Made by a program: the position numbers and the translations under genes. Positions 1 to 64,000 of a DNA stretch of 64,000 nt are shown piece after piece. Every line of letters begins with the position of its first letter. Position 1 is the first letter of the stretch. The notes beneath the pieces were generated by a model that saw nothing but the letters and a program-made list of their open reading frames with translations, was not told the DNA's origin and made no database searches. Source of the DNA: Burkholderiales bacterium (GTDB lineage Bacteria; Pseudomonadota; Gammaproteobacteria; Burkholderiales; Burkholderiaceae_C); contig JACRNC010000011.1 in the NCBI GenBank assembly GCA_016219375.1, forward strand, positions 124,001-188,000, written 5' to 3'.

Positions 1-136
1 GCACGTCGGCCAGCGAGGCTCGGCCGGCGTCGTCGGCCCAGCCCCAGAGCTGCTGCACGCGCTGCGGCGCCGCGCTGGCCGGCAGACCGGCCAGCAGGCC
101 GATCAGCAGCAAAAGGCGGGAGAGGGCAGCGAGCAT
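1..136 (-). CDS. Secreted protein, N-terminus only (cut by window edge)
   Basis: An open frame reads leftward from an ATG at 134-136 off the window edge, giving 45 residues. It begins with a typical signal peptide: a short N-region, a Leu/Ile/Gly-rich core (LSRLLLLIGLLAGLPAS) and an Ala-x-Ala-like cleavage site near residue 23. The mature part starts with QQLWGWADDAGRASLADV, a pattern like the W-x-D-x-x-G segments at the start of some periplasmic lytic transglycosylases or DUF4124-type proteins. Too little is present to assign a function. No strong Shine-Dalgarno is visible. It diverges from the aroG leader region. Confidence 0.5.
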   Translation of the reverse strand, partial: MLAALSRLLLLIGLLAGLPASAAPQRVQQLWGWADDAGRASLADV

Positions 137-349
137 GCGGGGCGTGGGAGTCGGCGCGAGTCAGCGTCAGCCAGCTTCAGTGTGTGGGGGCGGCTCGTTC
201 AACCGCTGCACGGGCGCGCGGCCTGCGTCGCAGCACCGGGTGCACCGGACGTTCATCGGGCAGGCAGCGGGGATTATCCCGATGTGTGTCGATTTGTGAC
301 GATTGCGCCGGCCGCGCGGGGACGGGCTTGCGTGCTAAAGTCCTGCCCC

Positions 350-424
350 ATGCGTTTGGCCTGCTTTTTCTTCGGCTATTTCTGGTTCTCGCACCGCCCC
401 GGCGGAGGAGAGGCCAGCCTGTAA
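350..424 (+). CDS. Aromatic amino-acid-rich leader peptide of aroG
   Basis: A 24-codon frame (ATG 350, TAA 422-424) contains the run FFFGYFWF at codons 6-13: five Phe, one Tyr and one Trp codon in eight positions. It is followed by a perfect intrinsic terminator and then by DAHP synthase, the first enzyme of aromatic amino-acid synthesis. This is the layout of the enterobacterial pheA and trp leader peptides, where ribosome stalling at scarce charged tRNA controls termination. An extended -10-like element (TG-C-TAAAGT, 333-341) lies so close to the ATG that translation could be nearly leaderless; no strong Shine-Dalgarno is seen. The function is inferred from codon content and RNA layout. Confidence 0.75.
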   Translation: MRLACFFFGYFWFSHRPGGGEASL

Positions 425-458
425 GCCCAAAGCGAGCAGCGCAGACCGAATCCCCAAA

Positions 459-490
459 CCGCCGGGCTCCTCGCCCGGCGGTTTTTTTTT
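459..490 (+). terminator. Intrinsic terminator of the aroG attenuator
   Basis: Perfect 9-bp GC stem CCGCCGGGC / GCCCGGCGG (459-467 and 473-481), 5-nt loop, then nine consecutive T (482-490). It lies upstream of the aroG start with no complete gene before it except the aromatic leader peptide, so it probably acts as a conditional terminator. Confidence 0.92.
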
Positions 491-578
491 CGGCCCGTCA
501 CTTTTCATCCCGCAGCACGCGATCGCCGCCGCCACGAGCCGCAGCCGTCGCCCTTTGTCCCACAGGAGAGCCGCCGCA

Positions 579-1694
579 ATGAACACCGCCACCAGCGCCG
601 CAGAAGGCTGGATCGCCCCCGGCGACAAGACCTCGCGCACCGACGACGAGCGCATCAGGAACGTCACCCCGCTGCCGCCGCCCGAGCACCTCATCCGCTT
701 CTTCCCCATCCGCGGCACGCCGGTGGAGCAGCTGGTGGACGACACGAGGGAGCGCATCCGCCGCATCCTGCGCGGCCAGGACGACCGGCTGCTGGTGGTC
801 ATCGGCCCGTGCTCCATCCATGACCCGGCCGCAGCCCTGGAATACGCCAAGCGCCTGAAAGCCCAGCGCGAGGCCTACAAGGACACGCTGGAAGTGGTCA
901 TGCGCGTGTACTTCGAGAAGCCGCGCACCACGGTGGGCTGGAAGGGCCTGATCAACGACCCGTATCTGGACGGCAGCTTCCGCATCGACGAGGGCCTGCG
1001 CATGGCCCGCCAGCTGCTGCTGGAGATCAACCGCCTGGGCGTGCCCGCGGGCAGCGAGTTCCTGGACGTGATCAGCCCGCAGTACATCGGCGACCTGATC
1101 TCCTGGGGCGCGATCGGCGCGCGCACCACCGAAAGCCAGGTGCACCGCGAGCTGGCCTCGGGCCTGTCGGCTCCCATCGGCTTCAAGAACGGCACCGACG
1201 GCAACATCCGCATCGCCACCGACGCCATCCAGGCCGCGGCCCGCCCGCACCACTTCCTGTCGGTGCACAAGAACGGCCAGGTGGCCATCGTCGAGACGGC
1301 CGGCAACCCCGACTGCCACGTCATCCTGCGCGGCGGCAAGGCGCCCAACTACGACGCCGCCAGCGTGGAGGCCGCCTGCAAGGACCTGGAAGCGGCCAAG
1401 CTGCCGGCCAGCCTGATGGTGGACTGCTCGCATGCCAACTCGTCCAAGCAGCACCAGCGCCAGCTCGACGTGGCGCGCGACATCGCCGACCAGCTGGCCA
1501 GCGGCTCACGGCGGGTCTTCGGTGTGATGGTCGAGAGCCACCTGTGCGCCGGCGCGCAGAAGTTCAGCCCCGGCCAGGACGACCCGTCCAAGCTGGCCTA
1601 CGGCCAGAGCATCACCGATGCCTGCCTGGGCTGGGACGACTCGGCCGAGGTGCTGCGGCTGCTGTCGCAGGCGGTGGCCAAGCGCCGCGGCTGA
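579..1694 (+). CDS. aroG: 3-deoxy-7-phosphoheptulonate synthase (class I DAHP synthase)
   Basis: The 371-residue protein is a class I AroF/G/H-type DAHP synthase, which condenses phosphoenolpyruvate and erythrose 4-phosphate in the first step of the shikimate pathway. Family landmarks are GPCSIHD near residues 76-82, RTTVGWKG at 116-123, GSEFLD, the GFKNGTDG substrate loop, and the C-terminal MVDCSHANSSK and VMVESHL metal/phosphate motifs. The start at 579 follows a good Shine-Dalgarno (AGGAGAG, 564-570) and matches family length; the frame is open upstream. The gene lies directly behind an attenuator with an aromatic leader peptide, so expression is probably matched to charged aromatic tRNA. 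Feedback specificity (Phe, Tyr or Trp) cannot be read from sequence alone. Confidence 0.96.
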   Translation: MNTATSAAEGWIAPGDKTSRTDDERIRNVTPLPPPEHLIRFFPIRGTPVEQLVDDTRERIRRILRGQDDRLLVVIGPCSIHDPAAALEYAKRLKAQREAYKDTLEVVMRVYFEKPRTTVGWKGLINDPYLDGSFRIDEGLRMARQLLLEINRLGVPAGSEFLDVISPQYIGDLISWGAIGARTTESQVHRELASGLSAPIGFKNGTDGNIRIATDAIQAAARPHHFLSVHKNGQVAIVETAGNPDCHVILRGGKAPNYDAASVEAACKDLEAAKLPASLMVDCSHANSSKQHQRQLDVARDIADQLASGSRRVFGVMVESHLCAGAQKFSPGQDDPSKLAYGQSITDACLGWDDSAEVLRLLSQAVAKRRG

Positions 1695-1713
1695 GCGGCC
1701 TCGTGCCAACCAG

Positions 1714-1738
1714 AAGGGCCGTTTCGCGCGGCCCTTTT
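1714..1738. terminator. Intrinsic terminator after aroG, possibly bidirectional
   Basis: AAGGGCC (1714-1720) pairs with GGCCCTT (1730-1736), followed on the plus strand by T's. It lies between the convergent ends of aroG and corA. The A's before the stem could give a weaker terminator for the minus strand. Confidence 0.8.
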
Positions 1739-1758
1739 TCATGGCGTGATGGCGGCGT

Positions 1759-2718
1759 TCACTTGAGCCAGCCCTTGCGCCGGAAGTACCACAGCGGCGT
1801 GATGGCCGACATGATCATCAGCAGGACGGCGAACGGGTAGCCGAAGTGCCAGTTCAGCTCGGGCATGGCGTTGAAGTTCATGCCGTAGACGCTGGCGATC
1901 AGCGTGGGCGGCAGGAAGGCCACCGAGGCCACCGAGAAGATCTTGATGATCTTGTTCTGGTTGATGTTGATGAAGCCGACGGTGGCATCCATCAGGAAGT
2001 TGATCTTGTCGAAGAGGAAGGCCGTGTGCGAGTCGAGCGAGTCGATGTCGCGCAGGATCTGGCGGGCCTCCTCGAACTGATCGGCGTTGAGCATGCGCGC
2101 GCGCATCATGAAGCTCACCGCCCGGCGGGTGTCCATCACGTTGCGCCGGATGCGGCCGTTGACGTCCTCCTGGCGGGCGATGGCAGCCAGCGCGTCGCCT
2201 GCGGCGGCATCGTCCACCTCGGACTTCAGCACGCGGGCGGAGACCTTCTCCAGCTCGTCGTAGATGCCCTCCAGCGTGTCGGCGGAGTACTCCGCGTCGG
2301 CGTCGTAGAGCTTGAGCAGCACATCCTTGGCGTCCTCGATCAGGGCCGGGATGCGCCGCGCGCGCATGCGCAGCAGGCGAAAGACCGGCAGGTCCTCGCG
2401 GTGGATGGAGAACAGCACGTTGTCGTGCAGGATGAAGGCCACGCGCACGTTGCGCGGGGTGTCGGCATCGTCGATGAGGAAGTCGGTGCGGATGTGGATC
2501 GCGCCGTCCTCTTCATAGAAGCGGGCGGACTCCTCCAGGTCGTCGTCGACGATGTTGTCGGGGATGACCAGGCCGAAGCGGCCGGCGATCCAGCCCTTCT
2601 CGGTGGGCGTGGGCGCCTCCAGGTCGACCCAGACGGGGGCGACGGGCGAGAGGTCGTCGGGGCTGTTGATCTCTTCCTGGATCAGCCGGCCGCTGGCCAG
2701 CGTGAAGACGTTCAGCAT
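1759..2718 (-). CDS. corA: Magnesium/cobalt transport protein CorA
   Basis: A 319-residue CorA-family divalent cation channel. It has a long N-terminal cytoplasmic domain and two C-terminal membrane segments. The signature GMN lies at residues 279-281 (YGMNFNAMPEL), just after the first transmembrane helix, and the protein ends with the basic tail RRKGWLK. The start at 2718 gives the usual length and is preceded by TAGGAG; the frame is open upstream but those residues have no family character. It converges on aroG. A GATAAT-like -10 on the minus strand at 2994-2999 would give a leader of roughly 270 nt that holds a short reading frame. Confidence 0.95.
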   Translation of the reverse strand: MLNVFTLASGRLIQEEINSPDDLSPVAPVWVDLEAPTPTEKGWIAGRFGLVIPDNIVDDDLEESARFYEEDGAIHIRTDFLIDDADTPRNVRVAFILHDNVLFSIHREDLPVFRLLRMRARRIPALIEDAKDVLLKLYDADAEYSADTLEGIYDELEKVSARVLKSEVDDAAAGDALAAIARQEDVNGRIRRNVMDTRRAVSFMMRARMLNADQFEEARQILRDIDSLDSHTAFLFDKINFLMDATVGFININQNKIIKIFSVASVAFLPPTLIASVYGMNFNAMPELNWHFGYPFAVLLMIMSAITPLWYFRRKGWLK

Positions 2719-3246
2719 GCGGGCTCCTACGGCTGGCGCTGCTGTGCGCGCCTGGCCGGTCTCCGGGCGGGCGCTGTGCGTCGCGGGCCGGTGGGGCCGG
2801 GGCACAGCGCCGGTGGGCGTTCAGGGGGCAAGAGGGGGTGGGCACCGTCTCGCTCCTGTCGGCATTCGCGGCGCACGGCGCTGGGGCCGGTGCGGCACGA
2901 GGGCTCGTCAGCGCCGCGTGGCGTGACGGGGAGCGGACGGCGCCCGAGGATGGGCACTGTCCATAGGAGGTCTCCGCTGTGGGGAAGCCGGCGATTATCG
3001 CAGTGCAGCGTCGGGCTTGGGGTGGTCGATGGACCGGGTTGGATGCCCATGCAGCGTGGGCGTGATGCGGTTTGCGGGCGCGGGTGGCTGGCTTGAGGGC
3101 CGGCTTGACGGGCGGCTTGCGGCGGGCCTGCAGCGGGCCTGCAGCGGGCCGTTGGGGCGACGTGATGCGCCTTGTTCCCTGTGCCCCGCGCGGCGTGCGG
3201 CGTCCCCCGTGCGGCCAGCCTCGCCGGGCTTTGCCGCCAAAGCGGC
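2719..3246. other. Gap between corA and gspC: probable long corA leader
   Basis: No convincing protein gene fills these 528 bases. On the minus strand a GATAAT element (2994-2999) could be the corA -10. A short frame with its own Shine-Dalgarno sits at 2908-2964. Near 3118-3153 the plus strand shows about three direct copies of CGGGCCTGCAG-like sequence. Other reading frames look like shadows of GC-rich sequence. Confidence 0.5.
2908..2964 (-). CDS. Possible upstream leader ORF of corA
   Basis: An 18-codon frame on the minus strand starts with ATG at 2962-2964 and ends TGA at 2908-2910. It is preceded by GGAGA about six bases upstream. The peptide is rich in Pro, Ala and Arg (three Pro, five Arg or Lys-like residues). 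Salmonella corA is known to have an upstream leader ORF (corL) coupling translation to Rho-dependent termination, so the position is suggestive. A chance ORF in GC-rich sequence cannot be excluded. Confidence 0.25.
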   Translation of the reverse strand: MDSAHPRAPSAPRHATRR

Positions 3247-3828
3247 TCAGCGCGCCATGTCGGGCCCGGGCCGGCGCGGCGGCGGGACGTCGTCGGCCGG
3301 CGTCTGCATGTCGGGCGGCACACCTTCGGGCGTGGCCATGCCGGGGGCGGGCGTCGTGCCGCCCAGCGAGGGCGGCGGTGGCAGGCTGCCGGTGTTGGGC
3401 GCAGGCAGCGTGGGGGCGGCCAGCGTGGCGGCGGGCGGGCCGCCGGCCGGGCCGATGTCGGCGCCGCGGCTGCTGACGGCCTGCAGCACGAGCCGGCCGT
3501 CCACGCGCGCACCCACGCGGAAGGGCCGCGCCGGCTGGCCGTCCACCGCGATCAGCGCCACGCCTGCGCCGGCCGATCCGGCCGACCCGGCCCGGGGCGC
3601 GATCACGCCGACGAGCTGGAAGCGGCTGGCCAGCTGCGGCTCCGCGGCGACGGCCGTGGGCGCGGCGGGAAAGAGCTTGAGCACGTCGCCGCGCACGGCA
3701 TGGTCCATCGACACCGGCAGGGCCTGGGGCGGCACGGGCAGCGGATGGGCCAGCAGGCGCAGCGCCCAGAAGGCGAGGCTCGCGGCCACCACGGCCCAGG
3801 CCAGGAAGGCGGCGAGGCGTGCATTCAT
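3247..3828 (-). CDS. gspC: Type II secretion inner-membrane protein GspC
   Basis: The 193-residue protein has one N-terminal membrane segment (about residues 5-27, FLAWAVVAASLAFWALRLL). A homology-region domain follows at about 45-120 (FPAAPT...SRFQLVGVIAPR...ALIAVDGQPARPFRVGARVDGRLVLQAV), typical of GspC/GspP-like bridge proteins linking the secretin to the inner-membrane platform. The C-terminus is a Pro-rich tail instead of a PDZ domain. It is transcribed away from gspG, about 180 bp distant. A CATAAT element on its strand at 3837-3842 would place the transcription start almost at the ATG. Confidence 0.85.
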   Translation of the reverse strand: MNARLAAFLAWAVVAASLAFWALRLLAHPLPVPPQALPVSMDHAVRGDVLKLFPAAPTAVAAEPQLASRFQLVGVIAPRAGSAGSAGAGVALIAVDGQPARPFRVGARVDGRLVLQAVSSRGADIGPAGGPPAATLAAPTLPAPNTGSLPPPPSLGGTTPAPGMATPEGVPPDMQTPADDVPPPRRPGPDMAR

Positions 3829-4008
3829 GGCGGCTGATTATGATGGAGCGATACCTGCCGGCGCTGCCGTAAACACCCAGGTGGAGCGGCTGCTGTTTCG
3901 GCTTCAATGCGGCTCCCGCGGCGGGCGTGCCGATCGCCTCTGCCGGGCCGCCGCCGCAGGCCGGCCCTTGCCCCTGCCCCCCGCGCCGTTTCAATCAAGG
4001 GATATCCG

Positions 4009-4452
4009 ATGCTCCGTGCTGCAACCCTGCGCCGCGCTGCCCGCCATGGCCGCGGCTTCACGCTGATCGAGCTGATGGTGGTGCTGGTCATCATCGGCCT
4101 GCTGGCCGCGCTGATCGTGCCCAACGTGCTCAACCGCGCCGAGGAAGCGCGCGTGACCGCCGCGCGCACCGACATCAACAACCTGATGCAGGCGCTCAAG
4201 CTCTACCGCCTGGACAACCTGCGCTATCCCACCGCGCAGCAGGGGCTGGATGCGCTGCGCAGCAAGCCCACTGCGCCGCCGGTGCCGCCGAACTGGAAGC
4301 CTTATGTCGAGAAGCTGCCCAACGACCCGTGGGGCAACCCGTACCAGTACGTCAATCCCGGCGTGAAGGGCGAGATCGACATCTTCAGCTTCGGCGCCGA
4401 CGGCAAGGCCGGCGGCGAGGGCAACGACGCCGACATCGGCTCGTGGCAGTGA
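4009..4452 (+). CDS. gspG: Type II secretion major pseudopilin GspG
   Basis: A 147-residue pseudopilin, the main subunit of the secretion pseudopilus. A 16-residue basic leader ends in Gly, followed by the prepilin peptidase site and N-methylated helix (G16 then FTLIELMVVLVIIGLLAALIV). The body carries the conserved PNDPWGNPYQY segment and a C-terminal calcium-binding-like region (FGADGKAGGEGNDADIGSW). The start at 4009 has AAGGGA about seven bases upstream. It opens the long gspGHIJKLMNDEF run. Confidence 0.97.
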   Translation: MLRAATLRRAARHGRGFTLIELMVVLVIIGLLAALIVPNVLNRAEEARVTAARTDINNLMQALKLYRLDNLRYPTAQQGLDALRSKPTAPPVPPNWKPYVEKLPNDPWGNPYQYVNPGVKGEIDIFSFGADGKAGGEGNDADIGSWQ

Positions 4453-4479
4453 CGGCCTGAGGGCTGCGGGCGGAGCCCG

Positions 4480-4962
4480 ATGCGACGCGCGCGCGGCTTC
4501 ACGCTGATCGAGCTGCTGATCGTGGTGGCGCTGATCGCCGTGGCCAGCTCGGTGGTCACGCTGGCGCTGCGCGACCCGGCGGCCACGCAGCTGGAGCGCG
4601 AGGCGGTGCGCCTGGCCTCGCTGCTCGAATCCGCCCGCGCCGAGTCGCGCGCCCTGGGCCTGCCGGTGACCTGGCTGCCGCGGCCGTCGATGCAGGGCGG
4701 GCAGCGGCGCGACTTCAGCTTCGAGGGCCTGCCCGCGCGCATCAGCCCGCCCACGCGCTGGCTGCAGCCCGATGTGCATGCCGAGGTGGTCGGCGCCACG
4801 CCGGCGCGGCCGGGGCTGCAGCTGGGCCCGGAGCCTTGGATCGGCGCGCAGCGCATCGTGCTGCGGCTGGAGGGCCAGCAGGTGGTGCTGGCCACCGACG
4901 GGCTGGGGCCGTTCGAGATCGAGACCGCCGCAGCCGGCGAGGGAGCGGCCGATGGCTCCTGA
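4480..4962 (+). CDS. gspH: Type II secretion minor pseudopilin GspH
   Basis: A 160-residue minor pseudopilin. Its leader is only six residues (MRRARG) before FTLIELLIVVALIAVASSVV, with the required Glu at +5. The region about residues 40-60 (EREAVRLASLLESARAESRALG) is the usual GspH helix after the stalk. It begins 27 bases after gspG and overlaps the start of gspI by 11 bases. Confidence 0.92.
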   Translation: MRRARGFTLIELLIVVALIAVASSVVTLALRDPAATQLEREAVRLASLLESARAESRALGLPVTWLPRPSMQGGQRRDFSFEGLPARISPPTRWLQPDVHAEVVGATPARPGLQLGPEPWIGAQRIVLRLEGQQVVLATDGLGPFEIETAAAGEGAADGS

Positions 4963-5422
4963 CGCTTTCGCTGCCCGCGCTCATCGCGGTCCCTGCGCTC
5001 CTCTTGCCCGTGTCGGCCGGGCGCAGCGCATCGCGGCCCGTTGCCGCCCGGCCCGCGCCGCGGGGGCCGCAGCCCGCGGCCTGACGCTGATCGAGGTGCT
5101 GGTGGCGCTGGCCATCGTCGCCGTGACGCTGGCCGCCGGCATCAAGGCGGCCGGCGCGCTGACCGATAACGCCCGCCGGCTGCAGGACGTGACCGTGGCG
5201 CAGTGGTGCGCCGACAACCAGCTCACCGCGCTGCGCCTGAGCCGGCAGTTCCCCGGCGTGGGCGAGAGCCGCTATGCCTGCGAGCAGCTCGGCCGCGCAC
5301 TCGACGGCAAGCTGGTGGTGCGGCCCACGCCCAACCCCAACTTCCGCCGCGTCGATGCCGAGGTGTGGGACGAATCCGGCCGAATGGTGCTGCGGCTGTC
5401 CACCGTGTTGCCGAGGTTCTGA
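4952..5422 (+). CDS. gspI: Type II secretion minor pseudopilin GspI
   Basis: A 156-residue GspI-like pseudopilin: the processing site is G43 followed by LTLIEVLVALAIVAVTLAA, with Glu at +5. A WCADNQLTALRL segment and a beta-rich C-terminus ending LSTVLPRF follow. The ATG at 4952 overlaps the end of gspH and has a GAGGGA-like ribosome site; no in-frame alternative start lies between it and the processing site. The leader is therefore about 43 residues, much longer than the 6-16 seen in neighbouring pseudopilins. It ends directly against the gspJ start codon. Confidence 0.9.
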   Translation: MAPDAFAARAHRGPCAPLARVGRAQRIAARCRPARAAGAAARGLTLIEVLVALAIVAVTLAAGIKAAGALTDNARRLQDVTVAQWCADNQLTALRLSRQFPGVGESRYACEQLGRALDGKLVVRPTPNPNFRRVDAEVWDESGRMVLRLSTVLPRF

Positions 5423-6091
5423 ATGGCCCGCCGCGCATCGCAGGGCTTCACGCTGGTCGAGGTGCTGGTCGCCCTGCTCATCCTGGCCGTGATGGCCGGC
5501 ATGGCCTGGCAGGGCCTGGACGGCATGACCCGCTCGCGCGACGTGGCCCAGGCGCGGCTGACGGCCACGCTGCGGCTGCAATCCGTGATGGCGCAATGGG
5601 AGGCCGACCTGGCCGCGGTGCGCGACACCGGCGTCGTGCCCGGGCTGCAATACGACGGCGCCACGCTGCGGCTGACGCGGCGCGTCAATGGCGGCGTGCA
5701 GCTCGTCGCCTGGTCGCTGCGCCCCGGCGGCAATGGCGCTGGCACATGGCAGCGCTGGGCCGGCCCGGTGACCACGCGGCTGGACGACCTGCGCGAAGCC
5801 TGGCTGCGCTCGCAGCAGCTGCTGGGCAACGAAGCCGGGCAGCTCGTCGCGCAGCGGGGCGTGGCCGGCTGGCAGCTCTACTGCTGGCGCAGCGGGGCCT
5901 GGTCCAACTGCCAGTCCAGCGGCGACGTGGCCACCGCCGGCGTCGCCACCCTGCCCGGGGCCGTGCCGTCGCTGTCCACGCGCCAGCTGCTGCCCGGCGG
6001 CGTGCGCCTGGTGCTGACCTTTGCCGAGGGCAGCGGCGTGGCCGGGGGCCTCACGCGCGACGTGGTGCTGGCGCCGCAGTTCGTGCAATGA
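5423..6091 (+). CDS. gspJ: Type II secretion minor pseudopilin GspJ
   Basis: A 222-residue minor pseudopilin with a short leader (MARRASQG) before FTLVEVLVALLILAVMAGMAW. The GspJ-type segment LDGMTRSRDVAQARLTATLRLQSVMAQWEADLAAV follows. In studied systems GspJ joins GspI and GspK at the pseudopilus tip. The start codon directly abuts the gspI stop and its stop overlaps the gspK start (ATGA), indicating translational coupling. Confidence 0.93.
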   Translation: MARRASQGFTLVEVLVALLILAVMAGMAWQGLDGMTRSRDVAQARLTATLRLQSVMAQWEADLAAVRDTGVVPGLQYDGATLRLTRRVNGGVQLVAWSLRPGGNGAGTWQRWAGPVTTRLDDLREAWLRSQQLLGNEAGQLVAQRGVAGWQLYCWRSGAWSNCQSSGDVATAGVATLPGAVPSLSTRQLLPGGVRLVLTFAEGSGVAGGLTRDVVLAPQFVQ

Positions 6092-7239
6092 AGTTCGCAG
6101 CCAAACCATCGATGAGCCCGCCGAGCGCCCATGCCGCAATGACGACGCCTGCAGCCGCGCACCCCCGCGCTGGCCGGCTGGCGGCGGGGTGTGCTGCACC
6201 TGCTTCTCGGGCCCGCCTGGCCATTCGGCGCGGGCCGGGCGCGCGGCCCCGCCAGCGCGGCGCCGCGCTGCTGACCGCGATGGTCATCGTCACGCTGGTG
6301 GCCACGATGGCCGCCACCATGCTCTGGCAGCAGTGGCGCGCGGTGCAGGTGGAGTCGGCCGAGCGCGGCCGCGCGCAGGCCTACTGGATCCTCACCGGCG
6401 CGCTGGACTGGGCGCGGCTGATCCTGCGCGAGGACGTGCGCAGCGGCCAGCCCGTCACCCACCTGGGCGAGCCCTGGGCCACGCCGCTGGCCGAGGCCCG
6501 GCTGTCGAGCTTCCTGGCCGTGGACCGCGAGCACACCGAGGACGCGCCCGAGGCCTTCCTCTCCGGCTCGATGACCGACCTGCAGTCGCGCTACAACCTG
6601 CGCAACCTGGTGGCCGACGGCAAGATCGTGCCGCAGGAGCTGGCTGCGCTGCGCCGGCTGTGCGAGGCGGCGGGCCTGGCCCCCGCGCTGGCCGACGGCC
6701 TGGCCGAGAACCTGCGCCAGGCCTGGGTGGCCGTCGAGCGCGCCACGCCCGAGGCCGCCGCTGCCGCCGCCAGCGCCGCCGCGGCCCAGGGCACCAGCGT
6801 CAGCCCGCTGCCCGACAACCCGCCGCTTGCACCCACCACGCTGGACGACCTGGTCTGGCTGGGGCTGGACGCGGCCTCGGTGGCGCGGCTCAAGCCCTAT
6901 GTGGTCATCCTGCCCGAGCCCACGCGCGTGAACATCAACACCGCGCCCAAGGAGGTGATCGCCGCGGTCATCGACGGGCTGGATCTCTCCAGCGCCGAGC
7001 GCCTGGTGCAGGCCCGCCAGCGCAGCCCGATGAGCTCGCCGTCGGACGCCGCGCCGCTGATGGGCCGCCCGGCGCTGGACGCGCTGGCGCTGGCGCGGGT
7101 GGATGTGGACTCGGCCTACTTCGAGGTGCGCGGCCGGCTGCGCTTCGAAGACCGGGTGGTGGAGCAGCGCTTTTTGGTCAAGCGCGTGGGGCAGGAGGTA
7201 ATTACCCTGCACCAGGAGCGCAGCGCCGGGGTCGAATAG
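6088..7239 (+). CDS. gspK: Type II secretion minor pseudopilin GspK
   Basis: A 383-residue GspK, the large tip pseudopilin. The hydrophobic stalk follows RQRGAALLTAMVIVTLVATMAA, so the processing Gly is residue 58 and the N-terminal extension is unusually long. The large globular domain contains the family segments DLQSRYNLRNLV (about 150) and RVNINTAPKEVIAA (about 290-305). A Glu/Ala-rich stretch (about 215-245) looks like a flexible insertion. The first ATG overlaps the gspJ stop; an internal ATG at 6139 would shorten the leader to about 41 residues. Confidence 0.9.
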   Translation: MKFAAKPSMSPPSAHAAMTTPAAAHPRAGRLAAGCAAPASRARLAIRRGPGARPRQRGAALLTAMVIVTLVATMAATMLWQQWRAVQVESAERGRAQAYWILTGALDWARLILREDVRSGQPVTHLGEPWATPLAEARLSSFLAVDREHTEDAPEAFLSGSMTDLQSRYNLRNLVADGKIVPQELAALRRLCEAAGLAPALADGLAENLRQAWVAVERATPEAAAAAASAAAAQGTSVSPLPDNPPLAPTTLDDLVWLGLDAASVARLKPYVVILPEPTRVNINTAPKEVIAAVIDGLDLSSAERLVQARQRSPMSSPSDAAPLMGRPALDALALARVDVDSAYFEVRGRLRFEDRVVEQRFLVKRVGQEVITLHQERSAGVE

Positions 7240-7342
7240 CGGCGCGCGCGCCACACTGCCCCATGATCGGGCTTGCCCCGTCCGATGGCCGTCACGGGCC
7301 GCTTCCTAGAATGTCTCTTCACCATCGAGCCGCCCGGCCTGC

Positions 7343-8599
7343 ATGAGCATCCTGATCCTTCAACTGCCCCGGCGGCCGCGCCAGGCTGCTGCCGAGGCGG
7401 CCCCCGACGGCGACGAGGCGCCCAAGCCGGCGCGCCGCCTGGGCGACGAGCTGCTCTATGCGCTGACGCACGACGGCGTCACGCTGGCCCGCCAGGGCAG
7501 CGCCATGCCCGACCTGCTGCCCCAGGCCGACGCCGTGGTCGCCGTGCTGCCGGCCGAGGACCTCAGCTGGCACCGCATCACCCTGCCCAAGGCACCGGCC
7601 GCGCGCATGCGTGCCGCGCTGGTCGGCCTGCTGGAAGACGCACTGCTCGACGAGGCCGACCGCGTGCACCTGGCCGTGGCCCCGCTGTCCAAGGCCGGCG
7701 AGCCGACCTGGGTGGCCGCCTGCGACCGCGAGTGGCTGCGGGCCCAGCTCGCGCCGCTGGAGAAAGCCGGCGTGCGCGTGGACCGCGTGGCCCCGGCCGT
7801 GTGGCCCGACGACCCGCCCGCCGGCTACTTCAGCGAGCTGCCCACCGAGGAGGGCGAGGCCACGGCGATGGCCCTGACCTGGTCCAGCGGCGCCGGCGTG
7901 GCCAGCTGGCCGGTGCGCGGCAGCCTGGCCCGCGGCCTGCTGCCCGAGCCGCTGCCCGAAGGCACGCGGCTCTTCGCCACGCCCGCGGTCGCGGCGCCGG
8001 CCGAACGCTGGATCGGCGCGCCCGTCACGGTGCAGTCGCCCGCCGAGCACCTGCTGCAGGCCTCGCGCTCGCTGTGGAACCTGCGCCAGTTCGACCTGGC
8101 GCCCAGCAGCCGCGGCCTGAGCGCGGTCAGCGAGGCCTGGCGCAAGTTCCGCACCCCGGCCTGGCGGCCGGTGCGCCTGGCGCTGATGGCCATCGTCGCG
8201 GTGCACCTCGTCGGCCTCAATCTGGCCGCCTGGGAGCAGCGCCGCCAGCTCTCGGCCCGGCGCGCGCAGATGAACGACCTGCTGCTGCAGGCCCACCCGG
8301 ACATCGGCCCGGTGATCGACGCGCCCACGCAGCTCCGCCGCGCCAACGAAGCCCTGCGCGCCCAGGCCGGCCAGCCCGGCCCGGCCGATCTGGAGCCGCT
8401 GCTGCAGCTGGCGGCCAGCGCCTGGCCGATGCAGCGCACGCTGCAGACGCTGCAGTACGACGGTACCGCTTTAAGCCTGCTGGCCGAGGGCTGGAGCCCG
8501 ATGGAGATCGAGCAGTTCCGCACCGCGCTGGAGGCCAGCGGCGCGCAGGTGCTCGTTGAGGGCAGCCGCATCACCCTCAGCCCGCGCAAGCGCACCTGA
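7343..8599 (+). CDS. gspL: Type II secretion inner-membrane protein GspL
   Basis: A 418-residue GspL. The N-terminal half is an actin-like cytoplasmic domain (ELLYALTHDGVTLARQG..., VVAVLPAEDLSWHRITLPKAPAARMRAALVGLLED) that docks the GspE ATPase. A membrane segment lies near residues 275-295 and a small periplasmic ferredoxin-like domain follows. It is separated from gspK by about 100 bases that include a TAGAAT element (7307-7312), so an internal promoter is possible. It is followed 25 bases later by gspM. Confidence 0.88.
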   Translation: MSILILQLPRRPRQAAAEAAPDGDEAPKPARRLGDELLYALTHDGVTLARQGSAMPDLLPQADAVVAVLPAEDLSWHRITLPKAPAARMRAALVGLLEDALLDEADRVHLAVAPLSKAGEPTWVAACDREWLRAQLAPLEKAGVRVDRVAPAVWPDDPPAGYFSELPTEEGEATAMALTWSSGAGVASWPVRGSLARGLLPEPLPEGTRLFATPAVAAPAERWIGAPVTVQSPAEHLLQASRSLWNLRQFDLAPSSRGLSAVSEAWRKFRTPAWRPVRLALMAIVAVHLVGLNLAAWEQRRQLSARRAQMNDLLLQAHPDIGPVIDAPTQLRRANEALRAQAGQPGPADLEPLLQLAASAWPMQRTLQTLQYDGTALSLLAEGWSPMEIEQFRTALEASGAQVLVEGSRITLSPRKRT

Positions 8600-8624
8600 G
8601 ACCACACAGGGACATGAGCCGCAC

Positions 8625-9203
8625 ATGACCGCCGCACCGCAAGCAAGCCCGCCTTACGACGGCCCGGCCTGGCTGCAGCCGCTGCATGCGCGCTGGCAGA
8701 CCCTGGCGCCGCGCGAGCGCCGCATGGTGACCCTCGCCGCCTGGGCCGTGGGCGCGGTGCTGCTGTGGCTGATCGCCGTGGCCCCGGCGCTGCGCACGCT
8801 GGCCGCCGCGCCCACCGAGCGGGCCCGGCTCGACGCCCAGCTCGACGAGATGCGCACGCTGGCCGGCGAGGCCGCCGCCCTGCGCGCCGCGCCGCAGATC
8901 GCCCCGGCCCAGGCCGATGCCGCGCTGCGTGCAGCCACCGAGCGCCTGGGCCCCACCGCCCGGCTGGAGCCGCAGGCCGACCGCATGGTGCTGCGCTTCT
9001 CCGGTGTCAGCGGCCCGGCCTTTGCCGCCTGGCTGACCGAAGTGCGCGCCGGCGCCCGCGCCCGCGTGCTGCAGGCCGAGCTGCTGCAGGAGGCGGCGGC
9101 CGGTGCGACCGCTGCGCCGGCCGCCGCCGCCTCCGCCCCGGGCGCGGCGCCGGCCGTCACCTACACCGGCACTGTGGCCCTGGCGCTCGGAGGCGGTCGA
9201 TGA
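8625..9203 (+). CDS. gspM: Type II secretion protein GspM
   Basis: A 192-residue GspM, partner of GspL in the inner-membrane platform. A short cytoplasmic N-terminus contains WQTLAPRERRMVTLAAWAVG, then one membrane segment (about residues 30-52), a coiled stretch rich in Ala/Arg/Glu and a ferredoxin-like end. The ATG at 8625 is preceded at some distance by AGGGA; the frame opens earlier at a TTG inside gspL but without family residues. The stop overlaps the gspN start (ATGA). Confidence 0.85.
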   Translation: MTAAPQASPPYDGPAWLQPLHARWQTLAPRERRMVTLAAWAVGAVLLWLIAVAPALRTLAAAPTERARLDAQLDEMRTLAGEAAALRAAPQIAPAQADAALRAATERLGPTARLEPQADRMVLRFSGVSGPAFAAWLTEVRAGARARVLQAELLQEAAAGATAAPAAAASAPGAAPAVTYTGTVALALGGGR

Positions 9204-10150
9204 ACCTTCGTCTAGCACTCAACCGACTGCGCCGGCGGCTGCCGCGCCGGCGCCACGTGCTGCCCGCCGGGCGCTTTGCGGGTACCTCGCGCTGGCTCGA
9301 ATCGACCCAGGAGGTGGCGCGCTGGGAGCGCGTGCGCCGCGCCGGCATGCGCTGGGGCATCTGGGGCGCGGTGCTGGGCACGCTGATCGGCATCGTGCTG
9401 TTCGCGCCGGCGGCCTGGCTGGCGTCCGCCGTGGGGCGGGCCACCGACGGCCGGCTGCTGCTGGCGGATGCCCAGGGCACCGTCTGGAGCGGCAGCGCCG
9501 TGGCCGTGCTCACCGGCGGGGCCGGCAGCCGCGATGCGCGTACGCTGCCCGGCCGCCTGTCGTGGACGCTGCGCCCGCACGGCATGGGCCTGGCGCTGAC
9601 GCTGGAGCAGCCCTGCTGCCTCAACGGCCGGCCGGTGGTCACGGTCAAGCCCGGCCTGGGGCGCATGCTGGTGACGGTGGACGGCACGGCAGGCACGACA
9701 GGCATGACCGCCCCAACCGGCGACTGGCTCGGCCAGTGGCCGGCGGCCTGGCTGGCCGGCCTGGGCACGCCCTGGAACACGCTGGACCTGGGCGGCGCGT
9801 TGCGCCTGTCCACCCAGGGCCTGGCGCTGGAGTGGGTACAGGGCCGCTGGCGCATGGCCGGGCAGGCCGAGCTGGCGCTGCGCGAGGTGTCCTCGCGCGT
9901 GACCACGCTGGAGCGCCTGGGCAGCTACCGGCTGATGATCGCCGGCGACGCGGCCACCGGCGGGGCGACGATGTCGCTCTTTACCGAAAGCGGCGCGCTG
10001 CAGCTCAGCGGCTCGGGCCAGTGGGACGCCGCCGGTGCGCGCTTCCGCGGCGAGGCCCGCGCGGCCGAGGGCCAGCAGGGCGCGCTGGACAACCTGTTGA
10101 ACATCATCGGGCGGCGCGCAGGCGACCGCTCCATCATCTCGATCGGATGA
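9200..10150 (+). CDS. gspN: Type II secretion protein GspN
   Basis: A 316-residue GspN-type protein. An Arg-rich N-terminus is followed by a membrane segment (about residues 50-75, WGIWGAVLGTLIGIVLFAPAAWLAS) and the characteristic ATDGRLLLADAQGTVWSGSA segment. The rest is periplasmic. GspN is variably present in type II systems; its role is poorly defined. It is coupled to gspM by ATGA and followed four bases later by the secretin gene. Confidence 0.87.
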   Translation: MNLRLALNRLRRRLPRRRHVLPAGRFAGTSRWLESTQEVARWERVRRAGMRWGIWGAVLGTLIGIVLFAPAAWLASAVGRATDGRLLLADAQGTVWSGSAVAVLTGGAGSRDARTLPGRLSWTLRPHGMGLALTLEQPCCLNGRPVVTVKPGLGRMLVTVDGTAGTTGMTAPTGDWLGQWPAAWLAGLGTPWNTLDLGGALRLSTQGLALEWVQGRWRMAGQAELALREVSSRVTTLERLGSYRLMIAGDAATGGATMSLFTESGALQLSGSGQWDAAGARFRGEARAAEGQQGALDNLLNIIGRRAGDRSIISIG

Positions 10151-10154
10151 CCCC

Positions 10155-12626
10155 ATGACCTCATCACACCGGTCTGCTCACCCGACCGCGCCTGGCCTGA
10201 CCGCCGCGGCCCCGGCCCGGACGCCCTCCGGTACAGGCGCCGCCCGGCGCCTGGCCCGCACGGCGGTGGCCTGCGGCGTGGCCCTGGCCCAGCTGGCGCC
10301 GGTGCTCGCGCCCGCGGCCTGGGCCCAGGGCGCGCACCGCCGCGCCGCCGCCCAGCCGGCCACCGTCACGGTCAACTTCGTCAATGCCGACATCGAAGGC
10401 GTGGCCCGCGCGATGGGCGCCATCCTCGACCGCCAGATCGTCGTCGACCCACGCGTCAAAGGCACGATCACCCTCTACAGCGAGCAGCCGCTGACCCCGC
10501 GCGAGGCCTATCTCAACTTCCTGGCCGCGCTGCGCGGGCAGGGCTTCGCGGTCGTCGAGGCTTCGGGCCTGCTCAAGGTCGTGCCCGAGGCCGAGGCCAA
10601 GCTGCAGACCGACACCGTGGCCGTGGGCGCGGTGCCCGCGCGCGGCGACCAGATCCTCACGCAGATCTTCCGCCTGCAGCATGAGAGCGCGCTGGGCCTG
10701 GTCACGGTGCTGCGCCCGCTGATCACGCCCAACAACACCATCAACGCCAACGCGGCCAACAACTCGCTGGTCGTCACCGACTACGCCGACAACCTGCAGC
10801 GCATCGCCAAGATCATCGCGGCGATGGACGTGCCGGCCACGACCGACCTGGAGGTCATCCCGCTGCGCCACGCGCTGGCGCTGGACGTGGCGCCGGTGCT
10901 GCAGAAGCTCTCCGAGTCGCCCGCGGCCCCCGGCACGGCCGGCGCGGCGGCGGCCGGCGGCGTGCTGGTCATGCCCGACGCCCGCACCAACAGCCTGATG
11001 GTGCGCGCGCCCAATGCCGCGCGGCTGGCCGCGCTGCGCTCGCTCATCGCCAAGCTCGACCGGCCCAACGAGGCCGGCACCGCCGGCAGCGGCATCTACG
11101 TGGTCTACCTGCGCAATGCCGATGCCACGCGGCTGGCGCAGATCCTGCGCGCGTCCTTCAGCCCGGACGCGCGGGGCGGCAGCGGCAGCGGCGGTACCTC
11201 CGGCGGCTCAGGCGGCGGCACTGCCACCACGCCCACCGCCACGGCGACGTCTGCAGGCACCGGCACCAACACCGCCACCAGCGGCACGTCCAGCACCTCG
11301 GCCGGCTCGTCGCCGCAGGCCACCTCGCCGGTCAATGCCGCGGCCGCGCCGTCCACCGGCGGCTTCATCCAGGCGGACCCGGCGACCAACTCGCTGATCA
11401 TCACCGCCAGCGAGCCGCTGTACCGCCAGCTGCGCGCGGTCATCGACCAGCTGGACGGCCGCCGCGCGCAGATCTATGTCGAGTCGATGATCGTCGAGGT
11501 CAATGCCGACAAGGTGGCCGAGATCGGCGTGCAGTGGCAGGGCCTGATCGGCAACAACGGCGACAAGAACGGCCTGGCGCTGGGCACCAACTTCGGCAGC
11601 ACCGGCAACCTGGCCACGCTCACCACCAGCCAGCTCACGGGCTCCACCAGCGGCATCACGCTCAACACCGGCCTCAACCTGGGGCTGATCCACAACTTCT
11701 CGGGCACCTACGCCCTGGGCGCGCTGGCCAACTTCCTGCAGACGCAGACCGACGCCAACATCCTGTCCACGCCCAACATCGTGGCCCTGGACAACGAGGA
11801 GGCCAAGATCGTCGTCGGCCAGAACGTGCCCTTCGTCACCGGCCAGTACACCAACAACAACACGTCCAACGGCTCGGTCAACCCCTTCACCACCGTCGAG
11901 CGCAAGGACGTCGGCCTGACGCTGCGCATCCGCCCGCAGATCGGCGAGGACGGCACGGTGCGCATGACGATCTACCAGGAGAACTCCAGCGTCCAGTCCG
12001 GCACCACGGCCAACACCAACGGCCCGACCACCAACAAGAGCTCGATCGAGACCACGGTGGTGGTCAACGACCGGCAGGTGATCGTGCTGGGCGGCCTGCT
12101 CAAGGACCAGCAGCAGGAGACGGTGAGCAAGGTGCCGCTGCTGGGCGACGCGCCGGTCATCGGCGGCCTGTTCCGCAACACCAATCGCGGCCGCACCAAG
12201 CAGAACCTGATGGTCTTCCTGCGCCCGGTGGTGCTGCGCACGCAGGACGCCACCAGCGCACTGAGCCTGGACCGCTACGACCTCATCCGCGCTGCGCAGC
12301 AGTCGGCCCAGCCGCGGCCCAGCGTGGTCATGCCCAATGACGGCCCGGTGCTGCCGCTGCTGGCCCCGGGCGAGCCGCGGCAGTCGCCGGGCAGCCTGCC
12401 GGGTGAGCTGCGCATGGCCCCGCCGCCGTGGACGCCGTCCGGCACGGCGCCTGCCGCGGTGCCGGCGCAGACCGCGCCCGCCGTCGTGCCCGCGCCCGGG
12501 CCCGAGCCGGCCACGGTCAACCCGGTGCCCGCGGCGCAGAGCCAGGCGCGGCCCCTGGGCGCAACGGGTGCGACGGGTGGCGCCGGCAGCACCCCGGCCA
12601 CCCCGACGACCACCACCACGCCCTGA
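10155..12626 (+). CDS. gspD: Type II secretion outer-membrane secretin GspD
   Basis: An 823-residue secretin forming the outer-membrane channel. A signal peptide ends near AWAQG (about residue 58). The N0 domain follows (about 68-140, [27 protein letters not shown]), then N1-N3 repeats with the typical [21 protein letters not shown] and [13 protein letters not shown] segments. N3 carries a Gly/Ser/Thr-rich insertion of about 65 residues (about 336-400). The secretin core contains [18 protein letters not shown] and [12 protein letters not shown]. The C-terminus is a Pro/Ala-rich tail of about 130 residues that may serve as a pilotin site, which is inference. Confidence 0.97.
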
Positions 12627-12648
12627 CCCCGCCTCTGCAGGAGCCGAC

Positions 12649-14070
12649 ATGGGTGCCCGCCATCCGCTTCCCTATGCCTATGCCAAGGCCCACACCCTGC
12701 TGCTGGAGGACGACGGCCGGCAGGTGACGCTGTGGGCCGGCGAGCAGCCGGACCTGAAGGCCCTGTCCGAGGTCATGCGCCTCTATCAGGTGGACGCCAT
12801 CGAGCGCGACACCTCCGCCGCCCTGGCCCAGCGCATCCAGGCCGCCTACGCGGGCGGCGAGGGCAGCGCCGCGGCCGTTGTCGGCGAGGTGGAAAGCGCC
12901 GTGGACCTGTCCAAGCTCATGCAGGACCTGCCCGCCGTGGAGGACCTGCTGGAGTCGGCCAACGATGCGCCCATCATCCGCATGCTCAACGCGCTGCTCA
13001 CGCAGGCGGCCAAGGACGGCGCATCGGACATCCACATCGAGCCCTACGAGCGCAGCTCCAGCGTGCGCTTCCGCGTGGACGGCACGCTGCGCGAGGTGGT
13101 GCAGCCCAACAAGGCGCTGCATGCCGCGCTGATCAGCCGGTTGAAGATCATGGCCGAGCTCGACATCGCCGAGAAGCGCCTGCCCCAGGACGGCCGCATC
13201 AGCCTGCGCATCGGCGGGCGGGCCATCGACGTGCGCGTGTCCACGCTGCCCTCGGCTCATGGCGAGCGGGCGGTGCTGCGCCTGCTGGACAAGGGTGAGG
13301 CCCGCTTCACGCTGGAGTCGCTGGGCATGAGCGGCGACACGCTCGCGCGCTTCGACCGCCTGCTGCGCCAGCCGCACGGCATCGTGCTGGTCACCGGGCC
13401 CACCGGCTCGGGCAAGACCACCACGCTCTACGCCGGCCTGGGCCGCATCGACACCAGCACCACCAACGTGCTCACCGTGGAAGACCCGGTGGAGTACGAG
13501 CTGGCCGGCATCGGCCAGACACAGGTCAACGCCAAGATCGACCTGACCTTTGCCAAGGCCCTGCGCGCCATCCTGCGCCAGGACCCGGACGTGATCATGA
13601 TCGGCGAGATCCGCGACTTCGAGACCGCGCAGATCGCCGTGCAGGCCTCGCTCACCGGCCACCTGGTGCTGGCCACGCTGCACACCAACGACGCGCCCAG
13701 CGCGGTGACGCGGCTGATCGACATGGGCATCGAGCCCTTCCTGCTGTCGTCGTCCCTGCTGGGCGTGCTGGCCCAGCGCCTGGTGCGCAAGCTCTGCCCG
13801 GTGTGCCGCCGGCAAGACGGCAACGGCAGATGGCACCCCGTGGGCTGCGACGCCTGCGCCCAGAGCGGCTACAAGGGCCGCACCGGCATCTACGAGCTGA
13901 TGGTGGCCGACGACGCCGTGCGCGCGCTGATCCACAGCCGCGCGGCCGAGTCGCGCCTCTTCGTTGCGGCCGAGCAGGCCGGCATGAAGACCATGCGCGA
14001 GGACGGCGAACGCCTGGTGGCCGAGGGCATCACCTCGCTGCCGGAGCTGATGCGGGTCACACGAGAATGA
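12649..14070 (+). CDS. gspE: Type II secretion ATPase GspE
   Basis: A 473-residue hexameric secretion ATPase. Visible motifs are the N2 segment [21 protein letters not shown], Walker [11 protein letters not shown] (from residue 250), the Asp box and Walker B ([15 protein letters not shown]), and the His box [16 protein letters not shown]-terminal tetracysteine zinc element follows (CPVC ... CDAC). The start at 12649 follows CAGGAG and lies 22 bases after gspD. It is followed by two copies of an intergenic repeat before gspF. Confidence 0.97.
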
Positions 14071-14074
14071 TCAG

Positions 14075-14152
14075 CCCCCAAGCTTGTCGCTTCGCGCCGT
14101 CGCGCCCCCCCGAGGGGGATGCTCCACCCGCCTTGGGGCGGCCCGGCGGCGG
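14075..14152 (+). repeat. Intergenic palindromic repeat, copy 1
   Basis: Begins CCCCCAAGCTTGTCGC and ends CCTTGGGGCGGCCCGGCGGCGG. CCCCAAG near the start pairs with CTTGGGG near the end, and an inner CCCCC...GGGGG pair forms a second hairpin. Copy 2 follows nine bases after the end of copy 1. Elements of this kind recur between genes in Burkholderiales genomes, from memory. Confidence 0.8.
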
Positions 14153-14161
14153 TTGGACGCG

Positions 14162-14237
14162 CCCCCAAGCTTGTCGCTGCGCGCCTTCGCTGCCCCCCGT
14201 GGGGGCCGCATCCGCCTTGGGGCGGCCCGGCGGCGGG
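14162..14237 (+). repeat. Intergenic palindromic repeat, copy 2
   Basis: Direct repeat of copy 1 with the same CCCCCAAGCTTGTCGC head and CCTTGGGGCGGCCCGGCGGCGG tail and a slightly diverged middle. It ends 16 bases before the gspF ATG, so its stems could affect gspF translation or readthrough from gspE. Confidence 0.8.
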
Positions 14238-14253
14238 TGCTAGAAGAGTCACC

Positions 14254-15468
14254 ATGCCCGCCTTCCGCTTCGAGGCCCTGGATGCCAATGGCCGCAGCAA
14301 GACCGGCCTGATCGAGGCCGACAACCCGCGGGCGGCGCGTTCGCAACTGCGGGCGCAGCAGCTGGTGCCGCTGCAGCTGGAGGCCGTGGGCCAGAGCGAT
14401 GCGCCGGGCAGCAGCGCACGCATGCGCCGCCGCGTGTTCTCCTCCACCGGCCTGGCCATCTGGACCCGCCAGCTCGCCGGCCTGGTCGCCGCCGGCCTGC
14501 CGCTGGAGCGTGCCTTGACCGCCCTGGCCGACGAGGCCGAGGACGAGCGCCAGCGCGAGCTCGTGGCCGGCCTGCGTGCCGAGGTCAACGCCGGCTCGCC
14601 CTTCGCCCGCGCCCTGGCCGGCCGGCCGCGCGAGTTCGACGACATCTACCGCGCCGTGGTCGCCGCCGGCGAGCAGAGCGGCCAGCTCGGCACCGTGCTC
14701 GACAAGCTGGCCGACGACCTGGAAGAGCGCCAGGCCCTGCGCGGCCGGCTGATCGGCGCGGCGCTCTACCCGGCCATCGTCTCGCTGGTGGCCGTGGTCA
14801 TCGTCATCTTCCTGGTCACCTATGTGGTGCCGCAAGTGGCGCAGGTGTTTGCCGGCACCAAGCAGACGCTGCCGCTGCTCACGCGCGTGATGCTGGGCAT
14901 CAGTGCCACGCTGCGCGACTGGGGCTGGCTGATCGCGCTGGCGCTGGCCGGCGGCATCGGCATGCTGGTCTACGCCCGCCGGCAGGAGGCCTTCCGCCTG
15001 CGCTTCGATGCCGCGTGGCTCAACCTGCCGCTCATCGGCCGCCTGGCCCGCGGCTACAACGCCGCGCGCTTTGCCGGCACCCTGGCCATGCTGGCCGGCT
15101 CGGGCGTGCCCATCCTCAAGGCCCTGCAAGCCGCGGCGGAGACGCTGTCCAACCGCGCCATGCGTGCCGACGCGGTCGAGGCCCTGGGCCAGGTGCGCGA
15201 GGGCGCGCCGCTGGCCGCGGCGATCGCGGCCAAGAAGCGCTTTCCGGGCCTCGTGCCCATGTTCGCCCGCCTGGGCGAGCAGACCGGCCAGCTGCCGCAG
15301 ATGCTGCAGCGCTGCGCCAACCAGCTGGGCGCCGAGGTGCAGCGCCGCGCGATGGCCGTGGCCACCATCCTGGAGCCGCTGCTCATCGTCGCGATGGGCC
15401 TGATCGTCATGCTGATCGTGCTGGCGGTGATGCTGCCCATCATCCAGCTCAACACCTTCGTCAAGTAG
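14254..15468 (+). CDS. gspF: Type II secretion inner-membrane platform protein GspF
   Basis: A 404-residue polytopic protein of the PilC/GspF family. It has two repeated cytoplasmic T2SSF domains (about 70-190 and 270-395). The family sequences are FEALDANGRSKTGLIEADNPRAAR at the N-terminus, VVAAGEQSGQLGTVLDKLADDLEERQ and FARLGEQTGQLPQMLQRCA. Membrane segments lie near 165-195, 220-240 and 370-395. It ends the operon. After its stop a GC hairpin (CCCCGGCTTGCGGGG) followed by GGCGGCCCGGCG looks like a worn fragment of the repeat found before gspF. Confidence 0.96.
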   Translation: MPAFRFEALDANGRSKTGLIEADNPRAARSQLRAQQLVPLQLEAVGQSDAPGSSARMRRRVFSSTGLAIWTRQLAGLVAAGLPLERALTALADEAEDERQRELVAGLRAEVNAGSPFARALAGRPREFDDIYRAVVAAGEQSGQLGTVLDKLADDLEERQALRGRLIGAALYPAIVSLVAVVIVIFLVTYVVPQVAQVFAGTKQTLPLLTRVMLGISATLRDWGWLIALALAGGIGMLVYARRQEAFRLRFDAAWLNLPLIGRLARGYNAARFAGTLAMLAGSGVPILKALQAAAETLSNRAMRADAVEALGQVREGAPLAAAIAAKKRFPGLVPMFARLGEQTGQLPQMLQRCANQLGAEVQRRAMAVATILEPLLIVAMGLIVMLIVLAVMLPIIQLNTFVK

Positions 15469-15656
15469 CGCACCAGCCGCACCCCGGCTTGCGGGGCGGC
15501 CCGGCGTTGGGCACGGTCGTTGCTGAATGCTGCACACAGCCCCGGCCAAATAGCGGGCTTTGCCGGTTCTCATCCGCGCACCGCGCTCGCTAGGCTGGGC
15601 TGCACCATCGCAGCACAGGTGGCATCACACGCAGGCAGTCCTGAAGGAGGGTCGGC

Positions 15657-16712
15657 ATGAGCGGCACGGATCTGGTCCCCATCCAGCGCGAGCAATCGTC
15701 GGGCGCCCTGGCCTTGAGCTCGGGAGCATCACACGGCGGCGGCGGCTTTGCCGGCCGCATCCCGATCGCGCACATGCGCAGCGTCTACCGCGTGCAGGAC
15801 ATCGAGCGTCGGCTGGACAAGCTGCCGCCCAAGGAGCACGAGAGCCTGCGCGCCACCTATGAGCGCATGCTCGAGAAGGGCCCGGAGCGCTTCCAGGTCA
15901 AGCCCTCGGGCCTGCCGGCGATGGAGCACCTGTACGACGAGCTGCCCAACTTCACCGAGGCGCTCGATGACCTGAAGCGCCAGCTCGCCCTGTGCCACGA
16001 CAGCCGCGACGCGCTGGAGATCACGCCCATGCTGCTGCTGGGCCCGCCCGGCGTGGGCAAGACGCACTTCGCGCGCGAGGTCTCCAAGCTGCTGGGCACG
16101 GGCTACGGCTTCGTCTCCATGAGCTCGCTGACCGCCGGCTGGGTGCTGTCCGGCGCGTCCAGCCAGTGGAAGGGCGCCCGCCCGGGCAAGGTCTTCGAGA
16201 CGCTGGTCGATGGCCAATATGCCAACCCGGTGATGGTGGTCGATGAGATCGACAAGGCCGGCGGCGAGCAGGCCTACGACCCGCTGGGCTCGCTCTACAG
16301 CCTGCTGGAGCACGACACGGCCGGCGGCTTCATCGACGAGTTCGCCGAGGTGCCCATCGACGCCAGCCAGGTGATCTGGGTGGCCACGGCCAACGAGGCC
16401 CGCGCCATCCCGGATCCCATCCTCAACCGCATGAACGTCTACGAGGTGCAGATGCCCGACCGCGACGCCGCCCGGCGCATCGCGGCCAAGCTCTACCGCA
16501 GCATCCGCGCCGACCACGACTGGGGCTCGCGCTTCGATCCCGAGCCGGCCGACGCGGTGCTGGACGCGATGAGCCAGCTCGCCCCGCGCGAAATGCGCCG
16601 CGCCTGGATGACGGCTTTCGGCAATGCCAAGCTGGATGGCCGCGATGCCATCGAAGCGCGCGACCTGCCGGCCGGCGGCCCGCGACGTGCGCCGATCGGC
16701 TTTGTGCAATGA
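15657..16712 (+). CDS. Lon-like AAA+ ATPase lacking a protease domain
   Basis: A 351-residue protein with one AAA+ module resembling the ATPase part of Lon. Walker A is GPPGVGKTH (about residues 127-135), Walker B is VMVVDEIDKA, followed by an ATANE sensor region and a PDPILNRM arginine-finger-like segment. No Ser-Lys protease domain follows, so it is probably a chaperone or remodelling ATPase; its substrate is unknown. The start has a strong AAGGAGGG ribosome site. A TAGGCT -10-like element lies at 15591-15596. It stands alone after the secretion operon. Confidence 0.8.
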   Translation: MSGTDLVPIQREQSSGALALSSGASHGGGGFAGRIPIAHMRSVYRVQDIERRLDKLPPKEHESLRATYERMLEKGPERFQVKPSGLPAMEHLYDELPNFTEALDDLKRQLALCHDSRDALEITPMLLLGPPGVGKTHFAREVSKLLGTGYGFVSMSSLTAGWVLSGASSQWKGARPGKVFETLVDGQYANPVMVVDEIDKAGGEQAYDPLGSLYSLLEHDTAGGFIDEFAEVPIDASQVIWVATANEARAIPDPILNRMNVYEVQMPDRDAARRIAAKLYRSIRADHDWGSRFDPEPADAVLDAMSQLAPREMRRAWMTAFGNAKLDGRDAIEARDLPAGGPRRAPIGFVQ

Positions 16713-16800
16713 GCCGCGTGAGCGGGGGGCGTCAGTGGGAGTGAACGCCGGATGCGCAGATGGCAGAGCCGGGAGATGAGCGCGCCCGCCGGCGACGCGT

Positions 16801-16825
16801 CGCTTGAGCCGCTTGAGCCGCTTGA
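16801..16825 (+). repeat. Short tandem array, 9-bp unit CGCTTGAGC
   Basis: 2.7 copies of CGCTTGAGC immediately upstream of the small gene at 16844. Function unknown. Confidence 0.6.
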
Positions 16826-16843
16826 CTCACGCATGATGGCCGC

Positions 16844-17161
16844 ATGAGCAACGACTTCTTCGCCCCGCCGCCCTTCAAGCCCGCCGAGGCCCTGATCGGC
16901 CTGCGTCGTCAGCTGCGCGATCTCAAGCTCACCGAGCGCGCGGGCGCCGATCCCGTGCGCTTCGAGCTGGCCGGCTCCACCGTGCTGGAGCTGCAGGCCC
17001 AGGCCGACGAGGCCGGCGAGCACCTCGTCGCCCGCCTGACCCGCCGCCCGGCGCGCACGCCCGAGTGGGAGACGCGCAGCCTGCGCAGCGGCGCCGACGT
17101 GCGCAGCCTGCTCGACGAGATCCGCCGCCGACTGGCGCGCTGGGACGACGAGCGGGATTAG
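16844..17161 (+). CDS. Hypothetical protein, 105 residues
   Basis: Not recognised. The protein is soluble and charged, with no signal peptide or membrane segment. It begins MSNDFFAPPPFKPAEALIGLRRQLRDLKLTER and has a central segment FELAGSTVLELQAQADE. Codon bias (GC-rich third positions) matches neighbouring real genes and the frame is clean. It lies between the AAA+ ATPase and a damaged minus-strand gene. A weak ribosome site makes the start at 16844 less certain. Confidence 0.6.
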   Translation: MSNDFFAPPPFKPAEALIGLRRQLRDLKLTERAGADPVRFELAGSTVLELQAQADEAGEHLVARLTRRPARTPEWETRSLRSGADVRSLLDEIRRRLARWDDERD

Positions 17162-17201
17162 ACCCGGCATCCAGACATCGCACGGTGGCCTCGGCTCGCG
17201 G

Positions 17202-17736
17202 TCACCCCTTGGCGCCGGCCGGTTCCACGGCTGGATCGATGCGGCGCTTGCGGGCATCGCGGGTAGTGAGCGGCTGGGTTGCAAAGCTGCGCGCCATCGT
17301 CAGGTCCAGCACCTGGACCTCGCCGTGGCGGTAGGGCGGCGGCGTGCCGTCCCAGCGCAGCCACAGCGCGCTGGACCCCGTCTGCGCGGCATGCCGCAGC
17401 TTGGCCAGCGACCAAGCCTTGTAGGCGCGGTCGATTTCGATGGCCAGCGTAGAGCCGTCGTCAAAGCGGCCGAACACGTCGATGCGCCCCCTTCGCGGCC
17501 CGCGACGCGTCTGCCGAGTCAGCGGGATACCGTGCTCGCTGCCTCACCTGTGCGGCGCAGCTGCGCAGGCGTTGGACCATCTGCCGCGTCAACCAGAGCG
17601 TGCAAGCCCGCGTATCGGCCCACAGGCTGCCGAGCTCGCGTGCGAGCTGCAGCCCCTCATCGAGCAGCCGCGCAACGAACTGTTCGGCCAGTGTCGGGTG
17701 CCAGGCGAGCGGAGGGCCGTCAGTCATGGTCGGCAT
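17202..17736 (-). pseudogene. Frameshifted conserved protein, possible PD-(D/E)XK nuclease fold
   Basis: Two overlapping minus-strand frames join into one protein if one base is removed from the five-base C-run at 17487-17491 (G-run in the gene). The first part (start 17736 or 17727) reads about 83 residues to ...AAKG. The second frame then continues RIDVFGRFDDGSTLAIEIDRAYKAWSLAKL and ends at 17202. Both parts have coding-like composition. The ID...EID...K pattern is reminiscent of PD-(D/E)XK enzymes; that is a guess. The break could be a real mutation or a sequencing error in a homopolymer. The ATG lies 35 bases from the divergent 5'-nucleotidase. Confidence 0.65.
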
Positions 17737-17771
17737 GCTGCCATGCAGCGGCGCTGCGTATCATCCCCGCC

Positions 17772-18719
17772 ATGCCTGCTTCGCTGGACGGCCAGCTCGT
17801 CGTCGCCATCTCCTCGCGCGCGCTCTTCGACTTCGAGGAAGAGAACCGCGCCTTCGAATCCGAGGCCGATGACCGGGCCTACATGCAGCTGCAGCTGCAG
17901 CGCCTGGAGCAGCCGGCGCGGCCGGGCGTGGCTTTCTCGCTGGTGCAGAAGCTGCTCGCCTTCAACCTGGCCGGCGAGGCGCCGCGGGTGGAGGTGGTCA
18001 TCCTCTCGCGCAACGACCCGGTGTCCGGCATGCGGGTCTTCCGCTCGGCCGAGGCCTACGGCCTGCCCATCCAGCGCGGCATGTTCTCGCGCGGGCGGCC
18101 GCCCTGGCAGTACCTGCGGCCGCTGCGGGCCAACCTGTTCCTGTCGGCCAACGAGGCCGACGTGCGCTCGGCGCTCAGCGCTGGCGTGCCGGCTGCGCGC
18201 GTGCTGCCGCATGCGGCGCGGGCGGGCGACGCCTGGCCGCACGAGGTGCGTATCGCCTTCGACGGTGACGCGGTGCTGTTCTCCGACGAGGCCGAGCAGG
18301 TCTACCAGAGCCGCGGCCTGGATGCCTTCGTCGCCCACGAGCGCGAGCGTGCGGTCAGTCCGCTGCCCGCCGGCCCGTTCAAGCCGCTGCTGGCCGCGCT
18401 GCATCGCCTGCAGCAGGAAAGCTCGACGAACATGCGCATCCGCACCGCGCTGGTCACCGCGCGCAGCGCCCCGGCGCACGAGCGCGCCATCCGCACGCTG
18501 ATGGACTGGCAGGTGCAGGTCGATGAGGCGATGTTCCTGGGCGGCCTGCCCAAGGGCGAGTTCCTGCGCGAGTTCCAGCCCGATTTCTTCTTCGACGACC
18601 AGACCGGCCACTGCGAAGGCGCCGCCCCGCATGTGCCGGCCGGGCATGTGGCCGCCGGCGTGGTCAACGCCGACCCGCTGGCCGCGGTGCAGCGCGCGGC
18701 GTCGATCCCGCCGGCCTGA
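17772..18719 (+). CDS. 5'-nucleotidase (PF06189 family)
   Basis: A 315-residue cytosolic 5'-nucleotidase of the HAD-like family related to eukaryotic NT5C1; it would dephosphorylate nucleoside monophosphates. Landmarks are LVVAISSRALFDFEEENRAFE at the N-terminus, VEVVILSRNDPVSGMRVFRSAEAYGLPIQRGMF, ANLFLSANEADVRSAL, EVRIAFDGDAVLFSDEAE (the DGDAVLFSD nucleotidase signature) and DFFFDDQTGHCE near the end. The start at 17772 fits the family; the frame is open upstream as a shadow of the damaged gene. Confidence 0.88.
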   Translation: MPASLDGQLVVAISSRALFDFEEENRAFESEADDRAYMQLQLQRLEQPARPGVAFSLVQKLLAFNLAGEAPRVEVVILSRNDPVSGMRVFRSAEAYGLPIQRGMFSRGRPPWQYLRPLRANLFLSANEADVRSALSAGVPAARVLPHAARAGDAWPHEVRIAFDGDAVLFSDEAEQVYQSRGLDAFVAHERERAVSPLPAGPFKPLLAALHRLQQESSTNMRIRTALVTARSAPAHERAIRTLMDWQVQVDEAMFLGGLPKGEFLREFQPDFFFDDQTGHCEGAAPHVPAGHVAAGVVNADPLAAVQRAASIPPA

Positions 18720-18740
18720 GCGCGGATCGCGCGGCGCCGC

Positions 18741-19337
18741 TCAATCGTCCTTCTTGCGCCGCATCTCGCTGAGGAACAGCTCGCGGATGTTGACCTCGCG
18801 CGGGCCGGGGATGAGCTCGCCGCTCTCCCCGGCGGCCAGGGTGCCGGGGCGGCGCACCGCCAGGTAGAAGCCGCAGAAGCCCGACTGCACCATCATCTTG
18901 GTGGCGTGCTTGAAGCCCATCACGTGCTGGAACTTGAAGCACGGATGGCGCGGCTCGCTCACCGCCAGGTCGCAGTCGGGGAAGCGCAGCACGTCGCCGA
19001 TCCACACCTGGCCTTCGAGCAGGCCCTCGATGGTCAGGTTCTCGCCCAGCATGCCGTGGGGCAACGGATCCCCCCAGCCGGCGGCCTGGGCCTGGGCGCG
19101 CACGGTCTGCCAGAAGGCGTAGTGCTCGATCGGGTAGGCATAGACCGCCTTGGACAGCCCGCCGTGCACGGTCAGGTCGGCCTGCTCGTCGCCCGCCAGG
19201 CCCAGCGGCTGGACCGCGATGCGGCGGGGGTCGTCCAGCGTGCTGGCCGCGCGCTTGCCGATGGCCGTCAGTACACGCTTGCCGTTGATGTCGAGCGGCG
19301 TGGCAGCGGCGGTGTTGATGCTCAGGATGCGGGGCAT
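18741..19337 (-). CDS. MOSC domain protein (YiiM-like)
   Basis: A 198-residue MOSC-fold protein related to E. coli YiiM. The visible MOSC features are GDEQADLTVHGGLSKAVYAYPIEHY, GMLGENLTIEGL, IGDVLRFPDCDLAVSEPRHPCFKF (the conserved Cys of MOSC domains) and GFYLAVRRPGTLAAGE. The family handles molybdenum cofactor-linked sulfur or N-hydroxylated substrates; specificity is not readable here. The ATG at 19337 is preferred over one at 19385, which falls in a TTGCACTAT promoter-like stretch. It converges on the 5'-nucleotidase and precedes a tungstate-type binding protein on the same strand. Confidence 0.85.
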   Translation of the reverse strand: MPRILSINTAAATPLDINGKRVLTAIGKRAASTLDDPRRIAVQPLGLAGDEQADLTVHGGLSKAVYAYPIEHYAFWQTVRAQAQAAGWGDPLPHGMLGENLTIEGLLEGQVWIGDVLRFPDCDLAVSEPRHPCFKFQHVMGFKHATKMMVQSGFCGFYLAVRRPGTLAAGESGELIPGPREVNIRELFLSEMRRKKDD

Positions 19338-19500
19338 GGCGGGCAGCTCGTCGGCAGTGCGGAGGAAGCCGCCACCATAGTGCAAAGCGCCGCGCCGGGG
19401 GATGCGTCATCCGGCGCAGATCGCATGGGACCGCGGGTGCTGTGCCCGGCCCCCGGGCGGCTCACGGCTACCGGCTCGATCTGCCGGCCGCGGCCCTTGC

Positions 19501-20376
19501 TCAGCCCGGCGGCAGCCGCCAGCCGCCGCCCGCGGCGGCCACCACGCGCCGGCCCATCGGCCCGGCCAGCCAGGCGACGAAGAGCTTGCCCGCCGGATGG
19601 TTGACGCGGAAGGACCGCGCCACGCTGTAGACCGTGGCCAGCTGCGGGTCGGCGTCGATCCACACCTTCAGCGGCAGCTTGCCGGCGCGTGCCCAGACCG
19701 CCTGCTCGACCAGCGTGTAGGCGCCGCCCACCGGCCACTGGCCGGCAAGCCTGAGCGTCTCCGCCGGGCCGGGCGGCGCGGTGCGGCGCCAGGGCGCTTG
19801 GGCGCGCGCGCCCAGCGGCTGCCACAGCCGGGCCTCCAGCGCCTGCAGGCCGCTGGCCTCGCCGTGGGCGACGTAGCCGGTGGCGCCCGGCTGGCCGGTC
19901 TGCACCGCCCACTGGCTGAGCGCGCCCTCCTGGGCGATCTTCACCAGCGCCTCGGCTGCGGCGGCCAGGCCCTTGATGCCGGCCGGATCCTTGGGCGGGC
20001 CGACCAGCAGCGCGCGCGATGCGGCCACCGCCCGCCGGTCGTGGATCAGGCCCTGGCGCTCCAGCGCGGCCTCCTGCTGCGGCACGCTGGTGATGGCGGC
20101 GTCCAGCTCGCCGGCTTCCAGCAGGCGCAGCAGGTCCTGGCCGGGGCCCGGACGCAGGTCCAGCGCCAGGCCCAGGTCCTTGCGCGCGGCGGCCTGCCAG
20201 CGTGCGGCCAGGCCGCTCAGGGCCAGCGCGCCTTCCACGCCCAGGCGCAGCGGGCCGTCGCCGGCGCGTGCCGCGCCCTTTGCGGCCGGCTGGGCGCGAG
20301 CATCAGTGCGGGCCAGCGCCCAGGCGGGCGCTGCGGCAAGGGTGGCCAGGCGGCCCAGGCAGGAGCGTCGCTTCAT
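19501..20376 (-). CDS. TupA/PstS-like periplasmic substrate-binding protein
   Basis: A 291-residue exported binding protein. The N-terminus MKRRSCLGRLATLAAAPAWALA is a signal peptide. The mature part has the layout of TupA-type tungstate/oxyanion binders: a first lobe (LRLGVEGALALSGLAARWQ), a Gly-rich ligand turn (PGPGQDLLRLLEAGELDAAITSVPQQEAALERQGL) and the segment RALLVGPPKDPAGIKG. No ABC permease or ATPase adjoins it, so it is an orphan here. Its neighbour is a MOSC protein, which hints at an oxyanion (tungstate or molybdate) link. The start at 20376 gives a normal signal peptide; the open frame extends further upstream. Confidence 0.7.
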   Translation of the reverse strand: MKRRSCLGRLATLAAAPAWALARTDARAQPAAKGAARAGDGPLRLGVEGALALSGLAARWQAAARKDLGLALDLRPGPGQDLLRLLEAGELDAAITSVPQQEAALERQGLIHDRRAVAASRALLVGPPKDPAGIKGLAAAAEALVKIAQEGALSQWAVQTGQPGATGYVAHGEASGLQALEARLWQPLGARAQAPWRRTAPPGPAETLRLAGQWPVGGAYTLVEQAVWARAGKLPLKVWIDADPQLATVYSVARSFRVNHPAGKLFVAWLAGPMGRRVVAAAGGGWRLPPG

Positions 20377-20450
20377 CGGTGGCGAGTCGTGGAAGTCGTG
20401 GCGTGGAGCTCGGGAAAGACCGGCAAGCGGCGCGGCACGCCGGCCGGCCG

Positions 20451-20489
20451 CAGGAGCCGCAGGAGCCGCAGGAGCCGCAGTCTGCCGGC
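20451..20489 (+). repeat. Tandem array, 9-bp unit CAGGAGCCG
   Basis: Four perfect copies plus a partial fifth copy in the divergent region upstream of pckG. Copy number could vary between strains. Confidence 0.8.
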
Positions 20490-20524
20490 CCGATCGGCGG
20501 CGCACATGCCGGGCCGCATCGTTC

Positions 20525-20540
20525 CGTGACGCAGATCACG
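20525..20540 (+). promoter_or_regulatory. Crp/FNR-family operator candidate upstream of pckG
   Basis: CGTGA-N6-TCACG is a perfect inverted repeat with the five-base arms and six-base spacer of Crp-type sites (TGTGA-N6-TCACA). It lies between the divergent binding-protein gene and pckG, a gluconeogenic gene often under carbon-source control. Which promoter it serves is not clear. Confidence 0.5.
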
Positions 20541-20782
20541 CTTCGGCATGGCGTTTGCGTGATTGCTGCACGGCTTGCCCGGGCCGCTGCCGTCGCCCCC
20601 GGTTCCGGGCATGGTGGCCGGGCAGGTCGGGAAACCCGGTGGACTAAAATGGAAACTTTCCCTTCGGCGGCCTGATCCAGGCAACGATGCCCCGGCAGCG
20701 GCGTCCCGAGAGGGCACGGCGGCGACATGCACGAGCCGCAGGTGCCCTGTCGAGACCCTGTTTATCACCATCGGAGCTCTAC

Positions 20783-22651
20783 ATGAACCAACCGAAGATG
20801 GAAGGCGTCGCCCTGAACGCGCCGGCCTACGTCAAGAACGCCAAGCTGCTGGCCTGGGTGGCGGAGATCGCCGCGCTGACCCAGCCCAAGGACATCGTCT
20901 GGTGCGACGGCAGCACCGAGGAGTACGACCGGCTGTGCAACCAGCTGGTGGCCGCCGGCTCCTTCAAGAAGCTCAACCCCGAGCTGCGCCCCAACTCCTA
21001 CCTGGCCTGGACGCACCCGTCCGACGTGGCCCGCGTGGAAGACCGCACCTTCATCTGCTCGGCCCGCAAGGAAGACGCCGGCCCCACCAACAACTGGTGC
21101 GACCCGGCCGAGATGCGCGCCAAGCTGCAGACCGGCGAGCAGGCCCTGTTCAAGGGCAGCATGAAGGGCCGCACGATGTACGTGGTGCCCTTCAGCATGG
21201 GCCCGCTGGGCTCGGACATCGCGCACATCGGCGTGGAGCTCTCCGACAGCCCCTACGTGGCCGTCAACATGAAGCTCATGACCCGCATGGGCAAGGGCGT
21301 GATCGACGTGCTGGGCACCGATGGCGAGTTCGTCCCCTGCGTGCACACCGTCGGCGCGCCGCTGGCCGAGGGCCAGAAGGATTCCGCCTGGCCGTGCAAC
21401 CCGGACACCAAGTACATCGTCCACTACCCCGAGACCCGCGAGATCTGGTCCTACGGCTCGGGCTACGGCGGCAATGCGCTGCTGGGCAAGAAGTGCTTCG
21501 CGCTGCGCATCGCCTCCACGATGGGCCGTGACCAGGGCTGGCTGGCCGAGCACATGCTGCTGCTGGGCGTGACCAACCCGCAGGGCCAGAAGTACCACAT
21601 CGCCGCCGCCTTCCCCAGCGCCTGCGGCAAGACCAACTTCTCCATGCTGATCCCGCCCGAGGGCTACCAGGGCTGGAAGGTCACGACCATCGGCGACGAC
21701 ATCGCCTGGATCAAGCCCGGCCAGGACGGGCGCCTGTACGCCATCAACCCCGAGGCCGGCTACTTCGGCGTCGCCCCGGGCACGAACGAGCACACCAACT
21801 TCAACTGCATGAAGTCGCTCGACCGTGACGTGATCTTCACCAACGTCGCGCTCACCGACGATGGCGACGTGTGGTGGGAAGGCATGACCGACACGCCGCC
21901 CGCGCACCTGATCGACTGGCAGGGCAACGACTGGACGCCTCAGATCGCCAAGGAAAAGGGCACCAAGGCCGCGCACCCCAACGCCCGCTTCACCGTGGCC
22001 GCCACCAACAACCCGGCGCTGGATGCCGAGTGGGACAACCCGGCGGGCGTGGCCATCGATGCCTTCATCTTCGGCGGCCGCCGCTCCACCACCGTGCCGC
22101 TGGTGACCGAGGCCCGCGACTGGACCGAAGGCGTCTACATGGCCGCCACCATGGGTTCGGATACCACGGCCGCCGCCTTCGGCGCGCAGGGCGTGGTGCG
22201 CCGCGACCCGTTCGCCATGCTGCCCTTCATGGGCTACAACATGGCGGACTACTTCCAGCACTGGCTGAACCTGGGCGCCAAGCTGCAGGGCCAGGGCGCC
22301 AAGCTGCCCAAGATCTTCTGCGTCAACTGGTTCCGCAAGGGCGCCGACGGCAAGTTCGTCTGGCCGGGCTACAGCGAGAACATGCGCGTGCTGGAGTGGA
22401 TGCTCGGCCGCCTGCAGGGCACGGCCGGCGGCGTGGAGAACGTCTTCGGCGTCAGCCCGCGCTATGAAGACCTCAACTGGTCCGGCCTGAACTTCTCCAA
22501 GGAGCAGTTCCAGAGCGTCATCGGCATCGACACGGCCGCCTGGCAGCAGGAGCTCAAGCTGCACGACGAGCTGTTCCAGCAACTGGCCTACCACCTGCCG
22601 GCCGAGCTGCCGGCGACCAAGGCCAGGATCGAGCAGCGCCTGGCCGCCTGA
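20783..22651 (+). CDS. pckG: Phosphoenolpyruvate carboxykinase (GTP)
   Basis: A 622-residue GTP-dependent PEPCK converting oxaloacetate to PEP in gluconeogenesis. The PEPCK-specific phosphate loop [12 protein letters not shown] starts at residue 277. Other landmarks are the N-terminal [19 protein letters not shown], the metal-site region [21 protein letters not shown], the [18 protein letters not shown] region and the lid-proximal [15 protein letters not shown]-type segment ([15 protein letters not shown]). The start has GGAG about ten bases upstream and standard length. A Crp-type palindrome lies about 240 bases upstream. A stem-loop terminator follows. Confidence 0.98.
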
Positions 22652-22710
22652 CCGGACCCGGGGCCGCGCAGCGCCTGCCCACGGCGCTGCCCGCCCCGGC
22701 TGTCGCACCG

Positions 22711-22740
22711 AACGCCCGCCCCTGTGGCGGGCGTTTGCGT
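22711..22740 (+). terminator. Intrinsic terminator after pckG
   Basis: AACGCCCGCC (22711-22720) pairs perfectly with GGCGGGCGTT (22726-22735) around a 5-base loop, followed by a mixed T-rich tail (TGCGTTTC). Confidence 0.8.
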
Positions 22741-22920
22741 TTCTGGATCAGCCGGAGCCGGGCTGACGGCGCTGTCAGCCCCGCCTTGGCCGGATGCGCC
22801 AACCACGGGCTGGCCCGCCTCAATTTCGCTGCCTGCGTGCCGTTAAGCGGAACACAGGCGTCGCAGGCATGGCGGCCGGCCGGGTGCGCCCGGCCCGGCA
22901 TGGGCCGTCGGCTGCTGGCT

Positions 22921-22956
22921 GAGGCTGAGGCTGAGGCTGAGGCTGAGGCTGAGGCT
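22921..22956 (+). repeat. Simple sequence repeat (GAGGCT)6
   Basis: Six perfect hexamers, 55 bases upstream of the ATG of the first GGDEF gene, in the likely promoter or 5' leader. Slippage would change promoter or leader spacing without affecting any frame; phase variation is possible but unproven. Confidence 0.85.
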
Positions 22957-23011
22957 GTGGCCGTCGTCATGGCCGGTGGCGGCGCCTGTGCGAGGAGGCT
23001 GCAGGAGCGAC

Positions 23012-24163
23012 ATGACGGTTCTTTCCAGCACGGCGGGCGGCGCAGCGTCGGGCCTGGGCGAGCTGCCCGGGGGCTGGCGCGCGGCGCTGATGGGTCGCGA
23101 CCGCGACCAGCGGCGGGCGATCAAGCGCCTGGGGCTGGCCGTGCCGACCTATCTGGTGGCCCATGCGCTGCAGGCGCTGGCCGTGCAGGCCGGGCTGATG
23201 GGCCCGCACGAGTTCCTGCTGCTGGCCGGCTACAGCGGCGCCGGCCTGCTGGTTTTCTATGCGGCGCTGCGCAGCGGCTGGTCGCTGCGGCGCAAGGACC
23301 CGTCGCTGACCTTCGCCCAAGTGCTGTTCGGCATCAGCGCCGTCGTGCTGGCCTATGGCCTGGCGCCCAACACGCGCAGCGCGGCGCTGCTGCTGCTGTG
23401 CCTGGCGCTGGTCTTCGACATGCAGCGGCTGGAGCCGCGGCAGATCGCGGCGGCGGCCTTCGGCGCGCTGGCCATGCTGGCCGGCACGCTGGCGGCGATG
23501 TATGCGGGCTGGTGGTCCGACGGCGCCGACCTGCGAGCCGAGACGCTCAACATCGGCATGGCCGCCGTGCTGCTGCCCATCCTGTCGGCGGTGGGGGCAC
23601 AGGTGCGCCGCGTCCGGCTGCGCCAGGTGGCGCAGAAGGCCGAGCTGGCGCGCACGCTGGAGCAGCTGCACGAGCTGTCCACCCGCGACGGCCTGACCGG
23701 CCTGTGGAACCGCCGCCGCGCGCTGGACCTGCTGGACGAGGAGCTGCTGCGCATCCGCCGCACTGGGCGCGGGCTGTGCGTGGCGCTGCTCGACCTGGAC
23801 TGGTTCAAGCACATCAACGACCGTCATGGCCACGCCGTGGGCGACGCGGTGCTGCGCGAGGTGGCGCAGATCGGGCGCGAGACGCTGCGTGCCACTGACG
23901 CGCTGGCGCGCTGGGGCGGCGAGGAGTTCCTGCTGCTGATGCCCGAGACGGGCACCGAGCAGGCGATGGTGGCGCTCAGCCGGCTGCGCAGCCGCATCCA
24001 GGCGCATGACTGGGCGCAGCATGCGGCCGAGCTGCAGGTCAGCTTCTCGGCCGGGCTGACCGACTGGCGGCCCGGCGACGCCGCCGCCGCGCTGCTGGAG
24101 CGCGCCGACCATGCGCTCTACCAGGCCAAGGGCGCCGGCCGCGACCGGGCCTACACCGCATGA
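23012..24163 (+). CDS. Membrane diguanylate cyclase (GGDEF)
   Basis: A 383-residue protein with about six N-terminal membrane helices (about residues 35-190) forming an unassigned sensor. A short coiled stretch (VRLRQVAQKAELARTLEQLHEL) links to a GGDEF domain (about 215-383). The active site is GGEEF at residues 302-306 and an inhibitory I-site RxxD (RATD) lies five residues upstream, so cyclase activity with product inhibition is expected. GGAG lies about eight bases before the ATG. The stop overlaps the start of a paralogue (ATGA), indicating a tandem duplicate operon. Input signal unknown. Confidence 0.92.
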   Translation: MTVLSSTAGGAASGLGELPGGWRAALMGRDRDQRRAIKRLGLAVPTYLVAHALQALAVQAGLMGPHEFLLLAGYSGAGLLVFYAALRSGWSLRRKDPSLTFAQVLFGISAVVLAYGLAPNTRSAALLLLCLALVFDMQRLEPRQIAAAAFGALAMLAGTLAAMYAGWWSDGADLRAETLNIGMAAVLLPILSAVGAQVRRVRLRQVAQKAELARTLEQLHELSTRDGLTGLWNRRRALDLLDEELLRIRRTGRGLCVALLDLDWFKHINDRHGHAVGDAVLREVAQIGRETLRATDALARWGGEEFLLLMPETGTEQAMVALSRLRSRIQAHDWAQHAAELQVSFSAGLTDWRPGDAAAALLERADHALYQAKGAGRDRAYTA

Positions 24164-25476
24164 GCACGCGCACCTTGACCGACGCCGAGCCCGTCGCGCC
24201 GCCGACCGCCGCGGCCGTTGTGCCACCGACCACCACGCCCGTTGCGCCGCCGTCATCGCCGCAACAGCAAGACCAACAGCAAGACCAACAGCAGGCAGCC
24301 GCCGGAGACGAGCGCAGGCGCCGCCGCCGCGGGCCGTGGGCCTGGCTCGCCGATGCGGTGCTCTCCACCCATCCGCGCATCCGCCCGCGGGCGGGCATGT
24401 CGCTGCTGGTGTCGCTGCTCTACCTGTGCTGGAGCGCGGCCGAGGCCTATTGCGCCGCGGTCGGGCTGATGGATGCGCAGGCGGCGCGGCTGATGATCGC
24501 CGTCAACGCCGTGGGCGCGGTGGCCTTCTGGCCCTTCATCCGCAGCGGCTAGAGCTTGCGGGCCGCGGATGCCAGCCTGGTCGTGCCGCAGATGGTCTAT
24601 GCCGTGGCCGCCACCGTGCTGGGCTATGCCCTGGTGCCGGTGCTGCGCGGGCCGCTGCTGCAGCTGCTGTGCCTGGTGCCGCTCTACGCCATGCTCAACC
24701 TGCATCCGCGCCAGTCGGCCTGGATGGGGGGCTGGATGGTCGCCCTGCTGCTGCTCATGCTGGCGGTGATGACGGCGCTGGGGCGGCCGGATTTCGTGCC
24801 GCGTGCCGAGGCGCTGCGCATTGCGCTGGCCGGCTTCGTCATCGGCGCGCTCACGCTCAACGCCATGCACTTCGGCCGCGTGCGGCTGCAGCTCAAGGCC
24901 CAGCGCGCCGAGCTGACCGAGGCCGTGGGCCGGGTGCAGGACCTGGTCATCCACGACCCGCTGACCGGGCTGCTCAACCGCCAGCGCATGCAGGCGCTGC
25001 TGCAGGAAGAGGCCACGCGCCAGGACCGCAGCGGCCAGCCGCTGACGGTGGCGCTGATCGACCTGGACTTCTTCAAGCGCATCAACGACACCCAAGGCCA
25101 TGCGGCCGGCGACGCGGTGCTGTGCGGCTTTGCCGACCTGGCCCGCGCGCGGCTGCGCGAGACCGATGCCGTGGCCCGCTGGGGTGGCGAGGAGTTCCTG
25201 GTGCTGCTGCGCGAGACCGACATCCAGGCTCCCGCGCTGACCGCGCTGGATCGGCTGCGCGAGCAGCTGCGCGAGCGCGCCCTGGTGCCCGGTGCGCCGC
25301 AGTGGCGGCTGGATTTCTCCGCCGGCGTGGCCGCGCGCCGGCCGGGCGAGAGCCTGAGCGCGCTGCTGGAGCGTGCCGACCGGGCGCTCTATGCCGCCAA
25401 GGCCGCCGGCCGCGGCTGCACCGTCTTCAGCGGCAGTGGCGCGGACGAGCCGCCGGTCAGAAGCTGCGCGCGATGA
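24160..25476 (+). pseudogene. Second membrane diguanylate cyclase with in-frame amber codon
   Basis: This paralogue of the preceding gene spans 439 codons in one frame but has TAG at codon 131 (24550-24552). The first GGDEF protein has Trp (TGG, codon 90) at the same place in the shared RSG-W-SLR context, so a single G-to-A change explains the stop. Upstream of the stop lie a Gln/Asp repeat (QQQDQQQDQQQ) and two membrane helices. Downstream are further helices and an intact GGDEF domain with RETD I-site and GGEEF (codons 342-346). The downstream part could restart at a TTG (24556), or be read through by an amber suppressor; otherwise it is dead. Its end overlaps the convergent SDR gene by 20 bases. 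Confidence 0.88.
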
Positions 25477-26221
25477 AGCCCAGCGGCGCATGCCGCATGA
25501 CGAAGCCGATCAGCCGCCACGGCCAGGCCGGCACGCAGGCCTGGGCCGGCTCGCGCTCGATGGCCGCCACCATCGCGCGGCAGCCGGTGTCGGTGTCGAC
25601 CATGAAGGGCGTCTTCTTGGAGCTGCTGCTGAGCTCGGTCTCGATGAAGCCCGGGTGCAGCGTGGTGACGACAATGGGCAGGCGGCGCTTGATCATCTCG
25701 GCGCGCAGGCCCTCGGCCAGGGCGGTCAGGCCGGCCTTGGTCGCGGCATAGGTGGTCACGTTGCCGGGCAGGCCGCGCATGGCACTCATGGAGGACACGG
25801 CCACCAGATGCCCGCGCTTCTGGGCGCGGAAGATCTCCATCGCCGCTTCCACCTGCGCCACGGCCGCGACGAAGTTGGTCTCGGCCGTCAGCTTGTTGGC
25901 CTTGAGGAAGTAGCCGGTGCCCAGCGGCTGGCCCTTGCCCAGGCCGGCGTTGACGATGATGCGGTCCAGCCCGCCCAGCTCCTGGGCGAAGGCGTGGAAG
26001 ACGGCGAAGACCTGCTCGTGGTCGTTGACGTCCAGCGCCTTGACGCTGATGCGGATGCCCGGGTGGCGCTGCAGCAGCTCGGCCTTGAGCGCCTCCAGCC
26101 GCTCGACGCGGCGGGCGCACAGCGCCAGGTCGCGGCCCTTGGCGGCAAAGAGGCGGGCCATGCCCTCGCCCAGTCCGGAGCTGGCGCCGGTGATGAGGAT
26201 GGTCTTGCGGGTGGTGGCCAT
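25457..26221 (-). CDS. SDR-family short-chain dehydrogenase/reductase
   Basis: A 254-residue classical SDR. It has the NAD(P)-binding TGASSGLGEGMA motif near residue 11, an LDVNDHEQ adenine-site segment, NAGLGKG, SSMSAMRG and the catalytic YxxxK as YAATKAG. The substrate is unknown. It is last in a minus-strand series and starts one base after the stop of the alpha/beta hydrolase, so the two are probably translationally coupled. In the ACAD-kinase cluster it may act on a hydroxy or keto acyl intermediate, which is inference. Confidence 0.9.
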   Translation of the reverse strand: MATTRKTILITGASSGLGEGMARLFAAKGRDLALCARRVERLEALKAELLQRHPGIRISVKALDVNDHEQVFAVFHAFAQELGGLDRIIVNAGLGKGQPLGTGYFLKANKLTAETNFVAAVAQVEAAMEIFRAQKRGHLVAVSSMSAMRGLPGNVTTYAATKAGLTALAEGLRAEMIKRRLPIVVTTLHPGFIETELSSSSKKTPFMVDTDTGCRAMVAAIEREPAQACVPAWPWRLIGFVMRHAPLGFIARSF

Positions 26222-26222
26222 G

Positions 26223-27323
26223 TCAGCGGGTCTCCGGGGCGGGTGAGGCGGTGCGCGCGTCGGCAGGGACGCGGGCCGGGGCGGCGGGGGATGCAAGAGC
26301 AGATGCGGGCTGGGATGCAGGCTCGGGTGCAGACGCAGAAACATCGGCGCCCGCGCCCGCGCCCGCGCCGGCCGGCAGGCCCGCCAGGAAGCGCTGCACC
26401 GCGGCCACCGTGCGGGCCGGGTCTTCCTCGTGCGGCACATGGCCCAGGTCGGCGAAGGTGACGAGCCGGCTGCCGCGGATGTCGGCGGCAAAGCGCTCAC
26501 CTTGCGACGGCGGGATCAGCCGGTCCTGCCCGCCCCAGAGGATCAGCGTGGGTGCGGCCACGCGCGGGATCTCGGCGGCGAACTCGCCGCCGCGGCTTTG
26601 CTCGAAGCGCGCGCGCAGCGCGGCGCGGTTGCCCTCGCGCAGCGTCAGCTCGTAGTAGCGCTCGATCAGCCCGGGCGTGATGCGCGACGGGTCGCCGTAG
26701 ACGTTGCGCACGCTGGCCTCGATCATGCGCCGCGGCAGCACATTGGCCATCACCGGCGCCAGCCCCGGAATGCGCGCCAGCCGGAAGCCGATGGGCACCG
26801 ACGTGGACTGATACGGATAGCCGGCCGCATCCACCAGCACCAGCGCGGCCACGCGGTCGGCATGGTCCACGGCCGTCTTCCAGGCCACGCTGCCGCCAAA
26901 CGAATTGCCGGCCAGCACCACGCGCTGCAGGTAAAGCGCATCGAGCAGCGCCACCATGAAGCGGCTGTAGCGCGGCAGCGTGTAGTCGCCATCGGGCGCC
27001 GGGCCGGTCAGGCCGAAGCCCGGCAGGTCGATGCGGATGACGCGGCGCTGGCCCTTCAGCGCGGCCACCCAGCCGTCCCAGGTGTGCAGGCTGGCCGAGG
27101 TGCCGTGCAGCAGCACGATGGGCAGCGGGTCGCCCCGCGGGCCTTCGTCGCGCAGGTGGACCTGCATGCCCTCCACGGTGAGGAACTGCGAGGGCTGCGG
27201 CGCCCAGCGGGCCTTGAGCGCGTCCACCGGCCGGTCGGGCGCCCAGCTCAGCGCGATGCCCAGCGCCAGCAGGGCAACCGCCAGCAGCAGCACGGCGCCC
27301 GTGATCTTGATCAGCAGCTTCAT
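26223..27323 (-). CDS. Membrane-anchored alpha/beta hydrolase
   Basis: A 366-residue alpha/beta hydrolase with an N-terminal membrane anchor (about residues 5-27). The oxyanion loop is LLHGTSASLHTWDGW, the nucleophile elbow is GNSFGG, the acid is in GGQDRLIPP and the catalytic His in DLGHVPHEEDP. A low-complexity Gly/Ala/Pro/Ser tail of about 50 residues follows the domain. Substrate unknown, possibly a lipid or ester. It lies 14 bases after the phosphatase gene and is coupled to the SDR. Confidence 0.88.
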   Translation of the reverse strand: MKLLIKITGAVLLLAVALLALGIALSWAPDRPVDALKARWAPQPSQFLTVEGMQVHLRDEGPRGDPLPIVLLHGTSASLHTWDGWVAALKGQRRVIRIDLPGFGLTGPAPDGDYTLPRYSRFMVALLDALYLQRVVLAGNSFGGSVAWKTAVDHADRVAALVLVDAAGYPYQSTSVPIGFRLARIPGLAPVMANVLPRRMIEASVRNVYGDPSRITPGLIERYYELTLREGNRAALRARFEQSRGGEFAAEIPRVAAPTLILWGGQDRLIPPSQGERFAADIRGSRLVTFADLGHVPHEEDPARTVAAVQRFLAGLPAGAGAGAGADVSASAPEPASQPASALASPAAPARVPADARTASPAPETR

Positions 27324-27337
27324 CGCGCGGCGCCCCT

Positions 27338-28027
27338 TCAGCGGTAGCTCAGCAGCGTGGGCTCGTGGCCCTCGACATGCGCGTGCTCGTTGACCGACAG
27401 CAGGTGCAGGCCGTCGCGGCCGGCAATCAGCTTGGTGATGCCGGCATTGGCCAGCGTCCAGTTGATGGTGAAGGCCTGCTCGTCGTCCAGGCCCAGCAGG
27501 TGGGCGCAGATGACGCTGATGGTGCCGCCGGAGGTGAAGACCAGGGTGCTGCCTTTGGCCGGCGTGCGGCGCACGATGTCGTCCAGCGCGGTGATGCAGC
27601 GCTGCTTGAACTGCGCCCAGGGCTCGGCATAGCCGGGCGCCTCAGCCCGCACCCAGCGGTGCACCGCACCCTTGAAGAAGGCCTGGAAGGCGCGGCGCGG
27701 GTCGCCGCTGGCGGCCAGCTCGCCCATCATCACCAGGCGGTCGGCATAGCGCGGCTCGGCCTGGCGGATGACGTCCTCGTGGTCGAACTCGTTGACGCCG
27801 GCCAGCTCGTCCCAGCGGGGCTCGGCGTCCATCGCAGTGAGGCACTGGCCGGCCGTGTCCCGGTGGCGCTGCAGCGTGCCGCTGATCACCACGTCGGGCC
27901 GCACGCCGCGCGCCGTGAGCGCCTGGCCCAGCACGCGGGCCTGCTGGTGGCCCAGCGGGGAGAGCTGGTCATAGTCAGAGCTGCCGAAGGAGGCCTGCCC
28001 GTGGCGGAGAAGGTAGATGGCGCCCAT
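27338..28027 (-). CDS. Histidine phosphatase family protein
   Basis: A 229-residue phosphoglycerate mutase-like phosphatase. The catalytic RHGQ motif is at residues 8-11 (LLRHGQASFG), the second Arg lies in ISGTLQRHRDTA, and the later conserved His is probably in EFDHEDV or the FTSGGTISV region. It sits 30 bases after the APH-type kinase. A kinase and a phosphatase beside an acyl-CoA dehydrogenase suggests removal or turnover of a phosphate introduced on an acyl substrate, which is inference. Confidence 0.88.
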   Translation of the reverse strand: MGAIYLLRHGQASFGSSDYDQLSPLGHQQARVLGQALTARGVRPDVVISGTLQRHRDTAGQCLTAMDAEPRWDELAGVNEFDHEDVIRQAEPRYADRLVMMGELAASGDPRRAFQAFFKGAVHRWVRAEAPGYAEPWAQFKQRCITALDDIVRRTPAKGSTLVFTSGGTISVICAHLLGLDDEQAFTINWTLANAGITKLIAGRDGLHLLSVNEHAHVEGHEPTLLSYR

Positions 28028-28057
28028 GTGTCTTCGTGATGTGTTCGGCCAGGGCGT

Positions 28058-29167
28058 TCAGCCGCGGCGCGCCTGCTTGATCAGGCGCCGGCAGCGCCAG
28101 TCGATGTAGTTGACGAAGACCCAGAAGTTCTTGAACGCCGGGTTGCGTGTCTGCTTGTGGTGGAAGCGGTAGTAGATCTGCTGCGCGATCACCGCCAGGC
28201 GGAAGAGGCCGTAGACCTCGTAGAAGATGAAGTCGCGCAGGTCCACGCGGGCGCCCAGGCCGCTGCGGCTGAGGTAGTGCTCGATCACCTCCTCGCGGCG
28301 CAGCATGCCCGGCAGGTGCGTGGGCTGGCGGCGCGTGGCCTGCAGCAGCGCGTTGTCGTCGGCCTGCACCCAGTAGGCCAGGGCGCTGCCCAGGTCCATC
28401 AGCGGATCGCCCAGCGTGGCCATCTCCCAGTCGAGCACGCCGATGACGCGCGTGGGGTCGTCGGCGGCCAGCACCACGTTGTCGAAGCGCCAGTCGTTGT
28501 GGATGACGCAGGTGGCCACGTCGTCCGGCACGTTGGCCTTGAGCCAGGCGCGCACGCGCTTGTAGCTCGGCACGTTCCAGGTGCGGGCCTTCTCGTAACG
28601 GCCGCTCCAGCCGTCGATCTGGCGGCGGCAGTAGCCCGCGCCCTTGCCGAGATCGCTCAGCCCGGCGGCCTGGGCATCGACCCGGTGCAGGGCGATGAGC
28701 TGGTCCAGCACGTTGATGCACAGGCGGCGCGTGGTCGGCTCGTCGAGCTTCAGGCCGCGCGGCAGGTTCTTGCGCGGGATGATGCCGGCCAGCCGCTCCA
28801 TCACGTAGAACTCGCTGCCGATCACCGACTCATCGGAGCACAGGCCGATCATCGTGGGCACCACCGGGTAGACCGGCTTGAGTGCCTTCTGTACGCGGTA
28901 TTCGCGCGCCATGTCATGGGCCGACTTGGCCTTGGTGCCCGCGGGCGGGCGGCGCAGGATGAAGTCGTGCTGCGGGCCGGCCGGGTCGCTGGAAGCCGGG
29001 TACTGCAGGCGGTAGGTCCAGTTGGACGCGCCGCCGGAGTACTGGGTGATGCGCGGCAGGCCGGCCAGGCCCGGCACCTGCTGCTTCATCCAGGCGTCGA
29101 GCGCCGGGACGTTGAGCTCTTCGCCGGGGCGCACGGCACCGGCCTGGTCGGTGAGGTCTACGGTCAT
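28058..29167 (-). CDS. APH-fold phosphotransferase (ACAD10/11 kinase-domain type)
   Basis: A 369-residue aminoglycoside phosphotransferase-fold kinase of the type found fused in eukaryotic ACAD10 and ACAD11. Landmarks are the Gly-rich QYSGGASNWTYRL, FILRRPP (ATP lysine region replaced by Arg-rich), the catalytic loop VIHNDWRFDNVVL (H-x-D-x4-N) and metal motif VLDWEMATLGDPLMDLG. The start at 29167 fits; upstream residues lack family character. An intrinsic terminator on this strand lies between the dehydrogenase and this gene. Confidence 0.88.
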   Translation of the reverse strand: MTVDLTDQAGAVRPGEELNVPALDAWMKQQVPGLAGLPRITQYSGGASNWTYRLQYPASSDPAGPQHDFILRRPPAGTKAKSAHDMAREYRVQKALKPVYPVVPTMIGLCSDESVIGSEFYVMERLAGIIPRKNLPRGLKLDEPTTRRLCINVLDQLIALHRVDAQAAGLSDLGKGAGYCRRQIDGWSGRYEKARTWNVPSYKRVRAWLKANVPDDVATCVIHNDWRFDNVVLAADDPTRVIGVLDWEMATLGDPLMDLGSALAYWVQADDNALLQATRRQPTHLPGMLRREEVIEHYLSRSGLGARVDLRDFIFYEVYGLFRLAVIAQQIYYRFHHKQTRNPAFKNFWVFVNYIDWRCRRLIKQARRG

Positions 29168-29212
29168 GAATGAAGGGCAAGGAAGGGCGGCCGATGGCCG
29201 CACACCAAACGC

Positions 29213-29239
29213 AAAAGCGCGGCGGAGGATCCGCCGCGC
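29213..29239 (-). terminator. Intrinsic terminator between dehydrogenase and kinase genes
   Basis: On the minus strand GCGCGGCGG pairs perfectly with CCGCCGCGC (29231-29239 and 29217-29225), loop of five, followed by four T and then GCGTTTGG. It separates the acyl-CoA dehydrogenase from the kinase 140 bases apart, so the downstream genes may be partly uncoupled. Confidence 0.75.
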
Positions 29240-29308
29240 CGTCAGGGCACGCAACCGGGGTGACACGGGTGCGGGGCGCGGGCCCCACACCTGTGCATCA
29301 CGCCGGCA

Positions 29309-30541
29309 TCACTTGAAGAAGCCGTGCTTGGCCAGCTCCACGCGGGCGATGACGCCCTTGTGCACCTCGTCCGGGCCGTCGGCCAGGCGCAGGCTGCGGG
29401 CCTGGTTGAAGAAGGCCGTCAGCGGCACGTCGCGCGACACGCCGGCGCCGCCGTGGATCTGGATGGCCATGTCCACCACCTTCTGCAGCATGTTGGGCGC
29501 GACCACCTTGATGGCCGACACGTCTGAGAGCGCACCCATCGGCCCCAGCTTGTCGAGCTTCCAGGCGGCATGCAGCGTCAGCAGCCGGGCCTGGTCGATC
29601 AGCAGCCGGGCCTCGGCCACGCGCTCGCGGTTGCCGCCCAGGTTGAGGATGGGCTTCTTGAAGGCGGTGCGGCTCATGCCGCGCTTGATCATCAGCTCCA
29701 GCGCATGCTCGGCCGCGCCGATGCAGCGCATGCAGTGGTGGATGCGGCCCGGGCCCAGGCGGCCCTGCGCGATCTCGAATCCCTTGCCCGGCCCGGCGAT
29801 GAAGGCCGACACCGGCAGGCGCACGTTGTCGAAGTGCACCTCGCCGTGCCCGTGCGGCTCGTCCCATTCGCCGAAGACCGGCAGCATCCGCTTGATGGTG
29901 ATGCCCGGGGTGTCCAGGGGCACCAGCACCATCGAGTGCTGGTGGTGGCGGTCGGCATCCGCATTGGGCGTGTGGGCCATGAAGATGCCCACCTTGCAGC
30001 GCGGGTCGCCCACGCCGGAGGACCACCACTTCTTGCCGTTGAGCACGACCTCGTTGCCCTCGACCACGGCGGTGGCCTGCATGTTGGTGGCATCCGACGA
30101 GGCGACGTCCGGCTCGGTCATGAAGAACACCGAGCGGATCTCGCCGGCGGCCAGCGGCTTGAGCCACTGCTCCTTCTGCTCAGGGCTGCCGTACTTCCAG
30201 ATCACCTCCATGTTGCCGGTGTCCGGGGCATTGCAGTTGAAGATCTCCGGGGCCATCAGGCTCCAGCCCGTCTCCTCGGCCGACAGGGTGTACTCCATCG
30301 TCGACAGGCCGGGGCCGTAGGCCGCATCGGGCAGGAAGAGGTTCCACAGGCCCTCGGCCTTGGCACGGGCCTTGAGCTCCTCCACGCGGGCCGGGATCTT
30401 CCACTGCGTCCAGTCGCCCAGATGGCCCTGGCCCAGGATGCCCTCCCAGTGCTCGTGCTCCACGGGCAGGATGTGCTGGCGGATGAAGGCGCGCACGCGC
30501 TGGGCATAGTCCTTGGCGCGTGGGGTGGGCTCGAAGTTCAT
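29309..30541 (-). CDS. Acyl-CoA dehydrogenase (ACAD10/11-like)
   Basis: A 410-residue flavoprotein acyl-CoA dehydrogenase. Family elements are FFMTEPDVASSDATNMQ (FAD/substrate segment), WWSSGVGDPRCKVGIFMAHT, the PGKGFEIAQGRLGPGRIHHCMRCIGAAEHAL helix region and the C-terminal QIHGGAGVSRDVPLTAFFNQARSLRLADGPDEVHKG. Mammalian ACAD10/11 have been reported to act on phosphorylated 4-hydroxyacyl-CoA made by their own kinase domain; the adjacent stand-alone kinase suggests the same route here. LysR lies 86 bases upstream on the same strand. Confidence 0.92.
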   Translation of the reverse strand: MNFEPTPRAKDYAQRVRAFIRQHILPVEHEHWEGILGQGHLGDWTQWKIPARVEELKARAKAEGLWNLFLPDAAYGPGLSTMEYTLSAEETGWSLMAPEIFNCNAPDTGNMEVIWKYGSPEQKEQWLKPLAAGEIRSVFFMTEPDVASSDATNMQATAVVEGNEVVLNGKKWWSSGVGDPRCKVGIFMAHTPNADADRHHQHSMVLVPLDTPGITIKRMLPVFGEWDEPHGHGEVHFDNVRLPVSAFIAGPGKGFEIAQGRLGPGRIHHCMRCIGAAEHALELMIKRGMSRTAFKKPILNLGGNRERVAEARLLIDQARLLTLHAAWKLDKLGPMGALSDVSAIKVVAPNMLQKVVDMAIQIHGGAGVSRDVPLTAFFNQARSLRLADGPDEVHKGVIARVELAKHGFFK

Positions 30542-30627
30542 GGGGCGGCTCCGCGGGTCGGGATGGGGATGCCGCAGATTGTGGGCAGCGGGGGCCCATC
30601 GGGCAAATGATGTTGCTGGATGGCCGG

Positions 30628-31599
30628 TCATTCACGGCGTGCATGGCTGCGCCGCGCCGGGCCCATCACCTGGCGGGCGCCCGCCTGCAGCAGCTCGCGC
30701 AGCCAGCGGTGCGCCGGGTCGGCATCGCGGTCGGCCGACCAGTACATCCAGATGGCCAGCGGCGGCACCGGCAGGGGCAGGGGGCTCACCGCCACCGGCA
30801 GCACGCGGGCCAGCTCGCGGGCATAGGTGCGCGGCATGGTCAGCAGCCAGCCGGTGCGGGCCACGACCTGCGCGGCGGCGAAGTAATGCTGGCAGCGCAG
30901 GGCGATGCGCCGGCTGTGGCCACCGAGGGCCAGCAGCGGCTCAAGCGGGTCGGCGTCGCTGGTCATGCTCACCAGCACATGCGGTGTCTCCAGGTAGCGG
31001 CGCAGGCTGATGGCGCGCGGCCGGGTCGCATCCGTCGGCCTGGCGGACACCACGGCCAGCGGCTCCTCGGTCAGCCGCACGCCGTGCACGCGCGGGCCCA
31101 TGCGGGTCTGCCGCTCGATGGCCACGTCGATCTCGCCGGCGACCAGCTCGCGCTCCAGCGACTCGCGCGGCACGCGCCGGCTGGCCAGCGACACGCCGGG
31201 CGCCTGCTGGGCCAGGTGGTCCAGCAGCGCCGGCAGGGTGATGGACTCCATCACATCGCGCAGCCCGATGCGAAAGCCCATCTGCAGCGAGGCCGGGTCG
31301 AAGGCCTCGGCGCTGTGCAGCACGCCCTGCAGCCCGCGCAGGTGGCCTTGCACCTCGCCGATGATGCGGCGCGTCAGCTCGGTGGGCAGCATGCGGTTGC
31401 CCTGGCGCACGAAGAGCGCATCGCCGAAGGACTCGCGCAGGCGGCGCAGCGCGTGGCTGATGGCCGGCTGGCTCAAGTGCAGCGCGCGCGCCGCGCCAGA
31501 GATGCCGCCCTGGGTGTGGATGGCATCCAGCACGCGGAAGAGGTTGAGGTCGATGCGGTCCAGGCGCGGGGTGCTGGCGAACGGTCGGGCGGCGGTCAT
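30628..31599 (-). CDS. LysR-family transcriptional regulator
   Basis: A 323-residue LTTR with N-terminal winged helix-turn-helix (LNLFRVLDAIHTQGGISGAARALHLSQPAISHALRRLRE, residues about 18-57). A periplasmic-binding-like effector domain follows (about 95-300). The start is 31599; an upstream ATG at 31620 would add seven residues. It sits at the head of the acyl-CoA dehydrogenase series and diverges from a 2OG dioxygenase gene about 97 bases away, so it could control either or both. Confidence 0.9.
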   Translation of the reverse strand: MTAARPFASTPRLDRIDLNLFRVLDAIHTQGGISGAARALHLSQPAISHALRRLRESFGDALFVRQGNRMLPTELTRRIIGEVQGHLRGLQGVLHSAEAFDPASLQMGFRIGLRDVMESITLPALLDHLAQQAPGVSLASRRVPRESLERELVAGEIDVAIERQTRMGPRVHGVRLTEEPLAVVSARPTDATRPRAISLRRYLETPHVLVSMTSDADPLEPLLALGGHSRRIALRCQHYFAAAQVVARTGWLLTMPRTYARELARVLPVAVSPLPLPVPPLAIWMYWSADRDADPAHRWLRELLQAGARQVMGPARRSHARRE

Positions 31600-31695
31600 G
31601 GGTGCCAAGTATCCCGACATGGCGACCGCGATGAAGGCGCTGCGCTACGCTGACGGCCCCGTCGCGCGGGCCCCTGCCTGACGCGCCGGCCCACC

Positions 31696-32559
31696 ATGCT
31701 TGCCGACACCTTCGCCGCCTCGCCGCTGACCGCCCCGCCGCCGCCTGCCGGCTCTCCCGCCATCGACTGGCAGGCCGATCTGCCGCCCGGCACGCCGGCG
31801 CACCAGCGGCTGGCCACGCGCGGCTATGCGGTGCTGCCGGCAGCCGAGCTGGCCGCGCTGTGTGCCACGACGCCAGCCGAGCTGGCACCGCTGACGCCGT
31901 ACTGGGACGACCTGCCGCCCGATGCCCACCTGCGCGACGGCGGGCGCTACCGCCACCGCCGCCACGGCAGCTTCGTGCTCCATGAGCCGACCAGCGATGC
32001 CCCGCGGCTGGAGCAGGCGCCGCACCGCGCTCACTGGCAGCCCACCACCTACAACGCGCTGCACGGCGGCCTGCTGCGCTGGTTCGAGCCGGTACAGCCG
32101 GCGCTCGTGGCGCAGCCCGGCTGGGGCGCGCTGCTCAGCGGCCTGGGCCGGGTCTTCGCGCAGGCCAAGCCGGTGGCGCGCTGGTTCATCGAGGCCCATC
32201 CCTTCCGCATCGATACCGCCGACGGCGTGGGCCGGCCCACGCCCGAGGGCGCGCACCGCGACGGCGTGGACTTCGTCGCCGTGATCCTGGTGGCCCGCCA
32301 GCGCATCCGCGGCGGCGAGACGCGGGTGTTCGATGCGCAGGGGCCGCTGGGCGTGCGCTTCACGCTGGCCGAGCCGTGGTCGGCCCTGCTGCTGGACGAC
32401 GAGCGCGTGATCCATGAATCCACGCCCATCCAGCCCGAGGATGCAGCCGATGCGGCAAGCGGGCACCGCGACACGCTGGTGCTGACCTTCCGCGCGGCAG
32501 GCTTCATGGATCCGCCGGGCGGCGAGCTGAAGACGGCGCGCCAGGCGAGGGCAGGGTGA
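31696..32559 (+). CDS. 2-oxoglutarate/Fe(II) dioxygenase family protein (PF10014-like)
   Basis: A 287-residue protein. It has the Fe-binding H-x-D in EGAHRDGVDFVAVILVARQ and a likely distal His in DERVIHESTPI; the HPFRI and RGGETRVFD segments are typical of the family that includes amino-acid hydroxylases. Substrate unknown. A Pro-rich N-terminal 25 residues look disordered. It is divergent from LysR and no strong Shine-Dalgarno is seen before 31696. Confidence 0.78.
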   Translation: MLADTFAASPLTAPPPPAGSPAIDWQADLPPGTPAHQRLATRGYAVLPAAELAALCATTPAELAPLTPYWDDLPPDAHLRDGGRYRHRRHGSFVLHEPTSDAPRLEQAPHRAHWQPTTYNALHGGLLRWFEPVQPALVAQPGWGALLSGLGRVFAQAKPVARWFIEAHPFRIDTADGVGRPTPEGAHRDGVDFVAVILVARQRIRGGETRVFDAQGPLGVRFTLAEPWSALLLDDERVIHESTPIQPEDAADAASGHRDTLVLTFRAAGFMDPPGGELKTARQARAG

Positions 32560-32589
32560 TCCGCGTCGGTTGACGCCGCTGCCCCGGCC

Positions 32590-32603
32590 TTGCGCCGCAT
32601 CAT
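32590..32603 (+). promoter_or_regulatory. FNR-like site upstream of the beta-CASP gene
   Basis: TTGCG-N4-ATCAT matches 7 of 10 informative bases of TTGAT-N4-ATCAA. Its centre lies 29.5 bases from a CACACT -10-like element (32626-32631), the same distance seen before mgtA. Weak alone; the shared spacing adds support. Confidence 0.35.
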
Positions 32604-32676
32604 CGCCAGCGCCCGCCGCGCGCGGCACACTGCACGGCGTCCCCAGCCACGCGCCCGCCGCGGCGCCCCCAGACGC

Positions 32677-34032
32677 ATGCACCTCACCTTCCTCGGTGCC
32701 ACCGGCACCGTCACCGGCTCCATGACCCTGGTGGAGGCCGGCTCGCGCCGCCTGCTCGTCGATGCCGGCCTGTTCCAGGGCTGGAAGCCGCTGCGCCTGC
32801 GCAACTGGGCGCCGCTGCCCTTCGATGCCCGCAGCCTGCATGGCGTGCTGCTCACCCATGCGCACATCGACCACAGCGGCCGGCTGCCGCTGCTGGTGCG
32901 CCAGGGCTTTCGCGGCCCCATCTGGTGCAGCCCGGCCACCGCCGACCTGTGCGAGATCCTGCTGCTGGACACCGCCAACCTGCAGGAAGAAGAAGCCAAC
33001 TGGCGCAACCGCCACGGCAAGACGCGCCACCAGCCGGCGCTGCCGCTCTACACCGTGGACGACGCGCGGGCCACGCTCAAGCAGCTGCGCATCGTCAACA
33101 ACGGCGACGCGCTGGACCTGGGTGACGGCGTCACCGCGCACTACAGCCGCGCCGGCCACATCCTGGGCGCCAGCAGCATCCGCGTGGAGCACGGCGGGCG
33201 CAGCGTGCTCTTCTCCGGCGACCTGGGGCGCGACGATGATCTGGTGATGCCGCCGCCGGACACCGGCCAGCAGGCCGACGTGGTGGTGGTGGAGTCCACC
33301 TACGGCGACCGCCTGCACCCGGACCTGGACCCGGTGGAGCAGCTGGGCGACGTGGTGCGGCGCACGGCCGCGCGCGGCGGCGTGGTGGTCATGCCCGCCT
33401 TCGCCGTGGGCCGCACGCAGGCGATGCTCTACGCGCTGTGGCGGCTGCGCCAGGCCGGGGCCACGCCGCATGTGCCCGTCTTCCTCGACAGCCCGATGGG
33501 CATCGAGGCCACCGAGCTGCTCAAGCGCCATCCGGATGCCCACCGCCTCACCCAGGAAGAGCGCAACGGCATCGCGCAGATGACGCGCTGCCTGCGCACG
33601 CCGGAGGAGTCCAAGCGGCTGATGAGCCAGCACGGGCCGATGGTGGTGATCGCCGGCAGCGGCATGGCCACCGGCGGGCGCGTGCTGCACCACCTGGCGC
33701 ACTACGGCCCGCATCCGCGCAATGCCATCGTGCTGGGCGGATTCCAGGCCGGCGGCACCCGCGGCGCGGCGCTGGCGGCGGGCGAGAAGCAGGTCAAGAT
33801 CTTCGGCGAGTACGTGCCCATCCGCGCCGAGGTGACGCAGATCCTCGGCTTGTCCGCCCATGCCGACCAGGCCGGCCTGCTGAAGTGGCTGGGCGCCCTC
33901 GGCCGCAAGCCCGAGCAGGTGCTGATCAACCATGGCGAGCCCGACGCCGCCGACATGCTGCGCCGGCGCATCGACGAGACCCTGGGCTGGGAGGCCAGCG
34001 TGCCGCAGCATCGGGATCAGATGGACGTGTGA
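32677..34032 (+). CDS. Metallo-beta-lactamase/beta-CASP/RMMBL protein (CPSF-like)
   Basis: A 451-residue protein with the full beta-CASP architecture. The metallo-beta-lactamase core has HAHIDHSG (metal motif) and GDLGRDDD, the beta-CASP insert contains ESTYGDR and FLDSPMGIEATEL, and the RMMBL end has the LSAHADQ motif and NHGEPDA. The family includes archaeal/eukaryotic CPSF nucleases and bacterial RNases. A short FNR-like site lies upstream. It is followed after 67 bases by an alcohol dehydrogenase, probably one operon. Confidence 0.92.
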   Translation: MHLTFLGATGTVTGSMTLVEAGSRRLLVDAGLFQGWKPLRLRNWAPLPFDARSLHGVLLTHAHIDHSGRLPLLVRQGFRGPIWCSPATADLCEILLLDTANLQEEEANWRNRHGKTRHQPALPLYTVDDARATLKQLRIVNNGDALDLGDGVTAHYSRAGHILGASSIRVEHGGRSVLFSGDLGRDDDLVMPPPDTGQQADVVVVESTYGDRLHPDLDPVEQLGDVVRRTAARGGVVVMPAFAVGRTQAMLYALWRLRQAGATPHVPVFLDSPMGIEATELLKRHPDAHRLTQEERNGIAQMTRCLRTPEESKRLMSQHGPMVVIAGSGMATGGRVLHHLAHYGPHPRNAIVLGGFQAGGTRGAALAAGEKQVKIFGEYVPIRAEVTQILGLSAHADQAGLLKWLGALGRKPEQVLINHGEPDAADMLRRRIDETLGWEASVPQHRDQMDV

Positions 34033-34099
34033 AGCAGGCGCCGCGGGGCGGGGCCGGCGCACCGCCTGCAGGGGCGTGCACGATGAAGGAGACGAGCTC

Positions 34100-35155
34100 A
34101 TGAACCAGCCCGCACCGTCCCCGACCCGCTGGCGCGCGATGGAGCTCACCGAGCCCGGCCGCCCGCTGCAGCTGGCCTGGCGCGACCGCCTGCCCGAGCC
34201 GGGCCCGGGCCAGGTGGCGATCACCGTGGCCGCCTGCGGCGTGTGCCGCACCGACCTGCACATCGTCGATGGCGAGCTGCCGCGGGCCGGCTATCCCGCC
34301 GGGCCCGTGGTGCCCGGCCATGAGGTGATCGGCCGCGTCCGCGCGCTGGGTGAGATGGGTGAGGGTGCCGAGGCGCCGGGCCTGCACATCGGCCAGCGCG
34401 TGGGCGTGCCCTGGCTGGGCTGGACCTGCGGCGCGTGCGATGCCTGCCGCGCCGGGCGCGAGAACCTGTGCGAGCGCAGCCGCTTCACCGGCTGGCAGCT
34501 GCCCGGCGGCTATGCCGAGCACATCGTGGCCGATGCCCGCTACGTCTTCCCCATTCCCGAACGCTACAGCGATGCCCAGGCCGCGCCGCTGCTGTGCGCC
34601 GGCCTGATCGGCTGGCGGGCCTACCGGATGGCCGAGCCGGCGCTGCAGGGCCCGACGCGGCGTCTGGGCCTGTGGGGCTTCGGCGCCGCCGCCCACCTGA
34701 TCGCCCAGGTGGCCCGTCATCTGGGCTGCGAGGTGGCGGCCTACACCCGCGCAGGCGACGCCGCCGCGCAGGATCTGGCGCGCAAGCTGGGTGCCGCCTG
34801 GGCCGGCAGCAGCGACGACGCCGCACCCTGGCCGCTGGACGCGGCCATCCTCTTCGCCCCGGTCGGTGCGCTGGTGCCGGCCGCGCTGCGGGCCGTGCGC
34901 CCGGGCGGGCGGGTGGTGTGCGCCGGCATCCACATGAGCGACATCCCGTCCTTCCCGTATGCCTGGCTGTGGGGCGAGCGGCAGATCGTCTCGGTGGCCA
35001 ATCTCACGCGCGAGGACGGCTTGTCCTTCATGCGCCTGGCGGCCGATCTGCCCCTGCAGGCCGCCGTGCACACCCGGCCGCTGGAGCAGGCCCAGGCCGC
35101 GCTCGACGACCTGCGCGCCGGCCGCTACACCGGCGCGGCCGTGCTGCTGCCCTGA
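34100..35155 (+). CDS. Zinc-dependent alcohol dehydrogenase
   Basis: A 351-residue medium-chain dehydrogenase. Catalytic zinc ligands lie in ACGVCRTDLH (Cys) and PGHEVIG (His-Glu); the structural zinc loop is CGACDACRAGRENLC. A glycine-rich nucleotide-binding stretch follows (GLWGFGAAAHLIAQVARHLG). It resembles the AdhA group known to be oxygen-regulated in pseudomonads. Good GGAGACGAG ribosome site. Physiological substrate not readable. Confidence 0.9.
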   Translation: MNQPAPSPTRWRAMELTEPGRPLQLAWRDRLPEPGPGQVAITVAACGVCRTDLHIVDGELPRAGYPAGPVVPGHEVIGRVRALGEMGEGAEAPGLHIGQRVGVPWLGWTCGACDACRAGRENLCERSRFTGWQLPGGYAEHIVADARYVFPIPERYSDAQAAPLLCAGLIGWRAYRMAEPALQGPTRRLGLWGFGAAAHLIAQVARHLGCEVAAYTRAGDAAAQDLARKLGAAWAGSSDDAAPWPLDAAILFAPVGALVPAALRAVRPGGRVVCAGIHMSDIPSFPYAWLWGERQIVSVANLTREDGLSFMRLAADLPLQAAVHTRPLEQAQAALDDLRAGRYTGAAVLLP

Positions 35156-35167
35156 CGATTGCTGCGG

Positions 35168-35212
35168 CGTCGATCCCTGCAACGTCGATTCCTGCAACGT
35201 CGATCCCTGCGG
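35168..35212 (+). repeat. Tandem array, 15-bp unit (3 copies)
   Basis: Three near-perfect copies of CGTCGATCCCTGCAA immediately after the dehydrogenase stop codon. The second copy has one base change, and the third differs at its last two bases. Confidence 0.7.
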
Positions 35213-35284
35213 CCCCGATCCCGGCCGGGGCGGCGAGCTCTGCATCGCGCAGGCTGCCTCAGCCATCGCCTGTGACGCCGGCGC

Positions 35285-35298
35285 TTGACGCAGCGCAA
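35285..35298 (+). promoter_or_regulatory. FNR-like site upstream of TraR/DksA-like gene
   Basis: TTGAC-N4-CGCAA matches 7 of 10 positions of TTGAT-N4-ATCAA. Its centre is 28.5 bases from a TAGGCT -10 element (35320-35325), close to class II activator geometry. Confidence 0.4.
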
Positions 35299-35410
35299 GC
35301 CGGCCCCCGCCCGCCTGCCTAGGCTGGCCGTGTGGGCCCGTCGGCGCGTGGCGTCATGCGATGCCGCATCGCGCCTGCGCGGCCCGCATCAGCCAGAAAC
35401 CGGAGACACC

Positions 35411-35830
35411 ATGACCGCACACACCTCGATCGCCGGCGGCGACCGGCTGGATGCCGCCACCCGGCAGGAGATCGCCGCCCGCCTGCAGGCGCTGGCCCGC
35501 CAGCTGGACGACCACATGGCCGCCCAGCGCGAACGCCTGAGCGCCGAGGCTTCCGCCACGTCCAACACCTTCATCGCCGGCAGCGAGGGCGCGGTGGCCA
35601 GCGCCGAGGACGACGACGCGATGGCCCTGCTGCGCCACGATGAGGCCGAGTTGAAGCGCGTGCGCGAAGCCCAGGCCCGCCTGGCCGAGGCCGACTTCGG
35701 CCGCTGCAGCGAGTGCGGCGAATGGATAGGGCGCGAGCGGCTGCTGGCCGTGCCCCAGGCCCACCTGTGCGTGGCCTGCCAGACCGACGCCGAGCGCCAG
35801 CACCGCGTGCGCGCTGCCCAGATCGGCTGA
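35411..35830 (+). CDS. TraR/DksA-family zinc-finger protein (first)
   Basis: A 139-residue protein. It has an N-terminal coiled-coil region (about residues 15-90, Glu/Arg/Ala heptads) and a C4 zinc finger: C-SE-C-G ... C-VA-C within FGRCSECGEWIGRERLLAVPQAHLCVACQT. The family binds RNA polymerase or acts as redox/metal-sensing cofactor. The start at 35411 lies shortly after CGGAGACACC. A second such gene lies at 39682. Confidence 0.88.
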   Translation: MTAHTSIAGGDRLDAATRQEIAARLQALARQLDDHMAAQRERLSAEASATSNTFIAGSEGAVASAEDDDAMALLRHDEAELKRVREAQARLAEADFGRCSECGEWIGRERLLAVPQAHLCVACQTDAERQHRVRAAQIG

Positions 35831-35990
35831 TCCCAGCGGGCTGCCTCCACCCGGACGCCTGACCGCACGACCGACCCCGTCGGCGCCCGCTGGCCGCCCC
35901 GGGCCGGGCCCGCCTGCGCGCCGGCCACTTGCTCTCGCATCAGGCATCAGGCCCGCATCGGGCTCATCCGGCTCGCACCGGCTCACATCC

Positions 35991-36026
35991 GGCTCATCCG
36001 GCTCATCCGGCTCATCCGGCTCATCC
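35991..36026 (+). repeat. Tandem array, 9-bp unit GGCTCATCC
   Basis: Four perfect copies, with degenerate copies on both sides from about 35960 to 36035. It lies about 75 bases upstream of the fiu promoter. Confidence 0.85.
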
Positions 36027-36101
36027 GGCTCGGCGCGGCCCGATCCCGGGGCCCATCACCGCGTTCCCCCAGCCCGGGGATGCGCGGCTGCAACACACGT
36101 C

Positions 36102-36130
36102 TTTACACAGTAATAGGAATAATTATCATT
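36102..36130 (+). promoter_or_regulatory. Fur-regulated sigma-70 promoter of fiu
   Basis: TTTACA (36102-36107), 16-bp spacer, TATCAT (36124-36129). A Fur-like box overlaps the -10: bases 36112-36130 match 12 of 19 positions of the GATAATGATAATCATTATC consensus. Location, AT-richness in a GC-rich genome and the siderophore receptor downstream all agree. Confidence 0.8.
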
Positions 36131-36266
36131 TGCGCATAGACGCAGATCAAACCGCGGTGTCGAACACGGCGAACACGGCAAACCCACCGGCCGCCCCGTC
36201 AGCGGCCGCCGGCCCGCCGGGCTCTTGCGTCTGTTCCTTCCAGTCCAGAACCGAAAGAGTCCATCG

Positions 36267-38528
36267 ATGGCATACATCAAGAGCCGCAAGCACGGCATCG
36301 CGCGCCCCGCCACTACGGCGATGGGCCTGGCCCTGGCCTCGCTGACGGGCCATGCCGCGGAGCCGGCCACCGCGGTGGCGGCCGCCGAGTCACAGACCGC
36401 CCTGCCGGCCGTCTCGGTGCAGGCCGCGCCGCAGCGCGCCGCCGACTACAAGGCCGAGGCGCTGTCCTCGCCCAAGTTCACCCAGCCGCTGGTCAACACC
36501 ACGCAGACGGTCTCCGTGATCAAGGAGCAGGTGATCAAGGAGCAGGCCGCCACCACGCTGACCGAGGCCCTGCGCAACGTGGCCGGCGTGGGCACCTTCT
36601 ACGCCGGCGAGAACGGCAACACCAGCACCGGCGATGCGGTCTACATGCGCGGCTTCGACTCGTCGTCCAGCATCTACGTGGACGGCATTCGTGACCTGGG
36701 CTCGATCTCGCGCGATACCTTCAACATCGACCAGATCGAGGTCATCAAGGGCCCGGCCGGCACCGACTACGGCCGCAGCGCGCCCACCGGCTCCATCAAC
36801 CTGGTCACCAAGCAGGCCAACCTGAGCGACAGCTTCGACGCCTCGGTCGGCCTGGGCACCGGCAGCTACAAGCGCGCCACCGTGGACTGGAACAAGGCCC
36901 TGACCGGCTACGAGGGCGCGGCCTTCCGCCTGAACCTGCTGGCGCAGGACGCCGGCGTGGACGGCCGGCATGAGGTCGAGAACAAGCGCTTCGGCATCGC
37001 GCCGTCGCTGGCCCTGGGCCTGAACACGCCCACGCGCGTCTTCCTGAACCTGCTGCACGTCGAGCAGGACAACGTGCCCGACGGCGGCGTGCTGACCATC
37101 GGCATGCCGGGCTACTCCTCGCCCGACCCGAGCGGGCGGCCCTTCCTGAGCAGCGCGGGCCGTGTGGACACGAGCAACTTCTACGGCACGCGCTCCGATC
37201 ACGACGACGTGAAGGCCGACATGGCCACCGTGCGCGTGGAGCATGACTTCGCCCCGGGCACCACGCTGCGCAACACCACGCGCTGGGGCCGCACCACGCA
37301 GGACTACCTGCTGTCGTCCTTCATGGCCGCGGGCTCGGGCACCAACCAGATCCTCACGCCCAATGCAGCCGACCCGTCCACCTGGACGGCCGTGCGCAAC
37401 ATCAACTTCAAGGACCAGGTCAACAAGATCCTGACCAACCAGACCAACCTGACCACGGCCGTGGCCACGGGCGCCATCCGCCACGAGCTGAGCCTGGGCC
37501 TGGAGCTCACGCGCGAGGAGCAGGTGGCCTACACCCATGCGGTGATCGGCACCGCGCCGCGCGTCAGCGTCTACTACCCCGACTCCAGCGTCAGCGTGCT
37601 GTCCAGCCGCACCGGCGCCTACAACGAAGGCTCCACCGACACCTGGTCGGTCTATGCCTTCGACACCGTCAAGCTCGGCGAGCAGTGGCAGGTGAACGCC
37701 GGCCTGCGCTACGACCGCTACAGCACCGACTTCAAGGCCGTCAGCGCCGCGGGCGCCACCACCACCGACCTGGACAAGAGCGGCGACCTGGTCAACTGGA
37801 AGCTCGGCGCGCTCTACAAGCCCACGCCGGACGGCAGCGTCTACGTCAACTACGCGCTGTCGCAGCAGCCGCCGGGCGGCGCCACCTTCCTGAGTGCGAC
37901 GGCCAGCAATGCCAACAACCCCAACCTGGATCCGCAGAAGGCCAAGACGGCCGAGGTCGGCGCCAAGTGGGAGTTCTTCGCCAAGCGGCTGCTGCTGGCC
38001 GGCGCGATCTTCCGCACCGACATCGAGAACGAGGTGGTGACCAACTCCGACGGCACCATCGACCAGACCGGCAAGAAGCGCGTGGAAGGCGTGGAGCTGT
38101 CGGCCACCGGCCAGCTCACGCCCACCTGGTCGGTGATCGCCGGCTACACCGTGCAGGACACCAAGGTGCTCAAGGGCGCCAACGTGGCGCAGAACGGCTC
38201 CGACGAGCTGACCTACACGCCCAGGGATTCGTTCTCGCTGTGGACGACCTGGCAGGCGCCCTATGGCATCACGCTGGGCGGCGGCGCGCGCTACTCCGGC
38301 GGCCTCAAGCGCGGCACCGACGGCGCGGTGGGCACGCCCAACTACACCGAGTCCTACTGGGTCTGGGACGCGATGGCCGGCTACAAGATCAGCCGCAACG
38401 TGGACATCCAACTCAACGTCTACAACCTGTTCGACAAGGACTACGTGGCGGCCATCAACAAGAGCGGCTACCGCTACTTCCCCGGCACGCCGCGCTCAGC
38501 CCGGGTGACGGCCAACTTCCACTTCTGA
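36267..38528 (+). CDS. fiu: Catecholate siderophore TonB-dependent receptor Fiu
   Basis: A 753-residue outer-membrane receptor closely resembling E. coli Fiu. Signal peptide about residues 1-32 (ends HAAEP). The plug contains FTQPLVNTTQTVSVIKEQVIKEQ, NVAGVGTFYAGENGNTSTGDAVYMRGFDSS, IEVIKGPAGTDYGRSAPTGSIN. The barrel includes LHVEQDNVPDGG and ends with NLFDKDYVAAINKSGYRYFPGTPR...ANFHF with terminal Phe. It imports ferric catecholates with TonB energy. The Fur-type promoter upstream and piuC downstream are the usual genomic partners. Confidence 0.96.
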   Translation: MAYIKSRKHGIARPATTAMGLALASLTGHAAEPATAVAAAESQTALPAVSVQAAPQRAADYKAEALSSPKFTQPLVNTTQTVSVIKEQVIKEQAATTLTEALRNVAGVGTFYAGENGNTSTGDAVYMRGFDSSSSIYVDGIRDLGSISRDTFNIDQIEVIKGPAGTDYGRSAPTGSINLVTKQANLSDSFDASVGLGTGSYKRATVDWNKALTGYEGAAFRLNLLAQDAGVDGRHEVENKRFGIAPSLALGLNTPTRVFLNLLHVEQDNVPDGGVLTIGMPGYSSPDPSGRPFLSSAGRVDTSNFYGTRSDHDDVKADMATVRVEHDFAPGTTLRNTTRWGRTTQDYLLSSFMAAGSGTNQILTPNAADPSTWTAVRNINFKDQVNKILTNQTNLTTAVATGAIRHELSLGLELTREEQVAYTHAVIGTAPRVSVYYPDSSVSVLSSRTGAYNEGSTDTWSVYAFDTVKLGEQWQVNAGLRYDRYSTDFKAVSAAGATTTDLDKSGDLVNWKLGALYKPTPDGSVYVNYALSQQPPGGATFLSATASNANNPNLDPQKAKTAEVGAKWEFFAKRLLLAGAIFRTDIENEVVTNSDGTIDQTGKKRVEGVELSATGQLTPTWSVIAGYTVQDTKVLKGANVAQNGSDELTYTPRDSFSLWTTWQAPYGITLGGGARYSGGLKRGTDGAVGTPNYTESYWVWDAMAGYKISRNVDIQLNVYNLFDKDYVAAINKSGYRYFPGTPRSARVTANFHF

Positions 38529-38601
38529 TCGTCCTGACGTGCGGGCGCCGCGCGGGCTGATCGGCCTCAAGCCGGCGGCCGACCGCGCGCCCGATACTGC
38601 C

Positions 38602-38630
38602 CGCCCCGGCCTGCGCGCCGGGGCGTTTTT
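38602..38630 (+). terminator. Intrinsic terminator between fiu and piuC
   Basis: CGCCCCGGC (38602-38610) pairs perfectly with GCCGGGGCG (38617-38625), loop of six, followed by five T. The T-run ends only about seven bases before the piuC Shine-Dalgarno, so it may limit piuC expression to readthrough, or the RNA could be processed. Confidence 0.85.
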
Positions 38631-38650
38631 CCTTGCAAGGAGCCCTCACC

Positions 38651-39358
38651 ATGATGCTGCACGTGCCGGGCGTGCTGACCCGCGAACAGGTCGCCGAGAT
38701 GCGCGCCGCGCTCGATGCCGCCGACTGGATCGACGGCCGGGCCACGGTGGGCAACCTGGGTGCGCAGGTCAAGCGCAACCGCCAGCTGCCCGAGGCCTCG
38801 CCGCTGGCGCAGGAGCTGGGCCGCAAGGTGCTGCAGGCGCTGCAGGCCAGCCCCACCTTCTTTGCCGCGGCGCTGCCGGCGCGCATCTGCCCGCCGCTCT
38901 TCAACTGCTATGCCGGCGGCGAGACCTACGGCATGCATGTGGACGGCTCGGTGCGCCGCCTGCCGTCCGAGCCGGCCGCGCCGGGCTCGCCGGGCGCACC
39001 GCAGTGGCTGCGCACCGACGTCTCCTCCACCCTCTTCCTGTGCGACCCGGAGGACTACGACGGCGGCGAGCTGATCGTCAGCGACACCTACGGCGAGCAC
39101 GAGGTCAAGCTGCCCGCGGGCGACCTGATCCTCTATCCGTCCAGCAGCCTGCACCGCGTGGAGCCGGTGACGCGCGGCGCGCGGGTGTGCTCCTTCTTCT
39201 GGACGCAGAGCATGGTGCGCGATGCCTCGCGCCGGGCCATGCTCTACGAGCTGGACACCACCATCCAGTCGCTGCGCCGCAGCCTGGGCGACACGCAGGA
39301 GGTGCTGAGCCTGACCTGCCATTACCACAACCTGCTGCGGCAGTGGGCGGAGGTCTGA
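38651..39358 (+). CDS. piuC: PKHD-type Fe(II)/2OG dioxygenase PiuC/YbiX
   Basis: A 235-residue iron-dependent hydroxylase usually encoded beside fiu or piuA. The facial triad is visible as YGMHVDGSV (His, Asp) and [12 protein letters not shown] (His; the Arg binds 2-oxoglutarate). AAGGAG precedes the ATG at a good distance. Its substrate in siderophore handling is not settled. It follows fiu after a terminator. Confidence 0.94.
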
Positions 39359-39681
39359 AGGCGCCGACGCCGCCCCCGGCATGCCTGCTCTGACGGCCTG
39401 GACACGCCTTCTTGTTGGCGGGTGATGGAGAGCTTGCGCGTCGGCTGAAGGCGGTGGCCAGCCCGGCGCCGGTGAAAGACCCTCCCCGGTGTTCGGCCGT
39501 CTTGCGGGTGTCACGCACGCGGCGCAATATGGCTCCCCCGCGAATGCAGGGCCCCGGCTGCGAGGGCCGGCCGCCCGGCGCCCGCGGGCCGCGATGTTGA
39601 GCTGTGCGCCTGCGGCCATCCGCTGCCGGGCGCCCCCGCCGCGCCACCCGTGCGGCGCCTGCCGCGCAAGAGGAGACACGC
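39359..39681. other. Gap before second TraR-like gene
   Basis: 323 bases without a supported gene. A promoter-like pair TTGCGG (39502-39507), 17-bp spacer, CAATAT (39525-39530) points to the gene at 39682. Confidence 0.5.
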
Positions 39682-40284
39682 ATGGACCCGACCCTGTCGC
39701 CCGGCCCCGTCCCGCCGCACGACCTCCCCGGCGTGCCGGCTGCCTGGGGGGTGCGCTGCACTGTGCCCTCGATGTCGCCCTCTGCTTCCTCGCCTGCCGC
39801 GCCGGCCGGCCCGGCCTGGCTGCACACCCCCATCGAGCTGCCGCTGCTGATGCTGCTGCGCCAGCGACTGCGCCAGCAGCTGGACACCGCCGCGGCCTGG
39901 GGCGGGGTGCTGCCGTCTGCGGCGGCCCTGGCGCTGGATGCCCGTGGCGGTGCCGGCCGGGGCCCGGCGCTGTGGCGCCCGGTGCGGCCTGTGGCCGACC
40001 CGCGTGCCGCCCGTGCCGCGCTGCGCCGCATGGCCGAAGGCCGCTACGGTTGGTGCCTGCGCTGCGGCCAGGCCATCAGCCGCGACCGCCTGTTGGCCCA
40101 GCCGGCAGCCTCCACCTGCGAAGCCTGCGCCACGGGCCGCGCGGACACCGGGCCGCAAGCGGGGCAGGGCGCCAGCCCGCGCGACCGCCTGGATGCGCCC
40201 AGCCCGGACGCCGCGCAGGGCGCCGGGCAGAACGTCGGCCAGGACGTCGGTCAGGGCGCCGGGCTGGAGGCCGGCCTGATCTGA
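39682..40284 (+). CDS. TraR/DksA-family zinc-finger protein (second)
   Basis: A 200-residue protein. A Pro/Ala/Ser-rich N-terminus, a helical segment LPLLMLLRQRLRQQLDTAA (about residue 55) and a C4 zinc finger YGWCLRCGQAISRDRLLAQPAASTCEACA (about 120-147) define it. It ends in an odd Gln/Gly/Ala/Asp/Val-rich tail with repeated GQ-VGQ units. Start at 39682 follows AGAGGAGACACG. It is a diverged paralogue of the gene at 35411. Confidence 0.82.
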   Translation: MDPTLSPGPVPPHDLPGVPAAWGVRCTVPSMSPSASSPAAPAGPAWLHTPIELPLLMLLRQRLRQQLDTAAAWGGVLPSAAALALDARGGAGRGPALWRPVRPVADPRAARAALRRMAEGRYGWCLRCGQAISRDRLLAQPAASTCEACATGRADTGPQAGQGASPRDRLDAPSPDAAQGAGQNVGQDVGQGAGLEAGLI

Positions 40285-40360
40285 TCCGCGGCTGAAGCGG
40301 GCCGGGCTCTTGCCCGCGCCGGCTTGCTGCATCGCCAGCCGTCAGCTCCGCAGGTCTGCC

Positions 40361-40374
40361 GTCAGCCAGATCAA
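40361..40374 (+). promoter_or_regulatory. FNR-like site upstream of mgtA
   Basis: GTCAG-N4-ATCAA: perfect downstream half, weak upstream half (7 of 10 overall). The centre at 40367.5 is 29.5 bases from a TAGCAT -10 (40397-40402), which would place it near -41.5, class II geometry. Confidence 0.4.
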
Positions 40375-40438
40375 GGCCGCCGCGCCCGGCTCGCTCTAGC
40401 ATCGCCGCTGCCCACCGGCCCCAGGCGGGCGGGGGCCG

Positions 40439-43291
40439 ATGATGCGCGAGCTGCCTTCCTCCCTGTCATCCCATCCGGGACACGCCGCCCCCGATCCGGG
40501 TGAGCCGCGACGCCGCTCCGGCGCCGGCCGCGGCCTGCATGGGCGTGGGGATGCGCAGGGCCTGTTCGCCGGCTTCCTGCGCCGGCGGCGGCTGGGGCGG
40601 CACTTCCGCCGGCTGGCGCTGTTCGAGGGCCTGCATGCACCGGCCGGCCTGCCGCGTCAGGCGCCGCAGGCGCTGTCGCAGCGGCTGCTGCAGGCGGCCG
40701 ATGAGCCGGTGCCCGCGCTGCTGGCCCGGCTGGGCAGCAGCCCGCAGGGCCTGGATGCGCTGAAGGCGCAGGCGGTGCGCCGGCGGGTGGGGCCCAACAT
40801 CGTCCAGCACGAGCAGCCGCTGCACTGGTCGGCGCGGCTGTGGCAGGCCTATCGCAACCCGTTCAACCTGCTGCTGACGCTGCTGGCGGCGGTGTCCTGG
40901 CTGGGCTCGGACGAGCGCGCGGCCGGCGTGATCGGCGCGATGGTGCTGCTGTCCACCGGGCTGCGCTTCGTGCAGGAGGCACGCTCCGGCCGCGCCGCCG
41001 ACCGGCTCAAGGACATGGTGGCCAGCACCGCCGGCGTGCTGCGCCCCGCCGCCACCGGTGCCGCCGCCCCCGGTACCGCAGCCCAGGCCAGCCTCACCGA
41101 GCTGCCCATCCGCGACCTGGTCCCGGGCGACGTGGTGCGCCTGTCGGCCGGCGACATGATCCCGGCTGACTGCCGCGTGCTGCAGGCCAAGGACCTGTTC
41201 GTCAGCCAGGCGGCGATGACCGGCGAGTCGCTGCCGGTGGAGAAGTTCGCCGACGAGCACGAGCCGCTGGGCCGCAGCGCCTTGGAGCGCGACGTGCTGC
41301 TCTTCATGGGCACCAACGTGGTCAGCGGCTCGGCCACCGCGGTGGTGCTGGCCACGGGCTGCGCCACCTACTTCGGCACCGTGGCCGAGCACGCCGGCGC
41401 CGCACCGCGCGGGCCCACGGCCTTCCAGGCCGGCATCAACCAGGTCAGCTGGCTGCTGATCCGCTTCATGGCGGTGATGGCGCCGGTGGTGTTCCTGGTC
41501 AACGGCCTGACCAAGGGCGACTGGCTGCAGGCCCTGCTCTTTGCGCTGTCGGTGGCGGTGGGGCTGACGCCGGAGATGCTGCCGATGATCGTCACCTCCA
41601 CCCTGGCCAAGGGCGCGGTGGGCATGGCGCGCCGGCGGGTCATCGTCAAGCGGCTGGATGCGATCCAGAACTTCGGTGCGATGGACGTGCTGTGCGCCGA
41701 CAAGACCGGCACGCTGACGCAGGACAAGATCTTCCTGGCCCGGCATTGCGACGCCTTCGGCTCGCCCAGCGACGCGGTGCTGGAGACGGCCTTCCTCAAC
41801 AGCCACTACCAGACCGGGCTGAAGAACCTGCTGGACGTGGCCGTGCTGCAGCACGTGGAGCTGCATCGTGACCTGGACGTGGCCGGCTCCTATGCCAAGG
41901 TGGACGAGATCCCCTTCGACTTCGAGCGCCGGCGCATGTCGGTGGTGGTCCATGCGCACGGCACGCAGCAGCCCGAGCACCACCTGCTGATCTGCAAAGG
42001 CGCGCTCGAAGAGGTGCTGGCCGTTTGCACCTCGGTGCGCCAGGGCGAGGACGTGCTGCCGCTGGACGACGCGCACCTGGCGCGCATCCGGGAGGTCACG
42101 GCCGCGCTCAACGACGAGGGGCTGCGCGTGGTGGCCGTGGCGGTCAAGGCCGGGCCCACCACGCAATCGGTCTACGCCGTGGCCGACGAGGCGCAGCTCA
42201 CGCTGCTGGGCTTCGTCGCCTTTCTCGATCCGCCCAAGGAGTCCACTGCGCCGGCGCTGCGCATGCTGGCCGAGCACGGCGTGCAGGTGAAGGTGCTGAC
42301 CGGCGACAACGAGCGCGTGTCGCTCAAGATCTGCCGCGAAGTCGGCCTGCCCGCGGACGCGGCGCTGCTGGGCGCGCAGATCGACGCGATGGACGACGCG
42401 CAGCTGGCCGCCGCGGTGCGCGAGCACCGGCTCTTTGCCAAGCTCACCCCGCTGCACAAGGAGCGGCTGGTCAAGGCGCTGCGCGCGCAGGGCCATGTGG
42501 TGGGCTTCATGGGCGACGGCATCAACGACGCCCCGGCGCTGCGCGCGGCCGACATCGGCATCTCGGTGGACAGCGCGGTGGACATCGCCAAGGAGGCGGC
42601 CGACATCATCCTGCTGGAGAAGAGCCTGCTGGTGCTGGACGAAGGCGTGCTGCAGGGCCGGCGCGTGTTCAGCAACATGCTCAAGTACATCCGCATGACG
42701 GCCAGCTCCAACTTCGGCAACGTGCTGTCGGTGCTGGCGGCCAGCATGCTGCTGCCCTTCCTGCCCATGCTGCCGCTGCAGCTGCTGGTGCAGAACCTGC
42801 TGTACGACCTGTCGCAGACCGGCATCCCCTTCGACCGCGTGGACGACGAGCTCATCGGCCGCCCGCTGGCCTGGCAGCCGCACGACATCGGCCGCTTCAT
42901 GCTGTGCTTCGGGCCGCTGAGCTCGGTGTTCGACCTGGCCACCTTTGCCGTGCTGTGGTGGGTGTTCGCCGCCGATACACCCACCGAGCAGGGCCTGTTC
43001 CAGTCGGGCTGGTTCGTCGTGGGGCTGCTGACGCAGACGCTGATCGTGCACCTCATCCGCAGCCCGCGCCTGCCCGGGCGCGGCAGCCGGCCCTCCGGCG
43101 TGCTGGCGGCCACCACCTTCAGCGTGGCCCTGGCCGCGGTGCTGCTGCCGTACTCGCCCCTGGCCGCGGCCTTCGGGCTGCAGGCGCTGCCGCCGGCCTT
43201 CCTGGCCTGGGCGGCGGCCATCCTGGCCGGCTATGTGATGCTGGTCAGCGCAGCCAAGCGCCTGTACGTGAGACGATGGGGCTGGCAGTGA
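40439..43291 (+). CDS. mgtA: Magnesium-translocating P-type ATPase MgtA
   Basis: A 950-residue P3B-type ATPase. Features include an N-terminal cytoplasmic region, PGDVVRLSAGDMIPADCRVL actuator-region motif, TGESLPVEK, membrane segment 4 with VGLTPEMLP, the phosphorylation site DKTGTLT (Asp421), hinge GDGINDAPALRAADIG, and the C-terminal LLVQNLLYDLSQTGIPFDRVD. The ATG repeats at 40439 and 40442, with no strong ribosome site. The phaC frame begins at the stop codon, so the two are probably one transcript. It is a second magnesium importer besides corA. Confidence 0.95.
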   Translation: MMRELPSSLSSHPGHAAPDPGEPRRRSGAGRGLHGRGDAQGLFAGFLRRRRLGRHFRRLALFEGLHAPAGLPRQAPQALSQRLLQAADEPVPALLARLGSSPQGLDALKAQAVRRRVGPNIVQHEQPLHWSARLWQAYRNPFNLLLTLLAAVSWLGSDERAAGVIGAMVLLSTGLRFVQEARSGRAADRLKDMVASTAGVLRPAATGAAAPGTAAQASLTELPIRDLVPGDVVRLSAGDMIPADCRVLQAKDLFVSQAAMTGESLPVEKFADEHEPLGRSALERDVLLFMGTNVVSGSATAVVLATGCATYFGTVAEHAGAAPRGPTAFQAGINQVSWLLIRFMAVMAPVVFLVNGLTKGDWLQALLFALSVAVGLTPEMLPMIVTSTLAKGAVGMARRRVIVKRLDAIQNFGAMDVLCADKTGTLTQDKIFLARHCDAFGSPSDAVLETAFLNSHYQTGLKNLLDVAVLQHVELHRDLDVAGSYAKVDEIPFDFERRRMSVVVHAHGTQQPEHHLLICKGALEEVLAVCTSVRQGEDVLPLDDAHLARIREVTAALNDEGLRVVAVAVKAGPTTQSVYAVADEAQLTLLGFVAFLDPPKESTAPALRMLAEHGVQVKVLTGDNERVSLKICREVGLPADAALLGAQIDAMDDAQLAAAVREHRLFAKLTPLHKERLVKALRAQGHVVGFMGDGINDAPALRAADIGISVDSAVDIAKEAADIILLEKSLLVLDEGVLQGRRVFSNMLKYIRMTASSNFGNVLSVLAASMLLPFLPMLPLQLLVQNLLYDLSQTGIPFDRVDDELIGRPLAWQPHDIGRFMLCFGPLSSVFDLATFAVLWWVFAADTPTEQGLFQSGWFVVGLLTQTLIVHLIRSPRLPGRGSRPSGVLAATTFSVALAAVLLPYSPLAAAFGLQALPPAFLAWAAAILAGYVMLVSAAKRLYVRRWGWQ

Positions 43292-43443
43292 TGCCGGCCC
43301 GCCCGCCTGGGCCGTGGGCCATCGTCGCCGATGCCGCCCACCCGGCCAGCACGCCACCCCACGCGTCACCCTTGGCGCCACCTCTCGCGTCACCTCCCGC
43401 GCCACCCAGCATGCCCGCCGGCAGGATCGCCCCGGAGCCCTCG

Positions 43444-45417
43444 ATGAAAGATCGTCTGGAATCCCCGCCAGCCCCGCCGTCGGCCGCCACGCCGGTCCCA
43501 CCGCCCGCCGCATCCTCGGCCTCAGCCGCCGCGCTGGTGGCCGCCCCGGCTGCGCCGGCTGCCGCGCCGCCGGCCGCGCTGCCGCCCGCCTCGCCCCCTT
43601 CATCGCACGCGCCCGACACGCCGGCCGGTCGAGCCGGCGGCAGCCGTGGCGAGGGCGGTGAGCCCCTGTCCGCAGGCGCCCAGGCGGCACCGCGCAACCT
43701 GCTGCTCGATCAGGCCGCCCACGCGCTGCTGGCGCGCTACACCAACGGCCTGTCGCCGGCGTCCTTCCTGCTGTCCATGCTGGACTGGTGGATCCACCTG
43801 GCCTTCGCACCCGGCAAGCAGAGCGAGCTGCGCCACCTGGCGCGCGAGCAGGCCGTGCGCCTGGCCGATGCGCTGCTGGCGCCGGGCGAGGGCGTAGAGC
43901 CCGGCGCCCAGGCGCAGGCCGCCGCGCCGGCCAATGGCCGTGACGGCCGCTTTGCCGCGCCGGCCTGGCAGCAGTGGCCCTGGAGCCTGCTGCGCGACGG
44001 CTTCCTGATGACCGAGGCGTGGTGGGATGCCGCCACGACCGGCGTGCGCGGCGTCACGCCGCACCATGAGCACGTGGTCAGCTTTGCCGCCCGGCAATGG
44101 CTGGACGCCATGTGCCCGGCCAACCTGCCCTGGCTCAACCCCGAGGTCATCGAGGCCACGCGGCGCGAGAACGGCGCCAACCTGATGCGCGGTGCGCTCA
44201 ACTTCTCCGCCGACTGGCTGCGCAGCCTCACGCAGGCGCCGCCGCCGGGCACCGAGGCCTTCCAGGTCGGCCGCGACGTGGCCGTCACGCCCGGCCAGGT
44301 CGTCTATCGCAACGACCTCATCGAGCTGATCCAGTACACGCCCACCACCGCGCAGGTGCACCCCGAGCCGGTGCTCATCCTGCCGTCGTGGATCATGAAG
44401 TACTACATCCTGGACCTGTCGCCGCACAACTCGCTGGTGCGCTGGCTGGTGGAGCAGGGCCACACGGTGTTCATGGTGTCCTGGCGCAACCCAAGCGAGG
44501 CCGACCGCAACCTGGGCATGGACGACTACCTGCGCTCAGGCCCGCTGGCTGCGCTGGATGCCGTCAGCACCATCCTGCCCGGACGCCGGGTGCATGCGAT
44601 GGGCTACTGCCTGGGCGGCACGCTGCTGGCCATCGCCGCCGCCGCGCTGGCGCGCGACGACGACCAGCGCATCGCCACGCTGAGCCTGCTGGCCGCGCAG
44701 ACCGACTTCGAGGAGCCCGGCGAGCTCTCGCTCTTCATCGACGAGAGCCAGATCACCTACCTGGAAGACCAGATGTGGGCGCGCGGCTTCCTCGACGGCA
44801 GCCAGATGGGCGGCAGCTTCACCTTCCTGAACACGCGCGACCTGGTCTGGTCGCGCATGGTGCGCGACTACCTGCTGGGCACGCGCATGCCGCTCAACGA
44901 CCTGATGGCCTGGAACGCCGACACCACGCGCATGCCCTACCGCATGCATGTGGAGTACCTGCGCAGCCTCTACCTGCGCAACGACCTGGCCCACGGCGCC
45001 TACCGCGTGGGCGACAAGCCCGTGTCGCTCAACGACGTGCGCGTGCCCGTCTTCGCCGTGGGCACGGTCAAGGACCATGTCTCGCCCTGGCGCTCGGTCT
45101 ACAAGATCCACCAGCTCTGCGACGCCGAGATCACCTTCGCCCTGACCAGCGGCGGCCACAACGCCGGCATCGTCAGCGAGCCCGGCCACCACGGCCGCCG
45201 CTACCAACTGCACACCCGGCCGCACCACGGCAAGCACCTGGACGCCGACACCTGGCTCGCCCTGGCCCGCCCGCACGAGGGCTCCTGGTGGCTGGCCTGG
45301 CACGACTGGCTGGTGCGCCGCAGCGGGCCGCTCACCCCGCCGCCGGCGATGGGCGCGCCGGACCGCGGCCTGCCGCCGCTGGAGCCTGCGCCGGGGCAGT
45401 ACGTGCTGCAGCGCTGA
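43444..45417 (+). CDS. phaC: Poly(3-hydroxyalkanoate) synthase PhaC
   Basis: A PHA synthase of 657 residues from the chosen start. The N-terminal PHBC_N-type helix region is NLLLDQAAHALLARYTNGLSPAS, followed by the alpha/beta-hydrolase catalytic half. The catalytic Cys lies in MGYCLGGTLL (about Cys389), the Asp in VGTVKDHVSPW and the His in SGGHNAGIVS. A Pro/Ala-rich, probably disordered N-terminus of about 80 residues is unusual. The ATG at 43444 has a GGAG site; an earlier ATG at 43291, overlapping the mgtA stop, would add 51 residues. PhaZ is encoded at 61.5-62.7 kb. Confidence 0.92.
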   Translation: MKDRLESPPAPPSAATPVPPPAASSASAAALVAAPAAPAAAPPAALPPASPPSSHAPDTPAGRAGGSRGEGGEPLSAGAQAAPRNLLLDQAAHALLARYTNGLSPASFLLSMLDWWIHLAFAPGKQSELRHLAREQAVRLADALLAPGEGVEPGAQAQAAAPANGRDGRFAAPAWQQWPWSLLRDGFLMTEAWWDAATTGVRGVTPHHEHVVSFAARQWLDAMCPANLPWLNPEVIEATRRENGANLMRGALNFSADWLRSLTQAPPPGTEAFQVGRDVAVTPGQVVYRNDLIELIQYTPTTAQVHPEPVLILPSWIMKYYILDLSPHNSLVRWLVEQGHTVFMVSWRNPSEADRNLGMDDYLRSGPLAALDAVSTILPGRRVHAMGYCLGGTLLAIAAAALARDDDQRIATLSLLAAQTDFEEPGELSLFIDESQITYLEDQMWARGFLDGSQMGGSFTFLNTRDLVWSRMVRDYLLGTRMPLNDLMAWNADTTRMPYRMHVEYLRSLYLRNDLAHGAYRVGDKPVSLNDVRVPVFAVGTVKDHVSPWRSVYKIHQLCDAEITFALTSGGHNAGIVSEPGHHGRRYQLHTRPHHGKHLDADTWLALARPHEGSWWLAWHDWLVRRSGPLTPPPAMGAPDRGLPPLEPAPGQYVLQR

Positions 45418-45561
45418 GGCTGGCGGCCTGGCGGCGGTGCCTGATCTGCGAAGCGTTCTCATCCCAAATGACCCGGGGCCGCGTCGGTTGCGCGGCCCGG
45501 CGGTTGATGCCGCCGGGGGGCCACCCCGACAATCCGCCGATCCACAAGAAGGAGCCCACCC

Positions 45562-46038
45562 ATGAAAGGCGATCCCGTCGTCATCCAGCACCTCAACGCC
45601 CAGCTCAAGAACGAGCTGACCGCGACCAACCAGTACTTCCTGCACTACCGGATGTTCAAGCACTGGGGCCTGGACAAGCTGGCCAAGAAGGAATACGAGG
45701 AGTCCATCGGCGAGATGAAGCATGCCGACAAGCTCATCGAGCGCATCCTCATGCTCGACGGCCTGCCCAACCTGCAGGACCTGGGCAAGCTGCTGATCGG
45801 CGAGAACGCCATCGAGGTGCTGCAGTGCGACCTCAAGCTGGAGACCGCCGCGCAGGCCACCATCAAGGACGGCATCGCCCACTGCGAGAGCGTGCGCGAC
45901 TACGTGTCGCGCGAGATCCTGCAGGGCATCCTCGACGACACCGAGGAGCACATCGACTTCCTGGAGACGCAGCTGGAGCTGGTCAACACCGTGGGCCAGC
46001 ACAACTACCTGCAGTCGCAGATGGGCGAGGTGAGCTGA
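45562..46038 (+). CDS. bfr: Bacterioferritin
   Basis: A 158-residue ferritin-fold protein. Met52 (SIGEMKHADKLIERI) is the expected axial haem ligand and the dinuclear centre glutamates and histidines lie in KNELTATNQYFLHYRM, HADKLIERI and DDTEEHIDFLETQ. The subunit forms 24-mer iron-storage shells. AAGGAG precedes the ATG. It is a single gene downstream of phaC, probably with its own promoter. Confidence 0.96.
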   Translation: MKGDPVVIQHLNAQLKNELTATNQYFLHYRMFKHWGLDKLAKKEYEESIGEMKHADKLIERILMLDGLPNLQDLGKLLIGENAIEVLQCDLKLETAAQATIKDGIAHCESVRDYVSREILQGILDDTEEHIDFLETQLELVNTVGQHNYLQSQMGEVS

Positions 46039-46362
46039 GCGGCCCGTCGCGCGGCGGCCTCACGCGCGCAGGCTCACGCCGCGCGCTGATCCCGCCCGCT
46101 GATTCCACGCGCTGATCCCGCATGCTCATGCCCCAGCGGCCGGCCTTTGCCGGCCGTTGTCGTTTGCGGGGCGCTTGCCCGGACTTGCCCGCACTTGCCT
46201 GCGCATGCCCTGCTGCGCGATGCGCTGGGCGCATGAGCAGTGCCGCTTTCCTTCGTTGATGCACATGAGCCGGCGGCGCACGATGCCCACATGCGTCGCG
46301 CGAGCAGCCGGCGCGCATGGTCCTCACCCGATCCCCTTCATCCGTCTGCAAGGAAGCGCCGC
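46039..46362. other. Gap between bfr and mop
   Basis: 324 bases. A perfect hairpin CGGCCGGC/GCCGGCCG (46137-46156, loop CTTT) with a weak T-rich tail may terminate bfr. Short direct repeats (CGCTGATYCC, CTTGCCCG) surround it. No gene. Confidence 0.5.
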
Positions 46363-46581
46363 ATGTCCATCACCGCGATCAACGTCCGCAACCAGTTCCG
46401 CGGCAAGGTGCGCGAGATCATCGAAGGCCCGGTGGTCTCGGAGATCGACGTCGAGACGCCCTCGGGCCTGGTCGTCACCTCGGTCATCACCACCCGCTCG
46501 GTCAAGGAGCTGGGCCTGGTGCCGGGCAAGGATGTGATCGCGCTGGTCAAGTCCACCGAGGTCTCGATCGCCGCACTGTGA
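46363..46581 (+). CDS. mop: Mop-type molybdenum-pterin-binding protein (single TOBE domain)
   Basis: A 72-residue TOBE-domain protein. The fold is visible as INVRNQFRGKVREIIEGPVVSEIDVETPSGLVVTSVIT and VKELGLVPGKDVIALVKSTEVSIAAL. Such proteins bind molybdate or tungstate and pterin cofactor as storage or transfer units. AAGGAAG lies upstream of the ATG. It precedes a hydrolase gene by 11 bases. A MOSC protein and TupA-like binder occur elsewhere in the window. Confidence 0.85.
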   Translation: MSITAINVRNQFRGKVREIIEGPVVSEIDVETPSGLVVTSVITTRSVKELGLVPGKDVIALVKSTEVSIAAL

Positions 46582-46592
46582 GCCGGCCCGCC

Positions 46593-47270
46593 ATGTCTGC
46601 CAGCCCGACCTTCACGCGCCCCGGCCCCGGCCTGCTGCCAGCCGACGCCCGCGCCCTGCTGGCCGGCCGCTATGGCGGCGAGCCGCTGCGCGTGCTCGTC
46701 ATCCCCGGCTTGGCCGACAGCGGCCCGGGCCACTGGCAGACCTGGCTGCAGGGGCAGTACCGCGACACCGTGCGCGTGCAGCAGGCCGACTGGCACACGC
46801 CGGACCTGCGCCGCTGGGCCGGGCGCATCGGCCAGGTGCTGGCCCGTCATCCGCGCACGGCCTGGATCGCGGTGGCGCACAGCTTCGGCTGCCTGGCCCT
46901 GGCCCGGCATCTTCTGGAGCAGCCGGCCTCGCCCGACGGCCCCGGCCTGCGCGCCGCGCTGCTGGTGGCCCCGGCCGAGCCGGCCAAGTTCGGCGTCGAG
47001 GCGCTGCTGCCGCAGCACGGCCTGGGCCTGCCGACCACCGTGGTCGGCAGCCGCACCGACCCGTGGATGACACTGGACCGCGCCCGCCTGTGGGCCGCGC
47101 GTTGGGGCAGCCGCTTCGTCGATCTGGGCGAGGCGGGGCACGTCAACGTGGAGTCCGGCCACGGCCCCTGGCCATACGGCCGCCTGATGGTGGACCGGCT
47201 CATCCGCCAGGAGCACGCCCGCCGCCGCCTGATGCGCGTGCACCCGATGGAGCTGAGCTACGCGGTGTGA
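46593..47270 (+). CDS. RBBP9/YdeN-like alpha/beta hydrolase
   Basis: A 225-residue small serine hydrolase of the RBBP9 group. The nucleophile elbow is AHSFGCLA, the acid region is GSRTDPWM and the catalytic His is in GEAGHVNVESGHGPWPYG, a strongly typical segment. VLVIPGLADSGPGHWQTWLQGQ is the oxyanion region. It follows mop closely, so co-transcription is likely; the functional link is unknown. Confidence 0.88.
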   Translation: MSASPTFTRPGPGLLPADARALLAGRYGGEPLRVLVIPGLADSGPGHWQTWLQGQYRDTVRVQQADWHTPDLRRWAGRIGQVLARHPRTAWIAVAHSFGCLALARHLLEQPASPDGPGLRAALLVAPAEPAKFGVEALLPQHGLGLPTTVVGSRTDPWMTLDRARLWAARWGSRFVDLGEAGHVNVESGHGPWPYGRLMVDRLIRQEHARRRLMRVHPMELSYAV

Positions 47271-47368
47271 GAGCCGCCGGCTGCCCGGGGGGCGGCGAGC
47301 TAGGGATGGCCGGGGCTGGGGCGCGGCCTGCAGCATGCGAGCCTGACCATCGACACACAGGAGCAGCC

Positions 47369-48064
47369 ATGTCTGCCGCCACGCCGCTTGTGACGCCCGG
47401 GCCATGCGCAGCAGCACGTTCGTCGCGGCAGCGGTCGCGCTGCGTGCTGAGCGCCGTGCTGGGCCTGCATCTGGCCCTGGCCCTGGTGGGCAGCGCCCAG
47501 GCGGCGCATCCCGAGCAGCCGCCGGTGCTGTCGGGCGGCACCATCCGGCAAGTCGGCGACCAGATCGTGATCACGCTCGACCTCACCGGTCTGCTCGGCT
47601 GGGAGAGCATCCACGTCAAAGTGGATGGCACGCCGGGGCTGCCCGCCGGGGGCACCTGGACCTTCCGTGATCCGCGGCGCCCGCCGGACGAGAGCGACTG
47701 GTCGGTGCGCCGGGCCAACCCGCCGCTGGACAACACCCGCTACTTCGCGTGGCTCAGGGACATCGGACGGCCCAATGACAACAACACGCTGTCCGACCGC
47801 CTGACCATCACCGGCACCTATCCGGCCGACAGCTTCCGCATCGTCGGTGTCCAGAAGATCGAGCTGGCTTACGACAGCGCCGATGAGCCGGGCGGCCCGG
47901 AGATCGGCCCCTACAAGCCGATCGGGCCGCAGCAGCTCACCGGGCCGGGCGGCAAGGGCCACGGCTGGGTCGCGCCGGTGCCCGAGCCTGCCGCTGCCAG
48001 CCTGCTGGCTGCCGGTGCGCTCACCCTGCTGGGCCTGGGCCGGCGCCGGCGCTCGCCCGTCTGA
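47369..48064 (+). CDS. PEP-CTERM sorting-domain protein
   Basis: A 231-residue exported protein. It has an N-terminal signal (about residues 20-45) and at its end the PEP-CTERM tripartite signal: VPEPAAASLLAAGALTLLGLGRRRRSPV (Val-Pro-Glu-Pro, hydrophobic stretch, Arg cluster). This marks substrates of the EpsH/exosortase system, to be processed and exported to the cell surface or exopolysaccharide. The middle part is not recognised. ACAGGAG lies before the start. No exosortase gene is in this window. Confidence 0.9.
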   Translation: MSAATPLVTPGPCAAARSSRQRSRCVLSAVLGLHLALALVGSAQAAHPEQPPVLSGGTIRQVGDQIVITLDLTGLLGWESIHVKVDGTPGLPAGGTWTFRDPRRPPDESDWSVRRANPPLDNTRYFAWLRDIGRPNDNNTLSDRLTITGTYPADSFRIVGVQKIELAYDSADEPGGPEIGPYKPIGPQQLTGPGGKGHGWVAPVPEPAAASLLAAGALTLLGLGRRRRSPV

Positions 48065-48093
48065 CGCGGCCGCCAGGCCGCACGCTTCAAACT

Positions 48094-48870
48094 TCAGGCA
48101 GCGGGCCCCGGCTGCAGTGCCGCGTGCAAGGCCATCAACTCCCGCGTGAGCTTGTGGCGCGGGTCCAGGTGGATCATGGGCCGCGACAGCTGGTGCGACT
48201 CCTTCACCTTGACCGAGGCGCTGAGGTAGGGCTGCAGCACCGGCAGGCCTTCGTCGATCAGCTCCTGCACCAGCCGCTGCGGCAGGTTGGCCCGCGGCTG
48301 GAACTGGTTGACCACGATGCCGGTGATGGCCAGATCGGCGTTGTGGTCGGCCTGGATCTCCTGCACGTTCTCCAGCAGGGCGTAGAGCGCGCGGCGCGAG
48401 AAGTCGTCGCAGTCGAACGGGATCAGGCAGCCCTGCGCCGCGATCAGCGCCGAGCGCGTGTAGAAGTTCAGCGCCGGGGGCGTGTCGATGTAGACGCGGT
48501 CGTAGTCGGCCGCCAGCTCGGCCAGCGCATCGCGCAGCTTGTAGATCTTGTAGCGGCTCTCCAGCTTGCCCTGCAGCTCCTCGAGCTGCGGGTGCGAGGG
48601 CAGCAGGTGCAGGCCATCCCAGGGCGTGTCCACCACGAAGTCGGCCGTGGCGCGCGGGCGGGCGACGAACTTCAGCGTCTGCTCGAAGAAGGCCGCGGCA
48701 TGGCGGTCATCGTCCGTGCCCTGGCCGAGCAGGTAGTGGGTGGAGTTGCCCTGCGGATCCAGGTCCACCAGCAGCGTGCGCTGCCCCTCGTGCGCGCTGA
48801 TCGCGGCCAGGTTGCTGGCAATGGTGGACTTGCCCACCCCACCCTTCTGATTGAAGACGACGTAGCGCAC
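48094..48870 (-). CDS. ParA-family ATPase (SOJ/Walker-type)
   Basis: A 258-residue ParA/MinD-type ATPase from a GTG start. Deviant Walker A KGGVGKST lies near residues 9-16 ([17 protein letters not shown]), Walker A' [14 protein letters not shown], and the Walker B-like [11 protein letters not shown]. The GTG at 48870 is preceded by a perfect AGGAGG six bases upstream; an ATG at 48900 is possible but has no ribosome site. No parB adjoins; the cargo is unknown. Divergent from the MarR gene. Confidence 0.9.
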
Positions 48871-48970
48871 CGGCGGCCTCCTGCTTGAGCGATCGTGCAT
48901 TGTGCAGCGCAACACCCGGCGTTTGGGCAGCCCGGCCGGCATCCGTCGCCGCGCAGGCGAGCGACGTCGA

Positions 48971-48989
48971 TATACTTTGCATGCGAAAT
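48971..48989 (+). promoter_or_regulatory. marR promoter with overlapping palindrome
   Basis: TATACT (48971-48976) is a good -10. A near-palindrome ACTTTGCATGCGAAAT (48974-48989) overlaps the -10 and start site, the usual position for an autoregulatory MarR operator. It gives a transcription start near 48983, supporting ATG 48999 over ATG 48981. Confidence 0.5.
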
Positions 48990-48998
48990 AATCCAGCC

Positions 48999-49466
48999 AT
49001 GACCCGACCACCCCGCCTCGTCTTCCTGCTGGGCAGTGCCCAGCGCCGCCTGCAAATGTGGATCGCCGCGCAGCAGGCCCGCGTGGCCGCCGAGGCCGGC
49101 ACGGCGCCCACGCCGGCACAGGGCGGCGTGCTGTTCGTGCTGTCGCAGCAGGATGGCGCGACGATGGGGCAGATCGCCGCGGCGCTGGACCTGGCGCCCT
49201 CGGCCGTGTCCGGGCTGATCCAGCGCATGGAGGCGCTGGGCTGGGTGGCCCGGCAGACCTGCGAGCAGGACGCGCGCACCCAGCGCGTGTGGCTGCAGCC
49301 GGCCGGCCAGGCGCTGCTGCAGCCGCTGCGGCAGGCCACGCGGCGCATCAACGCGCGGCTTGCGGCCGGCTTCAGCGACGAGGAGCTGCAGACGGTGGCG
49401 CGCTGGCTGCGCCATGTGCAGCAGCTTGACGACGACACGGCCGCGCGCCGGCCCATCGGAGACTGA
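48999..49466 (+). CDS. MarR-family transcriptional regulator
   Basis: A 155-residue winged-helix regulator with the MarR DNA-binding region (about residues 40-90: [49 protein letters not shown]) and flanking dimerisation helices. It probably represses itself through the palindrome at its promoter and controls the hydrolase gene three bases downstream. The ligand is unknown. Confidence 0.9.
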
Positions 49467-49469
49467 TCC

Positions 49470-50492
49470 ATGACCGTTGCGCCGGCCGCATCCGGCCACA
49501 GCGGCGCACCGGCCCACAGGCCCTCTGCCGCACCCACCGCCATGCCGACCGCCACGCCCCCCGCCATGCCCGCTGTCTCACCCATCTCGGTGCCCGCCGC
49601 CACGACCGGCCCCGGCGAGCCGCCGGCCGAGCCCATCACCCTGACCTGCGCCGACGGCACGCGCCTGCACGGTCACTTCCTGGCGGCCAGCGGCGGCACG
49701 CCCGGGCTGCCGGTGCTGATCGCCCCGGCCACCGGCGTGAGGCAGCACTTCTACCTGCGCTTTGCCGCCTGGCTGGCCGCGCAGGGGCATGACGTGCTGG
49801 TGTTCGACTACCGCGGCATCGGCTTGTCGCTGCACGGCCCGCTGCGCGAGTGCCGCGCGGCGCTCCACGAGTGGGGCCAGCAGGACCAGGTGGCCGCCAT
49901 CGAGTGGCTGGCTGCGCGCAGCGGGCAGCCGCGCATCGGCCTCGTCGGCCACAGTGCCGGCGGGCAGATGATGGGCCTGCTGCCCAACCATGAGCGGCTG
50001 GCACGCGTGGTGGGCGTGGCCGCCTCCAGCGGCTGGTTTGCGGCCATGCGCCCGGTCTTCGGCTTCAAGGCACGGCTGGGCCTGCGCGTGCTGCTGCCGG
50101 CGGGCATCGCGCTGCGCGGCTATGCGCCGTCCTCCAGGGTGGGCCTGGGCGAAGACCTGCCCGCGCGCGTGGCCCTGCAGTGGGGCCGGTGGTGCGCGGC
50201 CGGTGGCTATGCCACCAATGCGGTCAAGGGCCGGCCGCAGCAGGACTTCCATGCCCAGGTGCGTGTGCCCATCACCGTGCTGCATGCGGCCGACGACGAC
50301 ATCGCCAATGCGCGCACGGTGGCCGACCTGCTGCGCACCTTCCCGGCCGCGGACAAGCGCGTGCAGTGCATCGCACCGGCTGATCACGGCCTGCGGCGCA
50401 TCGGCCATATCGACTGGTTCCGCAGCTCGCACCAGGCGCTGTGGCCGCTGATGGCCGCACCGCTGCGCGGCGACGCTGCGATGCCGGCATGA
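49470..50492 (+). CDS. Alpha/beta hydrolase (serine hydrolase)
   Basis: A 340-residue alpha/beta hydrolase of the ABHD-like type with [16 protein letters not shown], nucleophile elbow VGHSAGG, and an [11 protein letters not shown] segment for the acid; the His is probably in [14 protein letters not shown]. The N-terminal about 50 residues are Pro/Ala-rich. It starts three bases after marR and its stop overlaps the ruvC start (ATGA), so all three are probably translated together. Substrate unknown. Confidence 0.87.
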
Positions 50493-51037
50493 GGATCCTC
50501 GGCATCGACCCCGGCCTGCAGATCACCGGCTTCGGCGTGATCGAGTGCGAGGGCCCGCGCTTGCACTACGTGGCCAGCGGCACCATCAAGACCGCCGGCG
50601 TGGCCACGGGCGACCTGCCCGGGCGGCTCAAGGTGCTGTTCGACGGCGTGCAGGAGGTCTGCGCGCGCTACCGGCCCGATGCCGCGTCCATCGAGATCGT
50701 CTTCGTCAACGTCAATCCGCAGTCCACGCTGCTGCTGGGCCAGGCGCGCGGTGCGGCGATCGCGGCCCTTGTCGCCGCCGGCCTGCCGGTGTCGGAGTAC
50801 ACGCCGTCGCAGATGAAGAAGGCGGTGGCTGGCAGCGGTCAGGCGGCCAAGGCGCAGGTGCAGCACATGGTGGCGCGGCTGCTGCAGCTGCCCGGCGAGC
50901 CCGGGCGCGACGCAGCCGACGCGCTGGGGCTGGCCATCTGCCACGCGCATGCGGGCGCCTCGCTGGCCGCACTGGCGCGCGCCACCACGCTGGCTGCGCG
51001 CAGCACCGGGCGCTACAAGCGCGGCCGCAGCTATTGA
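50489..51037 (+). CDS. ruvC: Crossover junction endodeoxyribonuclease RuvC
   Basis: A 182-residue Holliday-junction resolvase. Catalytic residues are visible: Asp7 in ILGIDPGL, Glu in [12 protein letters not shown], and the Asp pair in [15 protein letters not shown]. The DNA-binding QARGAAI segment is present. It is coupled to the hydrolase by ATGA. The usual ruvA and ruvB neighbours are not here. Confidence 0.96.
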
Positions 51038-51206
51038 CCGATGTCCTGCGGCCGGTGTCAGCCCATGCTGACGACACCGGCCCGCACCAGCCTACAGACA
51101 GCCCAAGCGCCCGCGGCGGAAGCTGGCAACGCCTGCTGCGGGGCGCGAGGGTGCACGACAGCGGCAGGCGTTTCTCCAACGAACATTGATCACAAAGGAG
51201 TTCGCC

Positions 51207-51518
51207 ATGAAGGCTTCTTCCCGTCTCGCTGCGCTGGCCGTCGTTGCCGGCCTGGCCCTGTCCGGCTGCGCGGTGATCCGCGACCAGCAATCCGCCGGCG
51301 CCTACATCGACGATGCCGCCATCAGCACCTCGCTGAAGGCCAAGTACGTCGAGAGCAAGACCGTCAGCGCCGGCTCGGTGCAGATCGAGACGCTCAACGG
51401 CGTGGTGCAGCTCAGCGGCTTCGTCAAGAGCGCCGCCGAAAAGGCCGAGGCCGAGCGCATCGCGCGCGAGACCAAGGGCGTCAAGGAAGTGAAGAACAAC
51501 CTGCAGATCCGCCCCTGA
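51207..51518 (+). CDS. BON-domain lipoprotein
   Basis: A 103-residue protein. A signal peptide ends in the lipobox LSGC (Cys about residue 20), followed by one BON domain (SLKAKYVESKTVSAGSVQIETLNGVVQLSGFVKSAAEKAEAERIARETKGVKEVKNNLQI). Such proteins resemble OsmY/Kbp-type envelope or phospholipid-linked factors. AAAGGAG precedes the ATG at a good distance. Confidence 0.92.
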   Translation: MKASSRLAALAVVAGLALSGCAVIRDQQSAGAYIDDAAISTSLKAKYVESKTVSAGSVQIETLNGVVQLSGFVKSAAEKAEAERIARETKGVKEVKNNLQIRP

Positions 51519-51556
51519 CGCTGCGCTGAGCAGAAGCGCCCGGCACCGCGCCTAAG

Positions 51557-52009
51557 ATGCCGGCCGCCATGCGCCCTGCTCATAGCCTCGATCGCCTGCC
51601 CGCGCGACGCAATCGCGTGGGCACGCGCGCTTGTGGCAGCCGGCCAGGCAGCGCGCGGGCGGCCCGCCCGGGCTTATGGGCCACGCTGGGCCTGCTGCTG
51701 TGGGCGTTCATCGCTTCTGCGGTGCTCCCGGCCTCTGCTGCGGCGCAGGCCATCCGCGTGGCCACCGCCTTCGAGGTGTGTGGCTCCTTTGGCGCGCGCA
51801 AGGTGGACGCGCACGGCGAGCCCGTATCGGCACAAGACGCGCATCACCACGACTGCTGCATCACACCGCCACTGGGCGCACCGCCGTCGTCCGCACTGCA
51901 CGCGGTGACCCGGCTAGACGCCGTGGCCCCCGCAGCACGCCTGACTGCTGCCCGCCTGGGCAGCGAATGGCTGGCCCCGCTGTCTCGTGGGCCGCCTGCC
52001 CGCGGCTGA
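51557..52009 (+). CDS. DUF2946-like exported protein
   Basis: A 150-residue protein; an ATG at 51569 is an alternative start. One hydrophobic segment (WATLGLLLWAFIASAVLPASA) serves as signal or anchor. A small Cys/His cluster follows (VCGSFGARKVDAHG...HHHDCCITPP), and the end reads SRGPPARG. This layout matches DUF2946 proteins, which often sit next to TonB-dependent metal receptors and may bind metal. The TonB receptor gene follows after about 400 bases. Confidence 0.7.
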   Translation: MPAAMRPAHSLDRLPARRNRVGTRACGSRPGSARAARPGLWATLGLLLWAFIASAVLPASAAAQAIRVATAFEVCGSFGARKVDAHGEPVSAQDAHHHDCCITPPLGAPPSSALHAVTRLDAVAPAARLTAARLGSEWLAPLSRGPPARG

Positions 52010-52411
52010 ACGCCCGGGCCCCTTCTTCCTGTCTGCTCGAGCCCAGGCTCACGGCCGCTCGCCGGCCGCCGTGCTGCGCCTGCTGACGCCGCCGGTGTGC
52101 GTGCTGCGTGAGGCTGCGGCACGAGGCCGCTGCACGAGGCCGCGCAAGCCGGCGGCGCACAAAGCCGCCCAAGCCGCAGCAACTGCACGAGCGATCGCGC
52201 AAGCGACCCAGCGACTGCAGACAGAGCGCTCAAGAGGCGGGGCACAACGCAGCGCGACACCAGCCGCGCCGTCCCGGGCTTCGGCTTCGACCATGTGCCC
52301 ACCCAGCCGCCCATGCGCTGCCGCGCGCGTCTTGACGCGACGCGGGCCGGCCGCACGGGCGCCTCCTGCGTCTTGCCTTTTGCCTTGCGCCCACCCGGGT
52401 GCACCCTTGCC
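52010..52411. other. Gap before TonB receptor
   Basis: About 400 bases between the DUF2946-like and receptor genes. Reading frames here have no recognisable product. No clear promoter, riboswitch or metal box was found. Confidence 0.5.
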
Positions 52412-54688
52412 ATGCAACAAGCTCATTCGCTGCCGCGCGCAGCCCGCCGCCCTGCATCCCGGCCGCAGCAGCCACCAGCCCTGGCGCCCCTGGCTGCCGC
52501 TTCTGCAGCCGCTATCGCGACACTGGCCACGCTGGCCGCCCCGCACGCCGCAGCGCAGACGTCGGCCGATGCTGCGCGGGTCGAGTCCGTCACGCCCCTC
52601 GCCCCGCCCTCGCCCCTCGCTCCGCCCACGCCCGCCGCAATCCCAGCTCCTGCCCAAGCCGCAGGCGCCACCACGGCAACCACTCCGCCCCAGACCGACC
52701 TCCCGCCCATCGTCGTGCAGGCCGTGCGCGGCCGCGATGCGTCCACGCTGACCCAGCCCGACCTGCCCACCGCCCGCCGCCGCATGGCGCGCGTGCCCGG
52801 CGGCGCGGCCGTGGTCGATGCCGAAAGCTATGCCCAGGCCCGCGTGTCCAACCTGGCCGATGCGCTGGGCTGGGCCACGGGCGTGTTCGTGCAGCCGCGC
52901 TTCGGCGCGGAGGAGGCCCGGCTGTCCATCCGCGGCTCGGGCCTGCAGCGCACCTTCCACGGCCGGGGCATCAAGCTGATGCAGGACGGCGTGCCGCTGA
53001 ACCTGGCCGACGGCAGCTTCGACTTCCAGGCCGTGGAGCCGCTGTCGGCCCGCTACGTGGAGGTCTGGCGCGGTGCCAACGCGCTGCAGTGGGGCGCCAC
53101 CACGCTGGGCGGGGCGATCAACTTCGTCTCGCCCAACGGCTACAACGGCGACCGCGCCCGCGCCCGGCTGGAAGCCGGCAGCTGGGGCTACCGCCGGCTG
53201 CACCTGTCCACCGGCGACGTGGCCGGGCCCATCGACTACCACCTGGCCGTCAGCCAGTTCACGCAGGACGGATACCGCGACCATGCGGCGCAGGACACGC
53301 GGCGCGTGTCGGCCAACATCGGCTGGCAGCCGGCGCCGCGCTGGGAGACGCGCGTCTATCTGGGCCATGTCAGGAGCGACTCGGACCTGCCCGGCTCGCT
53401 GACGCTGGCCCAGATGGCCGCCGACCCGCGCCAGGCCGCGCCGGGCAACCTCAGCGGCGACCAGCAGCGCGACATCGAGTGGACGCGCATCTCCAACAAG
53501 ACGGTCTGGCGCGGCGAGCACGAGCAGGTGGAGGCCTTCTTCTATGCGTCCGACAAGCAGCTCTTCCACCCCATCTTCCAGGTGCTGCAGACCGACAGCC
53601 GCGACCGCGGCCTGGAGCTGCGCTACACCACCGAGCGGCCGCTGGCCGGCCGCGGCAACCGCTTCACCGTCGGCGCCTCGGCCGCGCGCGGCACCAATGC
53701 GGACGACCGCTTCGTCAACCGGGGCGGCCAGCCCGGCGCGCGCACCAATGCCTTTGCGCAGACCGCGCGCAACGTGGAGCTGTATGCCGAGAACGAGCAC
53801 CGCGTGCAGCCCGACCTGGGCCTGGTCATCGGCTGGCAGCTGGCCGAGAGCCGGCGTGAGTCCCGCGACCGCTACATCGTCGGCGGCGTGGACGAAGGCT
53901 TCGACCTGACCTATCGCGGCAGCAGCCCCAAGCTCGGCCTGGTGTGGGATGCGCGGCGCAACATGCAGGTGTTTGCCAACGTCTCGCGCAGTTTCGAGCC
54001 GCCCTCTTTCAGCGAGATCACCGGCGGCACGGCGCCGGTGCTCAACCACGCGCAACGCGGCACGACGCTGGAGCTGGGCACGCGCGGCAAGTGGGGCGGC
54101 CCGGGCCATGAGGCGGAGTGGGACGTGGCCGCCTACGAGGCCCATCTGCGCAACGAGCTGCTGTCGGTGTCAGCCTCGCCCAGCGTGACGACCACGATCA
54201 ACGCCGGCCGCACCGTGCATCGCGGCCTGGAAGCCGGCGCCAGCGGCAAGGCCCCGACCACCTCGGCGGGCCGGCTGGAGTGGCAGCTCAATGCGCTGTG
54301 GAACGACTTCCGCCTGGATGGCGACGCCACCCTGGGCAACCGCCGCCTGCCCGGCCTGCCCGAGGGCCAGGTGCGCGCGCAGCTCGGCTGGCGATCCAAG
54401 GGCGGCACGCTCTTGGCGGTCAACATGGAGGCCGCCACGCAGACCGAGGTGAGCTTCGACGGCGCCGCCCCGCCCGCTGCCGGCTACGCCATCTGGGGCC
54501 TCAAGGCCGCCGGCCAGCTCACGCCGCAGCTCGCCTGGTTCATCGAAGGCCGCAACCTGGCCGACAAGACCTATGTGGCCACCACCGGCGTCGTGCGCAG
54601 CCGCCAGGCCTGGCTGAGCAACGGCGCGCAGTACATGCCAGGAGATGGGCGCTCGGTGTATGCGGGGGTGGATTGGCGGTTCAACTGA
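52412..54688 (+). CDS. TonB-dependent receptor (FecA-like, substrate unknown)
   Basis: A 758-residue outer-membrane receptor. A long, low-complexity N-terminal region (about residues 1-95) is followed by a possible TonB box near TDLPPIVVQAVRG. The plug contains LADALGWATGVFVQPRFGAEEARLSIRGSG, KLMQDGVPLNLADGSFDFQAVEPLSARYVEVWRGANALQWGATTLGGAINFVS. The barrel ends in ...AGVDWRFN. Without a nearby biosynthesis gene the ligand cannot be stated; the adjacent DUF2946 protein suggests a metal complex. The start at 52412 lacks a strong Shine-Dalgarno. Confidence 0.92.
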   Translation: MQQAHSLPRAARRPASRPQQPPALAPLAAASAAAIATLATLAAPHAAAQTSADAARVESVTPLAPPSPLAPPTPAAIPAPAQAAGATTATTPPQTDLPPIVVQAVRGRDASTLTQPDLPTARRRMARVPGGAAVVDAESYAQARVSNLADALGWATGVFVQPRFGAEEARLSIRGSGLQRTFHGRGIKLMQDGVPLNLADGSFDFQAVEPLSARYVEVWRGANALQWGATTLGGAINFVSPNGYNGDRARARLEAGSWGYRRLHLSTGDVAGPIDYHLAVSQFTQDGYRDHAAQDTRRVSANIGWQPAPRWETRVYLGHVRSDSDLPGSLTLAQMAADPRQAAPGNLSGDQQRDIEWTRISNKTVWRGEHEQVEAFFYASDKQLFHPIFQVLQTDSRDRGLELRYTTERPLAGRGNRFTVGASAARGTNADDRFVNRGGQPGARTNAFAQTARNVELYAENEHRVQPDLGLVIGWQLAESRRESRDRYIVGGVDEGFDLTYRGSSPKLGLVWDARRNMQVFANVSRSFEPPSFSEITGGTAPVLNHAQRGTTLELGTRGKWGGPGHEAEWDVAAYEAHLRNELLSVSASPSVTTTINAGRTVHRGLEAGASGKAPTTSAGRLEWQLNALWNDFRLDGDATLGNRRLPGLPEGQVRAQLGWRSKGGTLLAVNMEAATQTEVSFDGAAPPAAGYAIWGLKAAGQLTPQLAWFIEGRNLADKTYVATTGVVRSRQAWLSNGAQYMPGDGRSVYAGVDWRFN

Positions 54689-55009
54689 GGGCTGGCTGCG
54701 GAAGGCAGGCAACGATCCGCGCGGCCTGCGAGCTGTCATCGTCGGTGGCAGCTCGCGGAGATGGCGGCGTCGCGATTGCCGCCTGGCGCCAGCCTTTGCA
54801 GGCGAGCGACCTGACAGCCGGTCAACCCAGCAGACCCCCTGCCGGCCGCCGCTATGCCATCGGGCACGGCGCTGCTAGATTCGCGGCTGCCCATCTGCAG
54901 CCACCCCTCAGGACGACGCGAAAGACTGGGGGGCGTATCGACGGGAGACGCCTGTAAAGCGCCTCCTGCGGACGCTGCAGGTGGGCTTTTTTGTGGGCCG
55001 TGCGGCTTT
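54689..55009. other. Gap after TonB receptor with possible small RNA
   Basis: About 320 bases; contains the stem-rich stretch at 54885-54992 ending in a terminator. Outside it no gene is seen. It does not show the conserved boxes of a cobalamin riboswitch, although cobT lies on the other strand. Confidence 0.5.
54885..54992 (+). ncRNA. Candidate structured small RNA
   Basis: Four stem-loops follow one another. GGCTGC/GCAGCC lies at 54885-54902 and CCCCTCAG/CTGGGG at 54904-54932. GGCGT/ACGCC lies at 54932-54952, and the terminator stem CCTGC/GCAGG at 54961-54986 is followed by six T (54987-54992). An extended -10 (TG-C-TAGATT, 54873-54881) sits just upstream. No ORF depends on it in sense. 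It could also be a structured 3' end of the TonB receptor transcript. Confidence 0.35.
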
Positions 55010-56119
55010 CTAGGCCGCGTCGCGCCCCGCGTCCGCTTCCGACAGCACCCGCGCCTCGGACACGGCCGGGCCGTCCAGGTCGGCGGGATAGGTCTCGCCG
55101 GCGGGCTCGCCTTCGGCCACTTCGGTCAGCAGCGCGGCGGCGGCATGCACCAGCGGCCAGGCCAGCACGGCGCCGGTGCCGTCGGTGCTGCTCATGCCCA
55201 GCTCCAGCAGGGCCGTGGCATCGAAGAGGTCCAGCGTGGCCGTGAGGCCGGGGTGCGGATGGCTGCGGCTGAAGGCCACGTAGTCCATCACCGCCGGCGC
55301 GATGCGCGAGGCCACCATCAGCGCCGCGCAGGCCGGCAGGCCATCGACGACGATCACGTGCCGCTTGCCCGCGGCCACCAGCATGGCGCCCACCATCATC
55401 GCCACCTCGTAGCCGCCGAAGGCCGCCAGCACCTCCACCGGGTCGGACACATTGCGGTGCCGCCCCTGCGCCCCCTGCAGCACCACCAGCTGGCGCGACA
55501 GATCCTGCTGGGCCAGTAGCGTGGGCGTGGCCAGCAGCTGGCGCAGCGACAGGCGGCGATCAGCCAGGCGGGCGATGACCAGGGCGGCGCTCTCGAAGGA
55601 GCCCTCGCCCACGCCGGCGCAGGCCAGGAAGTTGCCCGGCAGCGCGTCGGCGATCTCCATGCCGGCGCGGATGGCGGCATGCGCCTGCACCAGGGACATC
55701 GCGGCATTGACCCGGCAGTTGCGCGTGCCGTGGGCGATCTTGCGCGCCATCAGGCCATCGTGCGGCTGCAGCGCCTCGGCCACGCCGGCATCGACGAGGG
55801 TCAGCTCCACGCCCTGGATGCGGGCGAACACCGGCAGCGGCAGGCGGCCGGTCAGCAGCTCGCGCACCTGGGTGGCGGTGGAGCGCGTGGGCGGCAGGAT
55901 GCGGTCCACCACCAGCCCGTGGTCGCCGGCAAAGACCAGGATCTGCGGCTGCTCCAGCCGCGGCTTGAGGTTGCCCTGGATCAGGCCCAGGCGCACGGCC
56001 AGCGGCTCCAGCTCGCCCAGGCTGCCCACGGTCTCGCTGCGGCGCAGCAGCTTCTCGCGCAGGGCGCGCTCCAGCCCGGCGTGGGCGGTGGGCGTGACGG
56101 GGGAATGGGGCGCGCTCAT
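55010..56119 (-). CDS. cobT: CobT-family nicotinate-nucleotide phosphoribosyltransferase, divergent
   Basis: A 369-residue CobT-like protein. Family segments are ILVFAGDHGLV, RKIAHGTRN, AAMSLVQAHAAI, DPVEVLAAFGGYEVAMMVGAMLVA, VVDGLPACAALMVA and IAPAVMDYV. Salmonella CobT uses Glu174 and Glu317; the latter site (usually LGEGTGA) reads STDGTGA here, with Asp313, and the GExGxxNTT loop is altered to GVGEGSFES. Activity may therefore differ, and the label is a family call. No other cobalamin genes adjoin it. It ends toward the TonB receptor. Confidence 0.7.
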   Translation of the reverse strand: MSAPHSPVTPTAHAGLERALREKLLRRSETVGSLGELEPLAVRLGLIQGNLKPRLEQPQILVFAGDHGLVVDRILPPTRSTATQVRELLTGRLPLPVFARIQGVELTLVDAGVAEALQPHDGLMARKIAHGTRNCRVNAAMSLVQAHAAIRAGMEIADALPGNFLACAGVGEGSFESAALVIARLADRRLSLRQLLATPTLLAQQDLSRQLVVLQGAQGRHRNVSDPVEVLAAFGGYEVAMMVGAMLVAAGKRHVIVVDGLPACAALMVASRIAPAVMDYVAFSRSHPHPGLTATLDLFDATALLELGMSSTDGTGAVLAWPLVHAAAALLTEVAEGEPAGETYPADLDGPAVSEARVLSEADAGRDAA

Positions 56120-56214
56120 GATCGGGCGATTCTGACCAGCCCGCCGCGTGCGGCGCCACGGCACAGTCCCTGATCCGCAGCCCACATTCCTGGCCGCCTG
56201 CGCCTTGTGGCCGC

Positions 56215-57780
56215 TCAGCGCAGAAACAGCCGATACACCGGGTTACGCGTTTCCTCGACATACGGATAGCCCAGCGTGTCGAGGAAGGTCTTGAGCGCCG
56301 CCTGCTCCCCGCGCGGCACCTGCAGGCCTACGAGGATGCGGCCGTAGTCGCCGCCCTGGTTGCGGTAGTGGAAGAGGCTGATGTTCCAGTCCGGGTGCAT
56401 GCTGGAGAGAAACGTCATCAGCGCGCCCGGCCGCTCCGGGAAGGTGAAGCTGAACAGGCGCTCGTCGCTCGCCAGCTCGCAGCGCCCGCCCACCATGTGG
56501 CGGATGTGCGTCTTGGCCAGCTCGTCGTGCGTCAGGTCCACCGTGGCGAAGCCCTGGCGCTGGAAGTGGCTGGCGATCTGCCGCGACTCGCCGCGCGCGC
56601 TGGTGCTCAGGCCGACGAAGATGTGCGCCTGCTGCGCATCGGAGATGCGGTAGTTGAACTCGGTGACGCTGCGGGGGCCGATCAGGCCGCAAAAGCGCTT
56701 GAAGGAGCCGCGCTCCTCAGGGATGGTCACCGCGAACAGCGCCTCGCGCTCCTCGCCCACGTCGGCCCGCTCGGCCACGAAGCGCAGGCGGTCGAAGTTC
56801 ATGTTGGCGCCGCAGACGATGGAGACGAACGTCTGCCCCTTCTTCTTGTGGCGCTGCGCGTATTGCTTGATCGCCGCCACGCCCAGGGCGCCGGCCGGCT
56901 CCACCACGGCGCGGGTGTCGGTGTAGATGTCCTTGATGGCCGCGCACACTGCGTCGGTGTCCACCACCACGTAGTCGTCCACCAGCTCGCGCGCCAGGCG
57001 CAGGGTCTCGCTGCCCACGGTCTTGACCGCGGTGCCGTCGGAGAACAGGCCGACGTTGGGCAGCGTCACCCGCTTGCCGGCCTTGACCGAGCGCACCATC
57101 GCGTCGGAGTCGACCGTCTGCACGCCGATGACCTTGATCTCCGGCCGCACGGCCTTGATGTAGGCAGCCACGCCGCTGATCAGCCCGCCGCCGCCGATGG
57201 CCACGAACACCGCATCGATCGGCCCCTGGTGCTGGCGCAGGATCTCCATGGCCACCGTGCCCTGGCCGGCGATCACGTCCGGGTCGTCGAAAGGGTGCAC
57301 GAAGACCAGCTTGCGCTTGCGCTCCAGCTCCAGCGCGTGCTCGTAGGCGTCGGAGTAGCTCTCCCCGAACAGCACCGCCTCGCCGCCCAGCGCGCGCACG
57401 GCGTCCACCTTGACCTGCGGCGTGGTCACCGGCATCACGATCACCGCCGTCGTGCCCAGCCGCCGCGCGCCCAGGGCCACGCCCTGCGCATGGTTGCCGG
57501 CCGAGGCGCAGATCACCCCGCGCTTCAATTGCGCGGGCGAGAGCTGCGCCATCTTGTTGTACGCGCCGCGCAGCTTGAAGCTGAACACCGGCTGCGTGTC
57601 CTCGCGCTTGAGCCACACCTGATGGCCCAGCCGCGCCGACAGGTTGCGCGCCGGCTGCAGCTCGGACTCGATGGCCACGTCATAGACCCGCGCGGTCAGG
57701 ATCTTCTGCAGGTAGTCGAGCCGGGTCAGCGGGCGTGCGCCGCTATGGGCAGCACGGGACGGCGCGGCAGCGCGGGGCAT
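56215..57780 (-). CDS. ilvA: Threonine ammonia-lyase, biosynthetic
   Basis: A 521-residue PLP-dependent threonine deaminase for isoleucine synthesis. The PLP lysine lies in VFSFKLRGAYNKM, the phosphate-binding Gly-rich loop is IGGGGLISG, and SAGNHAQGVALGA is the substrate loop. Two C-terminal ACT-like domains (about residues 335-515) are present, as expected for the feedback-regulated enzyme. The start at 57780 has GGAG upstream; an ATG at 57798 is an alternative. A TATCAT -10 (57819-57824, minus strand) gives it a private promoter. Confidence 0.96.
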   Translation of the reverse strand: MPRAAAPSRAAHSGARPLTRLDYLQKILTARVYDVAIESELQPARNLSARLGHQVWLKREDTQPVFSFKLRGAYNKMAQLSPAQLKRGVICASAGNHAQGVALGARRLGTTAVIVMPVTTPQVKVDAVRALGGEAVLFGESYSDAYEHALELERKRKLVFVHPFDDPDVIAGQGTVAMEILRQHQGPIDAVFVAIGGGGLISGVAAYIKAVRPEIKVIGVQTVDSDAMVRSVKAGKRVTLPNVGLFSDGTAVKTVGSETLRLARELVDDYVVVDTDAVCAAIKDIYTDTRAVVEPAGALGVAAIKQYAQRHKKKGQTFVSIVCGANMNFDRLRFVAERADVGEEREALFAVTIPEERGSFKRFCGLIGPRSVTEFNYRISDAQQAHIFVGLSTSARGESRQIASHFQRQGFATVDLTHDELAKTHIRHMVGGRCELASDERLFSFTFPERPGALMTFLSSMHPDWNISLFHYRNQGGDYGRILVGLQVPRGEQAALKTFLDTLGYPYVEETRNPVYRLFLR

Positions 57781-57929
57781 GGGCAGCACTCCAGGCAAGG
57801 GATCGTGGGGAGCCGGGGATGATAAGAGCCGGCCTCAGCGGCCTCCGGCTGCGCGAGCCGGGCACCCGCCACGCCTGCACTGCAGGCCGGCGCACCACGA
57901 AAAACTGTGTGCCCTGCATCCCCGGAAAT

Positions 57930-58042
57930 AAAAAAACCCGGGGTCTTGCAACCCCGGGTTGAATCCACCAATGGAGGAGGGTGGAGGAGACAAACAGTGT
58001 TGCGATAGAGCCGCTGGTGAGCGGCTGGTTTCGCAAACACTG
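57930..58042 (-). ncRNA. Small RNA with anti-Shine-Dalgarno motifs and terminator
   Basis: On the minus strand a promoter (TACAAT, 58049-58054; TTGCGG, 58073-58078; 18-bp spacer) precedes a compact RNA. A long stem (ACAGTGT-TGCGA with TCGCA-ACACTGT, 57994-58005 and 58031-58043) encloses a GCCGCT/AGCGGC hairpin. Then comes an unpaired region with two UCCUCC motifs (57973-57978 and 57983-57988 as GGAGGA on plus). Finally there is a perfect 10-bp terminator with seven T (57930-57960). The exposed CCUCC repeats resemble anti-SD RNAs, including a betaproteobacterial toxic RNA family I recall. It lies upstream of ilvA and might instead be its attenuated leader. Confidence 0.72.
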
Positions 58043-58048
58043 TGTCAA

Positions 58049-58078
58049 ATTGTAGAGGCTGGCCCGGGTTTACCGCAA
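58049..58078 (-). promoter_or_regulatory. Sigma-70 promoter of the anti-SD RNA
   Basis: -35 TTGCGG and -10 TACAAT on the minus strand with an 18-base spacer; the -10 is five of six to consensus. Predicted start near 58042, at the base of the long stem. Confidence 0.75.
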
Positions 58079-58112
58079 TAGCAGACGCTCACGTACACGG
58101 ATGGGGCTGCCG

Positions 58113-58166
58113 ACCAGCCCAACCAGCCCAACCAGCCCAACCGGCTGATCGGCTGATCGGCTGACC
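58113..58166 (+). repeat. Tandem arrays ACCAGCCCA (9 bp) and GGCTGATC (8 bp)
   Basis: Three perfect copies of ACCAGCCCA (58113-58139) plus a degenerate copy, then three near-perfect copies of GGCTGATC (58143-58166), upstream of the OsmC gene. Confidence 0.8.
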
Positions 58167-58281
58167 GGGCGAGAGCGAGAGCCGGCCCACAATTCAGGCC
58201 CCCACCGGCGTCGCCCCTCTCCTGGCGCGAGCCGCCGGCGTTTCATCACCTCAGCCCGCGGCCCGGCCGCTCGCATCGAAC

Positions 58282-58704
58282 ATGGACTGCACGATCAACT
58301 GGATGCCGGCCAACGGCATGGCGTTCTCCGCCGAAACCGGCAGCGGCCACCTGCTGACGATGGACGGCGCCCCCGACGGCGGCGGCCGCAACCTGGCCCC
58401 CCGCCCGATGGAGCTGCTGCTGGCCGGCACCGGCGGCTGCACCGCCTACGACGTGGTGCTGATCCTCAAGCGCGGCCGCCACGACGTACGCGGCTGCCAG
58501 GTCAAGCTCACCAGCGAGCGCGCCGCCACCGAGCCCAAGGTCTTCACCTGCATCAACATGCACTTCATCGTCACCGGCGTGAACCTGCCCCCGGCAGCGG
58601 TCGAGCGTGCCATCCAGATGTCGCACGACAAGTACTGCTCCGCCAGCATCATGCTGGGCAAGACGGCCGAGATCACGACCAGCTTCGAGGTGGTGGCCGC
58701 TTGA
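58282..58704 (+). CDS. OsmC-family protein (YhfA-like)
   Basis: A 140-residue OsmC-fold protein. Conserved residues include RPMELLLAGTGGCTAYDVVLIL with one of the two redox Cys, and a second Cys in SHDKYCSASIMLGKTAEI. The family includes hydroperoxide-reducing Ohr/OsmC and the less-understood YhfA group, which this resembles. A CACAAT -10-like element lies near 58190. Confidence 0.9.
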   Translation: MDCTINWMPANGMAFSAETGSGHLLTMDGAPDGGGRNLAPRPMELLLAGTGGCTAYDVVLILKRGRHDVRGCQVKLTSERAATEPKVFTCINMHFIVTGVNLPPAAVERAIQMSHDKYCSASIMLGKTAEITTSFEVVAA

Positions 58705-58801
58705 GGCGCTGAACCGCCTGCCCTGGCAGGCACGACCCAGCCGGCCGCGGGCTGGCGATGCCCCGGCCGATTCCAGGACGCCGCAGGCGCTCGCCGGCGC
58801 G

Positions 58802-59446
58802 TCAGACCCGATGGGCCGTCGTCGTCATGACCCTGGCTGCCAGCCGCATCAGGCCCTGGATGGGGGCGGGCAGGCTGGCTGCGCCGGCGTCGCGGGCGGC
58901 GGCGCCGTGGCGGATCTCGTCGTCGCGCATCTGCTCGACGATGGCGCGCGATGCGGTGTCGCCCTGGGGCAGGCGGGCCATGTGACTGTCCAGGTGCTGC
59001 TCGACCTGGCGCTCGGTCTCGACGACGAAGCCCAGGCTCCATTTGTCGCCGGCGCGGCCGGCGGCCAGGCCGATGGCGAAGGCACCGGCGTACCACAGCG
59101 GGTTGAGCAGGCTGGTGCGGCCGCCCAGCTCGTCGATGCGCTGCTTGGTCCAGGCCAGGTGGTCGGTCTCCTCGCGGGCGGCCTGCTCGAAGTGGGCCTT
59201 GAGCTGCTCGTCGCGGGTGGCCAGGGCGGCGGCGGTGTAGAGGGCCTGGGCACAGACCTCGCCGACATGGTTGACGCGCATCAGCGCGGCGGCCTCGCGC
59301 TTGTCTTCGTCGCTCAGCGCGCTGCCTTCTTCGGCCACCTGCGGCGTGGGCCGGCCGGCCACGGCATTGCCGAATACCGTGCGCAGCGCGTTGTCGGCAG
59401 AAACCAGCAGGCGGTCGAGGGGCGTCAGGGCGGGCATGGCCTTCAC
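58802..59446 (-). CDS. coq7: 2-polyprenyl-3-methyl-6-methoxy-1,4-benzoquinone monooxygenase Coq7
   Basis: A 214-residue diiron hydroxylase of ubiquinone synthesis. Ferritin-like iron ligands are visible in [15 protein letters not shown] (Glu), [14 protein letters not shown] (Glu, His), [14 protein letters not shown] (Glu) and [11 protein letters not shown] (Glu, His). The first ATG is at 59446; one at 59437 is an alternative. It diverges from the hydroxypyruvate isomerase gene. Confidence 0.94.
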
Positions 59447-59523
59447 CTTCGGGGGTGGGTATCAGGGTAGACCGGGGCATCTTACCCATCGCCCCTGCCA
59501 GGAGGCTCGGTTAGGCTGCGCCG

Positions 59524-60375
59524 ATGCCCCGCTTTGCTGCCAACCTGAGCTGGCTCTATGACGAGCTGCCGCTGATCGACCGTTTTGCCCAGGCCGCGCG
59601 GGACGGCTTCCTGGGCGTGGAATGCCTCTTCCCCTATGACCATGACCGCGCGGCGCTGCGCGGTGAGCTGGACGAATACGGCCTGGAGTGGGTGCTGCTG
59701 AACGCGCCGCCGGGCGACTGGGCGGCTGGCGACCGCGGCCTGGCCGCCCGCCCGGGGCGCGAGGCGGAGTTCCAGCACGGCATCGAGCAGGCGCTGGACT
59801 GGGCGCAGGCCCTGGGCAGCCGCCGCGTGCACGTGATGGCCGGCCTGAGCCAGCCGCACGAGAACGCCGACGCGCTGTGGGCGCTCTACCAGCGCAACCT
59901 GGACTGGGCCGCGCGCCAGGCCGCGGGCTGCGGCGTGACGCTGCTGGTCGAGCCCATCAACCCGATCGACATGCCCGGCTATCTGCTGACCCGCCAGGCG
60001 GCGGCGCATCGGCTGGTCAGCGAGATCGGCGCGCCCAACCTGATGGTGCAGATGGACCTCTACCACTGCCAGCTGGTGGAGGGCGAGGTCACCGGCTGGC
60101 TGACCGGCGCGCTGCGGCCCGATGCGCCGGGCGCGGCCAGCCGCGTGGGCCACATGCAGGTGGCCGGCGTACCCGGGCGCCACGAGCCGGTGAGCGACGT
60201 GATCGACTACCCGTCGGTCTTCGAGTTGATCGACCAGCTCGGCTACACCGGCTGGATCGGCTGCGAATACCGCCCGCGCATGGCCCCGGCTGCGGGCGCG
60301 ACCACCGCCGGGCTGGGCTGGATGGCGGGCTATCTGCAGCAGCAGCGCTTCGAGCGCGCCGAAGCGGCATCCTGA
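59524..60375 (+). CDS. hyi: Hydroxypyruvate isomerase family protein
   Basis: A 283-residue TIM-barrel isomerase of the Hyi/OtnI group. Family segments are MPRFAANLSWLYDELPLIDRFAQAARDGFLGVECLFPY, LLVEPINPIDMPGYLL and VQMDLYHCQLVEGEV, and metal ligands are in GHMQVAGVPGRHEP and IGCEYRPR. Its exact substrate (hydroxypyruvate or a related ketose) is not determined by sequence; no glyoxylate carboligase is nearby. Confidence 0.88.
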   Translation: MPRFAANLSWLYDELPLIDRFAQAARDGFLGVECLFPYDHDRAALRGELDEYGLEWVLLNAPPGDWAAGDRGLAARPGREAEFQHGIEQALDWAQALGSRRVHVMAGLSQPHENADALWALYQRNLDWAARQAAGCGVTLLVEPINPIDMPGYLLTRQAAAHRLVSEIGAPNLMVQMDLYHCQLVEGEVTGWLTGALRPDAPGAASRVGHMQVAGVPGRHEPVSDVIDYPSVFELIDQLGYTGWIGCEYRPRMAPAAGATTAGLGWMAGYLQQQRFERAEAAS

Positions 60376-60569
60376 CCGGCCCGGGGCCTCGGCGCGATAC
60401 CGTGCTGCCCACTGCGACGCGAGCCCGCTCAAGAGCCGGCTGCCGCGCACCGGCACCCACACCGGCTGACGGCTGATCCCGCGTGCCAGGGCGGGCGCCC
60501 TTGTCCCGCTCGCCCGCTCGCCGGCCACCTCGCGGCCTGTCGCGTGCACCACCTCTTTCCTTGACCACC

Positions 60570-61442
60570 ATGCCCACCAACGACGCATCCACCCCCCTGA
60601 CCACCCGTGACGGCCTGGCCCTGCACTGGCGCGACTGGCCGCTGCCTGCGGGCACCGCCGCGCGCGGCATCGTGCTGCTGGTGCACGGCCTGGGCGAGCA
60701 CATCGGCCGCTACGAGCACGTGGCCCGGCACCTGAACGACTGGGGCTTCGCGGTGTGTGGCTACGACCACCGCGGCCACGGCCGCTCGCCCGGTGCGCGC
60801 GGGGCCCTGCAGATGGAAGACGACCTGCTGCACGACCTGGCCGCGGCCATCGACCGTGCGCGCGCGGCGTGCCCGGGCGTGCCGCTGATCGTGCTGGGCC
60901 ACAGCATGGGCGGTGTCACCGTGGCCCACTTTGCGGCCGGCGGGATGGAGAAGCCGCCGCTGGCCTGGTGGCGGCCGATGGACGGCATCGTGCTGTCGTC
61001 CCCGGCGCTGGATGCCGGCATCAGCGCGGCGCAGCGCGTGGCGCTCAAGCTGGGGCAGATGCTGCCGTCGCTGCCCACGTCCAACGGCCTGAAGCCCGAG
61101 TGGATCTGCCGCGACCCGGCGGTGGTGGCCGCCTACGAGGCCGACCCGCTGGTGCACGACCGCATCACGCCGCGGCTGGCCCGGTTCATCGTCGAGGCGG
61201 GCGAACCGGTGATCGAGCGCGCAGCGCAGTGGACGGTGCCCACGCTGCTGATCTATGCCGGCAGCGACCGCTGCGTGGCGCCGGCCGGGTCCGACCGCTT
61301 TGCCGCCGCGGCGCCCCAGGCTGTGGTCACCTCACGCGGCTTTCCGGTGATGGCCCACGAGATCTTCAACGAGCCGGAGCAGGGCGAGGTGTTCGATGAG
61401 CTGCGCGCCTGGCTGGATGCGCGCTTTCCGGCGCGGGGCTGA
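60570..61442 (+). CDS. Alpha/beta hydrolase (monoacylglycerol lipase-like)
   Basis: A 290-residue hydrolase of the lysophospholipase/monoglyceride lipase group: LLVHGLGEHIGRYEHVARHLNDWGFAVCGYDHRGHGRSPG (oxyanion region), nucleophile elbow LGHSMGG, acid in GSDRCVAP, His in FPVMAHEIFNE. The start at 60570 is preferred over a shadow frame at 60483. The lack of a signal peptide suggests a cytoplasmic enzyme. Confidence 0.88.
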   Translation: MPTNDASTPLTTRDGLALHWRDWPLPAGTAARGIVLLVHGLGEHIGRYEHVARHLNDWGFAVCGYDHRGHGRSPGARGALQMEDDLLHDLAAAIDRARAACPGVPLIVLGHSMGGVTVAHFAAGGMEKPPLAWWRPMDGIVLSSPALDAGISAAQRVALKLGQMLPSLPTSNGLKPEWICRDPAVVAAYEADPLVHDRITPRLARFIVEAGEPVIERAAQWTVPTLLIYAGSDRCVAPAGSDRFAAAAPQAVVTSRGFPVMAHEIFNEPEQGEVFDELRAWLDARFPARG

Positions 61443-61506
61443 GGCTGCGCCCGCGCTGCCCGTCATGGCCCATGACGGCCGCCTCACGGCCCGTTCACGC
61501 TGGCCA

Positions 61507-62742
61507 TCACGGCCCGTCGTGGCAATTGATCATGTCGCGCAGCCGCGGGTAGATCTCGCCGCGCCAGCGCCGGCCGCTGAAGACGCCGTAGTGGCCCACG
61601 CCGGCCTGCATGTGGTGCTGGCGCATGGACGGCCGCACGCGGCTGCACAGGTCCTGCGCGGCCACCGTCTGGCCGATGGAGCAGATGTCGTCGCGCTCGC
61701 CCTCCACGGTGAAGATCGCCGTGCGGCGGATGGCTGAAGGGTCGACCGCGTTGCCCCGCCACGTGAGCGTGCCGCGGGCCAGGTCGTAGTCCTGGAAGAC
61801 GCGGCGGATGGTCTCCAGATAGAACTCCGCCGGCAGGTCGGCCACGGCGAAGTACTCCTCGTAGAAGGCGGCGATGGCCTGGGCGGCATCGTCCTCGCCG
61901 TCGCGCAGGTGGCGAAAGAGCTGGGCGAAGGCGTCCAGGTGGCGCTGCAGGTTCATGCTCATGAAGGCCGTGAGCTGCAGGAAGCCCGGGTACACGCGCC
62001 GGCCGGCGCCGCGGTGACGCCAGGGCACGCGGTGGATCATGTGCCGCTCGAACCAGTCGTACGGCTTGCTGGTGGCCAGCTCGTTGACCGTGGTCGGGTT
62101 GATGCGGCAGTCCACCGGGCCGGCCAGCAGTGACAGCGTGCGCGGCTGCGCCGGATGGGCGTCCTGCGCCATCAGGGCGGCAGCGGCCAGTGCCGGCACG
62201 CAGGGCTGGCAGATGGCCATGAGGTGGGCGCCCGGGCCGATGTGGGCCACGAAGCGCATCACGTGCTCCACGTACTCGTCCAGGCCGAAGCGGCCGGCCG
62301 CCAGCGGCACTTGGCGCGCATTGGCCCAGTCGGTCAGGTAGACGTCGTGGTCCTGCAGCAGGGTGCGCACCGTCTCGCGCAGCAGGGTGGCGAAGTGGCC
62401 GGACATGGGCGCCACCAGCAGCACGCGCGGCTGTTCGGCCATGCCGTCGCGCCTGAAGTGCAGCAGGCTGCCGAAGGGCGTGGCGTCCACCACTTCTTCC
62501 CTCACCGCCACCTCACGCGGCGCATGCGGCGCGCCGACGGTGACCGTGTCGATGCCGAAGGCCGGGCGGGCGTGCGTCAGCCGCAGGCGGGCGATCACCT
62601 CGCTGGCTGCGGACCAGGCGCGCCAAGGCACCGCCTGCCCGCGCCCGAGGCCGCTGCCGGACAAGGCGCCCGCGGTCATCCCGGCCAGGGTCTGCAGGGG
62701 CAGCCAGGTGTCGGCATGGCTCTGGTAGGCGGCGTACAGCAT
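61507..62742 (-). CDS. phaZ: Intracellular polyhydroxyalkanoate depolymerase PhaZ
   Basis: A 411-residue intracellular PHA depolymerase. The catalytic motif is the PhaZ1-type CQPCVPALAAAAL (active-site Cys in place of Ser), with LLVAPMSGHFATLLRETVRTLLQDHDVYLTDWANARQVPL typical of the family. The N-terminus MLYAAYQSHADTWLP and end GVFSGRRWRGEIYPRLRDMI also fit. It would mobilise storage polymer made by PhaC. Divergent from the GST gene. Confidence 0.95.
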   Translation of the reverse strand: MLYAAYQSHADTWLPLQTLAGMTAGALSGSGLGRGQAVPWRAWSAASEVIARLRLTHARPAFGIDTVTVGAPHAPREVAVREEVVDATPFGSLLHFRRDGMAEQPRVLLVAPMSGHFATLLRETVRTLLQDHDVYLTDWANARQVPLAAGRFGLDEYVEHVMRFVAHIGPGAHLMAICQPCVPALAAAALMAQDAHPAQPRTLSLLAGPVDCRINPTTVNELATSKPYDWFERHMIHRVPWRHRGAGRRVYPGFLQLTAFMSMNLQRHLDAFAQLFRHLRDGEDDAAQAIAAFYEEYFAVADLPAEFYLETIRRVFQDYDLARGTLTWRGNAVDPSAIRRTAIFTVEGERDDICSIGQTVAAQDLCSRVRPSMRQHHMQAGVGHYGVFSGRRWRGEIYPRLRDMINCHDGP

Positions 62743-62911
62743 GCGGGGCGGGGTAGAGCGGCCGGATCGGCCTGAGCCTCTGCCGTGCAAGGACCGGGCC
62801 AGCGTGGCCCTGTTCGTGGCGCAGCGGCCCAGAGACAGGCCCAAATGCGGACCCAGGTAGGCGCACGGCTTGCGCAGCCGACGCCGCCGGGCGCCTTGGT
62901 CACGCACCGCC

Positions 62912-62927
62912 TTGGCACAACGCTTGC
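62912..62927 (+). promoter_or_regulatory. Sigma-54 (-24/-12) promoter candidate
   Basis: TTGGCAC-N5-TTGC matches the sigma-54 consensus including invariant GG and GC with ten bases between (62914-62915, 62926-62927). It lies about 51 bases upstream of the GST ATG in the same direction. Confidence 0.65.
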
Positions 62928-62977
62928 GAGCCCGAGCGCCACGCCGCGCGCCGCCGCGGGCGCCACGAGGAGACCCC

Positions 62978-63676
62978 ATGCCGCGCAAACCCGCGTCCCG
63001 GCCGGCCGCCGCCACACCTGCCGCCCCCGCCGTGCTGACCCTCACCAGCCGCAACTACTCCGCCTGGTCGCTGCGCGGCTGGCTGATGACGCGCTTTGCC
63101 GGGCTGGAGGTGGCGCTGGACGTGATCCCGCCGGACGACCCGGACACGCGCGCCGAGCTGCTGCTGATGTCCTCCACCATCCGCGTGCCGCGCCTGCTGC
63201 ATGAGGGCATCACCGTGTGGGACACGCTGGCCATCGGCGAGTACCTGCACGAGGTCCGCCCCGACGCCGGCCTGCTGCCCGCCGACCGCGCCGCGCGGGC
63301 GCATTGCCGGGCGATCGCCGGCGAGGCGCACTCCGGCTTTGCGGCGCTGCGCTCGGCCCTGCCGATGAACCTCAAGGCGCATGTGCCGCGCTTTCGCGTG
63401 TGGTCCAAGGCGCAGGCCGACATCGACCACCTGTGCGCCATCTGGCGCGACGCGCTGGCCCGGCACGGCGGGCCCTTCCTCTTCGGTGAGCGGCCGACGC
63501 TGGCTGATGCGATGTTCGCGCCGGACTGCACCCGCTTCTTCACCTACGACGTGGCGCTGGACGAGGCCTGCCGCGCCTATTGCGAGCACCTCGTCGGCAT
63601 CCAGCCCATGCAGGAGTGGATGGAGCTGGCGCGCAGCGAGCCGGACGACATCGAGGAGCTGGACGTGGAGTTCTGA
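62978..63676 (+). CDS. Glutathione S-transferase family protein
   Basis: A 232-residue GST-like protein. The thioredoxin-like N-domain contains LTSRNYSAWSLRGWLMTRFAGL (the Ser-x-x-Ser site region), and MSSTIRVPRLLHEG and VWDTLAIGEYLHE (glutathione-binding region); the helical C-domain follows. It is most like the maleylacetoacetate isomerase/YfcF group; substrate unknown. GAGGAG lies before the ATG. A sigma-54-type promoter lies upstream. Confidence 0.88.
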   Translation: MPRKPASRPAAATPAAPAVLTLTSRNYSAWSLRGWLMTRFAGLEVALDVIPPDDPDTRAELLLMSSTIRVPRLLHEGITVWDTLAIGEYLHEVRPDAGLLPADRAARAHCRAIAGEAHSGFAALRSALPMNLKAHVPRFRVWSKAQADIDHLCAIWRDALARHGGPFLFGERPTLADAMFAPDCTRFFTYDVALDEACRAYCEHLVGIQPMQEWMELARSEPDDIEELDVEF

Positions 63677-63815
63677 GCGGCTGCGCGGGGCGGGCCGCCC
63701 ATGCGCCATCCGGGTCGTGCATGCAGAGCCCGCCGGCCCCTCGCGGCCGGCCGGCACAATCGACGCTTTGCCCGCGCACCGGCTCGGGCACCGACCCGCG
63801 TACCGATTGTCGCCC

Positions 63816-64000
63816 ATGCCCGCTGCCGACACCCGTGACCTGACCGACGCCGAGATCCACGAACTGGACGACCTGCTGGCCGCCGTGCCCGAGCCCTTCG
63901 AGGCGCTGGACGCGGTGATGCTGGACGGCTACCTCTGCGGCATCCTGGTGCAGCCGGTGGCGCTGCAGCCCGAGCAATGGCTGCCGCCCATCTTCGGCGC
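63816..64000 (+). CDS. UPF0149 (YecA/YgfB-type) protein, N-terminus only
   Basis: 61 residues to the window edge, continuing. The start MPAADTRDLTDAEIHELDDLLAAVPEPFEALDAVMLDGYLCGILVQPVALQPEQWLPPIF matches the N-terminal domain of UPF0149 family proteins, some of which end in a SEC-C metal-binding motif outside this window. A CACAAT -10-like element lies near 63754. Confidence 0.85.
   Translation, partial: MPAADTRDLTDAEIHELDDLLAAVPEPFEALDAVMLDGYLCGILVQPVALQPEQWLPPIFG

Follow-up and report, generated by a model that had tools for sequence, protein, structure and literature searches.

The class I DAHP synthase gene aroG of this Burkholderiales bacterium is, with a probability that we put at about 0.93 from comparative sequence evidence, under the control of a ribosome-mediated transcription attenuator. 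The window, that is, the whole 64,000-nucleotide stretch of DNA that was analysed, carries all parts of this putative switch on the + strand. A leader ORF (350-424), an intrinsic terminator (456-490) and aroG (579-1694) lie there in this order; aroG encodes a protein of 371 aa that matches TIGR00034 (aroFGH equivalog) with 536 bits; a single match in the genome indicates that it is the sole copy found there. The leader ORF, MRLACFFFGYFWFSHRPGGGEASL, comprises 24 codons and a TAA stop codon, and its codons at 365-388 specify Phe-Phe-Phe-Gly-Tyr-Phe-Trp-Phe (FFFGYFWF), as the first-pass annotation of this DNA had described. It is the only ATG-initiated ORF of 12-40 codons in the 64 kb with at least five aromatic residues in any nine codons. 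Ten shuffled windows together contained one such ORF, and none at the stricter level of seven aromatic residues in nine. The terminator is likewise present as first described, with a perfect 9-bp stem (459-467 with 473-481), a loop at 468-472, three additional A-T pairs and a tract of nine T (482-490). The fold z-score is -4.28 for the terminator and -3.99 for the whole leader. Since the 5' neighbour gene, coding for a 7TMR-DISM signalling protein, is divergent and reads away from aroG, the terminator serves no upstream operon. On the 3' side of aroG, pseudopilin-like genes occupy 3907-7239, and a prepilin N-terminal methylation motif lies at 4480-4962.

The elements that may form the switch are located partly within the leader ORF. 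Downstream of its aromatic codons, the ORF carries the motif GGCGG and, a few bases further on, GAGAG. GGCGG is a copy of the terminator 3' arm sequence and is able to base-pair with CCGCC of the 5' arm. In the window this copy is region 2 (CCCGGCGG, 398-405), and its duplex with positions 459-466 of region 3 (459-467), which is at once the terminator 5' arm and the 3' partner of the antiterminator, reaches -20.7 kcal/mol. Region 4 (473-481) is the terminator 3' arm. The third switch element is the 1:2 hairpin, in which region 1 (UUCUC, 386-390) pairs with GAGAG (408-412); in alignment A1, 94% of the alignment cells are paired in this helix. Thus, what is found in front of aroG, by comparison and prediction, are the features of trp- and phe-type attenuators, namely codons for pathway end products, an intrinsic terminator before the gene and an antiterminator that excludes it. 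The first-pass annotation was right that an exclusive alternative pairing exists, but it had placed it between 401-410 and 467-475, i.e., with the loop and 3' arm of the terminator. That pairing is possible in the window (-15.7 kcal/mol), but region 2 binds the 5' arm more strongly in all 104 family leaders, with median duplex energies among relatives of -18.35 kcal/mol versus -6.35 kcal/mol, and the sequence of the terminator loop varies among relatives. It was therefore rejected as the conserved antiterminator, and it is highly improbable that the switch operates through it.

The conservation of the leader was determined in 120 genomes of the same family, nearly all from different genera, of which 118 contain aroG; the upstream DNA of 110 of these genes was examined. 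An aromatic-rich leader ORF and a terminator precede aroG in all 110 orthologues, including two (L016 and L102) whose leaders fall below the aromatic threshold, and the T tract begins 37-75 nt 3' of the leader stop codon. In L085 the leader starts with GTG. Drifted leaders with His among the aromatic residues, e.g., RFYFWHFHLPPHTGAGVANC, and with GGCGC in place of GGCGG, occur in L002, a genome of the same genus as the window's, and in a close named relative, Comamonadaceae 2PF (L164). The covariance model R1, built from 54 family leaders, detected all 41 held-out leaders tested (E <= 1.6e-9), and in the window's own genome the aroG leader was its only site (E 7.2e-19). No comparable element was found before trpE or pheA of that genome. 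Across the order, R1 matched in 61 of 250 genomes, belonging to 14 families, and each of the 29 loci examined had an aromatic leader preceding an aroG homologue. Named genomes with the leader include Acidovorax, Variovorax, Polaromonas, Comamonas and Hydrogenophaga; Burkholderia, Caballeronia, Paraburkholderia and Cupriavidus lacunae; Massilia, Rugamonas, Janthinobacterium and Oxalobacter; and also Xanthomonas bonasiae and Dyella. No leader was found at the examined loci of Polynucleobacter, Rhodocyclus, Azoarcus, Thauera, Methylotenera and Dechloromonas, or at 19 aroG loci of R1-negative genomes.

Two Cupriavidus aroG copies (L185 and L187) were also devoid of the leader. These copies, from C. 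pampae and C. necator chromosome 2, are the ones closest to the window's aroG, and in C. lacunae (L224) the leader stands before a more distant aroG copy, so that regulation may not be the same for different DAHP synthase paralogues. Among class-wide R1 matches outside the order, three were examined and eight weaker ones left out; two, from one family, are genuine and lie before aroG, and the third (L163) was rejected as a bare terminator. Outside Burkholderiales, the element was thus observed before aroG in Xanthomonas, Dyella and the two genomes of one family (L161, L162, L233, L236). The Xanthomonadales copies may reflect either common ancestry or transfer together with aroG. The predicted switch is conserved across most core Burkholderiales and into relatives of Xanthomonas.

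The pattern of conservation shows that the distal part of the ORF is maintained as RNA. The reading frame of GGCGG is 0 in 83 leaders, 2 in 20 and 1 in one, so that the motif encodes PGG, PAD/PAV/PAA or others; moreover, in nine genera the stop codon precedes GAGAG, which is still kept. Such frame changes and the retention of GAGAG beyond the stop codon imply that selection in this stretch acts on the RNA and not on the peptide. In alignment A1, 91% of the cells are paired in the 2:3 helix, and four of its pairs are changed on both sides. The covariation score of helices 1:2 and 2:3 taken jointly was reached by none of 500 shuffles, and slid versions pair far worse. The compensatory types are GACGG with CCGUC, AGCGG with CCGCU, and GGCGA with UCGCC, of which the first is not explained by 3:4 pairing because the terminator 3' arm is unchanged there. 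Between families, CCGGCGG/CCGCCGG is replaced by CTGGCGG/CCGCCAG, and 115 of 157 leaders have C-G or T-A at the adjacent position; the permutation test on this between-family pair ignores kinship. A quick aroG tree places the GACGG leaders mostly in one clade, and as several cells share one clade, the independent compensatory events number approximately 3 to 5, fewer than the cells. Covariation is scarce within the terminator helix itself, and the single-locus shuffle p-values are modest because the region is G+C-rich. The attenuator interpretation in front of DAHP synthase, proposed in the first-pass annotation, nevertheless came through the alignment of upstream regions, in which the leader and terminator are present in 110 of 110 orthologues and the antiterminator changes in a compensatory manner.

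The influence of ribosome position was modelled by folding transcripts that end before region 4, with a ribosome masking 13 nt (an assumed size) counted from the first base of the A-site codon. The median probability of the 2:3 helix was 0.999 with the ribosome stalled at the Trp codon and 0.97 with it at the last aromatic codon; it was 0 for a ribosome at the stop codon, and 0.30 without a ribosome. The corresponding values for the window were 0.99, 0.99, 0 and 0.01. The masked folding and the compensatory 2:3 pairs, predictive and comparative as they are, support the earlier proposal that the position of the ribosome chooses between the pairings. Once region 4 is included, equilibrium folding favours the terminator in most leaders, even if the ribosome is stalled. 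Therefore, the switch must be kinetic and decided during transcription, as is the case in known attenuators. Translation, stalling and readthrough in cells, as we infer them, would proceed as follows. A shortage of charged Phe-, Tyr- or Trp-tRNA would stall the ribosome in FFFGYFWF, where it would cover region 1. Region 2, thus released, could pair with region 3 ahead of the synthesis of region 4. The terminator would then come too late, and RNA polymerase would continue into aroG. When charged tRNAs are available, the ribosome would reach the stop codon and cover region 2, allowing regions 3 and 4 to form the terminator. Without a ribosome, region 1 would keep region 2 in the hairpin, and the terminator would form as well.

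We predict that the ribosome translates the leader ORF from a leaderless transcript. A predicted extended -10 element (TGC TAAAGT, 333-341) lies 8 nt 5' of the leader ATG, and its promoter spacing is found in 101 of 110 orthologues, in which 6-9 nt separate the start codon from a TAnnnT hexamer upstream of it (TACATT in 71). An upstream TGn accompanies the hexamer in 97 of these 101 leaders, and the same test shifted by 20-50 nt gave only 0-2 of 110. A Shine-Dalgarno-like tetramer occurs in one leader and is missing from the other 109. The spacing of the -10 element and the missing Shine-Dalgarno sequence thus point to leaderless translation, with A350 at or near +1; transcription would start at or next to the leader ATG, and the ribosome would load directly on the 5' end. 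Burkholderia cenocepacia and Cupriavidus metallidurans are both reported to have leaderless mRNAs.

The identity of the sensed amino acids can be considered from the codons of the leader. In the 100 family leaders with an aromatic-Trp core, the Phe and Tyr positions are kept, as are the residues in the window, and the third base alternates between T and C and is almost never A or G, which indicates selection on translation. The codon totals are 301 TTT, 187 TTC, 120 TAC, 55 TAT and 105 TGG, and a leader usually contains 3-6 Phe, 1-2 Tyr and one Trp codon. Judging from this codon content, the leader may sense all three aromatic amino acids, as was first suggested, and the codon dose makes Phe the expected dominant signal. 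No Trp is present in 7 of 110 family leaders. In Massilia, Rugamonas and Janthinobacterium, the sensing block comprises Phe and Tyr without Trp (L209, L210, L225, L226, L228, L229, L231), which suggests a clade-specific change in the sensed amino acids.

Other explanations of the conserved leader have to be weighed against attenuation in cis. The terminated leader RNA or its peptide could act in trans, as do rnTrpL and peTrpL of Sinorhizobium meliloti, with attenuation of aroG being secondary or lost. The predicted leaderless start of the ORF and the strong terminator behind it indeed resemble S. meliloti trpL, but the C-terminal half of the peptide shifts with the reading frame while the RNA motif stays, so that only the aromatic block is conserved as protein, and every order-wide locus examined precedes aroG. 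This alternative is unlikely, and a role in trans would not exclude one in cis. The conservation of sense codons and of three mutually exclusive stems also argues against a protein, or a metabolite that binds the RNA directly, governing termination in place of the translating ribosome. Control of aromatic pathway genes by TyrR and TrpR in E. coli gives this idea some precedent; however, the leader has no Rfam riboswitch or T-box match, and the T/C variation at the third base of Phe and Tyr codons indicates selection on translation, which makes such control very improbable. The hydrophobic nature of the peptide and its conserved position would also suit a small peptide gene followed by an ordinary terminator, with no switch at all. 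Compensatory changes, however, tie the ORF to the terminator 5' arm, the frame of the GGCGG stretch is not kept, and GAGAG is retained past the stop codon in nine genera; hence, this explanation is scarcely credible.

The ribosome-mediated attenuator of aroG may also be part of a broader picture, which we regard as speculative and rather doubtful as a whole. The leaderless attenuator would integrate signals from all three aromatic amino acids at the enzyme that commits carbon to their synthesis. It would have been present in the ancestor of core Burkholderiales and be shared with Xanthomonadales, with a clade-dependent set of sensed amino acids, and its terminated RNA or peptide might additionally act in trans.

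The aroG leader is a real, very well conserved and widespread element of the classical attenuator type that is absent from Rfam 15. The Rfam search proposed at the outset returned no relevant family: the leader had no match, even in a permissive search and with Trp_leader (RF00513), T-box and riboswitch families considered at curated score, and no Rfam leader, T-box or riboswitch match was found at the loci of 15 relatives. The only Rfam match in the window is RF02278, a Betaproteobacteria toxic small RNA, at 57929-57992 on the - strand (65.1 bits). A covariance model of the aroG leader would fill this gap in Rfam. The element provides a concrete candidate control for entry to aromatic amino acid synthesis in a large assemblage of bacteria from soil, water and plants, and its more than 180 distinct leaders constitute a natural series that separates codon choice, reading frame and RNA pairing. 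In metabolic engineering of aromatic compounds, removal of the terminator or a codon swap should release aroG.

Among known systems, enterobacterial trpL and pheL share the design of the aroG leader, with sensing codons and the 1:2, 2:3 and 3:4 pairings. Those leaders, however, are Shine-Dalgarno-led, and the aroG leader differs from them in target gene and codons and has no match to an Rfam leader family. The first-pass annotation knew of no described betaproteobacterial aroG attenuator, and we likewise found no published description of one in Burkholderiales or Xanthomonadales, although the literature covered was mostly non-subscription and so gives weak evidence of novelty. Attenuation of DAHP synthase as such is not new: it was hypothesised earlier for E. 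coli aroF, it is known in Corynebacterium glutamicum and it has been proposed in Acholeplasma. In C. glutamicum aroR-aroF, an aromatic leader peptide (Phe-Tyr-Phe) also precedes the DAHP synthase gene, and transcription rises under Phe limitation, with no effect of Tyr availability (Neshat et al., 2014, in PMC11802643; PMC4046766). That system belongs to another phylum and has no Trp codon in its reported core; the comparison with it covers mechanism and target. Similarly, uORFC-13-1, for which attenuation was proposed, combines a conserved Phe codon and a terminator before aroF, but it is restricted to Acholeplasma and environmental sequences, with 24 examples (PMC8632094). Finally, trpL of the alphaproteobacterium S. 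meliloti differs from the aroG leader in sensing Trp before trpE(G), but transcription of its attenuator begins at the start codon (ATG) of the leader ORF (PMC7298713), the same leaderless arrangement as predicted here for aroG.
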